62,404 nt of DNA from contig NZ_LT699707.1 in the NCBI RefSeq assembly GCF_900155395.1, forward strand, positions 1 through 62,404. Reading direction: 5' to 3'. The translations under genes and the position numbers were made by a program. The notes below the pieces were generated by a model. That model was given only the letters and a program-made list of their open reading frames with translations. It had not been told where the DNA came from and searched no databases. This document shows, one piece after another, positions 1 through 62,404 of this stretch. Source of the DNA: Merdibacter massiliensis. Lineage in GTDB: Bacteria > Bacillota_I > Bacilli_A > Erysipelotrichales > Erysipelotrichaceae. Positions within the stretch are counted from its first letter, which is position 1. Every line of letters begins with the position of its first letter.

Positions 1-106
1 ACCCAAGTTTCCAATCTGTATCAATTTGAAAATTGACATTTTCAAAAATGTTATCATAGCTGGATGGATAGGCAAAGGTAAGGTTCTCGACTCGGATCAT
101 CGACAT
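1..106 (-). CDS. ABC-F ribosomal protection protein, N-terminal fragment (runs off the window)
   Basis: Only the first 35 codons are present. The start is ATG at 106, 8 nt after a perfect AGGAGG. The protein begins MSMIRVENLTFAYPSSYDNI and reaches TDWKLG, where the Walker A loop would follow. This opening is typical of antibiotic-resistance ABC-F proteins of the Lsa/CplR/OptrA group, soluble twin-ATPase proteins that bind the ribosomal E site and displace lincosamides, pleuromutilins, streptogramin A or phenicols. The attenuator-type leader at 107-452 strongly supports a drug-inducible resistance gene. The exact subfamily cannot be fixed from 35 residues. An out-of-frame ATG at 113 reads only a short ORF and was not chosen. 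Confidence 0.72.
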   Translation of the reverse strand, partial: MSMIRVENLTFAYPSSYDNIFENVNFQIDTDWKLG

Positions 107-132
107 ATCGCATTCCTCCTTTATTCCAGGGA

Positions 133-179
133 TAAAGAACATAAAATAAGAGCTGCAAGAAAGTCAATTCTTGCAGCTC
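133..179 (-). terminator. Transcription attenuator in the ABC-F leader
   Basis: Perfect 12-bp stem (150-161 with 168-179) with a 6-nt loop, followed on the minus strand by a T-rich tract (TTATTTTAT). It lies 27 nt upstream of the ABC-F Shine-Dalgarno. Its 3' arm contains TTCTTGCA, which can pair instead with TGCAAGAA inside 247-261, so terminator and antiterminator are mutually exclusive. Confidence 0.8.
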
Positions 180-264
180 GTCACAGCATAATAGTATCAC
201 CCCTATCAAGAGTGATACGCCTACGATATATCGAGTGAATAGACTTTTAACTTTCTTGCAATGG

Positions 265-365
265 GTACAATGGTACTGTAAAACACAGTATCACTGTATC
301 TTTTACCGGCATGCTATTCAATGGATCGTGGTACAATGGTACTGTAAAACACAGTATCACTGTAT
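265..365 (-). repeat. Two identical 35-bp direct repeats, each a small hairpin
   Basis: Positions 265-299 and 331-365 are identical and 66 bp apart. Each contains TACTGT-aaaac-ACAGTA, a 6-bp inverted repeat able to form a hairpin in the leader transcript. The segment 247-261 just downstream on the minus strand is complementary, with one bulge, to 378-393 within the leader peptide. This supports a multi-state leader RNA. Two copies are too few and too structured for a CRISPR array. Confidence 0.75.
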
Positions 366-373
366 ATTCCAAT

Positions 374-397
374 TTATTTGCAAGAAAAGTTAATCAT
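374..397 (-). CDS. Leader peptide MINFSCK of the ABC-F attenuator
   Basis: Seven-codon ORF with a good Shine-Dalgarno (GAGGTGG) ending 5 nt before ATG at 397 and a TAA stop at 376-374. Codons 3-7 (378-393) are complementary to 247-261. When that pairing forms, the downstream terminator is free to fold. A ribosome stalled here by an antibiotic would release 247-261 to pair with the terminator 3' arm and let RNA polymerase read into the ABC-F gene. The stalling role is inferred from the layout, which resembles leaders of other inducible ABC-F and erm genes. Confidence 0.7.
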   Translation of the reverse strand: MINFSCK

Positions 398-423
398 CTT
401 TCCACCTCACTCATTTTTTCTAA

Positions 424-452
424 AGTGTATCATAAATGGGTTAAAAAATCAA
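424..452 (-). promoter_or_regulatory. Promoter of the ABC-F leader transcript
   Basis: TTGATT (452-447), a 17-nt spacer, TACACT (429-424). An alternative -10, TATGAT at 434-429, is also possible. Transcription would start near 418, just before the leader peptide ribosome binding site. Confidence 0.6.
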
Positions 453-512
453 GTAAAAACAGATTTATACAGAATAGCAGCGGCTGTCATTGGAATTTGT
501 TGTTCTGTTACT

Positions 513-653
513 TTATGGTACATGAGCATTCGCACCGGGGTTGTCGTTGCCGTAACCTTCCAGCAGGTTGATGACACCCCAGATGCCGAGACCAGCGCCC
601 AGAGCGATAACGAGGGTCTGAAGAACGGTGATAGCCTGATTGAAAAATGCCAT
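513..653 (-). pseudogene. maff2: Truncated Maff2 family membrane protein of the ICE
   Basis: Starts ATG at 653 (MAFFNQAITVLQTLVIALGA) and matches the small Maff2 protein encoded downstream of virD4 in Tn1549-like conjugative elements. One hydrophobic helix (about residues 9-31) is followed by the family segment LLEGYGNDNPGA. Homology stops at about position 530. The frame then reads NAHVP and a stop, so the second half, including the second hydrophobic segment, is missing. The break coincides with the change to AT-rich sequence leading to the ABC-F gene, so insertion of another element is the likely cause. Confidence 0.8.
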
Positions 654-704
654 AAATTATAGTTAGCCGGAATCATTTGAAAAGTTTGATTTAGTCATTC
701 ATAG

Positions 705-757
705 GCATACAAAAGCCGGAACAATCGGCACCCGGTTTCCGGGGCCTGATTCCGGCT
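705..757 (-). terminator. Hairpin between virD4 and maff2
   Basis: AGCCGGAA (713-720) pairs with TTCCGGCT (750-757) around an internal CCGG-rich hairpin. TTTTG follows on the minus strand. It may terminate or attenuate transcription, or protect the mRNA, between virD4 and maff2. Confidence 0.5.
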
Positions 758-868
758 GTCCTCCTTTTTTCATTATTTTTTGGTGATTGTCCGCTTTGTA
801 CGCCGATGGCCCCATCCGGGGCGGTTGAGGCGGGTAGATAAGATCACTCCTTTCACAGCGGAACAGAT

Positions 869-1681
869 TTACACGCCCTCTGCGTCTACTTCATACACAT
901 CGTAGACCTCGTTGGGCTTGAGCTTGAGCCGGGTGGACAGGAACGCCTCGATGTCAAAGGCGTTCTTGGGGTCCGCGTCGGCGGTGTACGGGTAATTGGG
1001 GTGCTTGGTGATGTCGTACTTGTCCGAGAGGAAAGGCCGCACACCGCGCAGCTGGAGGATACACTTGCCGCCGTCCATGACGGCCAGTTCATCCTGGCTC
1101 ATAAGCTCTTTGCCGAGCTTTTGGTAGTTAAGAGAATGGGATGTCTCGCGGCCCCGGCTCTCGCCGGTGTTGTAGGTGTCGATGGTCTCCTTGCCCAGCA
1201 CGGCGGCCAGCTCCTTGAGGGTTGTCGGCTCTTTGCCGCCCAGGAAGATGGAGGTATCCATGTTGCCGATGATGGTATCGGCGTTGTCCTTGTAGATAGC
1301 TTTGAGCTGGGACTGTGCTTGCAGCACCAGGCAGGCGGAAATCTCACGGCTTCGGATGGTGGCAACCAGCTTTTCCAGCCGAGGGATCTGTCCAATATTG
1401 GCGGCCTCGTCAATGAGGCACCGCACATGGACCGGCAGCCGCCCGCCGTACACATCGTCCGCTTTTTCGCAGAGCAGATTGAACAGCTGGGTGTAGCACA
1501 TGGAGATCAGGAAGTTAAAGCTATCGTCCGTGTCGCTCATAATCAAGAACAAGGCGGTTTTCCGGTCTCCCAGGGTATCCAGCTCCAGCTCGTCGTAGGC
1601 CGTGACCTCCCGCAGCTCCGCGATGTCGAACACGGCAAGGCGCGCACCGCAGGAAATCAGGATGGATTTTGCGGTTTTGCC
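869..1681 (-). pseudogene. virD4: virD4/tcpA coupling-protein gene, 3' segment (third piece)
   Basis: C-terminal 270 residues of a VirD4/TraG-type coupling ATPase, the inner-membrane motor that feeds relaxase-bound DNA into the type IV secretion channel. The frame begins GKTAKSILISCGARLAVFDI at 1681 and includes the Walker B region LIDEAANIGQIPRLEK and the conserved segment LVLQAQSQLKAIY. It ends DVYEVDAEGV. It has no start codon of its own: the preceding codons are IME-A sequence, fused at the GG of codon GGC (1681-1680). Joined in frame with 13624-13134 and 26467-25932 it gives a protein of about 611 residues, the usual length of the family. Precise excision of IME-A and IME-B would restore the gene. 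Confidence 0.9.
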
Positions 1682-1714
1682 AGAGACGAATTGTCAAGGA
1701 CTTTTTCATCAAGT

Positions 1715-1894
1715 TCACGAAGAAGTTACATTCTGCTGGACTTCCTCTCGGAGCATACGCTTGATTTTGTCCTCCATCGTCTCTTTTGCGGTCTCGCTGA
1801 AATGGACACGCACGATATAGGTGGTCTTACCTATCTGCTTTCTGACAGTCGGGCAAGGGATGTTCGGGGTGTTGCTGGTCGCTGTATTGTTCAT
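1715..1894 (-). CDS. tnpW: TnpW family transposon-encoded protein (IME-A)
   Basis: 59 residues from ATG at 1894, with Shine-Dalgarno GGAGG upstream. The core KTTYIVRVHFSETAKETMED is nearly the same as in the IME-B homologue at 13679-13858 (KTTYVVGVHFSQTAKDTLED). Small proteins of this type lie at the end of Tn4451-like elements opposite the recombinase. The function is unknown. A role in replication or element maintenance is only a guess. The gene ends 34 bp from the virD4 junction. Confidence 0.8.
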   Translation of the reverse strand: MNNTATSNTPNIPCPTVRKQIGKTTYIVRVHFSETAKETMEDKIKRMLREEVQQNVTSS

Positions 1895-1911
1895 TCAAAA
1901 TCCTCCTGTAA

Positions 1912-1941
1912 AATGAAAAATGCCCGAAGATTTCATCGGGC
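1912..1941 (-). terminator. Terminator-like hairpin before tnpW (IME-A)
   Basis: GCCCGA (1922-1927) pairs with TCGGGC (1936-1941), followed on the minus strand by ATTTTTCATTTT. It separates the replication gene from tnpW. Confidence 0.55.
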
Positions 1942-2032
1942 GGTGGTCTTATGGGGGAAGAAGGCAAGGCGGCAGCTTTAAGGTATCTATAAAAACCTTG
2001 CCGCCTTTGCCGGACTTGCCTTCTTCCTGTTG

Positions 2033-3907
2033 TCAGTTGCGGAGATAGCAGACCCATGCTGTACCGTCTTTTTCGCTCACAAGCCTGTCTCCAATGCGGC
2101 TCTTGGCTGTCCTCATGGTGCGTGAGGAAATGCCACGCTCATTGACCGCTTTTTCCAGTTCTGCACTCGGCATACGCTTTCCATCTTCCAGCAGTTCCAG
2201 TATCAGCATTTGTGCCTGTGCGGTCTTGCTTTCCGTCTTGCTGGTGTCCGTTCCGGCAAGCAGTTCATCGGCAGTAATGTCATAAGCCCCTATCCATTCA
2301 AAGCCTTTCTCGTCTCCCAGAGAAAAGGCAAGGGACTGTCCGGGCGGCGCAAGGGAGCTTTTCTCATGGATAAGTACCCTTGTTGTCGGACTGTCTTTCA
2401 GTTTGCCGATAAAGAGCAGACTGCGGACTGCCGCTGTAATGTCGATGGAGCCTAAGCCTCTGTAAGTGCTTTGCGCTCCGGCGGCTTTGTTCAGGTGTCC
2501 GATCAGCACGACAGCGCACCCGGTAGCCTGTGCAATATCGCCCAGACTGCGGAAGATTGGGCGCACCTCGTTTGCTCGGTTCATATCCACATCTGCGCCC
2601 AGAAACGCCTGTACCGGGTCGATGATAACAAGCCTTGCTTGGTTTTCCCGGATTGCCCTTGCCAGACGGTCATCGGATAGGGTCAGCGGCGTGTCTCGGT
2701 CGTCAATGACAAGCACACGCTCAAGGTCGGCTTCGGCTTCTACCAATCGGGGCTTTACCGTATCACCCAGCCCGTCCTCGGCGGTCTGGTAGATAATATT
2801 GAACGGTTCCAGCGGCTCCATATTGGGCAAAGGCTTTCGGTTGGTGCAAGCCGCCGCCAGACGCATGGCAAAGTAGGTCTTTCCCTCGCCGGGATTGCCC
2901 TGTATGATAGTCAGCTTCCCGAACGGGATATACGGAAACCATAGCCATTCCACGCTCGTCAGCTCCACATCTGCCATACGGAGCATGGGAACCGGCTTGG
3001 CGGTGGGCGGCTCTCGGATGGAGATAATCTCGGCAATGAATTTACGGCTTGGAATGTCCGCCTGTTGCCGGAGTACATCGTTCCAGTCCTTTCTTGCCGG
3101 AACAAGACGCAGGACAGCGGTATCTTCCGGGATAAGCGATGCAAGACGGGTACAGGCTTCGCTTCCTGCGGTATCGCTGTCCAGACAGAGAAACACTTTC
3201 TGAATGTCCTTGCGTTCAGAGAGGAAGCATTCCAAAGCCCTGCCGGAAACGCCGCCCAGGGCGATATAGCTTCTCGTCTGCCACTCCTGCGGATAAAGGC
3301 AGATAAAGGACAGCAGGTCAATTGGGGCTTCAAAGACAAAAAGCTGATTTCCGTTTCCCTCATAGCCGAAACCGTAGGATTTGTCAGACCCGGCTATGTC
3401 CTGACGGAAAGGGTCTGCGGTTCCTCGCACATGGGCGTATCTGGGCGTTCCGTTCCTGTCTCTGCCGACAAAGATAACATTTTGCCTTTTTTCGTCCTCG
3501 TAAATATCCCCGGAAACCAAAAAGGTCTCAACAAGCGGCTTGCTGAGACCTCGAACGGAACAAAGATATTGGATTGCATGGTCGGCTGTCCGGCTGTGAA
3601 GCGGCAAATGGAACTCACCGGGGAGAGCTGCGGCGCAGGTGTCCGGCTTGCCCTCGGCGGCTTCGCCAGTCAAAAGTTGGACAGCTTCGGGAAAAGACTT
3701 CCCGAAAAACTCCATCACAAAGTCGATAGGATAGCCGCCCTTGCTCTGGCTGTGGCGAAACCACTTGTTTCCTCTGACGGTCAGACTGTCATGGGCTTTC
3801 CAGCGGTATTCTCTGCCGCTTTTGATAAGCTGTTCTCCCTGCGAACGGAGAAAATCTTCCAGACTGACAGCGTTCGCCCTGTCAATCTGTTCCTGTGTGT
3901 ACTGCAT
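2033..3907 (-). CDS. Primase-helicase-type replication protein (Toprim plus RepA-like AAA ATPase), IME-A
   Basis: 624 residues from ATG at 3907, with AAGGAGG upstream. The N-terminal region (about 1-80) is a CHC2-like module without a clear Cys set. Residues of about 100-260 form a DUF3991/Toprim unit (LFVFEAPIDLLSF and VFLCLDSDTAGSEA). The C-terminal half is a RecA-fold ATPase of the RepA/KaiC type with Walker A GNPGEGKT, Walker B LVIIDPVQAFLG and motif VVLIGHLNKAAG. It probably primes and unwinds the excised circular IME so it persists during transfer. A winged-helix-like tail (about 565-620) may bind DNA. IME-B solves the same task with two unrelated genes. Confidence 0.8.
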   Translation of the reverse strand: MQYTQEQIDRANAVSLEDFLRSQGEQLIKSGREYRWKAHDSLTVRGNKWFRHSQSKGGYPIDFVMEFFGKSFPEAVQLLTGEAAEGKPDTCAAALPGEFHLPLHSRTADHAIQYLCSVRGLSKPLVETFLVSGDIYEDEKRQNVIFVGRDRNGTPRYAHVRGTADPFRQDIAGSDKSYGFGYEGNGNQLFVFEAPIDLLSFICLYPQEWQTRSYIALGGVSGRALECFLSERKDIQKVFLCLDSDTAGSEACTRLASLIPEDTAVLRLVPARKDWNDVLRQQADIPSRKFIAEIISIREPPTAKPVPMLRMADVELTSVEWLWFPYIPFGKLTIIQGNPGEGKTYFAMRLAAACTNRKPLPNMEPLEPFNIIYQTAEDGLGDTVKPRLVEAEADLERVLVIDDRDTPLTLSDDRLARAIRENQARLVIIDPVQAFLGADVDMNRANEVRPIFRSLGDIAQATGCAVVLIGHLNKAAGAQSTYRGLGSIDITAAVRSLLFIGKLKDSPTTRVLIHEKSSLAPPGQSLAFSLGDEKGFEWIGAYDITADELLAGTDTSKTESKTAQAQMLILELLEDGKRMPSAELEKAVNERGISSRTMRTAKSRIGDRLVSEKDGTAWVCYLRN

Positions 3908-3922
3908 GAGCTTCCTCCTTTC

Positions 3923-4219
3923 TCACAGATTTTCACAGCCCCGACAAGCTCCATGCTCCCATTCATACAGGGTGCAGGGGCAGTCCTCGCACTCCTTACG
4001 GTAGCGCATTGCAACTGCGGGCAGATACCCTAAGTCCTGCAAAATATCAATCTGAGCGTCGGTAAGGCTGGCTTCAAAGATAAGGTGCTTTCGGGTATGC
4101 TCGTCCAGCTCAATCAGCTCGGAAAGCGGTCTGCCATCGGCAAGCGGGTCACCGCTCAAAATGCGCTTGGCAGTCCGGCGAATGGGGTTGTATTCCTTTT
4201 TCCAGTCATATTTTTTCAT
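3923..4219 (-). CDS. Small cysteine-containing protein of unknown function (IME-A)
   Basis: 98 residues. The start overlaps the mobL stop by 4 nt, so the two are translationally coupled. The acidic helical N-terminal part (residues 20-70) is followed by a C-terminal Cys cluster, CEDCPC and CRGC, suggesting a small zinc-binding knuckle. I do not recognise the family. Its place between relaxase and replication protein suggests an accessory role in mobilization or replication of the element. Confidence 0.7.
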   Translation of the reverse strand: MKKYDWKKEYNPIRRTAKRILSGDPLADGRPLSELIELDEHTRKHLIFEASLTDAQIDILQDLGYLPAVAMRYRKECEDCPCTLYEWEHGACRGCENL

Positions 4220-5712
4220 CGGTCAAGGTCCTCCTTTTTGTGTCGATTTTGGGGTCGATTTTGGGGCGTTTTCTCGACTGTACGCTCCTGTTTTCGGGCG
4301 GCGGTATCAATCTTCAACTTGATACTCCAAAGCCGCTGTAAGTCCTCTCTGACGGCTTTGAACTCGGCATAAGTGTCTCCATGCTCCTGTTCCAGACGGT
4401 CATACTCTGCGGACAGCTTTTTCATATCCACCTTTCCGTCTGGGAACTCCCCGGTCAGTCTGCGCCTGACAGCGTAAAACTGCTTTAGCTCGGCTTCATG
4501 CTCCGCCTTGTACTTGGCTCTGGGCTTGTCAAACTTGATTTTCTGCAAACCGTCAAAGACAGGCTTTAAGCGTTTGAATGTGTCGGAGTCATCGCAAAGA
4601 CTGCGGATTGCTTTCATTCGGGCGTTCTGGCTGTCCAGCATTTCTTTCAGTCCGTCAACGGTGGTGCGGTGGGAAGTGACACGGGCTTCAAGGTCGTCAA
4701 GGGTGTAAATCTCGTTTGCCCTGAGATAGTTGAAAGTCTCGTTCATGTCCTTCAGATTGCCGATTTTCGCTCTCTGAGAAAACGCTCCGGCGTTTCGCTG
4801 GGTGTAATAATCTCTTAGCAGAGTAGCAAGGTCGGGAGCCTGCGGCTTGGCAAGCTCGGCTCTGGCTTCCTTTATCCATTCCAGCAGGAAAGAGATTTTC
4901 CCTCGGATATCCCGGATAACAGCGTTGGTGGCTTTTATCCAGCGATTGAACTCGCCTTTCTCGGTGCGGATGCCTTTCTTCTCCATCGCCCGGACTGCCG
5001 GACCTTCGTGGACAGAGGGCAACAGGTCAACGCCCTGTCTCTCGTAACTGCGGTGGTCGATACGGACATCAAGACCTTTCTCGGCAAACTTGGCGTTGCA
5101 CATATCCGCCCATGTTTTGCGCCAGTGTTCCAGCGTTTCGGGACTGCCCCAGTCGGTAGTGGGAACTGCGTCAAAAAGATACTTTCCGTTCTCGTCCCGG
5201 ATGCGGTTTCCGTCCTTGTCCAGACGGTAAACTCGGTGCTGCTTAAAGCCCCATGTTCCGTCCGGGTTCATCGGGCGGATAGGGCAGAGAAAATGGAAAT
5301 GGGGATTTGGAGTGCCGCCCTCCTCACGCTCCGGCTCATGGAACGAAACATCAACGGTCATGCCCCGGCTGACAAACTGCTCCTGTAAAAACTGCCTTGC
5401 CAGAGCCATGTTTTCTTCAAGGGAAAACTCGTTCTGCAAGGAGATTTCAAAGCTGTAAGCAAGCTGGGCGTTCTTGCCACGCTCCACCTTTTCCACAGCG
5501 TTCCAGAGGGTTTCTCTGTCCGCATATTCGGGCGGCGCATGGGAAGGCAGGAGAATTTCGGAGTTGATAACGCCTTTCTTTCTGGAATAGTCGCTGTCCT
5601 CCCCGTAATACTCGCTGTGCAGCTTCTCGCCGGATCTGTAAGCGGCGGAAGCTATTACCGACTGTCCCTCGCTTCGTTTAATCTGTGTTGCGGTCAGATG
5701 GAATAATGCCAT
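4216..5712 (-). CDS. mobL: MobA/MobL family (MOBQ) relaxase, IME-A
   Basis: 498 residues starting ATG at 5712 (MALFHLTATQIKRSEGQSVI). The open frame extends upstream, but those codons overlap the DUF3847 gene in another frame and lack a ribosome binding site. Residues of about 1-200 form the relaxase domain, with candidate nicking Tyr25 (SAAYRSG) and the metal-binding H-x-H at 138-140 (NPHFHF). The C-terminal 250 residues are charged, probably coiled-coil. It would nick the nearby oriT (nic-like motif at 7750-7760) and stay covalently on the 5' end for transfer through a helper conjugation channel. The orthologue in IME-B (16075-17661) shares the motifs ILLPSHAPPEYADRE/IMLPSHAPPEYADRE but is clearly diverged. 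Confidence 0.9.
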   Translation of the reverse strand: MALFHLTATQIKRSEGQSVIASAAYRSGEKLHSEYYGEDSDYSRKKGVINSEILLPSHAPPEYADRETLWNAVEKVERGKNAQLAYSFEISLQNEFSLEENMALARQFLQEQFVSRGMTVDVSFHEPEREEGGTPNPHFHFLCPIRPMNPDGTWGFKQHRVYRLDKDGNRIRDENGKYLFDAVPTTDWGSPETLEHWRKTWADMCNAKFAEKGLDVRIDHRSYERQGVDLLPSVHEGPAVRAMEKKGIRTEKGEFNRWIKATNAVIRDIRGKISFLLEWIKEARAELAKPQAPDLATLLRDYYTQRNAGAFSQRAKIGNLKDMNETFNYLRANEIYTLDDLEARVTSHRTTVDGLKEMLDSQNARMKAIRSLCDDSDTFKRLKPVFDGLQKIKFDKPRAKYKAEHEAELKQFYAVRRRLTGEFPDGKVDMKKLSAEYDRLEQEHGDTYAEFKAVREDLQRLWSIKLKIDTAARKQERTVEKTPQNRPQNRHKKEDLDR

Positions 5713-6013
5713 GTTCTCTGTCCTCCTGTCTGCTCTCAAAGCTGTGAAGTGTGTTCCGTACCTCCGGCAAAGAGAAAAGGACTTCCAGCAGTTCGTACAT
5801 TTCCTGCTTGGAAAGTCCTTTGAATACCGGGGCAAGGCTCTCCACCGCTCCTCCGATGTTGCAAAGCTCATGGGTGCGTTTGGCTCGTTCGCCTTTCTCG
5901 TAATACTTCTTGCGGTTTTCAAGGCGGCTGAGCTTATGCTGCTCTTGGGCAAGCCGGATTTCCGCCTGCTCTTTCTCGGCTCGGAGCTGGTCGAGCGTTT
6001 TCTTTTTTGCCAT
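5678..6013 (-). CDS. DUF3847 family mobilization accessory protein (IME-A)
   Basis: 111 residues from ATG at 6013, overlapping mobL by 35 nt. The N-terminal coiled coil (LRAEKEQAEIRLAQEQHKLS) and basic centre (KRTHELCNIGG) match DUF3847 proteins that accompany MobL relaxases, and also match the IME-B homologue (RSERTHRLCTRAG). A MobC-like role in binding oriT or relaxosome assembly is inferred from position only. Confidence 0.75.
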   Translation of the reverse strand: MAKKKTLDQLRAEKEQAEIRLAQEQHKLSRLENRKKYYEKGERAKRTHELCNIGGAVESLAPVFKGLSKQEMYELLEVLFSLPEVRNTLHSFESRQEDREHGIIPSDRNTD

Positions 6014-6043
6014 TGTAAATGACCTCCTTTTTCAAAATGGGTA

Positions 6044-6077
6044 TAAAAAATCCGTCTATCTTTAATGACAGACGGAT
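6044..6077 (-). terminator. Terminator of the Thoeris operon
   Basis: ATCCGTCT (6050-6057) pairs with AGACGGAT (6070-6077), followed on the minus strand by TTTTTAT. It lies between the ThsB stop and the DUF3847 start, so the defence operon is a closed transcription unit inside the mobilization region. Confidence 0.75.
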
Positions 6078-6108
6078 AAATTTATTTATAGATAAAATGC
6101 TGATGTTG

Positions 6109-6630
6109 TTATGCATCAAATGCATCCTTTACGGATTGATAATCCCAATAGTAATTCCCATCGTTTCCTTTGTAAATCATGGATGCGTGTGTTCCAACAT
6201 ATCTTACAGCTTCGGGGCATTTAGACCTATCAACCCGAGTTGCTTTATACAAAACAATTATTTTAATGCCAGCTTCTACGGCTTTGTCACATTCAAACTT
6301 AATAAAGCTACGATAATCAACACTGTATCCTTTTGCACAACGGTATGTATAACTGTTGTAGCTTCCACACCATCTGCAACTTCCTGCCGTTACCGATGCC
6401 GTTTGGTCTCCGACAATAAGGACGAATGTTTTTGATGCGTCCATACGAGTCTTTAATGATGATTTAATGGTGCAGTTTAGACTGCTATCACGAGACGATG
6501 TTAAATCATGTGCATCAGTAAATGATAAACTCCAATATTTACTATCATTCCACTTGTGTAACTGATCTACTGCATCTTTGTCATGGTCCCAATCGCCTGC
6601 AATATAGGTTCGTGTTCTGTAAGTAACCAT
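6109..6630 (-). CDS. thsB: Thoeris TIR-like sensor/signal synthase ThsB
   Basis: 173 residues from ATG at 6630 behind a strong AAGGAGGG. It has the TIR-like (DUF1863/MTH538-type) pattern: early strand RTYIAGDW, central strand KTFVLIVGDQT (67-77), candidate catalytic Glu113 in FIKFECDKA, then strand KIIVLYKA. A Cys-containing insert (CRWC near 85-88, C98) lies between the strand and the catalytic helix. In Thoeris the TIR protein senses phage and converts NAD into a signalling nucleotide that activates ThsA. The gap to thsA is 10 nt. Its AT-rich composition differs from the flanking mobilization genes. Only one ThsB copy is present. Confidence 0.8.
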   Translation of the reverse strand: MVTYRTRTYIAGDWDHDKDAVDQLHKWNDSKYWSLSFTDAHDLTSSRDSSLNCTIKSSLKTRMDASKTFVLIVGDQTASVTAGSCRWCGSYNSYTYRCAKGYSVDYRSFIKFECDKAVEAGIKIIVLYKATRVDRSKCPEAVRYVGTHASMIYKGNDGNYYWDYQSVKDAFDA

Positions 6631-6640
6631 TTTGCCCTCC

Positions 6641-7522
6641 TTATTTTATGCTCATAATTGCTATTTCATTTTTGACATCTTCATGCACAACAATATGAAT
6701 ATCGCAGTTAATCTCGTCTTTGTTTACCCTAAAAGCATTTATCAAATACTGCAAGACATCTTGCTGGTCCCTCTTGGTTCTGGAAAGACCTGTCCCTACC
6801 AACGGCAACACAATGGAGAATCCTTCAGATTCTGTATTACACGATTCAATCAACCTTTGTACTGCCAATGCGTATTCCTGCATTGACGTATGTGCCTTTA
6901 AGTTACTGTCAAATGTGCTGAGTGCCCATAGGAAGTAATGCTCGTTTTCATTTCCGGGCAAATCTATAACTGTTCCGACTGGATAGCGTTTGCGATTTCC
7001 TTCGGGCTTTTCATTTGCCGAAAGATTCTCGTACCCTATCTTCTCCAATAGTTTTTCTATCGACAGAGCCAATGTTTCTTCCGTGTATTTGCCTGATGCG
7101 TATAATTTCTTAAACGCAATACCATGGAGTGTTTGCTCTGAAACTATATGATTATCAACGTGAGTATCGAAACATCGATTTACAGGAATAACAATGTTAC
7201 GACGCTTGCCGGGTTCTATTACTTCGTTTGCGTTAAAGATGTCTCCGTATTGCAAATATAATGCGTGTCCATTGTTTGCAGAAAGAACTTTGAATCGTTT
7301 TTTATTCATCAGTATCACTGAGACAATAATAAAGCAACAACACCATATTCCTGTTAAGACGGATATGCTAATAATACTCCTTACCCATATTGACATTTTA
7401 TCCGATAGTATTTCATCAAGAGGAACAAGCATCCCTATAAAGCCAAGAAAAGCATATATTCCTCCTGTGACAGTAGAAGCAATCTTTGCAATATAATTTT
7501 TGTTGATCCAAATACTTCTCAT
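6641..7522 (-). CDS. thsA: Thoeris effector ThsA, transmembrane-Macro domain type (type II architecture)
   Basis: 293 residues from ATG at 7522. Two transmembrane helices occupy about residues 9-35 (TVTGGIYAFLGFIGMLVPL) and 46-71 (ISVLTGIWCCCFIIVSVIL). A Macro domain follows from about 80 to the end: strand ALYLQYGDIF, the IVIPVNRCFD loop and the ligand-binding-type loop IVLPLVGTGLSR. There is no SIR2 NADase or SLOG domain, which separates it from type I ThsA. From recall of published work, type II Thoeris uses TIR-made histidine-ADP-ribose to trigger a TM-Macro effector at the membrane and stop infected-cell growth. First gene of a two-gene operon with its own terminator, between oriT and the mobilization genes of IME-A. 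Confidence 0.8.
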   Translation of the reverse strand: MRSIWINKNYIAKIASTVTGGIYAFLGFIGMLVPLDEILSDKMSIWVRSIISISVLTGIWCCCFIIVSVILMNKKRFKVLSANNGHALYLQYGDIFNANEVIEPGKRRNIVIPVNRCFDTHVDNHIVSEQTLHGIAFKKLYASGKYTEETLALSIEKLLEKIGYENLSANEKPEGNRKRYPVGTVIDLPGNENEHYFLWALSTFDSNLKAHTSMQEYALAVQRLIESCNTESEGFSIVLPLVGTGLSRTKRDQQDVLQYLINAFRVNKDEINCDIHIVVHEDVKNEIAIMSIK

Positions 7523-7552
7523 ATTACACCACCATTTACAACAATTGTTTCA

Positions 7553-7765
7553 GACTTGCTGGCGGCGAACAGCATTTATGCTGTTTGCGGACGGCAAGTC
7601 CACAGGGGATAGCCGCACAAGCGGCGCAAGGGGGGGAGCCACCTTGACGGAACGGAGTGACGAACATTCTCGGTCAAGCAGTTTCCTTCTGCTGACAGAG
7701 AATGAAGCTCCGCAGGACGCACGAATACTTCCGGCAGGAGAGTATAGAAGTGCGCCCTTAGAGTT
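7553..7765 (+). other. Putative oriT of IME-A (MOBQ-type nic region)
   Basis: Gene-free 252 bp between thsA and vsr. A long hairpin (GACTTGC 7553-7559 with GCAAGTC 7594-7600, enclosing AGCAT-tt-ATGCT) is followed by further inverted repeats. At its end lies ACTTC...GAAGT joined to GTGCGCCCTTA (7750-7760). The GTGCGCCCT core matches the nic region of MOBQ plasmids (RSF1010/pSC101 type). IME-B has the equivalent ATTGCGCCCTT at 17930-17940 on the same strand. Confidence 0.72.
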
Positions 7766-7774
7766 CTAAGGGAT

Positions 7775-8185
7775 TTATTTCAGCAACGGCGATAGCTTAT
7801 TCATCAGCACATCAGCGTTTTTCTTTTTCAATTCGCACTCCCAGATACGGATAACTGTCCAACCTCGTTTCTCAAACAATTCAGTAACTTCAAGGTCGTG
7901 CTGGATGTTACGCTCTCGTTTCTTTTGCCAATATTCTTGATTATCGGATGGGCGAGTATTTCGGCAATCGTGCCCATGCCAAAAGCAACCGTCAACGAAT
8001 ACAGCAATCTTACGTTTAGGAAATACAAAATCGGGATGTCCTTTTACCTGATAGTTTCGTCTCCATCCCGTTATTCCGTTTTCCGCAAAAACCTGTATCA
8101 GCTTAATTTCTGTACTCTTGTTTCCCTTTGACCGAACGCATTGCATGATACTGCTTCGCTTTTCCTTGTCAAAAACATCAGCCAT
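7775..8185 (-). CDS. vsr: Very short patch repair endonuclease Vsr
   Basis: 136 residues from ATG at 8185 (MADVFDKEKRSSIMQCVRSK). Signature segments: CVRSKGNKSTE, WRRNYQVKGHPDFVFP, the Asp-containing core AVFVDGCFWHGHDC and WECELKKK. Vsr nicks beside T in T:G mismatches created when 5-methylcytosine deaminates, protecting sites modified by the adjacent C5 methyltransferase. It overlaps the preceding small gene by 8 nt and is the last gene of the RM operon, ending 15 bp from the nic-like motif. Confidence 0.9.
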   Translation of the reverse strand: MADVFDKEKRSSIMQCVRSKGNKSTEIKLIQVFAENGITGWRRNYQVKGHPDFVFPKRKIAVFVDGCFWHGHDCRNTRPSDNQEYWQKKRERNIQHDLEVTELFEKRGWTVIRIWECELKKKNADVLMNKLSPLLK

Positions 8186-8483
8186 TTTTGCAAAAATCAA
8201 AGTATCGATTTACCGATGAGCGCAGGTCGGTCAATCGCTGGACAACATTACAGCCCTCTTTGAAATTGAACTCTTGCGGCACTGGAAGATTAGCTTTTGC
8301 GTCTCGTGCATTATAGCTCAACTTTGCAATTACCGCTTGTCCATTATCCTTTCTGTATTCTTCGTCTAAATCCACCTTCAGAGCATATTCAACGGTCGTA
8401 CATCGACTAATGCAATCACTGATGGGTTTCTTTTTAATTTTCCCATCAAGCCACTGGCGAAAATCTTCTTTTCTCATATTCAA
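8178..8483 (-). CDS. Small protein of unknown function in the HaeII-type RM operon
   Basis: 101 residues, MNMRKEDFRQWLDGKIKKKP at the start. It has one CISRC pair and a helical C-terminal part (NVVQRLTDLRSSVNRYFDFC). It lies 25 bp after the endonuclease gene and overlaps vsr, so it belongs to the operon. It is too small for a nuclease. An accessory to the endonuclease or a control protein is conceivable, but no HTH is obvious and I do not recognise the family. Confidence 0.7.
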   Translation of the reverse strand: MNMRKEDFRQWLDGKIKKKPISDCISRCTTVEYALKVDLDEEYRKDNGQAVIAKLSYNARDAKANLPVPQEFNFKEGCNVVQRLTDLRSSVNRYFDFCKNG

Positions 8484-8508
8484 ACCTCTCCCGTAATATT
8501 ATGTAGGC

Positions 8509-9576
8509 TTATTCAACCGCTTTCCAAAAATCATCCGTTTCCACTTTCTCGTAGTGACGATTCTTGATTATATCAGGGATTGTATCAACCGATGGGAATT
8601 CTTCTGCAATTTCTCCGCACAAACGAATAATCAGCTCATCGCCAATTTGTTCTGCATACTTTCCACGCAGAGCTTTTTCGTACCAGCAAATCAAGTTGCT
8701 TTCCGTAACAATGCTCTGAATATGATTGCGCCATCCAATTTGAGTAAGCAGAGAAACGATAACATCTCGTTCAGCGTCTTTGCACACGATAACAACTTTA
8801 TCACTTGAAACACTATCTACAATGTTCTTTGCTAACTCGACATCTAGACTTAAATGCTTAATCTGAATTGCCGGTCCCCAGTTGGAGTACATATCAAGAC
8901 CACGATCCGCCGCATTTGTTACGCCTACACGATAAACTTTGGCGTCTTGGATATAACTCGGATTTGAGAAATCAAGGCACATTACCATTTTTGCAAAATC
9001 CGAAAACTCTGCCAAAATATCAAAGTTGGCTTCGTCCACTGAAATTTCCACTTGCAAATTCAAAGCGTCCACAAGAGTGGAAAAAAGAGCGTATACCACG
9101 ATTTCATAGATTTTATCTAAGCTGCGCTTCAAGCCCGGTTCGCTCCAAAACGAATCGATAAACTGCTTAACGCTGAAAGTCTCTTTCGTTGAGTTAAGGC
9201 AGTAGTCCAATGCACTCGCTAATTGACCGTGCTTATTCGTAAAACGGCTGTAAATATAAGCCTCAACTCCGCCGTTCGTCCTACGATTTTCTTTACCTAA
9301 CTCGTTGATTAGAACTGGTGGAATTGCGGTTTCATTGAAAAGGTCGTCTTGGAATTTTGCACTGCTGGTACATACTCTTCCTAAAAGGACTTGGCAAACA
9401 TCGTCTCTCCAACGCTTGCTTTTAGTTCTGTAATCCTCAAGTTCCAACAGGTCAATATCCTGAAACACTCGGTCTCTATATAAGATTTCCGCAATTTGGA
9501 TAGGCTTATATAAATGGACACGAGATTTTTTAATCACAGCGTCAAGAGCTGCTTTTGCCTGAACTCTGTTTGGCAT
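8509..9576 (-). CDS. HaeII family type II restriction endonuclease
   Basis: 355 residues, close to the length of R.HaeII. The N-terminal block SRVHLYKPIQIAEILYRDR, with TSSAKFQDDLF and DKIYEIVVYALFSTLVD, corresponds as I recall to the HaeII family (RGCGC^Y). The conserved acidic stretch VDEANFDILAEFSDFAKMV may include catalytic residues, but I cannot identify a standard PD-(D/E)XK core with certainty. It is encoded 21 bp after a C5 methyltransferase and before vsr. The operon promoter contains two AGCGCT sequences, which fit RGCGCY. It would cut unmodified phage or plasmid DNA. Confidence 0.75.
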   Translation of the reverse strand: MPNRVQAKAALDAVIKKSRVHLYKPIQIAEILYRDRVFQDIDLLELEDYRTKSKRWRDDVCQVLLGRVCTSSAKFQDDLFNETAIPPVLINELGKENRRTNGGVEAYIYSRFTNKHGQLASALDYCLNSTKETFSVKQFIDSFWSEPGLKRSLDKIYEIVVYALFSTLVDALNLQVEISVDEANFDILAEFSDFAKMVMCLDFSNPSYIQDAKVYRVGVTNAADRGLDMYSNWGPAIQIKHLSLDVELAKNIVDSVSSDKVVIVCKDAERDVIVSLLTQIGWRNHIQSIVTESNLICWYEKALRGKYAEQIGDELIIRLCGEIAEEFPSVDTIPDIIKNRHYEKVETDDFWKAVE

Positions 9577-9597
9577 TTTCTAACCGTCCTTTCGCTT

Positions 9598-10608
9598 TTA
9601 TAATTGCAGTGACAACTGCTCTCCAAAAATGTACTGTACTGGTTCAGCAATACATTTGGGAGCAATATTATCAACAGCCTTTTGGTGGTTCTTCAACGCT
9701 TTTATCATCTGTTCAGCAACCGCCTTTATGACGGGAACTGCGACAGAATTTCCACATTGATGTTTTACCTTGCTATAAGGCACAACGATTTTATAGCTGT
9801 CTGGGAAACCTTGAATCCTCAACATTTCCCTTTCAGTCGGTCGTCTTTCATCATTTATCAAAATATAGTTGGCGGAAGCTCCTGCACGCAAAGCAGACGA
9901 ATAGGGGTGCGGCGTTATGGAACCTGCCATATTTTCGTGAGAGATATATGGTTTGGGATAATTCTTATCCTTGATTCTCTCAAGTCTCGACTGCCTGATA
10001 GCGTCTCTGACATAGTATTTTTTATCTACATCCACTTCCAAAATATCTGCCAGAGTTTTTCTTTCACACTCCGGCACTGGTTCCGGAAATGTAAATTCCA
10101 CATCGTCAAGGAAACCTACGATGATAATTCGTTCACGTTTTTGCGGAACGCCATAATCAAGCGCATTTAATACTTTTGCATGAACATGATAGCCCAGAGC
10201 TTCCAAATGACTTTTAATAACTTTGAAAGTGTTTCCATGGTCATGCGCAGTTAGGTTTCGTACATTTTCAAGCATAAATGCCGGGGGAAGTTTTTCTTTT
10301 AGGATTCGTTCAATATCAAAGAAAAGCGTCCCACAAGTCTCATTTGAGAAGCCCTCTTTTTTCCCGATGATTGAAAATGCTTGGCAGGGAAAACCGCCCA
10401 ACAAAATATCAAAGTCGGGAATATCTTTTGCGTCTATTTTGGTTATGTCCCCCGATGGATGTTCGCCGAAATTCGCTTCATAGGTTTTGCAAGCGTCCTC
10501 GTCAAATTCCGATGAAAATACACATTTACCGCCAACGTGTTCAAACCCTAACCTAATGCCGCCAATTCCAGCAAACAGGTCGATAAATCTAAATGTATTC
10601 CAATCCAT
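9598..10608 (-). CDS. DNA (cytosine-5) methyltransferase of the HaeII-type RM system
   Basis: 336 residues. C5-methyltransferase motifs in order: I FIDLFAGIGGIRLGFE, IV catalytic GGFPCQAFS, VI ENVRNL, VIII QKRERIIIVG, IX/X REMLRIQGFPDSY and HQCGNSVAVPV. It modifies host DNA at the sequence cut by the adjacent endonuclease, predicted RGCGCY. It is the first gene of the RM operon. The 5' untranslated region is about 100 nt from the promoter at 10713-10741, which itself contains two predicted target sites. Confidence 0.92.
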   Translation of the reverse strand: MDWNTFRFIDLFAGIGGIRLGFEHVGGKCVFSSEFDEDACKTYEANFGEHPSGDITKIDAKDIPDFDILLGGFPCQAFSIIGKKEGFSNETCGTLFFDIERILKEKLPPAFMLENVRNLTAHDHGNTFKVIKSHLEALGYHVHAKVLNALDYGVPQKRERIIIVGFLDDVEFTFPEPVPECERKTLADILEVDVDKKYYVRDAIRQSRLERIKDKNYPKPYISHENMAGSITPHPYSSALRAGASANYILINDERRPTEREMLRIQGFPDSYKIVVPYSKVKHQCGNSVAVPVIKAVAEQMIKALKNHQKAVDNIAPKCIAEPVQYIFGEQLSLQL

Positions 10609-10712
10609 AAATATTCATCCTCGCTTATATCAGTTCTGCCTTAGCTCTCATGGAAAAGCTGTTTTCCATACTCGCATATTGCCATTTATTCCAGCTAACA
10701 GAATCGACATAT

Positions 10713-10741
10713 ATTATAGCGCTTTTCAAGCGCTTTTTCAA
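10713..10741 (-). promoter_or_regulatory. RM operon promoter with two RGCGCY sites in its spacer
   Basis: TTGAAA (10741-10736), a 17-nt spacer, TATAAT (10718-10713). The spacer holds two AGCGCT hexamers (10718-10723 and 10729-10734) forming an AGCGCTT...AAGCGCT inverted repeat. Both hexamers match RGCGCY, the predicted target of the operon's own methyltransferase, so methylation or enzyme binding here could control transcription. Confidence 0.75.
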
Positions 10742-10822
10742 TAGGTGCGCCAAAGTTTCATAAAACTGCACAACGCTTAGTGCAAATAAGCTCTAAGCGT
10801 TGCGTCAGAATATTTTGTTTCA

Positions 10823-13044
<2,222 letters not shown>

Positions 13045-13081
13045 CTATGCGCTCCTTTCCTAAAATTGTGGGCTTATATGT

Positions 13082-13123
13082 TTTAAGAGACTTCCTAACC
13101 GACTGATTAAGAAGTCTCTTAAA
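13082..13123 (-). repeat. 13-bp inverted repeat between IME-A end and tnpX
   Basis: TTTAAGAGACTTC (13082-13094) and GAAGTCTCTTAAA (13111-13123) are perfect arms around a 16-bp centre. It lies 10 bp inside the element end and 41 bp upstream of tnpX. It could be a recombinase-binding subsite, an operator or an RNA hairpin. Confidence 0.75.
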
Positions 13124-13133
13124 GCATACAACT

Positions 13134-13624
13134 CCCGCAGCCAGCTTGTACTTTTTGTACTGACGGACGGCGAAGTGGTTGGGCTTCTCTGCCTCCAGCG
13201 CGTCAAACATCAGGTCCACGGGGTTCTTGAACTCCTCGTCATCCTCCCGGACCTCCATCGCGTTGATGAACTCGATGAGGGTGGAGAAATTCTGTTCCTC
13301 CACCGGGGCCTCGTAGTGGATATACCCAATGAGGGCGCAGTACAAAAGCGTCTCGGCCTTAACCCAAAAATCGTCCCCGGCCTTGCCCTCGCCCTTGGTG
13401 TTGGCGATCAGCGTCGTGACCAGTTTCAAGATGTCCTTTTCGGAGTGGATGTAGGCAAAGGGATTATAGTGCATGGACTTCTTGAAGTTGATGGTATTGA
13501 GGACTTTGATCCGATAAGGCTCATAGATGTCCTTGCCGTGCTTATCCTTCATGGGCTTGCCGTCCTTGCCCAGCTTGGGTGTGCCGCGCTGAAGCATTTT
13601 GCCGCACTCCACCAGGATGGTGCC
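13134..13624 (-). pseudogene. virD4: virD4/tcpA coupling-protein gene, middle segment (second piece)
   Basis: About 162 codons reading GTILVECGKMLQRG through AVRQYKKYKLAAG. The reading continues DPKG from the 5' piece (25932-26467) and is continued by GKTAKSIL in the 3' piece (869-1681). It includes SMHYNPFAYIHSEKDILKLV, typical of Tn1549-like coupling proteins. Both ends are element junctions at a glycine codon GG. The open frame runs on into IME-A sequence and would add unrelated residues. On its own the fragment lacks Walker A and Walker B and cannot work as an ATPase. Confidence 0.9.
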
Positions 13625-13678
13625 TTTCGGGAGTGTTTTGTCAAGATAAATAAAGGGAATATCTCACCGAGTTTTGCA

Positions 13679-13858
13679 TCAAAAATTCGATGATTTCACA
13701 TCGTCCTTCATCAGCCGCTTCATTTTGTCCTCCAGCGTGTCCTTTGCGGTCTGGCTGAAATGAACGCCCACCACATAGGTGGTCTTGCCCAGCTTCATGC
13801 TGAATGTTCCTGCCGGACTTGCCTGTCCTGCTTTCGTTTTGGCTGCTACCTGTTCCAT
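13679..13858 (-). CDS. tnpW: TnpW family transposon-encoded protein (IME-B)
   Basis: 59 residues from ATG at 13858, with GGAGG upstream. The longer open frame upstream lacks a ribosome binding site. The core LGKTTYVVGVHFSQTAKDTL matches the IME-A copy. It lies 54 bp from the virD4 junction, the same relative place as in IME-A. The function is unknown. Confidence 0.8.
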   Translation of the reverse strand: MEQVAAKTKAGQASPAGTFSMKLGKTTYVVGVHFSQTAKDTLEDKMKRLMKDDVKSSNF

Positions 13859-13899
13859 GTGCGACACCTCCTGTAAAAAAGCCCGACAAAGGAAAGGCT

Positions 13900-14085
13900 G
13901 ACAACGAAGTCCTGACAACGGACATCAGAAAACCTTAAAACTCTGTCGGGCAGATGCTCTATTTTCTTTTTCTTCTTTTTTTATAAAAGTCGGTTGTCAT
14001 GGTTGTCAGGAGAGAGAAAATGCCCATCAAATCAGGGGTTTTCAGACTTTCGCCCGACAACCAGACCGACAACCGGCTCGACAAC
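13900..14085. repeat. Cluster of seven GACAAC repeats (iteron-like)
   Basis: GACAAC occurs at 13900, 13914, 14056, 14068 and 14080 on the plus strand and inverted (GTTGTC) at 13993 and 14002. The three at 14056-14085 have a 12-bp period, about one helical turn. The cluster lies just downstream of the VapE and primase genes, so it may be a replication origin or a regulator site. Remnant coding repeats are an alternative. Confidence 0.5.
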
Positions 14086-14109
14086 AAAACGGCAACCGGC
14101 ACTGATTTT

Positions 14110-15468
14110 TTACTTTAGCCACTCTGGGGGAAGTTCCAGCTGCTCCACTTCCTCCGGCGTCAATTCCTGAAAATCTCCACCTCCGTTGTCGGGCTGGATG
14201 CGCTCCCAGCCTTTCTGCCGCCCATAGGGGCTGCGGAAGTACCGGGGATTGGAAAACGCCCTCCAGCCGGTCACGCTGTTGTTCATAATGTCGTTGATCT
14301 CCCGGATTTCCCATTGCTTCGGCTCGTCAAAACTGTGTCCCAGGGCTTCCCGGAACAGCTGTTTGGAGCAGACCATGTTATCCGAACACTTTTCCAGATA
14401 CTCGATGATCTGTCCGGCTTTGGTGTCCTCCGGCATAAAGTCACGCTGGTGGACTTTCAGATACTCGTTCATTGCCGGGCTGAACCGGAGTTTGAAGTTT
14501 CCGCTGCGGTAAATCTCCATCGCTTCTGCCCAGACCTGTATGAGATAGGCTCTTGCTGCCGGTTCATCGTCCAGAATGTGAATTTCTGCCAGCTCTGGAT
14601 GTACCATGACCGGCACAAAACGGCGGTTGCCGGTGCGGTCAAGGGGCAGAAAATCCAGCGTATTGGAAGTGCCGCAGAACACACACTGCCGTTTTCGGTC
14701 AGCCGGGTGGGTTTCGTATGGCACTTTATAGGTTTCCTTCTGGCGGCTGAGAAAGGATTTGATTTCCTCAATGCTCTTGGCATTGGCGGTGGCAATCATC
14801 TCCGACATCTCAATCAGCCAGTGTCCCTGCATCTTTCGGTACACATTTTCATCGTCCAGCTTTTTCAGGTCATCGGAAAACCAGTCATCCTGAACTGCCA
14901 GCAGACGAAAGAACGAGGACTTTCCGGCTCCCTGACCGCCCACCAGACAGAGCATGATTTCAAATTTACAGCCGGGACGGAACGCCCGTGAGATTGCTCC
15001 CAGCAGAAACAGCCGCATGGCTTCACAAGTGTAATCATCGGCATCAGCTCCCAGAAACCGGTGCAGACAATATCGGATGCGTTCTATACCGTCCCACTGC
15101 AAGGCGTTGAGAAAATCCCGGACAGGGTGATAGCGGTTTTCGTTGGCAATCACCATCACAGCATCCTGTATCTTTTTCTCGATAGTCATCCCATAGTTTT
15201 CCTCAAAATATAAGAGCAGATATTTGATGTCCACATCGGTCAGGGTCGGGCTGTCCCGATACCAGCCGAGGGGCTTCACAATATCCACTCGTTCTGTCAG
15301 CAGATTTTTTCGGATGGCTCCTTTCAGCAGAGGGTCAAGCTGAAACACCCGTTTATAGTTGGATGCGGCATTGGATACCTTACCTTTCTCGGTCTGTTCC
15401 AGGCTGCTTCTGACCTGTTCCACGGTGCAGAGTTCCGGCTGCTGTCCATTCTGCAATTCGCTGCTCAA
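14110..15468 (-). CDS. VapE/VirE-type superfamily 3-like replicative ATPase (IME-B)
   Basis: 452 residues of the virulence-associated E family. The N-terminal region FLNALQWDGIERI is typical. Walker A is GGQGAGKS (177-184), preceded by the FEIMLCLV strand. Downstream come WLIEMSEMIATANA, the sensor-like FCGTSNTLDFLPLDRTGNRR and a winged-helix-like C-terminus. These phage- and plasmid-type helicases pair with CHC2 primases to replicate mobile elements. Its start overlaps the primase gene by 89 nt. The pair replaces the single fusion protein of IME-A. Confidence 0.85.
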   Translation of the reverse strand: MSSELQNGQQPELCTVEQVRSSLEQTEKGKVSNAASNYKRVFQLDPLLKGAIRKNLLTERVDIVKPLGWYRDSPTLTDVDIKYLLLYFEENYGMTIEKKIQDAVMVIANENRYHPVRDFLNALQWDGIERIRYCLHRFLGADADDYTCEAMRLFLLGAISRAFRPGCKFEIMLCLVGGQGAGKSSFFRLLAVQDDWFSDDLKKLDDENVYRKMQGHWLIEMSEMIATANAKSIEEIKSFLSRQKETYKVPYETHPADRKRQCVFCGTSNTLDFLPLDRTGNRRFVPVMVHPELAEIHILDDEPAARAYLIQVWAEAMEIYRSGNFKLRFSPAMNEYLKVHQRDFMPEDTKAGQIIEYLEKCSDNMVCSKQLFREALGHSFDEPKQWEIREINDIMNNSVTGWRAFSNPRYFRSPYGRQKGWERIQPDNGGGDFQELTPEEVEQLELPPEWLK

Positions 15469-16018
15469 GTTTCATCACCTCTTTTCCTTGCTGTGCTACA
15501 ATCTCCCGGCGTTCTTCCGGCGATCCGTCCAGAAAACTATCCAGCAGATACTCTGTGTAGGTTTTTCTTTGCAGGGCTTCCACAAAGAGCGGATGCAGGT
15601 CATCCTCCGGCGTTTGCGGGGCATACTGCTGTTCCCATTTCTGGAGAAGGTGGAAGTATTCGCATAAGACTTTGTAGCAGTGCATTTCTTCCTGCCTGTA
15701 TTTCTGCTCCGGGGTAGGTTCCCGGATATGGGGTTTGACGGTCGGCTTCTGCCTGTTGTCATAGGCAATCCCCAAATCATCAGCCAGCTTCATGGCGGCA
15801 TCCTTGCTGGGCAGCTCAAACAGCCGGGAAACAAAATCCACTGCATCCCCATCAGCCTGACAGCCAAAGCAGTGAAAACGCCTGTCCAGTTTCATGCTGG
15901 GATTTTTGTCATTGTGAAAAGGGCAGACCGCCATGCCGTTTCTGCTGACAGGGATGCCGTACAGCTCCGCTGCCTGTCTGGTGGTTACATTCTGTTTGAC
16001 CGCTTCAAATACATTCAA
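15380..16018 (-). CDS. CHC2 zinc-finger primase (IME-B)
   Basis: 212 residues with TTG start at 16018 (GGAGG 6 nt upstream). An ATG at 16048 is in frame, but the Shine-Dalgarno would then lie inside the gene. The zinc finger Cys32-His35...Cys50-Cys53 (CPFHNDKNPSM, FHCFGC) is that of DnaG-type primases. No Toprim domain follows, so this is a primase N-terminal module working with the VapE ATPase encoded next. The C-terminal half is helical and charged. Confidence 0.85.
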   Translation of the reverse strand: MNVFEAVKQNVTTRQAAELYGIPVSRNGMAVCPFHNDKNPSMKLDRRFHCFGCQADGDAVDFVSRLFELPSKDAAMKLADDLGIAYDNRQKPTVKPHIREPTPEQKYRQEEMHCYKVLCEYFHLLQKWEQQYAPQTPEDDLHPLFVEALQRKTYTEYLLDSFLDGSPEERREIVAQQGKEVMKLEQRIAEWTAAGTLHRGTGQKQPGTDRER

Positions 16019-16074
16019 AATTGCACCTCCTGACAAAACAAAAGGCACCCGATTTCTTTTGAAAATCAGACGCC

Positions 16075-17661
16075 TTACAGTTCCATATTCTGTTTTTTCT
16101 CCTGCCGGTGCTGCTCGTCCTTTTTTCTGGATTCTTCCCGATAATCCTGAATCTGTTCGGTGACAGAGTGCTTCGGCTCCGGCTTCTTTTTGACCTCTGC
16201 CTGTTCCGGGGCAAGTACCTTGCTGACCCAGTAACGGATTTCTTTCAGCGGCTTCAATTCCTCCTGCACTGCCGCCAGCTGCCCGGTATATTCTGCGTGA
16301 GAAGTTTGCAGCTGTTCATACTCCGCTTGCAGGGCTTCCAGATCAACATTCAGGTCAACACCATGCTTTTTCAAAAAACGGTACGCCTTGTTGTATGTGT
16401 CCAGTTCGTCCCGGTGGCTTTCCGCATAAACGGACTGCACCGTTTTCCAGCCGATTCGCACATACTTGTCATGGACAGCTTTATGCTGCTGACAATCTGC
16501 AACGGCGTTCTGGATGCCGGTAATCACTTTCATGCGGCTCTCGGCTTTCCTCATGCCGGTGCTGATGCTGCCGGATTTCTGCTTCACTTTCTCCAGCACA
16601 CTGTCCAGCTGCTCCAGTGTAAAAATCTGATGGTCTTTCAGATAATTGGTGGCGTTGACAAAGGACTGTAAATCTTTCGTTGCACCTTTTTGCTGACCGT
16701 ATCTTGACCAGTCCCGGCGTTCTGCTTTTCGCAGATTGAGATAATCCCGCAGAAGATTGATAAGGTCGGGGGATGCGTTTTCCGGCTTCTTCTCTGCCAG
16801 CAGCTCTTTCCGGGCTTCCAGAATATCGCTGATCCATTCACGCAGATTCTGAATGGTGTTGCGGATCACGGTCATCATGCGGTTAGCGGATTTGATGTCC
16901 CGGTTCAGATTGCCGATATTGGTCTGGATGCCACGGCGTTCCATCTGGGTGACAGCTGCTCCCATGTGGACGGTGGGGATGATGTCCAGCCCCTGTTTTT
17001 CATAGGAACGGAGATCGACACGGACAGGGCTGTTTACCATTTCCAGATAGCGGTTCTGCACTGTTTCCCAGCCGGTGCGCCACTCCTGCCCATGATACTG
17101 TTCGCTCCAGTCAACAGTGTTCTCCTTGTGGCTTTTCCAATTCCCGGATGGGAGCCGGATACGCTCACCGTTCTCGTCAAGGTCGTAAACCTTTCTGGCT
17201 TTGGGAAGCCATTTCCCATGCTCGTCCATTGCCCGCATGGTCAGCATCACATGACAATGGGGATTGTGTCCCGGTGGCTTGGGGTCATGGATGGCAAAAT
17301 CAACAATCATGCCTTTGGAAACAAAAAACTGGTTGCAGTAGTCCTGCACCATCTGGGGATACAGTTCCTCCGGCACTTCTCTGGGCAGTGCCAGCACAAA
17401 CCGTCTGGCAAGCTGGGAGTTCCACTGGTTTTCAACGGCTTCCACTGCATTCCAAAGCTGTTCCCGGTCGGCGTATTCCGGCGGGGCATGGGACGGCAGC
17501 ATGATTTCCGTGTAGACCACGCCTTCCTTTTTCCGGTAGTCTTTGTGCTTCTGGTCATACTCGGAAAAAAGATTCTCGCCGCTCTGGTAGGCAGCTCCGG
17601 CAACAGCTGACTGCCGTTTGCTGCGCTTCGTGATTTTGATTTCAAAATGAGGGTTTGCCAC
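16075..17661 (-). CDS. mobL: MobA/MobL family (MOBQ) relaxase, IME-B
   Basis: 528 residues with GTG start at 17661, chosen because GGAGATGATGAA supplies the ribosome binding site and the protein then opens (M)ANPHFEIKITKRSKRQSA, as in relatives. Candidate nicking Tyr25 (GAAYQSGEN) and metal-binding H135-x-H137 (NPHCHVML). Long coiled coils occupy about 270-500. It should act on oriT at 17751-17942, immediately upstream. The IME-A relaxase is a diverged homologue, so each element probably recognises its own oriT. Confidence 0.9.
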   Translation of the reverse strand: MANPHFEIKITKRSKRQSAVAGAAYQSGENLFSEYDQKHKDYRKKEGVVYTEIMLPSHAPPEYADREQLWNAVEAVENQWNSQLARRFVLALPREVPEELYPQMVQDYCNQFFVSKGMIVDFAIHDPKPPGHNPHCHVMLTMRAMDEHGKWLPKARKVYDLDENGERIRLPSGNWKSHKENTVDWSEQYHGQEWRTGWETVQNRYLEMVNSPVRVDLRSYEKQGLDIIPTVHMGAAVTQMERRGIQTNIGNLNRDIKSANRMMTVIRNTIQNLREWISDILEARKELLAEKKPENASPDLINLLRDYLNLRKAERRDWSRYGQQKGATKDLQSFVNATNYLKDHQIFTLEQLDSVLEKVKQKSGSISTGMRKAESRMKVITGIQNAVADCQQHKAVHDKYVRIGWKTVQSVYAESHRDELDTYNKAYRFLKKHGVDLNVDLEALQAEYEQLQTSHAEYTGQLAAVQEELKPLKEIRYWVSKVLAPEQAEVKKKPEPKHSVTEQIQDYREESRKKDEQHRQEKKQNMEL

Positions 17662-17750
17662 TTCATCATCTCCTTTGGCAAAACAAAAGACCGTCTGCAA
17701 AGTTGCAAGCGGTCAGGTCATCGGGTTCTATTCCTGTTGTTCGGAAATTC

Positions 17751-17942
17751 CTGTCCGGCAGGGATTTTCGGACAGCAGGGGGCAAAGGGGTAGCTGGCTT
17801 TAGCCAGCGCAGGGGAAGTGCAGCTTCCACTGGATGATTGAAGCAGAGGATTTATCCTGTGCGAAAATCATCAGCTCCCTGCAAGGGGCTTTCGGCAGAA
17901 CGCAATGCACCACCTTTAGGCGGTGTATAATTGCGCCCTTGT
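17751..17942 (+). other. Putative oriT of IME-B
   Basis: The gene-free 280 bp between mobL and the DUF3847 gene contain three hairpins: CTGTCCG/CGGACAG (17751-17775), GCTGGC-ttta-GCCAGC (17793-17808) and CACCACCT-tt-AGGCGGTG, the last one directly followed by TATAATTGCGCCCTT (17926-17940). TGCGCCCTT is the same nic-type core as in IME-A. The nic motif ends within 2 bp of the DUF3847 stop. Confidence 0.72.
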
Positions 17943-18259
17943 TAAAACAAGGGGTTCTCGCTGCCGTCCGTTGTCAGCGTTTTTTTCCGCTTCTCAATCA
18001 GCGTGTCCAGCTTCCTTTGTACGGCTTCATCGTGAAAGAGGAAGGTCAGCAATTCCATCACATCGTCATCGGTCAGTAGAGTAGGCTCACGCAGAAACTT
18101 CTCCAGCATCCCGGCACGAGTACAAAGCCGGTGGGTTCTCTCGCTCCGTGTCAGGCGTTTCCGTTCATGCTCCAGCTGCTTCTCTCTGTGCTGTGCGGCA
18201 ATCAACTTTTTCTCGGCTGCGGTTTTCTGGCGGTTCAGCTTTTCCAGTTTTTCATTCAT
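17942..18259 (-). CDS. DUF3847 family mobilization accessory protein (IME-B)
   Basis: 105 residues from ATG at 18259 behind AAAGGAG. Coiled-coil N-terminus (EKLEKLNRQKTAAEKKLIAA) and basic RSERTHRLCTRAGMLEKFL, homologous to the IME-A protein. It is separated from mobL by oriT, so relaxosome components and their DNA target are contiguous. A relaxosome role is inferred from this arrangement. Confidence 0.75.
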   Translation of the reverse strand: MNEKLEKLNRQKTAAEKKLIAAQHREKQLEHERKRLTRSERTHRLCTRAGMLEKFLREPTLLTDDDVMELLTFLFHDEAVQRKLDTLIEKRKKTLTTDGSENPLF

Positions 18260-18287
18260 GGAATCAGGCTCCTTTCTGAATAATGGG

Positions 18288-18323
18288 CAAAACAAAAGCG
18301 ACCAACTTTTTACGGTTGATCGC
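18288..18323 (-). terminator. Terminator of the IME-B RM-type operon
   Basis: GCGACCAAC (18298-18306) pairs with GTTGATCGC (18315-18323), followed on the minus strand by TTTTGTTTT. It separates the nuclease gene from the mobilization module. Confidence 0.7.
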
Positions 18324-18351
18324 CTTTGGCTTGGTCACTATTTTTATGTTT

Positions 18352-18939
18352 TTAAGATGAAAATTCATCCGCTAAATGATTGCTTAACTCGGACAATGAC
18401 TTGATTAGCCCCAGATTACTATATTCAAAATTCTGCGTTAGACTATCCCACTGCATAAATCCAAGACAATGTTCATGACTCTCTCCGTCAACTATGGTCT
18501 GAATATCAGAAATATGGGTTTCAGTAGAAAGAATATGCGCTAAGCGTGGACTTGCCCCATTATCAATATTAACCAGCAAACCATATTTTGCGCCTGAAAC
18601 CAAGCAGTATCCAACAAGTTGTGACCATTCTTTAAGCCCTGCACTGTTCATCAGCTTGACTTCAAGGATTAAAATCTCAAATTGCGTTCCATCAGTAATC
18701 AAAGCAAAAATATCAAGGTTTAGCGGGGGCACTCGATTCGCAAAATTTTTAACGCAGGTACATTTATCTGGATGTTCGGAAATAATTCTTTGCAAATTGG
18801 TTTTCAGTTCGCCGATACCCCAAAAAACACTGAGTTCTTTGTGGCGTTTCGCTCTGAAATTACTTTTAAGCTGAGCTTCTATAAAAGTTTGGATTTCTGG
18901 ATAATACGAAACTTCATTTCGGCTGCGTTTACCGGGCAT
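18352..18939 (-). CDS. PD-(D/E)XK family nuclease, candidate restriction subunit
   Basis: 195 residues from ATG at 18939, 9 nt after GAGGAGG. The open frame extends further but has no ribosome binding site there. The nuclease core is clear: Asp76 (PPLNLDIFAL), Glu93-x-Lys95 (ILILEVKLMN) and a QxxxY motif, Gln107/Tyr111 (EWSQLVGYCLVSG). The start overlaps the stop of the LAGLIDADG-like gene by 11 nt, so the two are probably made in fixed ratio. No separate DNA-binding domain is visible. Specificity may come from the upstream protein. I cannot assign it to a named restriction family. Confidence 0.8.
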   Translation of the reverse strand: MPGKRSRNEVSYYPEIQTFIEAQLKSNFRAKRHKELSVFWGIGELKTNLQRIISEHPDKCTCVKNFANRVPPLNLDIFALITDGTQFEILILEVKLMNSAGLKEWSQLVGYCLVSGAKYGLLVNIDNGASPRLAHILSTETHISDIQTIVDGESHEHCLGFMQWDSLTQNFEYSNLGLIKSLSELSNHLADEFSS

Positions 18940-20320
18940 CTCGTAAGTCCTCCTCAGTAATTTGACGAACGAGCAATTTATATTCATTGTCCGGCGAATT
19001 TGTTACCAAGCGTTTGTAAACATTAGGATTCCGAGCACCAATTAAAGCACCACGACCGTTTCCTACAATAACCAATGGTGTGAGAAGATCAGGCTTTCTT
19101 ATTTCAACCGATAAATCTGCGTCATCATGTGAATGGCGTTCAACAATTTGAAAATATCCTTTTGGACGCTTGCCAGAGAGTTCGTCATCGTTTGCAATGA
19201 CATAGGCAACCGCTTGGAGAATTTCGGCTATTGGATAACCAGTATTAGCAGTAGTGCCATATAACAAAGCTGTTTTATCTTCCTTGTACTGGTCTATCAG
19301 GGTTCCAATATTTACATTAAGAGAAGTGTATTCCCGTCCCGACAGTAGGGGATCTGCTTGAATAATCTCCTCAATCTGAATGTAGCTATCCTTATGCAAA
19401 ATCGGGAACGGGTTAATCAGTTCCCCAATATGCTCAAACTGTTCCCTGATTTTACAGTATGGAGCGTGTTCACAGCCCATTACCGTACAAAAATGTCTGA
19501 AATGAATGTAATGCCCACCCCTAATCAGTTCTGGCAAACGAGTATCATTTTCAGCTGGATGCACTGTGGACGGAGTGAAATGCATATCCCTCGTTTCACA
19601 TCTTTCCGCAGCATGAGTTTCCCTTTGTAATCTACGATTTTCATTTGATGTTTCTGCTTTAGTTCTAAACGCAAATGCACCAAACTGAGCATATTGATCC
19701 AATAAAATTCGCAGCTTAAAGCCTTTGTTCCATTGAGCGTAGTATGAATCGTTTGTGCAATGGATATTTGGATGATTCCAGTTTACCTGATCGGGAATAC
19801 AATTTATGCTGTACAACAGTCGACACAAATCACATACGAACTTAAAGTTGTAGCCCTTGATTTCAAAAGAAATAATTTGATGCTCATCGGTAAAACGGCG
19901 CTGTGATTTTGCCATACTTCCGATTGTATCAGCTAATCCAGCAATAAAGCGGCGTTTAAGATTATCATCAACTAATTCTAATACAACCTGGCTTATATCG
20001 GCACTTCCACGAAGCTCGCCTTCACACACAATGCCATAATGCATAAGGTCATTTTTTACCGCTGTTGTATCGCCTTCGCAAAGAATTGTCCAAGTCCCTC
20101 CGGGAGTGGTTTCATATTGAACAGAAAGGTCATAGACAGCCCGAAACATTTGCCCTACTTTGCGTAGAATATCTCCTGCAATTTCTCCAGCACGCTGTGG
20201 ATTTTCAAGATATGAACCCCATTTTTTATATGGCAGGCGAATGCTGAAAACATCTTCTGCGTTTCCAAATACACCTCCACCTATGATTAACCCCAATAGA
20301 TATGCTTTATCTGTATCCAT
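18929..20320 (-). CDS. LAGLIDADG-like protein lacking catalytic acids, candidate DNA-recognition subunit
   Basis: 463 residues. Two motifs resemble the dodecapeptide of LAGLIDADG homing endonucleases: YLLGLIIGGG (7-16) and FIAGLADTIGSM (125-136). Each is followed by alternating strands and a helix (VFSIRLPYKKW; IISFEIKGYNFKFV then a hydrophobic helix), as in a two-repeat monomeric enzyme. The acidic residue that cuts in true enzymes is Gly15 in the first motif and Ile133 in the second, so nuclease activity is unlikely. The C-terminal 250 residues, with a Cys-rich patch (FCTVMGCEHAPYC), are unrecognised. The gene lies 12 bp after a C5 methyltransferase and overlaps a PD-(D/E)XK nuclease, which suggests target recognition for restriction. 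A homing role is unlikely because there is no intron or intein around it. Confidence 0.6.
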   Translation of the reverse strand: MDTDKAYLLGLIIGGGVFGNAEDVFSIRLPYKKWGSYLENPQRAGEIAGDILRKVGQMFRAVYDLSVQYETTPGGTWTILCEGDTTAVKNDLMHYGIVCEGELRGSADISQVVLELVDDNLKRRFIAGLADTIGSMAKSQRRFTDEHQIISFEIKGYNFKFVCDLCRLLYSINCIPDQVNWNHPNIHCTNDSYYAQWNKGFKLRILLDQYAQFGAFAFRTKAETSNENRRLQRETHAAERCETRDMHFTPSTVHPAENDTRLPELIRGGHYIHFRHFCTVMGCEHAPYCKIREQFEHIGELINPFPILHKDSYIQIEEIIQADPLLSGREYTSLNVNIGTLIDQYKEDKTALLYGTTANTGYPIAEILQAVAYVIANDDELSGKRPKGYFQIVERHSHDDADLSVEIRKPDLLTPLVIVGNGRGALIGARNPNVYKRLVTNSPDNEYKLLVRQITEEDLRDAR

Positions 20321-20332
20321 TCTCTTATCCCC

Positions 20333-21592
20333 TTACTTTTCACTTGTGTTTTTCTTAAATACTTGCTCCATTATTGCCGAAGCGATATTGTATGCCAACA
20401 TAACCGGCACAGCATTTCCTATGACTTTATACATTGCTGTAATGTTTCGTGCTGTATCTGTTAAGAAGTTAAAATCATCGGGGAAAGTCTGAATGCGGGC
20501 AACTTCTCGTACAGTAAACCTTCTGTTTTCAGTAGGATGTATAATGCCACAGTTCTCCGGCTGAGCAGATGCTGTCATAGTTCCACAAATCTCATCTCTT
20601 GAAAAACGACGGTAAAAGTTGGGCGAATGGTACTTTTTCATGTTATCTCGGATTCTTTGGAAACGAGGAGCTAAATGTTCATATGGAACATCTTTCCACG
20701 AGCCACCTTCGGGAATAAATCTAATCATGTCCAGTGCTTGCGGCGAAAGTGCCCAATCCACATTGTTGGCTACTTCCGGCGGCACATCTAAAATGTGACG
20801 CAGCGTCAGATTTTCTTTAGTTTGCTTTTTGGGAAATTCAAAGGTAATGCCCAAGTCTTTGCGGACACCCACAAACAAAACTCGTTGACGGTTTTGAGGG
20901 ACACCATAATCCGATGCATTTACAAGCTGATGCACGACATTATATCCCACGCCATTCATGGTAGACAAATCTTCAACAATGACTTCTGCTAAATTGCGTC
21001 CATCAATATACTTTGTCGAAAGCAAACCTTTAACATTTTCAAAGACAATTACTTTCGGCATCTTTTTTTGAATTATACGCAGACACTCTTTGTATAGCAT
21101 ACCACGAGAGTCGTGGACACCTTTCCGATTACCTGCATTAGAAAAAGGCTGGCACGGAAAACCAGCGGTTAAAATATCTCCATCTGGAATTTCATCTTCA
21201 CCAACCGATAATATATCCCGCTTATCTATTTCGCCTAAGTTGAGCGAGTATATTGCTTGAGCATCTGCATCAAAGTCATTTGCAAACACAATGTCAAATC
21301 CTGCTTTTTTGAACCCTAAATCCATTCCACCACAACCTGAAAACAGGGAGATCAGGCGAGGATGCTCCGGGGTTTCCAGTTCCAGTTCTGGAAGATTTGT
21401 TATGCTGTATGCGGGTTTGTTTTGACAAGAGTTAGACACATATTCATCAACATCACACGCACGAATCCGCCAAGTACGATTGCCAAGTTTTGAAGCTGGC
21501 AAACTACCATTTCCAATCATTCGTCGTATAGTTTTTTCAGAAAGCTGTAGATATTGAGCTGTTTGAGAAACAGTTAACAGTTCCGTATCCAT
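20333..21592 (-). CDS. DNA (cytosine-5) methyltransferase with N-terminal excisionase-type HTH
   Basis: 419 residues. Residues 1-55 are a MerR/excisionase-like helix-turn-helix (LTVSQTAQYLQLSEKTIRRM, then LPASKLGNRTWRI). The methyltransferase begins at about 78: motif I LISLFSGCGGMDLGF, catalytic GFPCQPFSNAG, ENVKGLL, QNRQRVLFVG and the C-terminal VIGNAVPVML. It modifies host DNA for the operon's nuclease. N-terminal HTH domains in other C5 methyltransferases (M.EcoRII, M.SsoII) repress their own promoter. Here a palindrome overlaps the -10 at 21629-21634, so the same is plausible. It is not closely similar to the IME-A methyltransferase. Confidence 0.9.
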   Translation of the reverse strand: MDTELLTVSQTAQYLQLSEKTIRRMIGNGSLPASKLGNRTWRIRACDVDEYVSNSCQNKPAYSITNLPELELETPEHPRLISLFSGCGGMDLGFKKAGFDIVFANDFDADAQAIYSLNLGEIDKRDILSVGEDEIPDGDILTAGFPCQPFSNAGNRKGVHDSRGMLYKECLRIIQKKMPKVIVFENVKGLLSTKYIDGRNLAEVIVEDLSTMNGVGYNVVHQLVNASDYGVPQNRQRVLFVGVRKDLGITFEFPKKQTKENLTLRHILDVPPEVANNVDWALSPQALDMIRFIPEGGSWKDVPYEHLAPRFQRIRDNMKKYHSPNFYRRFSRDEICGTMTASAQPENCGIIHPTENRRFTVREVARIQTFPDDFNFLTDTARNITAMYKVIGNAVPVMLAYNIASAIMEQVFKKNTSEK

Positions 21593-21625
21593 AGGTTAAT
21601 TCCTCCACTCTGTTTTTCGCTATTA

Positions 21626-21657
21626 TATATTCTAATATACGAACCCCCGAATGTCAA
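21626..21657 (-). promoter_or_regulatory. Promoter and palindromic operator of the IME-B RM-type operon
   Basis: TTGACA (21657-21652), a 17-nt spacer, TAGAAT (21634-21629). The palindrome TATATT-AG-AATATA (21639-21626) covers the -10 element and is a good candidate operator for the HTH domain of the first gene product. Confidence 0.7.
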
Positions 21658-21844
21658 TAAAATGAGGGAAAACAGCGGACAACGATGGACTTATATGGAC
21701 ACATTTTCAATATACGCAAATCGAACAAGCGTTTTGGAACAAGAAGTTCAAATCGCTTTACTGGCATTACCCCCACATATATTGCGGTCAGAACATCGGA
21801 TGCAGACCCGACATTCTGACCGCAAATCGCCCCTTATCAATGCA

Positions 21845-22141
21845 TTACTTTGTCTTGCCGTTGAAACCATTTTGCCGGGCGTACTGACTGGCTTTCTGCC
21901 TGCGCTCCTCGCTGTATGGCGGCTGCAAGCGGATGGACAGCCGGGACTTGTCGATCAGATAGGACACGCCGCCCAGATGCTCCGGCTTTTCCAAACAGCA
22001 CAGATCAGGATACTTTTTGCTGAACGCTGCCAGCCGTTTTTTCAGCCCGACATTGTAGGTGTAGATGCTGGCAGTGCTTTCTCCCTCGTTGAACAGGATG
22101 ATGGTTTCTTTCTCAATCTTCGTCAATCTCGTCATTGTCAA
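21845..22141 (-). CDS. Conserved small element protein, function unknown (IME-B)
   Basis: 98 residues, MTMTRLTKIEKETIILFNEG at the start. It looks like a mixed alpha/beta protein with a basic end (SEERRQKASQYARQNGF). GC-rich like the element backbone. The start overlaps the preceding gene by 29 nt. Proteins of this look are common in Tn1549-type elements, but I know of no assigned role. Confidence 0.7.
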   Translation of the reverse strand: MTMTRLTKIEKETIILFNEGESTASIYTYNVGLKKRLAAFSKKYPDLCCLEKPEHLGGVSYLIDKSRLSIRLQPPYSEERRQKASQYARQNGFNGKTK

Positions 22142-22406
22142 CCTCCATGCTGCCGCCCACGATGCGATTCAAAATAGCCTTGTGCCGGTAATAGGCTTCC
22201 ATCTCCAGCTTCATATTGTAGAAGAAGCAGCGATACCACTTTTCTACGCCCTCGTTGTCCAGCTTGTCAGCCAGAGCTTCCACGACTTTCTTTCCGGCAG
22301 GGTCGGGAATCAGGTCTGCCACCTGATACAGACGATCCATCGTTGCTTCACGGTTGGGGCAGCCAAAGACAAACAGGATTTTCTTTTCACCAATGCTCAT
22401 TTTCAT
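22113..22406 (-). CDS. Conserved small element protein, function unknown (IME-B)
   Basis: 97 residues from ATG at 22406, 8 nt after AGGAGG. Begins MKMSIGEKKILFVFGCPNRE and ends in an acidic tail (MEVDNDEIDED). Coupled by overlap to the 98-aa gene. No catalytic motif recognised. Confidence 0.7.
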   Translation of the reverse strand: MKMSIGEKKILFVFGCPNREATMDRLYQVADLIPDPAGKKVVEALADKLDNEGVEKWYRCFFYNMKLEMEAYYRHKAILNRIVGGSMEVDNDEIDED

Positions 22407-22429
22407 AAAATAGTCCTCCTTGAAGTTGA

Positions 22430-22473
22430 TAAAAATAAAAGCGGCAGATAGTTCCCATAGGAATACCTGTCGC
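22430..22473 (-). terminator. Terminator-like hairpin in the IME-B accessory cluster
   Basis: GCGGCAG (22441-22447) pairs with CTGTCGC (22467-22473), followed on the minus strand by TTTTATTTTTA. It lies between the membrane-protein gene and the 97-aa gene. Confidence 0.65.
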
Positions 22474-22499
22474 TTTGTGAACGATATGAAATTGTCGGG

Positions 22500-22787
22500 T
22501 CAGGACTTGATAAAATCACGCAGTCCGTAGTTTATGTCTACAATTCTTTCAATCAACCATTCCGCTATCTGGGGGATGATGAAGATTGCAAAGCTGACTG
22601 CCAGCATTTTCAATGCTTCCATGCCGGTACACACTCCAAACATCAGCCCGGCAAGTGTAATCATGAAGATTATTCCTGCCAGCAGGTCAAAAAGGATAGC
22701 AGAAAAGGAAGTCAGAAAGATTGCCACCCATTGAATCAGGGTCACAGCTATTATTAGCGGCAATGCCAACAGCTTTATCAGAAACAT
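22500..22787 (-). CDS. Small membrane protein (CD1845-like), IME-B
   Basis: 95 residues with three hydrophobic segments (about 4-22, 26-50 and 60-78) ending IVDINYGLRDFIKS. It resembles small membrane proteins of Tn1549/CTn elements. No function is established. It could associate with the transfer apparatus at the membrane. Confidence 0.7.
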   Translation of the reverse strand: MFLIKLLALPLIIAVTLIQWVAIFLTSFSAILFDLLAGIIFMITLAGLMFGVCTGMEALKMLAVSFAIFIIPQIAEWLIERIVDINYGLRDFIKS

Positions 22788-22789
22788 GG

Positions 22790-23065
22790 CTATTTCTCCC
22801 CATTGACCTGTTCATAGGCTTCATGCTGAACAATCAGCCCAGCGGAAAAGCCGTATTTGAAGTGGCTTTCGCTTTCTTCACATTGGGCGATTGCTGTCTG
22901 CGCCCGGAGTTCTTTCACCAGCTCATAGTCCTCTTTGCTGAGCCGCTGGGACAGCTGCTCCATCAGTTTCTCACAGGCTTTGACCGCCTTGCGGTATACT
23001 TCCGATGTAGGGACAACCGTTTCACATGGATAAAACCTCCCGCTGTACATTTCTTCCAAAATCAT
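22790..23065 (-). CDS. DUF6809-like small protein (IME-B)
   Basis: 91 residues, MILEEMYSGRFYPCETVVPT at the start, helical after residue 20, with a conserved-looking end ESESHFKYGFSAGLIVQHEA. The pattern (ILEELYxG start, FxYGFRxG end) fits DUF6809 proteins of clostridial elements as I recall them. Function unknown. It lies 2 bp from the membrane-protein gene. Confidence 0.65.
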   Translation of the reverse strand: MILEEMYSGRFYPCETVVPTSEVYRKAVKACEKLMEQLSQRLSKEDYELVKELRAQTAIAQCEESESHFKYGFSAGLIVQHEAYEQVNGEK

Positions 23066-23079
23066 GACACCACCTCCCT

Positions 23080-23457
23080 TCAGCAGTAGATTAACTCTGC
23101 CTTGATGATTTCCTCAGCCCGGCTGCGGATGGAGTTCATGGACTGCACCCACAACATCTGATTTTCAGCTTTCATGGCTTCGGTCACGCCCTCGGATTCT
23201 GCCATCTGACGGATAATCAAGTTTAGCCTGTCAGTTGCCTGTTCGTTCAGATCGGCAAGGACAGTGTGGAGCTTGCCGGACAAAAGCAGGTCACTGTAAA
23301 CCATCGGGCGAAACTGTTTCAGATAGGACTGGTGCAGCCGTCCCCAGTGACCAATGGGGCGGTGTTCCTCCGGCAGCTTCAAATCCGGCACATAGTAATC
23401 GCCCACCAGCACATAGTCCATGCCGTTTTCGTGGATTCTCGGTTTTAACTCTTTCAT
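23080..23457 (-). CDS. tnpV: TnpV family transposon-encoded protein (IME-B)
   Basis: 125 residues whose start overlaps the recombinase stop by 4 nt, exactly as in IME-A. The core GHWGRLHQSYLKQFRPMVYS is shared with the IME-A copy. An accessory role in recombination is inferred from constant linkage to tnpX. Confidence 0.82.
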   Translation of the reverse strand: MKELKPRIHENGMDYVLVGDYYVPDLKLPEEHRPIGHWGRLHQSYLKQFRPMVYSDLLLSGKLHTVLADLNEQATDRLNLIIRQMAESEGVTEAMKAENQMLWVQSMNSIRSRAEEIIKAELIYC

Positions 23458-25859
23458 GCTGAAATTTCCTCCTTACTTTGGTTCTTTTTATGATAATCCT
23501 CCCTGCGTTTGGCAAGGTAGGCTTCATAACGCCTGATTGCATCGGGATCACCGGCATCTGCCGCCGCTTTCATTTTCTGACGGGATTTTGTGGTTGCTTC
23601 GCTCTGGTATTTCCGCTTTTCAGCCAACTGCCGGGCAGCTTCCGGATCAGTCCTGGCAAGCTCAACCAGTGCATCGTGTTCAGCCTTGCGTTTGGCTGTC
23701 CGTGTGCGGGTATATTCAGCCTTACGCTCTGCCATCATAGCCGCATACTCCGGGTCTGACGCTATCCGGGCTTCTTCACGCTCCTTTTTGCGCCGTCTGG
23801 CTTCGGCTTCTTTGGCTTTCATTGCCGCCCATTGCTCGGCTGCTTCCGGGTCAGTTTTGGCTTTTTCTTTCAGCTCTGCTCGTGACAGTTTCTTTTTCCG
23901 GGTAGCTCGTTCTATACGCTTACGCTCGGCTTCCAGCAGCTTTTCCTGACGGATACGCTCCTTTTCACCCAACTGCCGGAGATATTCCGGGTCAGCTTCT
24001 CTGGCTTCCCGAACCTTCTGGCGGTACTTCTGGTTTCGCTCCCGCAGTTTGCTCAAATGCTGCTCATATTGGGCAATCGCTTCCGGATCACCGGCTTCTG
24101 CTGCCAGTCGCAGGGCTTCTATTTTCTGTTTCCTGCGTTCATTGGCTCGTCTGCCTTTTTCCTGCTTTTTCTGTTTTTGCTCCGCATCTATGGCGGCAAT
24201 CCGTTCTTCCTCGGACACAGTTTCAACAGGCGGGTAGTAGCTGCCGATGAAATTAAAGTGGATGTCGATGTTCTGCTGGCGGTAGATGGTGCGCCCACCA
24301 GTTGCTTCGTGAACTTCCACCCGGTCGATGAAAGAGTAGAGCATGGCATCGGTCAATTCTGCGCAGTCACGGTATTTTCTGACAAGTGCCAGAAAACGCT
24401 CAGTGTCCGCTTTCTTCACAGTTTCCTGCTGAATCTGGCTTTCCAGCTCCTGTACCCGCCGTTCCAGAAGGATTTGTTCTTCATCGTACTGCTGGATCAT
24501 GCGCTGCGCCTGTCGTTCCGGCAGTACACCTTTCACGGAGCTTTCGTACAGGTTTTGAATCATGGTGTCCAGCTCTGCCATGCGCTTTCTGGCTTCTTCC
24601 AGTTCCCGCTGTCCGCTGTCTGTGTTCTTGCTCTGGTTTTCATTCCAGATGCTTTTGAGCTGGGCAACAAACTCGGCTTCATTTTCAAGGGCATATTTGC
24701 TGACCGCTTGAATTGCCTGTAAAATTACCGCTTCCAGAACCGATGTTTTGACAAAATGGGATACACATTGACCGGCAGTATTCCGATAATTCCCGCACTG
24801 AAAAGCTGAATCTGAATCAAACCGTTTCCCGCTTTTCACCCTGTCCGGGCTGCAAAAATTCATCCTTGCACCGCAGTCTGCACAGTAAATCAAACCGGAC
24901 AGACGGTGGGTATAGGTTCCGTTGGCTGCTTTCGGACGCTTCTGCAACCGCAGTTTATGGGCAATATCCCATGTGTCCTGTTCAATGATGGCTTCATGGG
25001 TATCGGGGAAAATCATCAGTTCATCGGCTGTGGCGGCTCTGCGCTGCTTCGTTTTGAAATTCTCGCAGATGGATTTGCCCAGCACGGTATGTCCCAGATA
25101 TTCCTGCCTGTCCAGAATGTACCCTACGGTGGTTGCACTCCAGCGGTAGGGGTCTGCAACCTCGCTATGTCTGCAATTTTCAGGAAAATACCTGGCGGCA
25201 TGAGCAGACGGTATCAGTATCTTTTCCGCTGACAGCATTTCGGCAATGGCAGTCACTCCAATGCCCTGACACGCCAGACGGAAGATTTTCCTGACAACCT
25301 CGGCAGCCGGTTCATCCACAAGCAGCTGCTGCTTGTCCTCTTTGGTACGCTTGTATCCATAGGGGATAGAGCCGCTGCACCTCATGCCGTTTTTCATCCG
25401 GGCTTTGAATACCGCTTTGATTTTATTGCTGGTATCTTTCGCATACCACTCGTTCATGATGTTCAAAAATGGGGTAAGGTCATTATCTGAGGGGTTTGCG
25501 CTGTCCACGCTGTTGTTGATGGCGATAAACCGGATACCCTTTTTCGGGAAAACAACCTCGGTATAGTAGCCGACTTGCAGGTAGTTTCTGCCAAAACGAC
25601 TTAAATCCTTTACGATCAGGACAGCCACATGACCTGCTTCTATTTCTTCCAGAAGGGCGTTAAAGCCGGGACGATTGAAGTTCGTGCCACTGTATCCATC
25701 GTCCGAAAAATGCCGGATATTTCTCATACCATGCTGACGGGCATATTCCTCAAGGTACATTTTCTGATTCTGGATACTGTTGGATTCTCCGACCTGTTCA
25801 TCATCTCTGGACAGTCGCTCATACAACGCTGTGATTTTTATTTCTTCTTTTTTTGCCAC
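23454..25859 (-). CDS. tnpX: Large serine recombinase (TnpX/TndX type) of IME-B with repeat-rich C-terminal tail
   Basis: 801 residues with GTG start at 25859 behind GGGAGG. Resolvase domain with nucleophile Ser17 ([11 protein letters not shown]), VKDLSRFGRNYLQVG and [14 protein letters not shown]. Then come a recombinase domain, a zinc ribbon (CADCGARM) and a coiled coil. About 240 extra residues follow position 560, absent from the IME-A enzyme. They are highly charged and contain at least six copies of a (G/T/S/A)DPEA/Y-type unit about 25-45 residues apart, such as GDPEAIAQYE, TDPEAAEQW, SDPEYAAMM and GDPDAIRRYE. The tail may bind DNA non-specifically or a partner. The enzyme is expected to move IME-B at GG dinucleotides. 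Confidence 0.92.
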   Translation of the reverse strand: MAKKEEIKITALYERLSRDDEQVGESNSIQNQKMYLEEYARQHGMRNIRHFSDDGYSGTNFNRPGFNALLEEIEAGHVAVLIVKDLSRFGRNYLQVGYYTEVVFPKKGIRFIAINNSVDSANPSDNDLTPFLNIMNEWYAKDTSNKIKAVFKARMKNGMRCSGSIPYGYKRTKEDKQQLLVDEPAAEVVRKIFRLACQGIGVTAIAEMLSAEKILIPSAHAARYFPENCRHSEVADPYRWSATTVGYILDRQEYLGHTVLGKSICENFKTKQRRAATADELMIFPDTHEAIIEQDTWDIAHKLRLQKRPKAANGTYTHRLSGLIYCADCGARMNFCSPDRVKSGKRFDSDSAFQCGNYRNTAGQCVSHFVKTSVLEAVILQAIQAVSKYALENEAEFVAQLKSIWNENQSKNTDSGQRELEEARKRMAELDTMIQNLYESSVKGVLPERQAQRMIQQYDEEQILLERRVQELESQIQQETVKKADTERFLALVRKYRDCAELTDAMLYSFIDRVEVHEATGGRTIYRQQNIDIHFNFIGSYYPPVETVSEEERIAAIDAEQKQKKQEKGRRANERRKQKIEALRLAAEAGDPEAIAQYEQHLSKLRERNQKYRQKVREAREADPEYLRQLGEKERIRQEKLLEAERKRIERATRKKKLSRAELKEKAKTDPEAAEQWAAMKAKEAEARRRKKEREEARIASDPEYAAMMAERKAEYTRTRTAKRKAEHDALVELARTDPEAARQLAEKRKYQSEATTKSRQKMKAAADAGDPDAIRRYEAYLAKRREDYHKKNQSKEEISA

Positions 25860-25931
25860 GGTTTTAACCTCCCTTCCTTATGTACTTTTATCTCGTGTGA
25901 CGCACCCTTTCTCTATCCTCTCCAAGTATAG

Positions 25932-26467
25932 CCCTTTGGGTCTGTCACCACATAGGAGCTGTGCATCTGCATCAGGTTCGGTTTCAGCCAGAAGCGGGTC
26001 TTGCCGGAACCGGAGCCACCGATCACCAGCACATTTTTGTTTCTGGCGGTCTTGGGGTCCTTGGGGCGGCTGTTCATGGTCAGGCTCTCGGTTTTAGTCA
26101 GAATCACATTGTTCTGGAACACCGGGTCGATGTAGGGTGCGATGTCCTCATGGGTGCCCCAGCGGGCGCTGCCATACTCCATACCGTGCCGGTACTTCTT
26201 GGCGTTCTTGCTTTTGAGATACACGGCCAATCGCAGGCCAGCGCCGCAGCACAGCCCCACCAGCAGGTCCAAAGGGTGCAGGCTGGGCCACCAGCTGGCC
26301 AGCGCCACCGGCAGCGTGGAGAAGAACGAAAGCATTTTTGCCGAAGCGTCCGCACCCACGGCCATCCGCCATCCTTCACCGAAGTTGGTTGCGAACAGCC
26401 CCATCAGGATATAGGGCATATTCAGCAAAAGGAGCTTTTTGATGTCAAGTTGCTTTTTCATCTTCAT
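25932..26467 (-). pseudogene. virD4: virD4/tcpA coupling-protein gene, 5' segment (first piece)
   Basis: About 179 codons from ATG at 26467, overlapping pcfB by 4 nt. Two transmembrane segments (about 12-30 and 45-78) anchor the protein. GSARWGTHEDIAPYID and Walker A GGSGSGKTRF follow, ending VVTDPKG. At the GG of that glycine codon IME-B begins, adding YTWRG and a stop. As it stands the gene yields a membrane-anchored stub with Walker A but no Walker B, so the host ICE should be unable to couple DNA to its secretion channel until both IMEs leave. Confidence 0.92.
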
Positions 26468-26964
26468 CGTTCCAGCTCCTTCCGCTTGTTCCGGTCCACA
26501 ACGGCGTGTTTCACCAGCTCTTTGAACTGGCTCAGCTTTGCCAGCACGGACGGACGCTCTGTTTTCTGCGCCTTTCTGACCTTCTTGCCGGTGTACTCGG
26601 TAAAGGCAGCGGTCAGGGCATCCGCATCGCGGCCTTTGAAAAAGATCAGGTACTTGGGCGGGGAGCTGCTGCGGTCCTTCTTCACCGCATAGTCAACGCC
26701 GTATTTCCGGGCGATCTTTTCAAACTCCTTGATGGAGGGGTCGGTGATCTCGATGTTGGAAACGCCCTGATTCTGGCCGATCAGCTGCTTCACCGTCTGT
26801 TTGCCGTGGGGAATCACGGGGGTATCCCGGCTTTTCTGCTTTTGCAGCTTCTTTTCCTTGCGGTGGGCAAGGTACTTGGTGATGGCGGCCTTAAACAGCC
26901 GCCCGGTAAACTTTGTTCCGCTGACTACCAGCGTCAAAGTCCTGTTTTCCACTTCCTCCTGCAT
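26464..26964 (-). CDS. pcfB: PcfB family protein (DUF3801) of the ICE
   Basis: 166 residues from ATG at 26964. The segments GVSNIEITDPSIKEFEKIAR and KYGVDYAVKKD match PcfB, which in the pCF10 system links relaxosome and coupling protein. The C-terminus is basic. Overlaps virD4 by 4 nt, the standard pcfB-virD4 arrangement. It binds or supports the relaxosome in the cytoplasm. Intact, although its partner gene is split. Confidence 0.85.
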   Translation of the reverse strand: MQEEVENRTLTLVVSGTKFTGRLFKAAITKYLAHRKEKKLQKQKSRDTPVIPHGKQTVKQLIGQNQGVSNIEITDPSIKEFEKIARKYGVDYAVKKDRSSSPPKYLIFFKGRDADALTAAFTEYTGKKVRKAQKTERPSVLAKLSQFKELVKHAVVDRNKRKELER

Positions 26965-27011
26965 AGGTCATCGCCTCCTTTCCACGGATTTTGCAGGGGT
27001 GGCGCTTGATA

Positions 27012-27053
27012 CTAAGGCGGGACCACCAGCCGCCGCAGCAGGTATTTCATCAT
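27012..27053 (-). CDS. Possible 13-residue peptide MMKYLLRRLVVPP
   Basis: ATG at 27053 is 7 nt downstream of a good AAAGGAG in the gap between pcfB and a DUF5720-like gene. The stop is TAG. It may be a real micro-ORF, a coupling peptide or a shortened remnant. Only the ribosome binding site supports it. Confidence 0.3.
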   Translation of the reverse strand: MMKYLLRRLVVPP

Positions 27054-27065
27054 GGCAGGCTCCTT

Positions 27066-27377
27066 TCAACGCAGCTGATCGGAGCGGTCATAGTACAGAT
27101 GTCCCTGGCGCACCTTGGCATGGCTGAGAATCTTGATGTGGCCCTTTTCCTGGTTCTCCAGGCTTTTCTGGTATCCGGCCTCCGTCAGAAACAGGCGGGT
27201 CCGTTCGCCTTTCCAGCCCACCGGCGAATCGTGGGTCAGCACATCGAAGATAATCATGTGCCGGGTGTCCTCGGCAAACCGCTCCAAATCCATGTACTCA
27301 TGGCCGTGGTAGTTCTGCGCCCCGGCCTTGAGCCGCATTTCCTCCATCAGCTGGCCCACGGTCTTACGCTCAGGCAT
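27066..27377 (-). CDS. DUF5720-like small ICE protein, copy 1
   Basis: 103 residues from ATG at 27377, 8 nt after AGGAGG. The core RFAEDTRHMIIFDV...RLFLTEAGYQ...IKILSHAKV is paralogous to the protein at 28963-29238. Found in the early region of Tn1549-like elements between rep and pcfB. Function unknown. Overlaps the next upstream gene by 8 nt. Confidence 0.75.
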   Translation of the reverse strand: MPERKTVGQLMEEMRLKAGAQNYHGHEYMDLERFAEDTRHMIIFDVLTHDSPVGWKGERTRLFLTEAGYQKSLENQEKGHIKILSHAKVRQGHLYYDRSDQLR

Positions 27378-27732
27378 GGCGCGCACCTCCTTTCCCGCGT
27401 CCCTGGCCTTTCACAGTCAGGATACCGTCCAGGGTGGTAGCGGTGATCCGCAGGCGCTCAGCGGTGGCGATGTCATTCTTCACGGTCTCGTCGATGCCGT
27501 GGCCGCAGACCACCAGCACATGGGACCGGCGCAGATAGTCTCGCGCCATATCCAGCCCGTCCTTGTGTTCCTGGGGAATCTCGTCCTTGAGGAAGGTGGA
27601 CAAGAACAGAACCGGGCAGATGGGCGAATACCCGGCGTCGTACACCTGGCGGCAGTAGGTGGCAGCGTTCTCGGCGTTCTCATACTGGTTGTTGCTCCAG
27701 GGAGCCGTAATGTAGGCAAGAGGTCGTTTCAT
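27370..27732 (-). CDS. DUF4406-like (nucleoside deoxyribosyltransferase-fold) ICE protein
   Basis: 120 residues from ATG at 27732. MKRPLAYITAPWSNNQYENA, then GYSPICPVLFLSTFL and LVVCGHGIDETVKNDI. This Rossmann-like pattern resembles the DUF4406/YtoQ group related to nucleoside 2-deoxyribosyltransferases. Enzymatic activity is unproven. Part of the leading-region operon of the ICE. Confidence 0.7.
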   Translation of the reverse strand: MKRPLAYITAPWSNNQYENAENAATYCRQVYDAGYSPICPVLFLSTFLKDEIPQEHKDGLDMARDYLRRSHVLVVCGHGIDETVKNDIATAERLRITATTLDGILTVKGQGRGKGGARHA

Positions 27733-27763
27733 GGCAAAATCCTTTCTCCCGGTATTGCCGGGC

Positions 27764-27791
27764 AACAGAAAAGCGGCTGTTTACCAGCCGC
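27764..27791 (-). terminator. Terminator overlapping the end of the rep-like gene
   Basis: GCGGCTG (27773-27779) pairs with CAGCCGC (27785-27791), followed on the minus strand by TTTTCTGTT. The right arm lies in the last codons of the upstream gene. Confidence 0.65.
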
Positions 27792-28674
27792 CTGTGTTCA
27801 TATCGTGATTGACTTGTACGGTGTAGTGATTGCTGATCGTGGTGGGCGCGTTGAACAGCACTGCAAGCAAATACTGTTTCATATTGCGGACCTCCGTGGT
27901 GTTTTTCTGCATACCGTCCATGACAAATCGGATATGCTCGCTATCCAGCTTCAAGAACCGGGAGCGCACGACTTCATGGGGAAAGTCGCTGCCAGCGATC
28001 CGAGTGGTTTTACGTTTGGCACAAACGGTCTCCACCATCAGCTCCACAATCTCGTCCAGGTCCTCACGGTAGGTCGAAAACTCTCTGCACAGATAGTCAT
28101 ACTCGATGTTCTCCAGAATCAATTCCCGATAATTTTCTATCTCTGAGACAGACATCGCATCCCTTCCTTTCCGTTCCGGCAGCTGTGCTGCCGCTGTTTC
28201 CCGGAAGGGAATGGAATCGGTACTTGCTCCATGAGTATTTTGTTTTTGAGTATTTGGTTTCTCTATATTTAATTCTGCGGGCTTTTCCGTATCCGGTTTA
28301 TCCAGATACGGGTTTTCCGTATCTGGTGAAGCCGTATCTGGTACAGCCGTATCCGGCCTTGGCGTTTCTGGCTGCCTGGGCTGGGGTTTCTCATAAATCA
28401 CATACTCGGTGTCGCTGATCCGGCCTTGTTGGTCCCGCAGCTGGTTCCGCACGATGTAACCGGCGGTTTCCAACTCCCGCAGCGCACTGCCGATGGCATC
28501 AACGCCCTCCTTGCAGATTTTCGCAAGTCCACGGGTAGTATAGTTCCAGTCATCAGGCAGGGATAACATCATGGAAAGAAGCCCCTTTGCCTTGAGGGAT
28601 AGTTCGTGGTTCCGCAGGTGATGATTGCTCATCACGGTATAATCTTTGGTCCGTTCAATGCGAAAAACGGCCAT
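27781..28674 (-). CDS. Replication-initiator-like protein with winged HTH (ICE)
   Basis: 297 residues from ATG at 28674 behind AAAGGAG. The N-terminal winged helix (about 1-90; YTVMSNHHLRNHELSLKAKG, LSLPDDWNYTTRGLAKICKE) resembles RepA-N/DnaD-type initiator domains found after parAB in Tn1549-like elements. A low-complexity linker follows, with PDTA/PDTE repeats (about 120-150). The conserved C-terminal domain has MVETVCAKRKTTRIAGSDFP. It may start replication of the excised ICE circle. The name is by family resemblance. Confidence 0.75.
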   Translation of the reverse strand: MAVFRIERTKDYTVMSNHHLRNHELSLKAKGLLSMMLSLPDDWNYTTRGLAKICKEGVDAIGSALRELETAGYIVRNQLRDQQGRISDTEYVIYEKPQPRQPETPRPDTAVPDTASPDTENPYLDKPDTEKPAELNIEKPNTQKQNTHGASTDSIPFRETAAAQLPERKGRDAMSVSEIENYRELILENIEYDYLCREFSTYREDLDEIVELMVETVCAKRKTTRIAGSDFPHEVVRSRFLKLDSEHIRFVMDGMQKNTTEVRNMKQYLLAVLFNAPTTISNHYTVQVNHDMNTGGW

Positions 28675-28703
28675 TGACTTCACTCCTTTCTAATTTTAGG
28701 GCA

Positions 28704-28742
28704 TGAAAAAAGCCACAATCCTTCGTGAAAAAGACTGTGGCT
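28704..28742 (-). terminator. Terminator between small ICE gene and rep-like gene
   Basis: AGCCACA (28711-28717) pairs with TGTGGCT (28736-28742), followed on the minus strand by TTTTTTC. Confidence 0.7.
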
Positions 28743-28743
28743 T

Positions 28744-28929
28744 TCAGCTGTTTTTGTTGTTCTGCCAGGGCCGGTAAGGACGCTTGTACTTCGGCGGATG
28801 ACTGAACATCGGCTCATGCTCCGAAAACGGGAGGGTCTGCAAAACCCGGTCAATGTCGGTGGATTCCATATCATACTGGGACTGGCAACTTTCCCGGATG
28901 GCATCTTTGATGCTCTGGACAGTACACAT
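28744..28929 (-). CDS. Small ICE protein of unknown function
   Basis: 61 residues from ATG at 28929, 6 nt after AAGGA. MCTVQSIKDAIRESCQSQYD, then DRVLQTLPFSEHEP and a basic, aromatic tail. Conserved-looking in position between parB-linked genes and rep. No family assigned. Confidence 0.6.
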   Translation of the reverse strand: MCTVQSIKDAIRESCQSQYDMESTDIDRVLQTLPFSEHEPMFSHPPKYKRPYRPWQNNKNS

Positions 28930-28962
28930 ATTCATTCCTTTCCTTTCGTAGTGATAATGAGT

Positions 28963-29238
28963 TTACGGGTGGCGGCGGCGCTTGTCCGGTTTGAAGTCGA
29001 GCACATGGCCCTCGATCACACGGGCATACCGCTTGATTTTGATTTCCCGACGCTTCTGGCTTACGAGGGCGGCCTGATACCCGTCCTCCGTAAGAAACAG
29101 CCGCATATCATCGCCGGGGCAGCCGTAGGAACAAGGGCGCTGAACGGAAAACTCGATCATCCAGCGGGTGCTGTCCTGAAAACGCTCTACGGCCAAGATA
29201 TTGTGTCCTTTCAGCTCACGGGCTGAAATATCCCTCAT
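28963..29238 (-). CDS. DUF5720-like small ICE protein, copy 2
   Basis: 91 residues. MRDISARELKGHNILAVERF, then RWMIEFSV, MRLFLTEDGYQ and KIKRYARVIEGH. It aligns along its length with the protein at 27066-27377, so the ICE carries a diverged tandem pair. It follows parB by 12 bp. Function unknown. Confidence 0.75.
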   Translation of the reverse strand: MRDISARELKGHNILAVERFQDSTRWMIEFSVQRPCSYGCPGDDMRLFLTEDGYQAALVSQKRREIKIKRYARVIEGHVLDFKPDKRRRHP

Positions 29239-29250
29239 AGGCGGCTCCTT

Positions 29251-30177
29251 TCATCGTTCCTGGTCTCTCTGGCGCTTCTTCTGCCACGCCTCCAGCAGTT
29301 TGATAATGGTTTCCTGCATCCGCTGGGGCGTATAGCTTTTGGGGAAATACTTCCGCAGGGTGTCGGAGGTGAAAGTCACTTTGTCGAGATCACTTTTCTT
29401 TTCCTCACCCATGATGACGCGCATCATATCGAGGGTCAGATGTCCCTCCTGGCTGTATTTCTTGAGTCGCTGAGCCTGGGAGAGAGAGGGGGTAGCCTGT
29501 TCGCTGTCCATCGCGTCCAGCAAATCCCGCTGTTCTTCTTTTTTGAGAAAGGACAGCTCATAAGCCGGATTGAGGGCGATTTTCTTTTCATCGACCATAT
29601 CCAGCAGTTCGGGAATCAGCTCCGTCAGGCGGATATAGCGCTGCACCTGGTTCCTACTCGAACCAGCCTGCTGCGCCAACAATTCATCTGCACGCAACTT
29701 CGTCCCAAGTTGGGACGAAGTTAAGTCCCCCCGTGCGCCTTGGTGTTTCATAGCCTCCAGCTTCATCTTGTAAGCAAAGGCCCTTTCGCTGGGGAGCAGG
29801 CTTTCACGTTGTAAGTTGCTGTCCACCATGATGATAGTGGCAGCATCATCGTCCAGGTCTCGGACAATGACAGGCATGGTTTCTTTCTCGGCCAGCTCAC
29901 TGGCCCGGTGCCGCCTGTGACCGGCAACCAGCTCATAGCCGCCCTCCGGGTCCGGGCGGGCGATCGCCGGAACCAGAACACCATACTGCCGAACGCTGTC
30001 GGCGGTCTCCATCATGGCCTCGTCATCCTTGACTTTGAAGGGATGCCCCTTAAATGGGTGCAGCTCAGACAGCGGAATTTCCTGTATCTTCTCCAGCTTG
30101 GCATCCTGGCGGCTTTCCTCGGTGGAAAACAAATCATCGTATGGAGCCAGCTCTACTTTTTTCGCGCTGCTTTTCAA
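29251..30177 (-). CDS. parB: ParB/Spo0J family partition protein (ICE)
   Basis: 308 residues with TTG start at 30177 behind GAGGTGA. The ParB N-terminal domain has LVPAIARPDPEGGYELVAGH and the CTPase/clamp box GHRRHRASELA. Then come MVDSNLQRESLLPSERAFA and an HTH (LAQQAGSSRNQVQRYIRL). It loads on centromere-like sites and works with ParA to keep the element inherited during any replicative circular phase. Overlaps parA by 44 nt. Confidence 0.9.
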   Translation of the reverse strand: MKSSAKKVELAPYDDLFSTEESRQDAKLEKIQEIPLSELHPFKGHPFKVKDDEAMMETADSVRQYGVLVPAIARPDPEGGYELVAGHRRHRASELAEKETMPVIVRDLDDDAATIIMVDSNLQRESLLPSERAFAYKMKLEAMKHQGARGDLTSSQLGTKLRADELLAQQAGSSRNQVQRYIRLTELIPELLDMVDEKKIALNPAYELSFLKKEEQRDLLDAMDSEQATPSLSQAQRLKKYSQEGHLTLDMMRVIMGEEKKSDLDKVTFTSDTLRKYFPKSYTPQRMQETIIKLLEAWQKKRQRDQER

Positions 30178-30955
30178 GTTTTATCACCTCCTTGGTCAGA
30201 TTCTTATAGCCCTCGGCCACCTTGCCATTAGGGTCATGGGCAAAAATGCTTTTGCCCTCGGCGCTGATCTCCTTTGCCCGGACAGAATGGGGAATCTCGG
30301 TGCCGAACACCTTGATTTTGCTGCCATAGGTCTCCCGCAGCAGGGCGGCAATCTCCTTGGCGAAGTTGGTGCGGTTGTCCACCATCGTCAGCAATATGCC
30401 GTCGATCTGGAGCTTGGGGTTGATCTGCCGCTTCACCTTGTTTACGGTCTGGAGCAGCTGTTCCAGGCCCTTGGCGGGCAGGTACTCCGCCTGAACGGGG
30501 ATTATGACCCTGTTGGCGGCGGCCAGGGCGTTGACCGTGAGCATACCCAGGGATGGCTGGCAGTCAATCAGGATATGGGAATACTGTCCCTTGAGCGTGT
30601 CCAGATACTGCCGCAGGATGGTCTCTCGGCTCATGGCGTTCACCAGGGAGACCTCCATGCCGGAGAGCTGGATGTCTGCGGGCATCAGGTCAACGCCCTC
30701 CGGGTGGTGCAGGATACCCTCGCCGGGGCGCAGCGGCTCGTCCATCAGGATACGGCCCATCGCGTCGGACAGGGTAAAGGGCAGCTTGTCCGGCTGGGGG
30801 TGGCCCAGGCTGATGGTCAGGCTGCCTTGCGGGTCCCCGTCGATCAGCAGCACTTTCTTTCCGGCCTGCGCCAGCCCAATCCCCAGGTTCGCGCAGGTGG
30901 TTGTCTTGCCAACGCCGCCTTTCTGGTTGGCGATGGCGATGATTTGCGTGTTCAA
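30134..30955 (-). CDS. parA: ParA family partition ATPase (ICE)
   Basis: 273 residues, start taken as TTG at 30955 (GAGGTGA 6 nt upstream), giving (M)NTQIIAIANQKGGVGKTTTC. The longer ATG-started frame has no ribosome binding site. Deviant Walker A KGGVGKTT, Walker A' DGDPQGSLT and Walker B ILIDCQPSLG. First gene of the ICE leading operon, nearest to the chromosome junction at rpsI. Confidence 0.9.
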   Translation of the reverse strand: MNTQIIAIANQKGGVGKTTTCANLGIGLAQAGKKVLLIDGDPQGSLTISLGHPQPDKLPFTLSDAMGRILMDEPLRPGEGILHHPEGVDLMPADIQLSGMEVSLVNAMSRETILRQYLDTLKGQYSHILIDCQPSLGMLTVNALAAANRVIIPVQAEYLPAKGLEQLLQTVNKVKRQINPKLQIDGILLTMVDNRTNFAKEIAALLRETYGSKIKVFGTEIPHSVRAKEISAEGKSIFAHDPNGKVAEGYKNLTKEVIKLEKQREKSRAGSIR

Positions 30956-31137
30956 TGACTTCACCTCATTTCTGAATTGTTCTATGGCTTCTGGAAATAG
31001 AAAAAGCCGCCACTTCAAAAATTGAAAGTGACGGCCTTTTCTTATCCCGGAATGAAATTCCCCGGAAACGCAAAAAGCGCCCAGTAGAAAATACTGAGCG
31101 CTTGGCGATTAGATTTATTCTCTTTTGTTCAAATTAG

Positions 31138-31334
31138 GTCAAATTCAGACAAACCGTTTTCACGAAAAAGGTCTCTTGGAGATGTATAAATAAACATCCC
31201 CTTGGCATCCCAAAATCGCGTCTCGGTTGTCCTATTTTTTAACCCATAAGCCCTCTTTTTGGGGTGGTTGTCCACCATTTAACCCATAGAAAACGGGTTA
31301 AAAGAGGCTTCGTTCTGTCAAATTGCGTCAAACC
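31138..31334. repeat. Imperfect 18-bp direct repeat near the ICE end
   Basis: GTCAAATTCAGACAAACC (31138-31155) and GTCAAATTGCGTCAAACC (31317-31334) agree at 15 of 18 positions, 179 bp apart. Candidate integrase arm-type sites. Confidence 0.5.
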
Positions 31335-31343
31335 ATTTGAAAA

Positions 31344-31380
31344 GGAAAAACCCCGGAAACCGCGTAGTTCCGGGGTTTTT
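31344..31380 (-). terminator. Strong terminator after rpsI
   Basis: CCCCGGAA (31351-31358) pairs with TTCCGGGG (31368-31375), flanked by A5 and T5 on both sides, so it can work in both directions. It ends the rplM-rpsI transcript. Whether it belongs to the chromosome or the ICE end is unclear. Confidence 0.8.
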
Positions 31381-31398
31381 GACCACTTTTGATAAAGT

Positions 31399-31803
31399 TT
31401 AGCGCTTGCTGAACTGCGGAGCGCGACGGGCAGCCTTGAGGCCATATTTCTTACGTTCTTTAGCACGAGGGTCACGTGTTACGAATCCAGCTGCTTTTAA
31501 TGCAGGACGATAGTCAGCACTTGCTTCCATCAAAGCACGTGTGATACCATGGCGCATTGCACCAGCCTGACCTGTGTAACCACCACCATAGACATTGATT
31601 TTGATATCAAATTGATCTAATGTTTCTGTCAATTCTAACGGTGAACGAACGACCATACGCAATGTTTCCAATGGTAAGTATTCTTCCAGCGTTTTTCCAT
31701 TTACAACGATGCTTCCTTTTCCAGGAGTCATGAAGACACGAGCAACGGATGTCTTACGACGGCCTGTGCCAAGGTAAGTTACAGTATTCTTTTTAGTTGC
31801 CAT
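31399..31803 (-). CDS. rpsI: 30S ribosomal protein S9 (uS9)
   Basis: 134 residues, full length. [19 protein letters not shown] at the N-terminus, the [15 protein letters not shown] core and the C-terminal tail RRAPQFSKR, whose last Arg touches P-site tRNA. It follows rplM by 11 bp. The ICE lies immediately beyond its stop codon, and the coding region is intact. Ribosomal-protein gene 3' ends, rpsI among them, are known integration targets of conjugative elements, because the attachment site can restore the end of the gene. Confidence 0.97.
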
Positions 31804-31814
31804 CTCTTATCCTC

Positions 31815-32252
31815 CTATCCTTTGATAACCAGTTCTACTGGTTTCTGAGCTGCATGTGGATGTTCAGCACCTTTATAAACAAATAAATGTTTACGCTGTA
31901 CATCACCTAATTTTGTATGCGGAAGCATACCTTGGATTGCACGTTCTACCCATTCCACTGTGTATTTTTCTTTCATTACACGAGCACTACGAACACGAAG
32001 TCCTCCTGCATATCCAGAGTGGTTGTAGTATTTCTCTGTATCCAATTTGTTTCCAGTCATTTCGATCTTGTCCGCATTGATTACGATTACATAATCACCG
32101 CAGTCTACGTTTGGTGTATAAGTAGGTTTATGTTTACCTCTTAATACAGTAGCTACTTCTGTAGCCAGACGACCTAAAGTCTTACCTGCACCATCCACGA
32201 TATACCATGTACGTGTTACTTCAGCAGGTTTCGTCATAGTTGTTTGACGCAT
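31815..32252 (-). CDS. rplM: 50S ribosomal protein L13 (uL13)
   Basis: 145 residues. WYIVDGAGKTLGRLATEVA, VDCGDYVIVINADKIEMTGN and GMLPHTKLGDVQRKHLFVY are family signatures. An early-assembly large-subunit protein. Start ATG at 32252 behind AAGGAGG. First gene of the rplM-rpsI operon, with a promoter at 32326-32354 and a structured leader that may allow feedback control. Confidence 0.97.
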   Translation of the reverse strand: MRQTTMTKPAEVTRTWYIVDGAGKTLGRLATEVATVLRGKHKPTYTPNVDCGDYVIVINADKIEMTGNKLDTEKYYNHSGYAGGLRVRSARVMKEKYTVEWVERAIQGMLPHTKLGDVQRKHLFVYKGAEHPHAAQKPVELVIKG

Positions 32253-32354
32253 TACCTATTCCTCCTTGTGTTTGAGATTGTACCGGGTCTCAATAAAAGA
32301 GAGTTACGCCATTACGGCAGATATTATTTTATCTTTCTAATTCAAAAAAGTCAA
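32253..32354 (-). promoter_or_regulatory. rplM-rpsI promoter and L13-type leader
   Basis: TTGACT (32354-32349), a 17-nt spacer, TAAAAT (32331-32326). The roughly 70-nt leader contains GCCGTAATGGC and GAGA...TCTC hairpins before the ribosome binding site, the place where Bacillota have the L13 autoregulatory leader. Assignment to that RNA family needs a covariance-model search. Confidence 0.6.
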
Positions 32355-32402
32355 TGTTTATCGTATATTTTTCATTGTTTTTATCGTATATTTTTCAATG
32401 TT
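32355..32402. repeat. Tandem duplication at the end of the PHP-phosphatase gene
   Basis: The unit ATCGTATATTTTTCAWTGT occurs twice, about 23 bp apart, one copy covering the stop codon of the gene at 32381-33223. It looks like a simple local duplication. Confidence 0.6.
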
Positions 32403-33223
32403 TTTGCATTCTTTATCGCTTGAAAATCCACCAGCGGCAACGTATCCGTGATTTGAATCCCTAACTGATGTAAAAATTGCAGTCCTTCATTTCGGAAGCC
32501 ATCATCCATCAATGCACGCGGATCATGTGTATCTACTCCAATGATGGCAGTATTTCCTACTTCTGCAGCTACCTCCCAAAATGCATGATGAGGATAAGCC
32601 TCCTGATGCATGGATTGGTTGTATGCTGCTCCTGCAAGGTTATATTCCAATGGGATATGATAAGCTTTAGCACATTCACAGATAGCGTAATATGCTTTTT
32701 TCACTTCCGTATCCACCTCTTTGAATCCGCGCATAAATAACTCCGGATGGCAAAAATATGAATACATTCCTGTCTTCATTGCTGTAATGGCATCCTCCAC
32801 GTATAATTTCAAAGATGCATGATCACGAATGCCGCCAAAATAAATACAATCACCTGTTGCTTTGTTTTCATCGCTTCGATAAAAATGATGGCCAAAGATA
32901 ATATAATCAATTTTTTTCTCAACCAAAAAATCAAGCAGCCATTCTAAATACTCAGGAAAAAACTCACATTCAAAACCAATTTTGATTTCAATCTGATCTT
33001 TGTATTTTTCTCTTAATGCAGCAATACTGTTTATATAACCCTGCGCTTGTGATACTTTCATACGTGTGTGAGAAGTAAACTCTTTTTTATAATTCCATGG
33101 GGTATGATCTGAAAAACCCAATACTTCATAATGATTTTGAATAGCAGCTAAAACGTATTCTTCATCATTTCCACATGCGTGCATGCATCGTTTCGTATGT
33201 GTATGATAATTTGTCTTTCTCAT
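32381..33223 (-). CDS. PHP-domain phosphoesterase, histidinol-phosphatase-like
   Basis: 280 residues from ATG at 33223 (MRKTNYHTHTKRCMHACGND). PHP metal motifs: NYHTHTKRC, LGFSDHTPW, GFECEFFPEY, FGHHFYR, FCHPELF and GVDTHDPRAL. It resembles HisJ/HisK histidinol-phosphate phosphatases, but no other his genes are near, so its substrate is uncertain. The truA stop lies just upstream, and the ATG at 33223 is 4 nt beyond it. Confidence 0.8.
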   Translation of the reverse strand: MRKTNYHTHTKRCMHACGNDEEYVLAAIQNHYEVLGFSDHTPWNYKKEFTSHTRMKVSQAQGYINSIAALREKYKDQIEIKIGFECEFFPEYLEWLLDFLVEKKIDYIIFGHHFYRSDENKATGDCIYFGGIRDHASLKLYVEDAITAMKTGMYSYFCHPELFMRGFKEVDTEVKKAYYAICECAKAYHIPLEYNLAGAAYNQSMHQEAYPHHAFWEVAAEVGNTAIIGVDTHDPRALMDDGFRNEGLQFLHQLGIQITDTLPLVDFQAIKNAKTLKNIR

Positions 33224-33227
33224 TGTT

Positions 33228-33974
33228 TTACTCCTCACTTTCTTTATACCAGACTTTTACTAAATATAAGCCGCTTGCCGGCGCTTTATAACGACAGGCA
33301 TGCTTATCTTTTGCTTTCAGTATCCATTCGACATCTTTTTCATCTAGACGGCCTCTTCCTGCCTCTATTAAAGTTCCAACGATCATACGAACCATATAAC
33401 GCAAGAAACTATTCCCTTCCAAACAAAAACGTACTCCGTTGTCTTCTTTCAGCACATCACACTTATACAATGTGCGAATTCGTGATTTACGCGGATCGAT
33501 CCGGCTGGAAGTAAAACTGGTAAAATCATGGGTGCCGATCAATTTATCTGCACAGCGCTGCATTCGATCTATATCTAATTGACCGTGATACAGTGCATAA
33601 TAACGATGGTAAAAAGGATTCAGATCATCATAACTGACACGATACTCATATCGTTTTCGAATCGCATCAAAACGTGCATGAAAGTGTTCATTTACTTCCT
33701 TGGCTGCCAGTACACGAATATCTAAGGGCAACAAGGCATTCATCGCCCGTATCCAATGTTCTTCACCCATACAAATATCACTGTCAAAATGAATCACCTG
33801 GGCCAATGCATGGACCCCGCCATCTGTTCGTCCGCTTGCGGTTATCTCCACAGGGTGATGATGCAATCGTGCCAATGCCTCCATGACAACTGTCTCGATC
33901 CCTAATGCATTGATCTGCCGCTGCCATCCTGCATAATTGCTGCCATCATAACTCAATGTCATCTTTATGCGCAT
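33228..33974 (-). CDS. truA: tRNA pseudouridine(38-40) synthase TruA
   Basis: 248 residues. LSYDGSNYAGWQRQ at the N-terminus, catalytic Asp51 in ASGRTDGGVHA, and FLRYMVRMIVGTL near the C-terminus. Modifies the tRNA anticodon arm. Overlaps the ecfT stop by 10 nt, in the usual Bacillota order ecfA1-ecfA2-ecfT-truA. Confidence 0.95.
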   Translation of the reverse strand: MRIKMTLSYDGSNYAGWQRQINALGIETVVMEALARLHHHPVEITASGRTDGGVHALAQVIHFDSDICMGEEHWIRAMNALLPLDIRVLAAKEVNEHFHARFDAIRKRYEYRVSYDDLNPFYHRYYALYHGQLDIDRMQRCADKLIGTHDFTSFTSSRIDPRKSRIRTLYKCDVLKEDNGVRFCLEGNSFLRYMVRMIVGTLIEAGRGRLDEKDVEWILKAKDKHACRYKAPASGLYLVKVWYKESEE

Positions 33975-34771
33975 CCAAGAACTCCCATTACGATCATCAT
34001 GACCAACAACAGCAATCCGCCAAACAATAAAGCAAAATCGTAATTTTTCATCTTTAATACTTTATAACGCGTCCTATTCTTTCCAGGTACATATCCTCTT
34101 GCTTCCATTGCATCGGCCAGCTGTACTGCACGGTCCCATGCCGAAACTAACAATGGCACCAATAATGAAAGAATTGCAGAAATTTTTTCCTTGATCGATC
34201 CGTTTTCCAAATCTACTCCACGGGAAGCCTGTGCTTTCATGATGCGCTGCGTTTCTTCGATCAATGTAGGAATGAAACGAAGGGCTATCGATATCATCAT
34301 CGCAATTTCATGTGCAGGCAGACCAATTTTTTGAAATGGTTTTAATAAATCCTCAATACCCAAAGTGAGATCCAAAGGTTTTGTAGTTGCCGTTAGGATC
34401 GTTGTGATCGTCACCATCAAGGCCAAGCGAATCACGATATATAATGTTTGCGAGATTGCTCCGCTATAAATGCGAAAACTGCCCAGCGATAATACGACAT
34501 ATCCGTCATGTATTACTAAAATATTGATCACCAGCAGAAATACCAGCATGAACAACATCGGCCGCATGGCTCTCCAAACAAAAGATAGACGAAGCTTTGC
34601 CAGCAATGCTACCAAACATACAATAACGCCCAGCACGATATATCCACTATAACCGGCAGGAATGAAGATAGCGATCATAACCAATAACATCGCTGCGATC
34701 TTTGCACGTGGATCCATTTTATGTACGATCGAATTTAAGGGAAGATACTGTCCTAATGCGATATTATTCAT
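33965..34771 (-). CDS. ecfT: Energy-coupling factor transporter transmembrane protein EcfT
   Basis: 268 residues with about six transmembrane segments. The coupling-helix motifs are ASRGVDLENG (Ala-Arg-Gly type) and DAMEARGYVPG, which bind the two ATPases. Forms the shared vitamin-uptake module with EcfA1 and EcfA2 and exchangeable S-components encoded elsewhere. Overlaps ecfA2 by 8 nt. Confidence 0.93.
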   Translation of the reverse strand: MNNIALGQYLPLNSIVHKMDPRAKIAAMLLVMIAIFIPAGYSGYIVLGVIVCLVALLAKLRLSFVWRAMRPMLFMLVFLLVINILVIHDGYVVLSLGSFRIYSGAISQTLYIVIRLALMVTITTILTATTKPLDLTLGIEDLLKPFQKIGLPAHEIAMMISIALRFIPTLIEETQRIMKAQASRGVDLENGSIKEKISAILSLLVPLLVSAWDRAVQLADAMEARGYVPGKNRTRYKVLKMKNYDFALLFGGLLLLVMMIVMGVLGCA

Positions 34772-35624
34772 GATCTTTTACCTCCTTTGCAACTTCTTTC
34801 GCCAAGTCTTCTACTGATAAAAGATCATTAGATAATTGAAACCCCTTTTTATTCAAAGCTTCTCTTAAACGAATGATGGCTGGCGGAGTTATACGCAAAT
34901 CACTTAATATCGAAGGATCTTGAAAGAATTCCTGTACTGTCTGATGAAGACAGATCGTTCCATCTTTTACAACAACGACATTATCACAATAGCGTAGCAC
35001 ATGCTCCATATCATGCGTGACCAATAGAACCGTTTTATGAAACTCCCGATTCATCTTGACAAAAAGTTCCATCATTTCCCTAGCACCTTGCGGATCTAAT
35101 CCAGCTGTCGGCTCATCTAAGACAAGGACATTTGGATCCATCGCTAAAATACCCGCAATCGCTACACGCCTTTTCTGTCCGCCTGATAATTCAAATGGAG
35201 AACGCTGTAAATATGTTTCTGGCAGCCCAACATAAGGAAGGACCTTTCTTGCCGTTGCACATGCTTCTTCTACTGTTGCGCCAAAGTTCTTCGGTCCAAA
35301 AGCGATATCTTTTTCTACAGTTTCTTCAAATAACTGATATTCAGGAAATTGAAACACCAAACCTACATTTTTACGCAGTTCTTTTAAATTCTTTGGTTTC
35401 TCTTTTGCCTGTATTAGATTCCCGCATACTTCTAATTCACCTTTTGTAGGTAACAGAAGTGCATTCAAGTGTTGAACCAAGGTAGATTTTCCGCTGCCGG
35501 TCTCTCCAATAATTGCGGTAATTTTATTCTCCTCGATATTTAAATCGATATTCTTTAATGCGGCATAAGAAAACGGTGTCCCGCTATTATAAGTATGTGC
35601 TACTCCCCGAAACGTAATCGACAT
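34764..35624 (-). CDS. ecfA2: Energy-coupling factor transporter ATPase EcfA2
   Basis: 286 residues. Walker A GETGSGKST, Q-loop FQFPEYQLFEETV, signature LSGGQKRRVAIAG, Walker B VLVLDEPTAGLDP and switch His in THDMEH. Overlaps ecfA1 by 25 nt. Works as a heterodimer with EcfA1 at the cytoplasmic face of EcfT. Confidence 0.95.
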   Translation of the reverse strand: MSITFRGVAHTYNSGTPFSYAALKNIDLNIEENKITAIIGETGSGKSTLVQHLNALLLPTKGELEVCGNLIQAKEKPKNLKELRKNVGLVFQFPEYQLFEETVEKDIAFGPKNFGATVEEACATARKVLPYVGLPETYLQRSPFELSGGQKRRVAIAGILAMDPNVLVLDEPTAGLDPQGAREMMELFVKMNREFHKTVLLVTHDMEHVLRYCDNVVVVKDGTICLHQTVQEFFQDPSILSDLRITPPAIIRLREALNKKGFQLSNDLLSVEDLAKEVAKEVKDHE

Positions 35625-36427
35625 AGTTCTTCCACCACTCTTTCCATTTGAATTTCTTCATGTAATTGGACTCCCTGCTGTTCCATGGCATGTACAAATT
35701 TTAATGCAAAAGGAACATCAAGATGCAGATCCACTAATTCTTTTTCTCTTTTCAATATCATTTGCGGTGTTCCATCCATGACTACTTTGCCGCCGCTCAT
35801 TACAATTACATGATCACTATGTGCCATTTCCTCAATATCATGCGTAATCGATACGATAGTCATCTTTGATTCTTCATGGATTTTTTTGATCAATGCATTA
35901 ATTTCAGTTTTTCCTTTTGGATCCAGCATACTGGTAGACTCATCAAAAATTAAAATTTGCGGAGCAATTGCTAATACGCTCGCTATTGCCACACGTTGTT
36001 TTTGTCCGCCCGAAAGCTTTGTAGGTTCACTGTTCAGATACTTGCTCATATTCACACGTTCTGCATAGTTTTCAATAATTTCCTGCATTTTCTCTTGAGG
36101 AACTTGATGATTTTCTAACCCAAAAGCAATATCATCCGCAACGGTTGCACCAATAAACTGGTTATCCGGATTCTGAAATACGATCCCGATTTTATTTCGT
36201 ATATCGTACACACTGTCTTCGTTTAATTCTACACCATCTACGCGAATGTTTCCTGATTTAGCTTCCATCAATCCGATCAATAGTTTTGCAATGGTCGATT
36301 TGCCCGATCCATTATGGCCAACGATCGTTGTATAACTGCCTTCTTCAATTTGAAAACTCACGTCTTTCAACACATCTTCTTCTCCGTCATAAGAAAACGA
36401 TAAATGTTCTACTTCTATCTTTTGCAT
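35600..36427 (-). CDS. ecfA1: Energy-coupling factor transporter ATPase EcfA1
   Basis: 275 residues from ATG at 36427, 6 nt after GAGGTG. Walker A GHNGSGKST, FQNPDNQFIGATV, signature LSGGQKQRVAIAS, Walker B ILIFDESTSMLDP and THDIEEM. First of the ecf genes. The 110 bp upstream carry no other gene. Confidence 0.95.
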   Translation of the reverse strand: MQKIEVEHLSFSYDGEEDVLKDVSFQIEEGSYTTIVGHNGSGKSTIAKLLIGLMEAKSGNIRVDGVELNEDSVYDIRNKIGIVFQNPDNQFIGATVADDIAFGLENHQVPQEKMQEIIENYAERVNMSKYLNSEPTKLSGGQKQRVAIASVLAIAPQILIFDESTSMLDPKGKTEINALIKKIHEESKMTIVSITHDIEEMAHSDHVIVMSGGKVVMDGTPQMILKREKELVDLHLDVPFALKFVHAMEQQGVQLHEEIQMERVVEELCRLRFGE

Positions 36428-36537
36428 GATCATCACCTCAAAGATTCAACTGTTTTATTATACACCACGAAACAGTGGAAAACAAACAATAAAAAGGAGG
36501 ATCCATTCGTTTAGATCCCCTATTTTATCACTTTCCT

Positions 36538-37110
36538 CTAATACACCGGGTTGCAGTGCCATCCCTCGTATGTACCGTTTTGTTTTTTTGTTTCTTCATA
36601 TAGGTAAAACACATGCTGAAGCATGATTTCATGATCCATTGGTGCGATATGCATGACAACAGCTACTTTTGGATCTTCTCCTTTTGTAACTACATATCCG
36701 CGCTTGATAACTGTCTCTTTGAAACTAGCTAATGCTGTTTCATCTGGAAATGACATTTGATGCTCTACCGGTCTTTCTGCGCTATGTATATCCCCTACAG
36801 CAGCAAGTGCAGAAATCGCATCCGTTACATTCTTTTCGATCTTTGCCTTTGTTTCGTCATCCATCACAAAGGGGGGTTGTGCATTCGCTTCCTCTTCTTT
36901 AAACGCAGGAATATCTACATCGACATCGGCAGCAGTAGACGCGCTGACATCATCAATATGCATATCATCAAAAGAATCTCCTTCTTCATCTAATAGCAAT
37001 CCTTCATCCAGTTTTATGATCTCTTTTTTGTCTTTCTGCAGTTTATAAACTGCCAACGCAACTGCGCCACCAACTGCAGCAATTGCAGGAATTAGTCTTG
37101 AAAGTTTCAT
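36538..37110 (-). CDS. Membrane-anchored protein with RraB-like C-terminal domain
   Basis: 190 residues. One N-terminal transmembrane helix (LIPAIAAVGGAVALAVYKL), an acidic linker (about 35-75) and a C-terminal domain (about 115-190). That domain's pattern, FPDETALASFKETVIKRGY, VVMHIAPMDHEIM and NGTYEGWHCNPVY, recalls RraB-type ribonuclease-regulator folds. This assignment is tentative. It lies between trmR and ecfA1, in a position not usual for this cluster. Confidence 0.6.
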   Translation of the reverse strand: MKLSRLIPAIAAVGGAVALAVYKLQKDKKEIIKLDEGLLLDEEGDSFDDMHIDDVSASTAADVDVDIPAFKEEEANAQPPFVMDDETKAKIEKNVTDAISALAAVGDIHSAERPVEHQMSFPDETALASFKETVIKRGYVVTKGEDPKVAVVMHIAPMDHEIMLQHVFYLYEETKKQNGTYEGWHCNPVY

Positions 37111-37172
37111 AAGTGTGACCTCCTCATTATTAATCTTATTGTATCACACTTCACATAGATAATTCGTGTGAT

Positions 37173-37760
37173 TTATCTTTTTTTGGAAACTGCGATTCCA
37201 TCTCCTATTTCATAGAATTGTGTTTCATATTTCTTATTCTCTTTTAAATAATCAATGTATAATTTGATCTTTCGTACCAATGCCCTCGTTGCTCTGCTCT
37301 TGGGAATCACTTCTCCGCTCACCATACCGTGAAATCCCAAATTATCAGACAGAATATATCCTCCTGTTTGCAAATATGGCTCATAACGTTCAAAGAAACG
37401 TATATACTGCGCCTTAGCAGCATCGATAAAGATCAGGTCATATCTTCCACTTACGCTGGCCTCTAATGCATCCGCTAGTTGTATGTTGATTTGGTTTTCC
37501 AATTTTGCTTCTTGTATATTTTGTTTTGCAAGATGATACCGCTCTTCATCCCGCTCGATCGTATCAACGTGAATATCATCTGCTAGCATTGCCATTCGAA
37601 TTGCTGAATAACCAATGGCACTCCCAATTTCTAGAATATTTTTGCAATTTTGTTCGTCAATGAATCGCAATAAGAATTCAATACCGTCTTTCTCCATGAT
37701 CGGTACATGATGTTCTTTTGCATATGCTTCCATCTTTTGAATTAGATCCATATCCTTCAC
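37173..37760 (-). CDS. O-methyltransferase, TrmR-like (tRNA 5-hydroxyuridine methyltransferase family)
   Basis: 195 residues, class I SAM-dependent fold. Motif I ILEIGSAIGYSAIRMA, acidic loop VDTIERDEERY, YDLIFIDAAKAQYIRFF and YILSDNLGFHGMV. It resembles YrrM/TrmR, which methylates hydroxyuridine at the tRNA wobble position. A catechol-type small-molecule O-methyltransferase is the alternative. Transcribed after the rplQ terminator. Confidence 0.75.
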   Translation of the reverse strand: MKDMDLIQKMEAYAKEHHVPIMEKDGIEFLLRFIDEQNCKNILEIGSAIGYSAIRMAMLADDIHVDTIERDEERYHLAKQNIQEAKLENQINIQLADALEASVSGRYDLIFIDAAKAQYIRFFERYEPYLQTGGYILSDNLGFHGMVSGEVIPKSRATRALVRKIKLYIDYLKENKKYETQFYEIGDGIAVSKKR

Positions 37761-37793
37761 TCCATTTCCCGGGCAATATGTATAAGTATAGCA

Positions 37794-37818
37794 TAAAAAA
37801 GGGACACTTTCATGTCCC
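37794..37818 (-). terminator. Terminator after rplQ
   Basis: GGGACA (37801-37806) pairs with TGTCCC (37813-37818), followed on the minus strand by TTTTTT. It marks the end of the S10-spc-alpha transcription unit. Confidence 0.85.
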
Positions 37819-37832
37819 TATGATTCGTATAA

Positions 37833-38198
37833 TTATTTAACGAATTCAACGATTGCCATTGGAGCAGCATCACCGCGACGAATACGTGTTTTGATCACAC
37901 GTGTATATCCACCTTTACGATCTGCATATTTAGGAGCAATCTCACTGAATAATTTCTGCAAAGCAGTTGTTCCTTTTTCTTCATCAACAACTACGTTGCG
38001 AATATAAGCAGCTGCCTGACGACGTGCATGTAAGTCACCACGTTTTGCCAATGTAACAAGTTCATCCATTACACTGCTCAATTCTTTTGCTTTCATTTCA
38101 GTTGTTTCTATCTGTTCTGCTTCAATCAAAGAAGTAACCATGTTACGCAACAATGCTTTACGATGATCTGCAGTACGTCCTAATTTACGATTCCACAT
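37833..38198 (-). CDS. rplQ: 50S ribosomal protein L17 (bL17)
   Basis: 121 residues. [20 protein letters not shown] at the N-terminus and [20 protein letters not shown] near the end. Near the peptide exit tunnel of the large subunit. Last gene of the alpha operon, 23 bp after rpoA, followed by a clear terminator. Confidence 0.97.
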
Positions 38199-38221
38199 TT
38201 GGTAGTTAACCTCCTTCAGCC

Positions 38222-39181
38222 TTATTCATAAGATTTAAAGCTAAGACCCAATTCATAGATCTTATCTTTGACTTCTTTCAGTGATTTCTTGCCAAGGTTA
38301 CGAACCCGCATCATTTCATCCTCTGTTTTTTGTGTCAATTCTTCAACCGTTTGAATACCTGCACGTTTTAAACAGTTATATGAACGAACGGATAAGTCCA
38401 AGTCTTCAATCATCATGACAAGTCCCTTGTTTTGAACTTCACCTTGTGCTTCCTTCATAACAGAATCCATATCATTGATCTGTTCATGAACGCTTGTTAA
38501 GATTTCCAAATGATCAATCAGGATCTTTGCAGCCCAAGCAACAGATTCAGCCGGAGTGATCGATCCATCTGTCGTGATCTCCAAGGTTACTTTGTCATAT
38601 TTTGCATTTTGACCAACGCGTGTTGGTTCAGATAAATAAGATACTTTTTCCACTGGTGTATAAATTGCATCAGTATAAATAGTTCCCAATGGTTGGTTTT
38701 GTGTTTGATACAATGCTTTATTTGTATCTGCACTCACATAACCACGTCCAACACGGGCCTGCAATTCCATTTCAAGAACGCCGTCTTCTTCCAATGTGCA
38801 GATGTACTGATCTTTGCTCAGAACTTCAACACCTTCTGGACAAATGATATCAGCGCCAGTTACTTCACCTGGACCGCGTTTTGAAATGCGCAGTGTATAT
38901 ACCTCATCATCTTGGATCTTCAAGATTAATTTCTTGATATTCAAAATGATTGCCGTCACATCTTCTACAACCCCAGGAATAGCTGTAAATTCATGATATA
39001 CGCCATCCATCTTGATTGCAAAAACGGCAGCTCCCGGTAAAGAGGAGAGCAAAACACGTCTCAGTGCGTTACCGATCGTTGTACCGAATCCACGTTCCAA
39101 TGGTTCAAATACAAACTTACCGTAGTGTTCAGATTCTACGTATTCTTTTACTTCAAAATTTGCACGTTCGAATTTTTGCAT
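38222..39181 (-). CDS. rpoA: RNA polymerase alpha subunit
   Basis: 319 residues. N-terminal dimerisation domain with [20 protein letters not shown] and a C-terminal domain with [16 protein letters not shown] and [15 protein letters not shown], which binds UP elements and activators. Normal length. Between rpsK and rplQ as in most Bacillota. Confidence 0.97.
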
Positions 39182-39206
39182 ACGATACCTCCTCAGCTAA
39201 GGTTTA

Positions 39207-39602
39207 TTAACCACGTGGTCGTTTTGGTGGACGACATCCGTTGTGCGGGATTGGTGTTACATCATTGATCATAGTGATCTCAAGACCTGCTACCTGCAGA
39301 GCACGAACTGCTGCTTCACGTCCAGGACCTGGACCTTTTACGTTAACAGATACCTGTTTCATACCATTGTCAATAGCAGCTTTACCAGCAGCTTCTCCAG
39401 CCATCTGTGCTGCATATGGAGTAGATTTACGAGAACCTTTAAAGCCAAGTGCTCCAGCACTAGACCATGCTACAGCGTTCCCACTCTCATCTGTAATAGT
39501 GACGATAGTATTATTGAACGTTGAATGAATATGTGCACATCCGCGCGCTATATTCTTACGAACACGACGTTTACGAGATGTGGATTTTGTATTCTTTGCC
39601 AT
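39207..39602 (-). CDS. rpsK: 30S ribosomal protein S11 (uS11)
   Basis: 131 residues. [34 protein letters not shown] and the C-terminal [14 protein letters not shown]. Platform protein contacting the mRNA exit region. 23 bp after rpsM. Confidence 0.97.
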
Positions 39603-39625
39603 ACTTTACTTCCTCCTATGTCGTC

Positions 39626-39991
39626 CTACTTCTTCTTGTTCGCTACTGTGCGGCTTGGGCCTTTACGAGTACGAGCATTTGTTTTTGTACGCTGTCCACG
39701 TACTGGCAGACCTTTACGATGACGGATACCACGATAGCATCCAATTTCCATCAAACGTTTGATGTTCAATGCAACTTCACGACGCAAATCACCTTCTACT
39801 TTGATTGCATCTACTTCTTTACGGATTGCATTTACTTGTTCGTCTGTCAGATCTTTTACACGGATATCCTCGCTGATCCCAGTTTTTGCTAAGATCTGTT
39901 CTGCTGTCGGACGACCGATACCATAAATATAAGTTAATGATACTACAACACGTTTGTCACGTGGAATATCAACTCCTGCAATACGAGCCAT
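39626..39991 (-). CDS. rpsM: 30S ribosomal protein S13 (uS13)
   Basis: 121 residues. [31 protein letters not shown] and the basic tail [15 protein letters not shown] that reaches the P-site tRNA. Forms inter-subunit bridges. Follows rpmJ by 17 bp. Confidence 0.97.
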
Positions 39992-40008
39992 ATTGGTTTA
40001 TACCTCCA

Positions 40009-40125
40009 TTAGTTTCCTTGTCTTTGTTTATGTTTTGGATTTTCACAAATAACCATTACGCGACCTTTACGTTTAATTACACGGCATTTATCGCACATTG
40101 GTTTGACAGATGGTCTTACTTTCAT
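40009..40125 (-). CDS. rpmJ: 50S ribosomal protein L36 (bL36), zinc-binding form
   Basis: 38 residues: [20 protein letters not shown], then [16 protein letters not shown]. Cys11, Cys14, Cys27 and His32 give the C+ zinc-binding form. Start ATG at 40125 with GGAGG upstream. Between infA and rpsM as usual. Confidence 0.95.
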
Positions 40126-40149
40126 TTGTCTTCCTCCTTGTATTCACGA

Positions 40150-40368
40150 CTATTTATGTCGGAATGTTATACGCCCACGTGTTAAATCATAAGGCGAGAT
40201 TTCAACAGTTACACGATCCCCTGGTAAAATGCGGATGTAATGCATACGGATTTTACCAGAAACGTGAGCCAGTATTTCGTGTCCATTTGCTAATCTCACT
40301 TTGAACATTGCATTTGGCAGTGTATCGATGACTTCGCCATCGATTTCGATCACATCTTGTTTACCCAT
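40150..40368 (-). CDS. infA: Translation initiation factor IF-1
   Basis: 72 residues, OB fold: [56 protein letters not shown]. Binds the 30S A site during initiation. Overlaps the map stop by 8 nt. Confidence 0.97.
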
Positions 40369-41134
40369 TCTCTGGATGTTCCTCCTTTATCAGTGTAGTG
40401 AGTATTTCATACCCATTGTTTGTTATTGCGATTGTATGTTCGTAATGTGCGGCTTTTGCTCCATCTTTGGTAATTACGCCCCAGCCATCCTTCAATACTC
40501 TCGTTTGTGGTCGTCCTGCTAGAACCATTGGTTCAACAGCAATCGTCATGCCTGGCTTTAAGATCACTCCATAGCCTGCAGGACCAAAATTCGGAACCGC
40601 CGGATCCTCATGTATGTTTTTTCCGACGCCATGTCCTGTATAATCTCTTGGAATTGAGTAGCCATGCGCAAACACAAACTCGCCAATTGCATGAGATATA
40701 TCAGTTAAACGATTCCCCGCTTTTGCATATTTTAAACCTTCAAACAAAGAAGCTTCACTGATCTGCATCAACCTTTGATCCGCTTCATCGATCACTCCTA
40801 CAGCATATGTCCAAGCGGAATCGCCATGGTACCCTTGATAACAGGCCCCAATATCGACTGAAACAATGTCTCCCTCTTTTAATATGGTATCATCTGGAAT
40901 ACCGTGAACCAAAAGAGAGTTAACGGAAATACATGTAGCCGCAGGAAAGCCATACAGACCTTTAAAGGAAGGTATGGCTCCCGCTTTTACAATGACGTCC
41001 TCACATAACGCATTTAATTGTTTTGTCGTCATGCCGGGACGAATATTGCAATGGACACATTCGTGTGCTAAAGCTACGATTCGTCCTGCTTCACGCATTT
41101 TCTGTAGTTCACCGGCTGTTTTTAGATGGATCAT
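40361..41134 (-). CDS. map: Type I methionine aminopeptidase
   Basis: 257 residues. Metal ligands are in [20 protein letters not shown] (two Asp), [17 protein letters not shown] (His), IAVEPMV and [10 protein letters not shown] (two Glu). Removes N-terminal Met from nascent proteins. 3 bp after adk. Confidence 0.96.
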
Positions 41135-41137
41135 TTC

Positions 41138-41788
41138 TTACTCCGCATCTAACGCAGCCTGCACATCCTGCCAAACTTGTTCGATTGGCTGATCAGCGTT
41201 AATATGCTTTACTATTCCTTTTTTGTCATAGTAATCCAATACAGGTTGTGTTTGTTTTGTATATTCATCTAAACGAACTTTCAAACTTTCTTCTGTATCA
41301 TCTTTACGCTGATAAAGTTCTCCACCACAAACATCACAAACTCCTTCTTTTTTTGGAGGTTTTGTAGTTAAGTGATAGATCTCACCACAGTTTTTACATA
41401 AGCGACGTCCTGTGATACGACCTGCTAAAACAGAGAAATCCAATTCCATTGCAATTACTTTATCAATTGCAAGATCAGTTCCTTCGCTTAATTCATTAAA
41501 TGCTAATGCCTGATCCAATGTTCTTGGATAACCATCCAATAAAAAGCCATTTTTGCGATCTGTTAGATTTTCTAAATAACTTTTAACCATTTTATTGGTT
41601 ACTTCATCCGGCACTAACAACCCTTTATCCATATAACTTTTTGCTAACATTCCCAGCTCTGTCTGATTACCGATTTCGCTGCGGAAGATATCACCTGTAG
41701 AAATATGGTTGATATTGTACTTTTCTACGATTTTTGCGGACATTGTACCTTTTCCAGCACCAGGTCCGCCCATGATCAAGATATTCAT
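41138..41788 (-). CDS. adk: Adenylate kinase (zinc-LID type)
   Basis: 216 residues from ATG at 41788, with GAAGGTG 8 nt upstream. P-loop MGGPGAGKGTMS, GFLLDGYPRTLDQA and a LID with two Cys pairs (CKNCGEIYH, CDVCGGELYQR) typical of Gram-positive zinc-binding enzymes. Interconverts ATP+AMP and 2 ADP. Between secY and map. Confidence 0.97.
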   Translation of the reverse strand: MNILIMGGPGAGKGTMSAKIVEKYNINHISTGDIFRSEIGNQTELGMLAKSYMDKGLLVPDEVTNKMVKSYLENLTDRKNGFLLDGYPRTLDQALAFNELSEGTDLAIDKVIAMELDFSVLAGRITGRRLCKNCGEIYHLTTKPPKKEGVCDVCGGELYQRKDDTEESLKVRLDEYTKQTQPVLDYYDKKGIVKHINADQPIEQVWQDVQAALDAE

Positions 41789-41809
41789 TTGATACACCTT
41801 CTTCTAATT

Positions 41810-43102
41810 TTATTCAAAGAAACGCTTATAAGATTTCTGCGTCATTTGACCCTCTAACTGTTTTACAGTTTCAAGCGCTACACCGACAACGATGATGATA
41901 CCAGTTCCACCAATTCCCATTGAGCTCGGCAAACTTGTGAACAATGGAATTGCGTGCGGCAATACGGAAATAAAGGCCAGACCGATCGAACCTAAAACAG
42001 TGATTCGGCATAAAACTTTATTTACATATTCTTTTGTCTCATTGCCTGGGCGAATACCTGGAATATACGTTCCGGATTTACCCAAATTCTCTGCTATTTT
42101 AGCAGGATCGATCTGCAGCTTTGTGTAGAAGAATGTAAACAGAATGATCAATACGACATAAATGCACAAACTCCAGCCATTCTTCATGCCTAAAAAGTAA
42201 TTCATTCCTTGAATGAAACTGTTTGAAGGGAAGAAACTAGCTATTTGAATTGGCGCCATCATGATCGCGTTAGCAAAAATGACTGGAATGACGCTCGCTG
42301 AATTTATCTTCAACGGCAAATATGTCATATCCTTACGTCTGTTTGTAATCGTGCTTGAAGTATATTGAATTGGAATCTTTCTTTCCGCTAAATTCATAAA
42401 TACAACAAATACGATGATCAACAGATAGCACAAAATATAAAGGGCAAAGCTTAAGAGTCCACTAAACGCTGCACTGCCGGCATCTGAACCAACCAAAGTT
42501 GTCCACATAGAAGATACCTGATTTGGCAAACGACCTACGATACCAGCAAAAATGATGATAGATACACCATTGCCGATACCTTTTAAAGAAATACGATCGC
42601 CCAACCATAACAAGAACATGCTGCCGGCTGTAAAGATCGTTGCGATATACAAGATCTTTGACATAGTTGCTCCGCCGTCGATCAACGTTGAATATTGATT
42701 GGAGAATCCCCATACTAAGAAACCAGCTTGTACAAAACCGAGAACAACAGCCATATAACGAGTGTATCGATCCAACTGTTTTCTTCCTTTTGCACCGCCT
42801 TTAGCTAATTCGCTCAGCGGAGGAATAACATCCATCGAAAGCAACTGAATAATGATCGATGCTGTGATGTATGGTGTAACGCCTAGTGCGAAGACAGAGA
42901 ACTGTTCCAGCCCTCCGCCTCCTAATAAGCTTATCATAGTAAACAGGGTGTTGTCACCCATTCCTTGCACTAAATCTGAAGTATTTACTCCAGGAACAGT
43001 AAGTGCAGAACCCATACGGAAGATAAAGAGTACCAACAATGTATATAAGATACGTTTTCGAATATCTTTATTTTTGATCATTGCGGTAAACTTGCTAAAC
43101 AT
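41810..43102 (-). CDS. secY: Preprotein translocase subunit SecY
   Basis: 430 residues with ten transmembrane helices. The plug and lateral-gate region is near GLEQFSVFALGVTPYITASI, and the cytoplasmic loop holds LAERKIPIQY. Forms the SecYEG channel for secretion and membrane insertion. Follows rplO by 1 bp in the spc cluster. Confidence 0.97.
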   Translation of the reverse strand: MFSKFTAMIKNKDIRKRILYTLLVLFIFRMGSALTVPGVNTSDLVQGMGDNTLFTMISLLGGGGLEQFSVFALGVTPYITASIIIQLLSMDVIPPLSELAKGGAKGRKQLDRYTRYMAVVLGFVQAGFLVWGFSNQYSTLIDGGATMSKILYIATIFTAGSMFLLWLGDRISLKGIGNGVSIIIFAGIVGRLPNQVSSMWTTLVGSDAGSAAFSGLLSFALYILCYLLIIVFVVFMNLAERKIPIQYTSSTITNRRKDMTYLPLKINSASVIPVIFANAIMMAPIQIASFFPSNSFIQGMNYFLGMKNGWSLCIYVVLIILFTFFYTKLQIDPAKIAENLGKSGTYIPGIRPGNETKEYVNKVLCRITVLGSIGLAFISVLPHAIPLFTSLPSSMGIGGTGIIIVVGVALETVKQLEGQMTQKSYKRFFE

Positions 43103-43103
43103 A

Positions 43104-43544
43104 TTAGATTACCTCTGCTTTTCCGCCTGCATTCTCAATCGCTGCAATTGCGCTCTTGGAAAATTTATTTGCTTTTACAGTCAGTTTCTTTTCCAATGTT
43201 CCTTCACCCAAGATCTTGATACCATTTAATTCTTTTTTTACAAGACCGGCTTCGATCAACAATTCTGGAGTAACTTCTGCACCGTCTTCAAAACGATTCA
43301 AGCTATCCAGATTAACGATTGCATATTCTTTGCGAGCAAAGTTTGTGAAGCCGCGCTTAGGCAAACGTCTTGCTAATGGTGTTTGACCACCTTCAAATCC
43401 AAGACGAACTCCTCCGCCACTTCTTGCTTTCTGACCTTTTTGTCCACGGCCAGCTGTTTTACCATTTCCGGAACCTTGTCCACGTCCAACACGATTACGT
43501 GTCTGACGAGAACCTTCCGTATATTTCAATTCATGTAGTTTCAT
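43104..43544 (-). CDS. rplO: 50S ribosomal protein L15 (uL15)
   Basis: 146 residues from ATG at 43544, 8 nt after [26 protein letters not shown] and [17 protein letters not shown]. Binds 23S rRNA during assembly. Only 14 bp separate it from rpsE, so the rpmD (L30) gene found here in most Bacillota is absent. Confidence 0.97.
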
Positions 43545-43558
43545 TTTCAATCCTCCTG

Positions 43559-44071
43559 CTAACCGCGAATTTCTTCTGGTTTTTTACCACGAAGGCGAGC
43601 AATGTCTTCTACTGTCTTCAAATTCTGCAATGCATCTACTGTCGCACGCACCATGTTGATTGGTGTACGGCTTCCGATACATTTTGATAAGATATCACTG
43701 ATTCCAGCTAATTCTAATACGGCACGCACAGCACCACCGGCGATAACTCCGGTACCTTCGCTAGCTGGACGCAGGAAGACCTCACCTGCACCATAAATAC
43801 CAGTAATTTCATGAGGAATGGTCGTTCCGATGATCGGAACACGGAACAGGTTCTTCTTTGCATCTTCTTCAGCTTTACGAATTGCATCAGGAACCTCGTT
43901 TGCTTTACCAGTTCCAAAACCAACACGTCCTTTTTTATCTCCGATAACTACAAGAGCAGCGAAGCGGAAACGACGTCCACCTTTAACTACTTTGGTTACA
44001 CGGTTGATCGTTACGACACGTGTCTCAAATTCTTTTTCGCGATCACGATCTCTTCTTGGTTTGCGTTCCAT
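43559..44071 (-). CDS. rpsE: 30S ribosomal protein S5 (uS5)
   Basis: 170 residues from ATG at 44071. An ATG two codons earlier sits too close to [26 protein letters not shown], the double-stranded RNA-binding region and [19 protein letters not shown] are conserved. Functions in decoding accuracy and mRNA unwinding. Confidence 0.97.
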
Positions 44072-44085
44072 TCGCATGACCTCCC

Positions 44086-44442
44086 TTAAAATTTCAGGCC
44101 GGCTTCTCTAGCCGCCTCAGCTACTGCTTTTACACGTCCAGTGTAAATATATCCGCCACGGTCAAATACCACATTTGTAATATTCTTCTCCAAAGCACGC
44201 TCAGCAATTGCCTTACCAACAGCTTTTGCAGCTTCGATGTTACCGCCATTTGCTAATTTCAATTCAACGCTGCTAGCAGATACCAGCGTATTTCCATTTA
44301 CATCGTCAATAATCTGTACATGGATATGTGCATTAGAACGGAATACGTTCAAACGTGGGCATTCAGGTGTACCACTGATTTTTCTACGTACACGTACGTG
44401 ACGACGAATTCTTTCATCATTTCTAGATACTTTCTTAAGCAT
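44086..44442 (-). CDS. rplR: 50S ribosomal protein L18 (uL18)
   Basis: 118 residues. [34 protein letters not shown] and [20 protein letters not shown]. Binds 5S rRNA with L5 in the central protuberance. 24 bp after rplF. Confidence 0.97.
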
Positions 44443-44466
44443 AGTACATAATCTCCTTTCCCACTA

Positions 44467-45012
44467 CTATTTCTTACCAGCAGTTTTACCTTCCTTACGA
44501 CGAATGTGCTCATCTTTGTAACGAACACCTTTGCCCTTGTAAGGTTCAGGTTTACGGCTAGCACGAACATTTGCAGCATATTCACCAACTAATTGCTTAT
44601 CAATACCGGAAATTTCGATATCCGTTGCAGAAGTACATTTTACTTCAATACCATCGATAATATCGAATTCAACCGGATGAGAATATCCGATATTCAGCAC
44701 TAATTTCTTACCACTTACCTGTGAACGGAAACCAATACCTACTAACTGCAATTCTTTTTTGAAACCTTCACTTACACCAACCACCATATTGTGGATCAAT
44801 GCACGTGTTGTACCATGTAACTGTTTTGTCTGTTTTTCATCGTTTGGACGAGTAACATTACAAATGTTTCCATCAACATTAATTCCTAATATTGGTGAAA
44901 ATTGACGAGTTAAAGTACCCTTTGGGCCTTTAACAGTCACCTCATTGCCAGCAGCAACAGTTACTTCAACGCATGCTGGAATGGTAATCGCTTTATTACC
45001 GATACGTGACAT
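44467..45012 (-). CDS. rplF: 50S ribosomal protein L6 (uL6)
   Basis: 181 residues. MSRIGNKAITIPACVEVTVA, VKGPKGTLTRQF and RASRKPEPYKGKGVRYKDEH. Supports the sarcin-ricin loop region. 20 bp after rpsH. Confidence 0.97.
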   Translation of the reverse strand: MSRIGNKAITIPACVEVTVAAGNEVTVKGPKGTLTRQFSPILGINVDGNICNVTRPNDEKQTKQLHGTTRALIHNMVVGVSEGFKKELQLVGIGFRSQVSGKKLVLNIGYSHPVEFDIIDGIEVKCTSATDIEISGIDKQLVGEYAANVRASRKPEPYKGKGVRYKDEHIRRKEGKTAGKK

Positions 45013-45032
45013 TTTCTATTTACCTCCGCTTA

Positions 45033-45428
45033 TTACCACACGTAAGCGACTACTTCGCCGCCAACATGTTTTGCTTTTGCTTCTTTATCTGTCATCAGAC
45101 CATGAGAAGTAGAGATGATTGCGATACCTAAACCATTTAATACACGTGGCATATTTTCTACCTGTGCATAAACACGAAGACCTGGTTTTGAGATACGCTT
45201 TAATCCATTGATGACCTTTTCTTTGTTAGGTCCATATTTCAATGTAATTGTAATTGTCTTCTTCACATCACCCTCAACAGCGTAGTCAGTGATGAATCCT
45301 TCATCTTTCAGGATCTTGGCAATTGCCTTTTTTTCCTTGCTTGCAGGCATGGATACTGTCTCGTGACGAGCCTGTAACCCGTTACGGATTCTTGTCAGCA
45401 TGTCCGCGATTGGATCTGTCATAATCAT
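45033..45428 (-). CDS. rpsH: 30S ribosomal protein S8 (uS8)
   Basis: 131 residues. [19 protein letters not shown] and the C-terminal [21 protein letters not shown] primary 16S-binding protein. In bacteria S8 often represses the spc genes by binding its mRNA. A site for that was not identified here. Confidence 0.97.
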
Positions 45429-45448
45429 GACTGTATTCCTCCTTTAAC

Positions 45449-45634
45449 TTACCAGCTTGCCTTTTTTACTCCAGGGATCTGACCTTTGTAAGCCAGTTCT
45501 CTAAAGCAAATACGGCACAGTTTGTATTTACGCAATACTGAGTGAGGACGACCACAACGCTCGCAGCGTGTGTACTCACGCACTTTGAACTTTTGAGGAC
45601 GCTGTTGTTTGTTGATCATTGCTTTTTTTGCCAT
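45449..45634 (-). CDS. rpsN: 30S ribosomal protein S14 (uS14), zinc type
   Basis: 61 residues. Two CxxC pairs ([17 protein letters not shown]) mark the short zinc-binding form usual in Gram-positives. It contacts the head of 16S rRNA. 20 bp after rpsH's upstream neighbour rplE on the transcript and 20 bp before rpsH. Confidence 0.97.
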
Positions 45635-45649
45635 ATCTTATTGTCCTCC

Positions 45650-46192
45650 TTATTTCTTGAAAGGCATGCCCATTTCGCTTAACAATGCCTTTGCTTCTTC
45701 ATTTGTTTTTGCAGTAGTAACGATTACAACGTCCATACCGCGTACTTTGTTAACTTTATCATAATCAATTTCTGGGAAAATGATCTGTTCTTTGATACCT
45801 AATGTATAGTTACCACGACCATCAAATGATGTATCAGACACGCCGCGGAAGTCACGTACACGTGGTAAAGAGATGTTCATCAGTTTATCTAAGAAATCAT
45901 ACATCTTTTCACGACGTAATGTAACTTTACATCCAATAGGCATTCCTTCACGCACTTTGAAGTTTGCAATTGATTTTTTTGCTTTCGTGATTACTGGAGC
46001 TTGACCAGTGATCGCAGCTAATTCAGCAACTGCTTCATCCAAAGCTTTTGAGTTGGCAATCGCATCACCAACACCAATGTTGATTACGACTTTGTCAATA
46101 TATGGAACTTCCATTACTGATTTATAGTTAAACTGTTTCATCAGTGCAGGAACTACTGTTTCTTTATACTTCTGATTGAGACGGTTCATCAC
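45650..46192 (-). CDS. rplE: 50S ribosomal protein L5 (uL5)
   Basis: 180 residues. [39 protein letters not shown] and [20 protein letters not shown]. Binds 5S rRNA and contacts P-site tRNA. Follows rplX by 10 bp. Confidence 0.97.
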
Positions 46193-46202
46193 TTAAACCC
46201 TC

Positions 46203-46544
46203 CTATTTCTTTCCCTTGATGACAGCGTCGGTTTTCTTATTGACGCGCACCTTCTCTGTGTTGCCTTTTTTGTCAGTTTCAAATTTATAACCAACACGTC
46301 CAGCTTTCTTTGCTTTTTCATCATAAATCATGACGTTAGAAACGTGGATCTTCGCTTCTTTTTCAACAATGCCGCCATCTGGATTTTCCTGTGTTGGTTT
46401 CATATGTTTTTTAACAACATTTACGCCTTCCACAATGATGCGGTCTTCTTTTGGGAAGCATGCTAATACTTCACCTACAGTATCTTTATAAGTACCTGTA
46501 ATGACCTGTACTTTATCACCTTTTTTGATTTTCACGTGCGACAC
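46203..46544 (-). CDS. rplX: 50S ribosomal protein L24 (uL24)
   Basis: 113 residues. [20 protein letters not shown], with the KOW motif and [20 protein letters not shown]. Starts 23S rRNA assembly. Four bp after rplN. Confidence 0.97.
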
Positions 46545-46548
46545 CTCC

Positions 46549-46917
46549 TTACAGTACTTCCGGTGCCAAAGACACGATCTTCATGAAGTCTTTGTCACGC
46601 AGTTCACGAGCTACCGGGCCGAAAATACGAGTTCCGCGCGGTGTTTTATCATCTTTGATCAATACGACTGCATTGTCATCGAAACGGATGTATGTACCAT
46701 TTTCGCGACGAATACCACGTTTTGTACGAACGATGACACCTTTTACAACATCACCTTTTTTTACAGTTCCACCTGGTGTTGCCTGCTTAACTGTACATAC
46801 GACGATGTCGCCAATGTTTGAAAATTTACGAACGCTTCCGCCTAAACAACGAATTACTAGAACTTCTTTTGCTCCAGTGTTGTCAGCGACGCGTAATCTA
46901 CTTTCGTTTTGAATCAT
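46549..46917 (-). CDS. rplN: 50S ribosomal protein L14 (uL14)
   Basis: 122 residues. [36 protein letters not shown]-like end ([20 protein letters not shown]). Lies at the subunit interface near the factor-binding site. Confidence 0.97.
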
Positions 46918-46936
46918 GAGTTAACCTCCCAGCGTC

Positions 46937-47194
46937 TTACTTAACAGCTTTTTCAGCAATTTCAACCAGACGGAAACGCTTAGTAGCAGACAGTGGACGA
47001 GTTTCCATGATCACTACCTTATCTCCAATTCTAGCCTCATTGTTTTCATCATGTGCTTTGAATTTCTTCGAATATTTTACACGCTTACCATATAATGGGT
47101 GCGTTTTCTTTGTATCGATTCTAACAGTGATCGTCTTATCCATCTTATCGGATACTACGACACCGCGATATACTTTACGATTCGATCTTTCCAT
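46937..47194 (-). CDS. rpsQ: 30S ribosomal protein S17 (uS17)
   Basis: 85 residues, OB fold. [20 protein letters not shown] and [20 protein letters not shown]. Primary 16S-binding protein. 16 bp after rpmC. Confidence 0.97.
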
Positions 47195-47210
47195 CGCTTA
47201 TTTGACCTCC

Positions 47211-47411
47211 TTATTCCTGAGCACCAAGCTCGCGCTCACGCATTACTGTTTTAATGCGGGCAATCGTCTTTTTCACAGTCTTCATGCGAGCGGTGTTCTC
47301 CAACTGCCCGGTAGCCTGCTGGAAACGAAGATTAAAAAGTTCATCTTTAAGCGTTTCGATCTCTTGCAGTAATTCAGTGTTGCTTTTTTCTCTGATCTCT
47401 TTCGCTGTCAT
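47211..47411 (-). CDS. rpmC: 50S ribosomal protein L29 (uL29)
   Basis: 66 residues, two-helix protein. [20 protein letters not shown] and [20 protein letters not shown]. At the tunnel exit near the SRP and trigger-factor docking site. One bp after rplP. Confidence 0.97.
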
Positions 47412-47412
47412 C

Positions 47413-47829
47413 TTACTTCACTTCTCCTTTTCTAACAAATTTACATTTTACCGGCAGTTTATGGCTGGCCAAACGGAATGCTTCACGAGCGATTTCTTCA
47501 CTGACACCACCGATTTCAAACATAACTCGTCCTGGTTTTACAACTGCAACCCATCCTTCTGGAGCACCTTTACCAGAACCCATACGTACTTCCAACGGCT
47601 TCTTTGTACGAGCCAAATGAGGGAAGATACGGATCCAAACCTGACCACCACGTTTCATATAACGAGTCATGGCGATACGGGCTGCTTCGATCTGACGGTT
47701 AGAAACATAATTTCCGCTTTCTGCTACCAGACCAAACTCACCGAAGTTTACTTCACGTCCTGCTTTTGAACGTCCTTCATAACTCAGACGATGTGGACGT
47801 CTGTATTTAGTTCTCTTAGGCATTAACAT
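47413..47829 (-). CDS. rplP: 50S ribosomal protein L16 (uL16)
   Basis: 138 residues. [59 protein letters not shown]. Helps position A-site tRNA. 14 bp after rpsC. Confidence 0.97.
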
Positions 47830-47843
47830 GGTTCATTACCTCC

Positions 47844-48623
47844 TTAAGCATTTTCAGCTGGAGCTTTTGTCTGCTCTTCAGCTTTTACTTCTGCTTTTTG
47901 GTTTACGCCGCCTTTGTTGTTTGGACGAGAGCGACGGTTATTGCGGCGACGGCGATCCGGTGCATTCTTAGGAGCTTCCGGTTCTTTTACCATTTCACCA
48001 GGCAATACTTCACCACGGCAAATCCATACTTTTACACCCAGACGTCCATATGTTGTAGACGCTTCTTCCCAAGCATAATCGATGTCTGCACGCAGTGTAT
48101 GCAGAGGAACAACACCTTCGCTGTATCCTTCTGTACGCGCCATATCAGCACCGCCCAAACGACCGCTGACTGCAGTTTTGATTCCTTTTGCACCAGCACG
48201 CATCGTTCTTTGGATTGCTTTCTTTTGAGCAGTACGGAAAGATGCACGTTGTTCCAATTGATCAGCGATGCTTCTTGCTACCAAACGAGCATCTAGATCT
48301 GGATTAGCAATCTCAACAACATTGAGGTATACATGCTTTCCAGTCATTTTTTCTAATTTCTTTTTCAAGTTTTCGATGTTCTCACCGTTTGTACCGATCA
48401 CAACACCTGGACGAGCAGTGCGAATCATGATTGTTACACGGTTCTTGGAACGCTCGATTTCCACTCTTGATACAGAAGCATGTTTGCATTCTTTCATCAA
48501 GAATTCACGAATCTTAACATCTTCTAACAGCAGATCTGCATAATCTTTATCTGCATACCATCTTGATTCCCAGTCGCGGATGACTCCGACGCGGAATCCG
48601 ATCGGGCTAACTTTCTGTCCCAT
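47844..48623 (-). CDS. rpsC: 30S ribosomal protein S3 (uS3) with basic C-terminal extension
   Basis: 259 residues. [22 protein letters not shown] domain with [19 protein letters not shown], and [14 protein letters not shown] where many S3 proteins nearly end. About 45 further residues contain [16 protein letters not shown] and an Ala/Glu/Lys-rich end. The core is at the mRNA entry channel and has helicase function. The tail may add RNA contact. Confidence 0.97.
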
Positions 48624-48634
48624 GAGCTACCTCC

Positions 48635-48970
48635 TTAATCACGCTCGTCAACCACTACAGTAATGTGGCTGGTACGTTTGTGGATCGCACTAGCAGATCC
48701 TTTTGCACGTGGCATGAAACGTTTTAATGTAACGCCTTCATTTGCATAGCAAGCTTTTACATACAATTTTGTTTCATCCATATCATTATTGTTTACGGCA
48801 TTTGCTACCGCAGACTTCAATACTTTTCCAACTGCTTCAGCTGCAACGTTTGGTGTAAATTTGCAGATGGCAGTTGCTTCCTCTACATCTTTCCCACGGA
48901 TCAAGTCCAATACAAGGCGCGCTTTTCTAGGCGGGATGCGCAGAGTTTTTGCTGTTGCTTTTACTTCCAT
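48635..48970 (-). CDS. rplV: 50S ribosomal protein L22 (uL22)
   Basis: 111 residues. [20 protein letters not shown] and the tunnel-lining loop [20 protein letters not shown]. The loop, where macrolide-resistance changes arise, looks normal. 11 bp after rpsS. Confidence 0.97.
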
Positions 48971-48981
48971 GATGTACCCTC

Positions 48982-49260
48982 CTATCGTTTCGCTTTCTTA
49001 TCATCGGCACCATGTCCCGCATATTTACGAGTTGGTACGAACTCACCCAGTTTATGTCCAACCATATCTTCCGTAACATATACTGGAATGTGTTCTTTTC
49101 CGTTGTAAACGGCAAATGTATGCTCGACAAACTGTGGGAAAATAGTTGAACGACGTGACCAAGTCTTGATTACTTCTTTTTTATTTGCTGCATTCAATGC
49201 TTCCACCTTTTTCATTAGATGGTCATCACAGAACGGGCCTTTTTTCAAACTACGACTCAT
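48982..49260 (-). CDS. rpsS: 30S ribosomal protein S19 (uS19)
   Basis: 92 residues. [40 protein letters not shown] and [19 protein letters not shown]. In the 30S head with S13. Confidence 0.97.
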
Positions 49261-49280
49261 TTTCTCATATCCTCCTTTGC

Positions 49281-50114
49281 CTACTTGCCATTACGACGGC
49301 GAACGATCAGCTTATCGCTAGCTTTCTTTGTTTTACGAGTTTTCACACCCATAGCTTTCTTGCCCCAAGGCGTCATTGGTGATTTACGTCCGATAGGTGT
49401 ACGTCCTTCACCACCACCATGAGGGTGATCGTTAGGGTTCATAACAGAACCACGAACTGTTGGGCGAATACCTTTCCAACGATTACGACCAGCTTTACCA
49501 ATGTTAACCAAGCTGTGGTCTTCGTTGCCGACTTCACCAACAGTTGCACGGCAATTAGACAAGATCTTACGAACTTCGCCTGATGACAAACGAACAGTTA
49601 CATATTTGTCTTCAATACCAAGGATCTGAGCAGAACATCCGGCAGAACGTGCTAGCTGGCCGCCTTTGCCCGGCTGCAATTCTACGTTATGAATAAATGT
49701 ACCTTCTGGCATGTCTTTCATTTCCAAGCAGTTACCAACTTTGATATCTGCATCCTTGCCAGATACAACGCTCATTCCTACTGTCAATCCTTTAGGAGCT
49801 AAGATATAGCGTTTTTCACCATCTACATAGTGCAGCAATGCAATGTTTGCAGAACGGTTTGGATCGTATTCGATTGTCGCAACTTTTGCTGGAATTCCAT
49901 CTTTGTTACGTTTGAAATCGATTAAACGATAGCTTCTCTTATGACCTCCGCCTTGATGACGAGTAGTGATACGACCATTGTTGTTTCGTCCACCTTTGCT
50001 CTTCAAAGGAACGATCAATGATTTTTCCGGTTTATTTGTTGTGATCTCTTCAAATGTAAGAGATGACATCCCACGACGTCCAGGCGTCGTCGGCTTATAC
50101 TTCTTAATAGGCAT
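49281..50114 (-). CDS. rplB: 50S ribosomal protein L2 (uL2)
   Basis: 277 residues. [40 protein letters not shown] and the conserved [20 protein letters not shown] loop near the peptidyl-transferase centre. Normal length. 56 bp after rplW. Confidence 0.97.
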
Positions 50115-50170
50115 GAACCTTTTCCTCCTTACGCATGTTTATTCAGGAAATAGCGCGGTCTTCCTGATGT

Positions 50171-50470
50171 TTAGTTTTCGCTTCCTTCACCAAACAAATC
50201 AATTTGTTGTCCGGCTTTGATCTTTACGATCGCTTTGCGAACAGCTTTTGTTTTACCAACATAACGTCCAACGCGTTTTGTTTTTGGTTTCACATTGATG
50301 ATGTTTACTTTTTCAACATCTACACCGAAGATTGCTTTAACAGCCTGTGCAATCTGTACTTTATTGGTACCTTTTGCAACTTCGAATGTCACTTTGTTAT
50401 CTGCATCCATGTAACGCATCGTCTTTTCAGTGATGATCGGACGGATGATAATATCTCTATAGTTATTCAT
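50171..50470 (-). CDS. rplW: 50S ribosomal protein L23 (uL23)
   Basis: 99 residues. YRDIIIRPIITEKTMRYMDA, VNIINVKPKTKRVGRYVGKT. Docking site for trigger factor and SRP at the tunnel exit. Overlaps rplD by 1 bp. Confidence 0.97.
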   Translation of the reverse strand: MNNYRDIIIRPIITEKTMRYMDADNKVTFEVAKGTNKVQIAQAVKAIFGVDVEKVNIINVKPKTKRVGRYVGKTKAVRKAIVKIKAGQQIDLFGEGSEN

Positions 50471-51099
50471 TATCCTAATGCCTCCTCAACATCTCTTACA
50501 GCAGCTTCTGTGAATACGACCTGATTTGCATTCATGATATCGAAGACATTGATACGCTCAGCTGTCAGCATCATCATTGTTGGGATGTTGCGCATAGAAA
50601 GCAATGCGTTATTGTAATCTTCATTTTCAGAAACGACAAACAGCGTTTTCTTTGGTGCGTTGATTGCTGCAAGAATCTGATTGAATGTCTTTGTTTTTGG
50701 AGCTTCGATCGTAAACTTATCTAAAACGCTCATTGCATTTTCATTTACTTTTTCGCTCAATACGCTCTTCAGAGCTAAACGGCGAACCTTGCGATTCAAA
50801 CGGTAGCCATAATTGCGTGGTTTTGGACCAAATACTGTTCCTCCACCTCTCCACTGAGCAGCACGAATGCTACCTTGACGAGCGCGGCCAGTTCCTTTCT
50901 GACGGTATGGTTTGCGTCCTCCGCCGCTTACCTCGCTGCGTCCTTTTGTGCAGTGAGTACCCTGACGACGGCTAGCTAACTGCATAACAACTGCGTCGTA
51001 CATACACTGCTGATTTGGCTCGATACCAAAAATTTCATCTTTCAGCTCAATTGAGCTTACTACTTTACCTTCCTGGTTGATTACGTCCATCTTAGGCAT
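50470..51099 (-). CDS. rplD: 50S ribosomal protein L4 (uL4)
   Basis: 209 residues. The tunnel loop RQGTHCTKGRSEVSGGGRKP and KGTGRARQGSIRAAQWRGGG, then GPKPRNYGYRLNRKVRRLAL. L4 lines the exit tunnel and in several bacteria represses the S10 operon through its leader. 3 bp after rplC. Confidence 0.97.
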   Translation of the reverse strand: MPKMDVINQEGKVVSSIELKDEIFGIEPNQQCMYDAVVMQLASRRQGTHCTKGRSEVSGGGRKPYRQKGTGRARQGSIRAAQWRGGGTVFGPKPRNYGYRLNRKVRRLALKSVLSEKVNENAMSVLDKFTIEAPKTKTFNQILAAINAPKKTLFVVSENEDYNNALLSMRNIPTMMMLTAERINVFDIMNANQVVFTEAAVRDVEEALG

Positions 51100-51102
51100 C
51101 TG

Positions 51103-51792
51103 TTATTCCTCCTCTGCTTTTGTGTAGTCTACTAAAGTTACAGGGGCTTTGTTTCCTTTTGAACATTTAGCAGTACGTACCATCACCATTCCACGTTTTG
51201 GCCCAGGCACGTTTCCTTTGATCAGTAAGTAGTTGTTCTCAGCATCTACTTTTACAACGGTCAAGTTTTGATTTGTTGTATGGTAACCACCTTCTTGACC
51301 AGCCATGATCGTACCTTTCAAGATACGTCCCTGACGAGATGTGATACCATTTGTAGCTAAGGAACCGATGTGACGGATGTTCTTAGAACCACCATGGCTC
51401 TTTGGACCTTGATGTGCATTGTTGCGCACGATCGTACCGTTGTATCCTTTTCCTTTGCTTGTACCGATGACATCTACTGTTTCACCAGCAGCGAAGATAT
51501 CCACTTTCACTTCATCACCGACGTTTACATCCAATTCGCAATCGCGAATTTCACGAACGAAACGTTTAGGTGCCGTGTTCGCCTTCTTTGCATGTCCAAC
51601 GTTTGCTTTTGTTGCACGTCTTTCTTTTACATCTTCAAAGCCTAACTGAACTGCTTCATATCCATCGTTTTCTACTGTTTTCTTCTGCAGCACGATGTTT
51701 GGCACTGCCTCTACTACTGTAACAGGAATCATCACGCCATCTTCAGTGAAGACTTGCGTCATTCCTAACTTGCGTCCTAAAATACCTTTCAT
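51103..51792 (-). CDS. rplC: 50S ribosomal protein L3 (uL3)
   Basis: 229 residues from ATG at 51792, 8 nt after GGAGG. MKGILGRKLGMTQVFTEDGV and the central loop GGSKNIRHIGSLATNGITSR near the peptidyl-transferase centre. Early-assembly protein. Confidence 0.97.
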   Translation of the reverse strand: MKGILGRKLGMTQVFTEDGVMIPVTVVEAVPNIVLQKKTVENDGYEAVQLGFEDVKERRATKANVGHAKKANTAPKRFVREIRDCELDVNVGDEVKVDIFAAGETVDVIGTSKGKGYNGTIVRNNAHQGPKSHGGSKNIRHIGSLATNGITSRQGRILKGTIMAGQEGGYHTTNQNLTVVKVDAENNYLLIKGNVPGPKRGMVMVRTAKCSKGNKAPVTLVDYTKAEEE

Positions 51793-51806
51793 GCTGTGCA
51801 CCTCCA

Positions 51807-52118
51807 TTAAAGCTTAATTTCGATGTCTACACCGCTAGGCAGTTCCAAACGACTCAATGAATCAATTGTTTCTGCACTTGGTCCGACGATCTCAATCAAA
51901 CGCTTGTGAGTTCTGATCTCGAATTGTTCACGAGAATCTTTGTCTTTGTGTACCGCACGCAGGATCGTTACGACCTGCTTTTCAGTTGGAAGTGGTACTG
52001 GTCCAACAATTTTCTTAGCACCGTGAGCCTGTGCTGCCTGCACGATCTTTTCTGCAGATGCATCTAAGATTCTGTGCTCGTAAGCTTTTAAACGAATTCT
52101 TACGCTGTTTTTTGCCAT
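51807..52118 (-). CDS. rpsJ: 30S ribosomal protein S10 (uS10)
   Basis: 103 residues. [40 protein letters not shown] and [20 protein letters not shown]. Also the NusE partner in antitermination. First gene of the S10 operon, behind a GC-rich leader and an extended -10 promoter. Confidence 0.97.
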
Positions 52119-52235
52119 GAATAAATCTCCTTTCGCCTATATCCAGATAGACTCGCTCGATGCGAATTCCCCGTCCCACTCGTTCATGACAACGCTTTTC
52201 GGTGGGTCGGCAACCTCGCACGTCCTCGCGGTCGC
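52119..52235 (-). promoter_or_regulatory. GC-rich leader of the S10 operon
   Basis: About 115 nt between the promoter and rpsJ, clearly richer in G+C than the surrounding AT-rich DNA and able to form several stems. It lies where S10 leaders bind L4 for feedback control. I cannot fold it reliably by eye. Confidence 0.45.
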
Positions 52236-52241
52236 TGTATT

Positions 52242-52270
52242 ATTGTAGCAGATGAAAAGCATGTTTGCAA
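52242..52270 (-). promoter_or_regulatory. S10 operon promoter
   Basis: TTGCAA (52270-52265), a 17-nt spacer, TACAAT (52247-52242) with a TG extension (TGCTACAAT). It is the only strong promoter seen upstream of the run of genes from rpsJ to rplQ. The AT-rich 52271-52424 upstream holds no gene and may act as an UP element. Confidence 0.75.
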
Positions 52271-52428
52271 GGTTTATTTTGCTTTATTTATCAACTTTTT
52301 TCATATTTTCCATTTTTTTCTAATTTCACAAAAAGAGAGAACATTCTAACTTTTTTCGTAAGCGTTTTCAATAAATGATGCAAAAATTTTCTGTATTTTT
52401 TTATATTTTTGCTTTACCTCTATCAAAT

Positions 52429-52459
52429 AAAAAACCGATCATTGATTTCAAATGACCGG
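52429..52459 (-). terminator. Terminator of the 218-aa membrane-protein gene
   Basis: CCGATCATT (52435-52443) pairs with AATGACCGG (52451-52459), followed on the minus strand by TTTTTTATT. Confidence 0.75.
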
Positions 52460-52471
52460 CCTTTTCTATAC

Positions 52472-53128
52472 CTATTTCTTCATGTCTTTACGATAACGCT
52501 GCTTGCTTACAAAGTAAGAAATAACCAACAATAAGTAAGAAACATCAAAGTTTCCTTGTGCGAACACCTTCACAACCACGCAAAGAGCCAGTGTAATGAT
52601 GTCCATGCCTAAATAGAAGCTTTTCTTCTCACTCTGCTTGATGATATGCCAGCGAACTTGATAATTCCGCACAGCCAGTACAGCTGCTACCGCAGCCGCT
52701 ATCAAATCAATGCTGAAATTGATCAGATAAGTTTCTGTGATCAGGTTTTTAAAAAACAACAAGAGGAGACAAACGCTGAAAACGAGCCATATACCTGAAA
52801 TTGTCAATTTTTCATAATCTTGCTGTTTCAGCTTTTCCTTCATCTGCTGAAACATCGCTCCCCTGCTCATTTTTGCAATGTATGTCTGATAATGTTTTTC
52901 TTTATTTATGATCAAGGATGGTTTCTTCTTTTTTGCCATTCCCTCTTGTAATTGCTCAATGGCCAGATTGGCAATAACATTGATTTTTGCTTCATCCATT
53001 GCCTCTTTTACCAGCACTTCTTCGAAATCAAAGAATGCCTGCATATATTCAGGTTCTAATCTTTTTACTAAATGCAGATTATCGATATGTACTTTTTTTG
53101 TACGCTTCTTTCTCTTGGATCCTGTCAT
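52472..53128 (-). CDS. Membrane protein of unknown function
   Basis: 218 residues. The basic N-terminus (MTGSKRKKRTKKVHIDNLHL) and a charged helical cytoplasmic part (about 30-105) precede three to four transmembrane segments (LTISGIWLVFSVCLLLLFF; FSIDLIAAAVAAVLAV; ITLALCVVVKVF; VSYLLLVISYF). It looks like a DUF1129-type membrane protein, but I cannot assign a family. 2 bp after the M18 aminopeptidase gene, so cotranscribed. Confidence 0.75.
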   Translation of the reverse strand: MTGSKRKKRTKKVHIDNLHLVKRLEPEYMQAFFDFEEVLVKEAMDEAKINVIANLAIEQLQEGMAKKKKPSLIINKEKHYQTYIAKMSRGAMFQQMKEKLKQQDYEKLTISGIWLVFSVCLLLLFFKNLITETYLINFSIDLIAAAVAAVLAVRNYQVRWHIIKQSEKKSFYLGMDIITLALCVVVKVFAQGNFDVSYLLLVISYFVSKQRYRKDMKK

Positions 53129-53130
53129 CG

Positions 53131-54450
53131 TTATTCTTGAACCTCGACCACATCACTGTCGGTGATATGAAGATTCATATTATAGAACGTCGTCAGTGCT
53201 TGTACCATATATGCTGTATCTTTGATACCGGCAGTCTCATAAGCTGAGTGCATTGCTAACTGCGGCAACCCAATATCGACAGTATGCAAGGAAACATGTT
53301 GATTTGACAAATTTCCTAAAGTGCTTCCGCCAACCATATCCGAACGGTTAGCAAAGAACTGAACAGGCACATTCGCCTTTTTACACAATTCTGTAAATAC
53401 TGCCGAACTGATTCCATCTGTCGTATACTTTTGATTTGCACTGTATTTTACAACAATACCTTTGTTCATGTATGTACAGTTATTAGCATCTGTTTTCTCT
53501 GGATGATTTGGATGAACGGCATGTGCATTATCGCAAGATACCATAAAACTTTTGGCGATCGCACGACGCAATTCCTCATTGCCATAACCCAAATTATCAT
53601 TAATTCTGCTTAGAACATCTGCAAGGAAAGTGGAAAGAGCTCCTTGTTTTGTTCCAGAACCAACTTCTTCATTATCAAAGCAGGCATAGACGTTGACTGC
53701 ATGTGGATTCTCTGACTGAAGCATTGCTTTCAATGATGTAAAAGCACATTGCAAGTCATCTAATTTGGCACTTGAGATAAACTCTTCTTTTGCGCCCCAA
53801 ATGCTTGGTTCAACACGGTTTACCAAAAATAAATCAGTTCCACAGATATCCTCTACGTCACAATGCAATTCATCAGCAAGCAACTGATAAAAATCGCCTT
53901 CTTCACATTCTCCTGCAGAGAATAACGGCAGCATATCCACCTGTTTATTAAATGCCATTCCATCGTTGACATCTCTTTGCATATGAATAGCAACATTAGG
54001 AATCAACAGCAGATCTTTATCAAAAGAAATCAGCTTAGACACCAAGGCATTTCCTTCACGTACCAAAACACGGCCGGCAATGGATAATGGACGATCCATC
54101 CATGTAGAACAAATCATGCCTCCGTATCCTTCTGTATTTAATTGAATATAACCGCCTTTGCCTTTTAATTCAGCTTTTTCTTTGATCTTGAATGTTGGCG
54201 AATCGCTATGAGATGCCGTGATCTGGAAATGATAATCATCCAGCTCTTTTCCGATGGTAAATGCAATTACACTTGAATTGTTTCGTGTCGTAAAATATTT
54301 GCCGCCTTGCTGCAAGCTCCAAGCTTCACATTCTTTTAGTTCTTGAAAACCTGCTTCTTTCAACATTCCTGCAATTGTATGTACAGCATGAAAACAGCTA
54401 GGACTATGTTTAATAAATGTTAATAATTCTTCAGACATTTGTTTATACAT
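53131..54450 (-). CDS. M18 family aminopeptidase
   Basis: 439 residues from ATG at 54450, with GGAGGAAG upstream. Two-metal aspartyl-aminopeptidase motifs: ITASHSDSPTFKIK, CFDNEEVGSGTKQGALST and CDNAHAVHPNHPEKTD, with a C-terminal His in NLSNQHVSLHTVDIGL. Cleaves acidic or other N-terminal residues in the cytoplasm. Close to bacterial ApeB/DNPEP-type enzymes in length. Confidence 0.92.
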   Translation of the reverse strand: MYKQMSEELLTFIKHSPSCFHAVHTIAGMLKEAGFQELKECEAWSLQQGGKYFTTRNNSSVIAFTIGKELDDYHFQITASHSDSPTFKIKEKAELKGKGGYIQLNTEGYGGMICSTWMDRPLSIAGRVLVREGNALVSKLISFDKDLLLIPNVAIHMQRDVNDGMAFNKQVDMLPLFSAGECEEGDFYQLLADELHCDVEDICGTDLFLVNRVEPSIWGAKEEFISSAKLDDLQCAFTSLKAMLQSENPHAVNVYACFDNEEVGSGTKQGALSTFLADVLSRINDNLGYGNEELRRAIAKSFMVSCDNAHAVHPNHPEKTDANNCTYMNKGIVVKYSANQKYTTDGISSAVFTELCKKANVPVQFFANRSDMVGGSTLGNLSNQHVSLHTVDIGLPQLAMHSAYETAGIKDTAYMVQALTTFYNMNLHITDSDVVEVQE

Positions 54451-54537
54451 AACTTCTTCCTCCATCTATCTGACAGCTAACAGTATAGCATATTTCTATA
54501 AAAAAGTTTTCCTAAAACACTTCTACCTAGACACTTT

Positions 54538-54564
54538 ATAAAAAGAGCCTTGAATACAAGGCTC
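54538..54564 (-). terminator. Terminator after the APC permease gene
   Basis: GAGCCTTG (54545-54552) pairs with CAAGGCTC (54557-54564), followed on the minus strand by TTTTTATAA. Confidence 0.85.
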
Positions 54565-54569
54565 ACATG

Positions 54570-56015
54570 TTATGCATTTTCTTTTGCATCTTGATTCTTT
54601 TTGATGATTGGAAGAATCAGACCAAGCAATGTCAACACAATAGGCGTAATCATATTCAATGCTAAAGATAATGTATTATCTGCATTAAATATCTTTAACA
54701 GACAGCAGATTGCAGTGACGAAGAAGCACCAGCTTCCCGCAACTAGAGCAAACGTCTGGTTTTTTGTGAAGCGATATTCTGCCGCAAACTTTTCACCTGC
54801 TTTACGCAATGCGATATAAGCTGCAAATACCCACAAATAACGAAGCGGCATACAAATAGCATTCAAATCTGTCAACTGTTTAATGACGCCTTGTGCACTT
54901 CCGCCAAATGATTGAACGACGATGATTGCGCCAGAAAGAATAACGACCATCCAGATACCATTAATATAAGCATCATATTTGTTCTTCTTCAACAATCCCT
55001 TAGGAATGAACTCACGTGCTTGTTCGTTATCCAATAACATACGCAATGGGGCATCAATGCTCAATACCAAAGTAGAAAGCTGTCCAATTGCATTGCAGAT
55101 CGAGTAAACGATCTTTAAAGAATTACCGATTCCATAATATGCACCTAAATCTTCAAATGCCCAATAAGCACCATTTGAAATAAATGCCGCCTGATCTTCG
55201 GCAACCTTTGCAGGATCAAACATCATACCCATGGCAATTGTACCCAAAATTGCACATACCATGACCATGATAGCCAATGCGATCATACCTTTTGGGAATC
55301 CTTTTGCAGGATCTTTTACTTTATTAACGTAAGGTGAAATTTTCTCACAGCCACCTACAGCAAATACGAAGATGGAGAGTGAAGTGAAATAATTCACATT
55401 AAATTGCGGTATAATGCTGTCCCAGCTAAAATCAATTGAAGCAAATCCAGCATTTGGATTGATTGCCGGTGCTGCCAACATCATTATGATATATAAGATG
55501 GACATTACAAACATACTTGTTCCTGCAAGAGTTGTTAATTTTTTCAACGGATTTAAACCGCGGCTGGCAATCCAGCAGAACAATAAGAAGATTACCATTG
55601 TAGCACCCTGTACGACCAATGTATTCAAACTATCATACCAGTCTGTACCTTGCGGCATGAATGCCCAGCTTGTTGCTTGTGACAATGCCTTTAATCCACC
55701 ACTTGCTTTACTTGCAATATAGGTAATGTGACATGCCCAATAAGTCCATCCAGCATAGTAGGCAATTTTAGGCCCCATTGTTTCATATACCCAAGAACTG
55801 ACGCCTCCGCCTGAATCTTTAAATGCAGAACCTAATTCACCAACCATGAGTGCATAGGGAACAAAGTATAATGCAAACATTAAGATCCATGTAAAAATAG
55901 CTTGTCCGGCAACCCCGCCTGAATAACCAAAACCATTTACGACGTTTCCAAATCCCCATACAGTAGAAAACGCCATGAAGGCCAGGTTATACCAAAGAAT
56001 TTTCTTTGTTTCCAT
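54570..56015 (-). CDS. APC family amino acid permease
   Basis: 481 residues with about 12 transmembrane helices. The first helix unwinding motif is WGFGNVVNGFGYSGGVAG, followed by YALMVGELGSAFKDSGGGVS and FAVGGCEKISPYVNKVKDPA. It resembles the YjeM/GadC branch of amino acid transporters. The substrate cannot be predicted. Single-gene unit. Confidence 0.88.
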   Translation of the reverse strand: METKKILWYNLAFMAFSTVWGFGNVVNGFGYSGGVAGQAIFTWILMFALYFVPYALMVGELGSAFKDSGGGVSSWVYETMGPKIAYYAGWTYWACHITYIASKASGGLKALSQATSWAFMPQGTDWYDSLNTLVVQGATMVIFLLFCWIASRGLNPLKKLTTLAGTSMFVMSILYIIMMLAAPAINPNAGFASIDFSWDSIIPQFNVNYFTSLSIFVFAVGGCEKISPYVNKVKDPAKGFPKGMIALAIMVMVCAILGTIAMGMMFDPAKVAEDQAAFISNGAYWAFEDLGAYYGIGNSLKIVYSICNAIGQLSTLVLSIDAPLRMLLDNEQAREFIPKGLLKKNKYDAYINGIWMVVILSGAIIVVQSFGGSAQGVIKQLTDLNAICMPLRYLWVFAAYIALRKAGEKFAAEYRFTKNQTFALVAGSWCFFVTAICCLLKIFNADNTLSLALNMITPIVLTLLGLILPIIKKNQDAKENA

Positions 56016-56173
56016 ATTTTCCTCCTTTTAAGCGAAATGCAGCAAAATTATACCATAATTTGCGATTTTTGTATTGTAATTCTAGACGAAATGTCGGAAA
56101 ATCGTGGAATTTTAAACTACTTTGGATAAAATCATGTAAACAGTTACACAATAAAATTGAAAGGAGATTACCC

Positions 56174-56380
56174 ATGAGCAAAAAAATGAGATTAACCCCA
56201 AAAGATGTCCTTTACATTAGTGATGTATTAAATCAATTAGAAAGTTACCATGCAGAGGTCAGTGAAGATCTCACTGATGTAAAAGACAAAGAACTGAAAA
56301 AAGCGATGAATGACATCACTACAAATTTCAAAGAACAATTTGATTCTTTTAAAGAGGTTTTAAAGGAGGCCAGCAAATAG
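56174..56380 (+). CDS. Small helical protein paired with a CotF-like coat protein
   Basis: 68 residues from ATG at 56174, 8 nt after AAAGGAG. MSKKMRLTPKDVLYISDVLN, then helical and acidic. Longer upstream frames lack a ribosome binding site. It is immediately followed by the CotF-like gene, and similar gene pairs occur in sporulating Firmicutes. Probably a spore coat or related structural protein. Confidence 0.65.
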   Translation: MSKKMRLTPKDVLYISDVLNQLESYHAEVSEDLTDVKDKELKKAMNDITTNFKEQFDSFKEVLKEASK

Positions 56381-56629
56381 ATGAAAGAAAAAGATATTGC
56401 GATGAACGCATTATTAGCTTGCCGGCATATGGCAGATTTGTTACATACATTTGGCTGTGAAGCTAGCAGTGATATCTGTCCGAGCGTGAAAACAGCATAT
56501 GATGCTATTACACAGTTGCAACATGATACCTACGATATGATGGTAAAAAATGATTGGATGCAAGTGGAATACGAAACAAAAAGCAAACTGGAAAAAGCTT
56601 ATCAAAAATACAAAAACGAAACATGTTAA
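56381..56629 (+). CDS. CotF-like spore coat protein
   Basis: 82 residues. MKEKDIAMNALLACRHMADL, then QLQHDTYDMMVKNDWMQVEY. This helical pattern with a Trp near the end of the second helix fits the short Coat_F family. Starts directly after the stop of the preceding gene. The pair is transcribed opposite to nearly all other genes in the window and ends at a clear terminator. It suggests that the host forms spores. Confidence 0.7.
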   Translation: MKEKDIAMNALLACRHMADLLHTFGCEASSDICPSVKTAYDAITQLQHDTYDMMVKNDWMQVEYETKSKLEKAYQKYKNETC

Positions 56630-56663
56630 CATAGCACATAGGATATAAGAAATGAATATAGAA

Positions 56664-56700
56664 AGATAGGAGAAATTTAGATCCTCTCCTGTCTTTTTTA
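56664..56700 (+). terminator. Terminator of the coat gene pair
   Basis: AGATAGGAGA (56664-56673) pairs with TCTCCTGTCT (56685-56694) with one mismatch, followed by TTTTTTA. Confidence 0.8.
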
Positions 56701-56824
56701 TACTCGAATGGCAATACCTCACAGCATGATCTCACTCATACATCATGTTTCTTTTTACAGTTTTCTATCTCTTTCCATCTGAAAAATTAAATTCCAGATT
56801 CGTATAATATACGCATTAAATATA

Positions 56825-56885
56825 AAAAAATAAAGAGGTGAAGCAGCAAAGTGAAAATTGGAGATCACTTAACTGTTTCAACCTC
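56825..56885 (-). terminator. Terminator of the aldo/keto reductase gene
   Basis: GAGGTGAAGCAG (56834-56845) pairs imperfectly with CTGTTTCAACCTC (56873-56885), and a TTTATTTTTTT tract follows on the minus strand. The region 56701-56824 shows nothing else. Confidence 0.55.
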
Positions 56886-56888
56886 TTT

Positions 56889-57701
56889 TTAATAATCATA
56901 AGTATATGGATTATAGCTCATATCTTTATATTGATCCAATTTATCTATCTTATGCATATCTTCCTCTTCAATGACGAAAGAGCCAACATTAAAATTCTCC
57001 TGAATTCTTTCCAAATGTGAAGATTTTGGAATTACGCTGATTTCTTTTTGTGTATTCCATGTCAATAGTAATTGCGCCGGTGTGCAATTATATTTATTTG
57101 ATAAGGTTTGGATCAACGGATTATCAAACTGTCCGCGGGCTAATGGCGACCAAGCCTGTACAGCAATACCATGCTTTTTACAAAAAGCACAGACTGTCTT
57201 CTGCTGATTTTTGATATTCACTTCGATCTGATCAATCATTGGTGCAATCTCACACTCTTCCAGCCATTCTAAGTGTTGTACCATCGCATTGCTTACACCG
57301 ATTGCTTTTGCTTTTCCTTCTTTATACAACTGGATCAATTCGTTCCAACAAGACAACAGACGTTCTTTATCTTGTCCAGGCCAATGAATCAACAATATAT
57401 CGACATAGTCCGTCTTTAACTTACGCAAACTTTCCAGAAAAGAGCTGCGTACATTTTTTTCCGACATATTTTGAGGTGCAATCTTTGTTGTTAAAATGAT
57501 CTGATTTCGATCTATATTTAATTTATCAATTGCCTGCCCGAGCAATTCTTCATTCTTATACATCTGCGCTGTATCAAACATGCGGTATCCAGTTTGATAG
57601 GCAGCAGCAATCGCTTGTTCCATCGATGCTGCATCGCTCAGGCGATACACACCAAATCCAACTAAAGGGATATGCTTACCATTTGATAATTTTTTTTCCA
57701 T
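56889..57701 (-). CDS. Aldo/keto reductase
   Basis: 270 residues from ATG at 57701, behind AGGAGTGGAG. AKR signatures: GYRMFDTAQMYKNEELLG with catalytic Asp and Tyr, ILTTKIAP (Lys), LLIHWPGQ (His) and IPKSSHLERIQENF (NADPH-binding). Reduces aldehydes or ketones. Diketogluconate/methylglyoxal-type substrates are common in the family. Separated from tuf by a terminator. Confidence 0.92.
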   Translation of the reverse strand: MEKKLSNGKHIPLVGFGVYRLSDAASMEQAIAAAYQTGYRMFDTAQMYKNEELLGQAIDKLNIDRNQIILTTKIAPQNMSEKNVRSSFLESLRKLKTDYVDILLIHWPGQDKERLLSCWNELIQLYKEGKAKAIGVSNAMVQHLEWLEECEIAPMIDQIEVNIKNQQKTVCAFCKKHGIAVQAWSPLARGQFDNPLIQTLSNKYNCTPAQLLLTWNTQKEISVIPKSSHLERIQENFNVGSFVIEEEDMHKIDKLDQYKDMSYNPYTYDY

Positions 57702-57725
57702 ATCTCCACTCCTGTTCTTATTCAA

Positions 57726-57756
57726 ATAAAAAAGCAGATATGAACCCATACCTGCT
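57726..57756 (-). terminator. Terminator after tuf (end of str operon)
   Basis: AGCAGATAT (57733-57741) pairs with ATACCTGCT (57748-57756) with one bulge or mismatch, followed on the minus strand by TTTTTATTT. Confidence 0.8.
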
Positions 57757-57770
57757 TTCAATCACATCAA

Positions 57771-58955
57771 TTACTCGATGATTTCAGTTACGTGACCAGC
57801 ACCTACTGTACGTCCACCCTCACGGATAGAGAATTTAGTACCATTTTCGATAGCGATAGGAGCGATCAACTCAACTGTCATTTCTACGTTATCGCCAGGC
57901 ATAACCATGTCTGTTCCTTCTGGCAATGTAATAACACCAGTTACGTCAGTTGTACGGAAGTAGAACTGAGGACGATAGTTAGAAACGAATGGAGTATGAC
58001 GTCCACCTTCTTCTTTGCTCAATACATAAACCTGAGCTTTGAATTTTGTATGTGGATGTACTGAACCAACTTTAGCCAATACCTGTCCACGTTGAATTTC
58101 GTCACGGTTTACACCACGTAACAATGCACCGATGTTGTCACCTGCTTCTGCGAAGTCCAACTGTTTACGGAACATTTCAAGACCTGTGATAACTGTTTTA
58201 CGAGTTTCACGGATACCAACGATTTCAACTTCTTCACCCATGTTAACGATACCACGTTCAACACGTCCTGTAGCAACTGTACCACGACCAGTGATTGTCA
58301 TAACATCTTCTACAGACATCAAGAATGGTTTATCAGTTTCACGAACTGGATCAGGGATGTATTCATCAACAGCAGCCATCAATTCATCGATAGCACCAAC
58401 CCATTTTGGATCGCCTTCCAATGCTTTTAATGCTGAACCGCGGATAACTGGAGTATTGTCTCCATCGAATCCATATTCAGTTAACAATTCACGAACTTCC
58501 ATTTCAACCAAGTCGATTAACTCTTCGTCATCAACCATGTCGCATTTGTTCAAGAATACTACGATGTAAGGAACACCTACCTGACGAGCAAGCAAGATGT
58601 GCTCACGAGTCTGAGGCATAGGTCCGTCAGATGCAGCTACTACCAAGATAGCACCATCCATCTGAGCAGCACCAGTGATCATGTTCTTAACGTAGTCAGC
58701 ATGACCTGGGCAGTCAACGTGTGCATAGTGACGTTTGTCAGTTTCGTACTCAACGTGTGCAGTATTGATTGTAATACCACGTTCTTTTTCTTCTGGAGCA
58801 CCATCAATCTGATCGTAATCCATAGCTTTTGCTTCACCACGTTCAGCTAAAACGTGAGTGATTGCAGCTGTTAAAGTTGTTTTACCATGGTCAACGTGAC
58901 CGATTGTACCAATATTAACATGTGTTTTCGATCTGTCAAATTTTTCTTTTGCCAT
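57771..58955 (-). CDS. tuf: Translation elongation factor Tu
   Basis: 394 residues. G1 [10 protein letters not shown]2 region [11 protein letters not shown]3 DCPGHADY and G4 NKCDMVDD. Delivers aminoacyl-tRNA to the ribosome. Last gene of the str operon, 79 bp after fusA. Confidence 0.98.
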
Positions 58956-59034
58956 TTTAGTTTTTCCTCCTAAATAATCGTCAAATATATTCTAATTCAA
59001 ACAACCTATAAAAGCAACATCAAACGCCAAAATT

Positions 59035-61113
59035 TTAGGCTTCAGAGCTGTTGTTTTTAATGATTTTTTCAGCGATTGACTTCGGTACTTCGCTGTAATG
59101 GTCGAATTTCATAGAGTAGTTTCCACGACCCTGTGTAAAGGAACGCAGATCAGTTACATAACCAAACATTTCAGACAGTGGAACCATAGCACGAACAATG
59201 ATTGCATTGCCTCGTTCTTCCTGATCTGTGATCTGACCACGACGTGAGCTAACGTCACCCATGACGGAACCAAGATATTCATTTGGTGCAGTGATTTCAA
59301 CATTCATGATAGGCTCCAAGATAACTGGTTTACACTTCTTGCCAGCTTCTTTTAATGCCATGGAAGCAGCAATCTTATATGCCATTTCACTAGAGTCGAC
59401 ATCATGGTAAGAACCATCAAACAATGTTGCTTTGACATCAATTACTGGATAACCAGCAATCATACCTTTTTCCATTGCATCAACCAAACCTTCTTCTGTT
59501 GGTTTGATGTATTCACGTGGAACGCTTCCACCTACTGTAGCATCCACAAATTCAAAGCCTTTGCCTTCTTCATTTGGTTCGAAGCGGATCCAAACATGAC
59601 CATATTGACCACGTCCACCAGACTGACGGATGTACTTACCTTCGCACTCTGCAGCTTGGCGAATCGTTTCACGATAAGCAACCTGAGGTGCACCAACCTG
59701 TGCTTCTACTTTGAATTCACGGCGTAAACGGTCAACGATGATATCCAAATGCAGCTCACCTACACCGGCGATGATCGTCTGTCCAGTTTCAGCATTCGTA
59801 TATGTCTTAAATGTAGGGTCTTCTTCAGCAAGTTTTGCTAAAGCCAAGCCCATCTTATCCTGGTCTGCTTTTGTCTTAGGTTCCAAAGACAATTCGATAA
59901 CTGGCTCTGGGAATTCCATAGATTCCAGAATGATATGATGATCTTCATCACACAAAGTATCACCTGTTGTCGTTGCTTTCAAACCAACAGCAGCAGCGAT
60001 ATCTCCTGCATATACTTGTTCGATTTCTTTACGCGCATTGGAATGCATCTGAACCAGACGTCCAAAACGCTCTTTTTTACCTTTTGTTGAGTTCAATACA
60101 TAACTTCCTGCTTTTGCAGTACCTGAGTATACACGGAAGTATGTCAATTTACCAACAAATGGATCTGCAGTGATCTTGAATGCCAATGCAGAGAATGGTT
60201 CATCATCAGATGCGTGACGCTCTGCTTCTGTACCATCTTCCAAAGTACCTTTGATACTTGGGATATCTAATGGTGAAGGCAAGTAATCAACAACTGCATC
60301 CAATACCATCTGCACACCTTTATTCTTATATGCAGAACCACACAATACTGGGAAGAAATCACCTTTACATACAGCTATACGCAATACACGTTTGATTTCT
60401 TCTACGGAAGGTTCTTCCCCTTCCAATACCTGCATCATGAAATCTTCATCATAGTCTGCCAGGTATTCCAGCAATTTTGCACGATATTCTTCGCACAGAT
60501 CTTTCAAATCTTCTGGTACATCTTCGATCTTGATATCTGTACCTAAGTCATTCGTATAAATTTCTGCTTTACGTTCAATGATATCTACGATACCAGAGAA
60601 TGTAGATTCAGCACCGATCGGTAATTGAATAGGGCAAGATTTTGCTCCCAAACGATCGATGATCGTACGGCATGACATCAAGAAATCAGCACCAGTTGCA
60701 TCCATCTTATTACAGAATACGATACGTGGTACTCCATAGTTTGTTGCCTGACGCCATACAGTTTCTGTCTGTGGCTCAACACCAGCTTTTGCATCCAAAA
60801 CGGTAACGGCACCATCCAGTACACGCAATGAACGCTCTACCTCAACAGTAAAGTCTACGTGACCTGGTGTATCGATGATGTTGATACGGTTTCCCTTCCA
60901 ATGGCAAGTTGTTGCAGCAGATGTGATCGTAATACCACGTTCCTGTTCCTGCTCCATCCAGTCCATCGTAGATGCACCATCATGCGTTTCACCCATTTTG
61001 TGATTGACACCAGTATAGTACAAGATACGTTCTGTCGTAGTTGTCTTACCAGCATCGATGTGAGCCATGATACCAATATTACGAGTATTTTCAAGTGAAT
61101 ATTCTCTTGGCAT
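59035..61113 (-). CDS. fusA: Translation elongation factor G
   Basis: 692 residues, full five-domain EF-G. G1 [17 protein letters not shown]3 [10 protein letters not shown]4 [12 protein letters not shown] and domain IV tip region [16 protein letters not shown]. Catalyses translocation. 14 bp after rpsG. Confidence 0.98.
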
Positions 61114-61127
61114 AATGAACTCCTTTC

Positions 61128-61613
<486 letters not shown>

Positions 61614-61624
61614 TCACAATTGAT

Positions 61625-62047
61625 TTATTTTTTAGCTGCTTTTGGTTTTTTCGCACCATACAATGAACGGCTCTGGTTACGGTTCGCAACACCAGCGCAA
61701 TCCAATGTACCACGGATGATATGGTAACGAACACCTGGCAAGTCCTTAACACGACCACCACGGATCATTACGACACTGTGCTCCTGAAGGTTGTGTCCAA
61801 TTCCTGGAATGTAAGCTGTAACTTCCATACCGTTGCTTAAGCGTACACGGGCATACTTACGAAGAGCTGAGTTTGGTTTCTTCGGTGTCATCGTACCAAC
61901 ACGTGTACAAACACCACGCTTCTGCGGTGAACTCAAGTTCGTTGGACGGCTTTTCAGAGAGTTATATCCTCTATTCAAAGCAGGTGATTTTGAAAGTTTC
62001 ACACTGTCCTGACGACCTTTACGAATTAACTGGTTAATTGTTGGCAT
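61625..62047 (-). CDS. rpsL: 30S ribosomal protein S12 (uS12)
   Basis: 140 residues. [40 protein letters not shown] and [18 protein letters not shown]. The two lysines where streptomycin-resistance changes usually occur (in KKPNSALRK and GRVKDLPG) are wild type. First gene of the str operon. No rpoB/rpoC precedes it. Instead the promoter follows a 5S rRNA terminator. Confidence 0.97.
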
Positions 62048-62112
62048 AATATCCTCCTTTCAAATTTTATAACACACATTTCCGGGCGTATCATTTTACA
62101 AGCATAATATAG

Positions 62113-62129
62113 GTTCCCAATACGGGAAC
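62113..62129 (-). promoter_or_regulatory. Inverted repeat in the rpsL leader
   Basis: GTTCCC (62113-62118) and GGGAAC (62124-62129) are perfect arms with a 5-nt loop, about 20 nt downstream of the expected transcription start. A leader hairpin or operator for control of the str operon. Confidence 0.5.
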
Positions 62130-62153
62130 TCATTCAATCACACTTGCTCAACT

Positions 62154-62182
62154 ATAATATAGTAATTCTATCAATTTGTCAA
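62154..62182 (-). promoter_or_regulatory. str operon promoter
   Basis: TTGACA (62182-62177), a 17-nt spacer, TATTAT (62159-62154). Near-consensus, as expected for rpsL-rpsG-fusA-tuf. Confidence 0.85.
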
Positions 62183-62190
62183 TCAAATTT

Positions 62191-62218
62191 TAAAAAAAAG
62201 CGACCATAAAGTGATCGC
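62191..62218 (-). terminator. Terminator of the rRNA operon
   Basis: GCGACCA (62200-62206) pairs with TGATCGC (62212-62218), followed on the minus strand by TTTTTTTT. It ends the rrn transcript immediately before the rpsL promoter. Confidence 0.85.
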
Positions 62219-62228
62219 AAAGGAAGAG

Positions 62229-62342
62229 ACCGGCAACGTGCTATCTTCGCAGGGGCAGGCCCAACTATTGTCGCCGTTGGAGTGCTTAACTTCTGTGTTC
62301 GGTATGAGGACAGGTGTGTCCACTCCGCCTTCATCACCGGAT
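62229..62342 (-). rRNA. rrf: 5S ribosomal RNA
   Basis: On the minus strand the sequence runs from CCGGTGATGAAGGCGGAG through the conserved ACCGAACACAGAAGTTAAGC to AGCACGTTGCCGG, with pairing ends, about 114 nt. The remaining 62 bases to the window edge (TTATTCGGTTTTGAGAGGC) look like a 23S-5S spacer, so 23S and 16S should lie beyond. Ends are approximate. Confidence 0.93.
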
Positions 62343-62404
62343 CTCTTTCCTTGAGAGTCAGCCTCTCAAAACCGAATAACAGCTCGACTTCAGATCAAGT
62401 CCTC

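What the first reader, a model, noticed from the sequence alone, without database searches (positions are those of the whole stretch)
18352..21657. Candidate undescribed restriction system: HTH-C5 methyltransferase + catalytically dead LAGLIDADG-like protein + PD-(D/E)XK nuclease
Three tightly packed genes (gaps 12 bp and an 11-nt overlap) with their own promoter and terminator encode a C5 methyltransferase, a 463-aa protein with two LAGLIDADG-like motifs (YLLGLIIGGG, FIAGLADTIGSM) and a small nuclease with D76/E93-x-K95 and a QxxxY motif. In both LAGLIDADG motifs the cleaving acidic residue is replaced (Gly, Ile). The homing-endonuclease fold binds long DNA sites with high specificity. The arrangement suggests it was recruited as a specificity subunit for a separate nuclease. 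I know of no characterised RM system built this way.
Basis: partly seen in the sequence, partly recalled or inferred. Interest (0 to 1): 0.88.

Follow-up and report, generated by a model that had tools for sequence, protein, structure and literature searches.

The report
Restriction system steered by dead meganuclease
A three-gene bacterial DNA-defence cassette appears to use a homing-endonuclease-type DNA reader that has lost its own cutting residues to aim a separate small nuclease, next to a methyltransferase that should protect the host's DNA; no described restriction system found in this search is built this way.

Summary
Three minus-strand genes, M (HTH + C5 methyltransferase), S (463 aa) and R (195 aa), are real, tightly packed and conserved. 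AlphaFold plus structure search places S residues 1-240 in the LAGLIDADG fold (Z 15.7 to an intein homing endonuclease) and R in the PD-(D/E)XK fold (best Z 8.8, PaqCI nuclease domain). I found 29 S loci in bacteria, phages and a plasmid. In all 26 S proteins compared, both LAGLIDADG catalytic acids are gone (G/I, N/T or C/R), while R keeps D, E-x-K and Q-x3-Y. R follows S, normally overlapping it by 4-14 nt, in 28 of 29 loci; the exception has a truncated S and no R. The S-R pair occurs with three methyltransferase sets: HTH-C5; EcoRI-type N6A + C5; Eco57I-type N6A + N6/N4. This is strong comparative evidence that S-R is the restriction unit and M the protection. Best reading: a split Type II-like restriction-modification system whose specificity subunit is a catalytically dead LAGLIDADG protein. 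S-R binding, the recognition sequence and cleavage are inferred, not shown. No family library and no paper found describes it.

The parts
20333..21592 (-). M: HTH_17 domain (residues 5-53) + C5-cytosine DNA methyltransferase (79-408); motifs FSGCGG, GFPCQPF, ENVKG, QNRQR and GNAVP intact
   Evidence: sequence
18929..20320 (-). S: two-motif LAGLIDADG-fold protein (residues 1-240) lacking both catalytic acids (G15, I133); proposed specificity subunit
18929..19459 (-). C-terminal region of S (residues 288-463), without a recognised family; absent from the 290-aa S proteins of the distant subfamily, so not essential to the basic design
18352..18939 (-). R: 195-aa PD-(D/E)XK nuclease (E9, D76, E93, K95, Q107, Y111 invariant); proposed cutting subunit
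18929..18939 (-). 11-nt overlap of S stop and R start; overlaps of 4-14 nt conserved across homologues
21629..21657 (-). sigma-70-like promoter TTGACA-17-TAGAAT, about 37 nt before the M start codon
   Evidence: consensus match only
18289..18323 (-). intrinsic-terminator-like hairpin with U-tract downstream of R

Best explanation
The locus is a split, Type II-like restriction-modification system. M methylates a cytosine in the target and so marks host DNA. S is a former LAGLIDADG homing endonuclease that has lost both catalytic acids and now only reads the same target sequence when it is unmethylated. R is a small PD-(D/E)XK nuclease without a specificity domain of its own; it is made by translation coupled to S, docks on S, and cuts DNA at or near the site, probably by pairing with a second R to cut both strands. 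Shown here: gene order, folds (by prediction), loss of both catalytic acids in S, intact R active site, near-obligate S-R pairing, and exchange of methyltransferases around S-R. Inferred: S-R binding, target reading by S, methylation sensitivity, and cleavage.
For: S fold: Foldseek E 1.4e-5 (I-Tsp061I); Z 15.7 (3.0 A over 172 aligned) to TliVMA intein endonuclease, 15.4 to I-Tsp061I, 13.7 to WhiA; the listed rows are LAGLIDADG proteins. Both catalytic acids absent in 26 of 26 S proteins of three divergent subfamilies. R fold PD-(D/E)XK, best Z 8.8 to the nuclease domain of Type IIS PaqCI (residues 6-161), also Type ISP LlaBIII 7.3 and the BspD6I small subunit 6.0; catalytic and Q-x3-Y residues invariant in 18 sequences. 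S-R pairing: 28 of 29 loci, with start/stop overlaps; independent S and R profile searches found the same five class genomes carrying the distant subfamily and the same four viral contigs. The exception, L026, keeps M but has S truncated after about 85 residues and no R, as expected if restriction was lost as a unit. M exchange: HTH-C5, EcoRI-type N6A + C5, or Eco57I-type N6A + N6/N4, while S stays one family (tree). S-R distance correlation (0.72 and 0.80) exceeds S-M (0.49 and 0.71) in the two groups tested. Two-methyltransferase versions resemble Type IIT systems, which carry two MTases for an asymmetric site and can use a non-specific small cutting subunit (PMC4081073).
Against: No biochemistry; no S-R complex prediction could be run. 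R is not too small to be autonomous: PvuII is 157 aa (own knowledge). R's structural matches are only moderate (Z 8.8 is near the level the tool calls common). The S model is of medium confidence (pLDDT 78; parts of 138-243 under 50). The window system has a single C5 MTase, which fits a palindromic site better than the asymmetric site expected of a single-chain LAGLIDADG protein. In the distant subfamily an invariant Glu lies two residues after the lost acid of motif 1, so some residual nicking by S is not excluded there.
Confidence: 0.74

Rival explanations
1. S is a transcription regulator (WhiA-like) that controls the RM operon, and R is a complete, autonomous Type II restriction enzyme.
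For: WhiA is a LAGLIDADG protein that works as a transcription factor and is among the structural matches (Z 13.7). RM operons often carry controllers. Small autonomous REases exist (PvuII, own knowledge).
Against: Several relatives already carry a separate small HTH controller upstream of M (HTH_26 or HTH_17), and the window M has its own HTH. A controller would not be expected to stay in fixed order and overlap with R across three MTase types.
Confidence: 0.13
2. S is not dead but is a nickase: it cuts one strand with rearranged metal ligands while R cuts the other, as in BtsI, BsrDI and BspD6I, where the large subunit recognises the site and cuts one strand.
For: The large-plus-small-subunit layout matches these Type IIT enzymes (PMC4081073). 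The distant subfamily keeps an invariant Glu near the lost motif-1 acid.
Against: In the window subfamily both LAGLIDADG acid positions are Gly and Ile with no acid substitute in motif 1; three subfamilies replaced them in different ways (G/I, N/T, C/R). S has the LAGLIDADG, not the PD-(D/E)XK, fold.
Confidence: 0.08
3. S-R is a homing or element-mobility nuclease and M merely protects the element's host, so the role is selfish mobility rather than defence.
For: LAGLIDADG ancestry; cassettes lie on an integrative element, phages and a plasmid.
Against: No intron, intein or interrupted target gene was seen; the linked MTases are of normal RM families; the cassette is variable cargo, as a related element lacks it.
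Confidence: 0.05

Closest known systems
Type IIT heterodimeric restriction enzymes with unequal subunits (BspD6I/BstNBI, BtsI, BsrDI)
   Same: A large subunit recognises the sequence; a small subunit without specificity cuts; two MTases, separate or fused, usually protect an asymmetric site (PMC4081073). The BspD6I small subunit is among R's structural matches (Z 6.0).
   Different: Their large subunits carry a catalytic site and cut one strand; here the large subunit has a LAGLIDADG fold without its acids.
Type IIS enzyme PaqCI
   Same: Its N-terminal nuclease domain is the best structural match to R (Z 8.8, 132 aligned, 3.7 A).
   Different: PaqCI carries its recognition domain in the same chain; its paper does not mention LAGLIDADG (PMC10201449).
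LAGLIDADG homing endonucleases (TliVMA, I-Tsp061I, PI-SceI, I-DmoI)
   Same: Fold and two-motif single-chain layout of S residues 1-240.
   Different: Both catalytic acids lost; encoded beside a methyltransferase and another nuclease, with no intron or intein seen.
WhiA (DUF199)
   Same: A LAGLIDADG fold repurposed for non-cutting DNA binding (own knowledge; Z 13.7).
   Different: WhiA is a transcription factor; S is coupled to a nuclease and methyltransferases.
Type I and Type IIB systems with a specificity subunit (HsdS, BcgI/BsaXI S)
   Same: Separate specificity polypeptide steering a nuclease.
   Different: HsdS-type subunits also steer the MTase and have a different fold (own knowledge); here the MTases are of families with their own target domains and are exchangeable.

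Membership tests
Restriction-modification system (Type II-like) | DNA methyltransferase gene linked to a nuclease gene | tested here: met
   (nuclease identity by fold and active-site residues)
Restriction-modification system (Type II-like) | Nuclease and methyltransferase recognise the same sequence; methylation blocks cutting | not testable with these tools
   needs cleavage assay and methylome
Restriction-modification system (Type II-like) | No ATP-dependent translocase subunit in the operon | tested here: met
   no such gene in the cassette
LAGLIDADG protein superfamily (S) | LAGLIDADG fold with two motif helices | tested here: met
   (predicted model)
LAGLIDADG homing endonuclease (active) | Acidic metal-binding residue at the end of each LAGLIDADG motif | tested here: not met
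   26 of 26 S proteins lack both
PD-(D/E)XK nuclease superfamily (R) | Core fold with D, (D/E)-x-K active site | tested here: met
   invariant D76, E93, K95; fold matches to PaqCI, NucC, LlaBIII, SgrAI, at moderate Z; Pfam PDDEXK_3 only sub-threshold
Type IIT unequal-subunit enzymes (BtsI/BspD6I) | Large subunit recognises DNA and cuts one strand with its own catalytic site | tested here: inconclusive
   S fold is LAGLIDADG without its acids, but the C-terminal 175 residues of S were not folded or searched as a separate model
Known REase or defence families in PADLOC, NCBIfam, Pfam | Profile match above cut-off for S or R | tested here: not met

The most novel reading that the evidence does not exclude
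A previously undescribed class of restriction-modification system in which a catalytically dead LAGLIDADG protein is the sole sequence reader of a separate PD-(D/E)XK nuclease, forming a portable restriction module that has been combined with at least three methyltransferase sets.
Probability: 0.66. Interest if true: 0.83.

Novelty: new variant of a known kind. Interest (0 to 1): 0.78.

Why it matters
LAGLIDADG proteins are known as homing endonucleases, intron maturases and, in WhiA, as a transcription factor. Their use as a restriction specificity subunit would show how a selfish DNA cutter can be domesticated by losing its active sites while keeping its DNA reading. The natural split into reader and cutter mirrors engineered FokI fusions. 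Because LAGLIDADG readers have been widely re-engineered, and the methyltransferases here are exchangeable, the system could be a compact natural source of new cleavage specificities. It also names two unannotated protein families as likely restriction proteins in bacteria and phages.

Tried and rejected
Sequence searches of S and R, single and profile, against PDB sequences gave no usable hit, nor did PHROGs, nor the C-terminal S region; only structure comparison revealed S's fold. A viral-contig scan with S alone found nothing. Foldseek alone gave no significant PDB match for R (best E 0.012, RPB5-like and PaqCI); RPB5 matches were set aside because R has the complete PD-(D/E)XK residues. 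The BFVD search of S returned LAGLIDADG and intein proteins and nothing that I could tie to the C-terminal region. Literature searches combining LAGLIDADG with restriction-modification, REBASE, WhiA, anti-phage defence and specificity subunit found no such system; the library holds open-licence papers only, and REBASE itself could not be searched. I rejected the small size of R as proof of dependence on S because PvuII is as small. I did not attempt to infer the recognition sequence from motif avoidance, since the cassette is mobile cargo. MAG-based host names (e.g. Akkermansiaceae, Prevotellaceae) may include binning errors, so the phylum spread is not used as strong evidence. One attempt to align the C-terminal region used wrong coordinates and was repeated.

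Full report
Observation. M (20333-21592) is an HTH_17 domain joined to a complete C5 methyltransferase (Pfam E 1.1e-82). S (18929-20320) starts 12 nt after M ends and R (18352-18939) overlaps S by 11 nt. S and R reach no cut-off in Pfam, NCBIfam, PADLOC or PHROGs. A good promoter match lies about 37 nt before M (such matches are not enriched in the region) and a strong hairpin with a U-tract follows R (z -5.5).

Folds. AlphaFold2 with a 16-sequence alignment gave S at pLDDT 78. Foldseek against the PDB returned LAGLIDADG endonucleases first (E 1.4e-5), and VIA-align gave Z 15.7 to TliVMA, 15.4 to I-Tsp061I, 15.1 to PI-SceI and 13.7 to WhiA, mainly on residues 1 to about 240. R (pLDDT 84) is PD-(D/E)XK-like: Z 8.8 to the nuclease domain of PaqCI, 7.5 to NucC, 7.3 to LlaBIII, 6.0 to the BspD6I small subunit. 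These R scores are moderate, but D76, E93-x-K95, Q107-x3-Y111 and E9 are invariant across 18 sequences with down to 16% identity to the window protein. A QxxxY motif is described as common to RecB-like nucleases and present in the HsdR nuclease domain of EcoR124I, which cuts at nonspecific sites (PMC4454674); this favours, but does not prove, that R needs a reader.

Catalytic residues of S. By motif alignment the metal-binding acids of a LAGLIDADG enzyme correspond to G15 and I133 of S. In 26 S proteins they are G/I (window subfamily), N/T (distant subfamily) or C/R (L034); none has an acid at either place. The distant subfamily has an invariant Glu two residues further on in motif 1, which leaves a small door open for residual activity there.

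Comparative survey. The genome-contig scan gave 12 relatives, and genome searches, viral contigs, phage and plasmid collections gave the rest, 29 distinct S loci with the window. R lies directly downstream in 28; S stop and R start overlap by 4-14 nt in nearly all 24 loci measured (L010 has no clear start codon for R at the coordinate used, and L024's start is one codon later). The exception, L026, retains M, has S truncated after about 85 residues and lacks R. A methyltransferase lies upstream in every locus with enough sequence; L011 is cut at the contig end. In L013 S is split by a frameshift. Independent profile searches with S and R found the distant subfamily in the same five genomes of the sampled class and in the same four viral contigs. 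In these searches S and R were not found apart.

Exchange of methyltransferases. The window subfamily has one C5 MTase, with or without the HTH. The distant subfamily (S about 290 aa, R about 165 aa) has an EcoRI-type N6-adenine MTase plus a C5 MTase, fused in one chain (L015-L017, L037, L038) or as neighbours (L023, L024, L035, L036, L039). Three loci (L021, L022, L040) instead have an Eco57I/TaqI-type N6A MTase plus an N6/N4 MTase, although their S falls on the same side of the tree as the distant subfamily (100/100). S-R distances correlate more strongly (0.72, 0.80) than S-M (0.49, 0.71) or R-M (0.54, 0.65) in the two groups. This is what is expected if S-R is the restriction enzyme and the methyltransferases are replaceable protectors. 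Two MTases per system are typical of Type IIT enzymes with asymmetric recognition sequences (PMC4081073), which suits a single-chain LAGLIDADG reader with two non-identical halves.

Context. The cassette sits in what looks like an integrative mobilisable element, between a MobA/MobL relaxase and a serine recombinase, with a VapE-like primase nearby. Its GC is about 10 points lower than that of the surrounding element. A related element in another genome of the same family has several of the flanking genes but no M, S or R, so the trio is variable cargo. Relatives lie in phage genomes and a small Lactiplantibacillus plasmid, so the module is mobile.

Mechanism. Best reading: M methylates the target; S reads the same target when unmethylated; R is recruited by S and cuts, probably as a dimer. 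The fold, the loss of acids, the pairing and the MTase exchange are computed results; complex formation, target reading and cutting are inference. The main rival is that S is an operon regulator like WhiA and R works alone; separate HTH controllers in several relatives and the strict S-R coupling argue against it. A nickase S is less likely, above all in the window subfamily.

Comparison and novelty. Functionally it is closest to Type IIT enzymes with a reading large subunit and a non-specific small cutter, but those large subunits also cut one strand themselves. The Type II review searched (PMC4081073) does not contain a word starting with LAGLI, and no paper found joins LAGLIDADG to an RM specificity role. 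I therefore call it a new variant of a known kind: an RM system with a new type of specificity subunit. REBASE could not be searched, so a catalogued but unpublished enzyme of this type remains possible.

Noticed in passing
window 14110-25859: The cassette is embedded in what looks like an integrative mobilisable element: VapE-like primase, CHC2 zinc-finger protein, MobA/MobL relaxase, DUF3847, DUF6809 and a large serine recombinase with DUF4368.
   Followed up: partly
L034 4601-7755 and 7958-11500: A third, very divergent S-R pair follows a C5 methyltransferase broken into three ORFs by apparent frameshifts, and is followed by a 722-aa ORF and a second C5 methyltransferase; an intact S-R with a broken M would be dangerous for the host unless these are sequencing errors or the second MTase protects.
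   Followed up: partly
L024 2868-3941; L037 5480-6205: An extra gene lies between the methyltransferase and S: a 358-aa protein with a NOV_C domain in L024 and a 242-aa protein with a similar-looking stretch in L037; possible accessory component.
   Followed up: no
L016 355-609, L023 3684-3902, L036 1905-2123, L017 317-508, L024 402-659: Small HTH_26 or HTH_17 proteins precede the methyltransferase in several relatives and may be controllers; in the window this role could belong to the HTH fused to M.
   Followed up: partly
window 18929-19459: The C-terminal 175 residues of S form a well-predicted region of no recognised family, present in the window subfamily and in the long S of L034 but not in the distant subfamily; it may provide dimerisation or extra DNA contacts.
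   Followed up: partly
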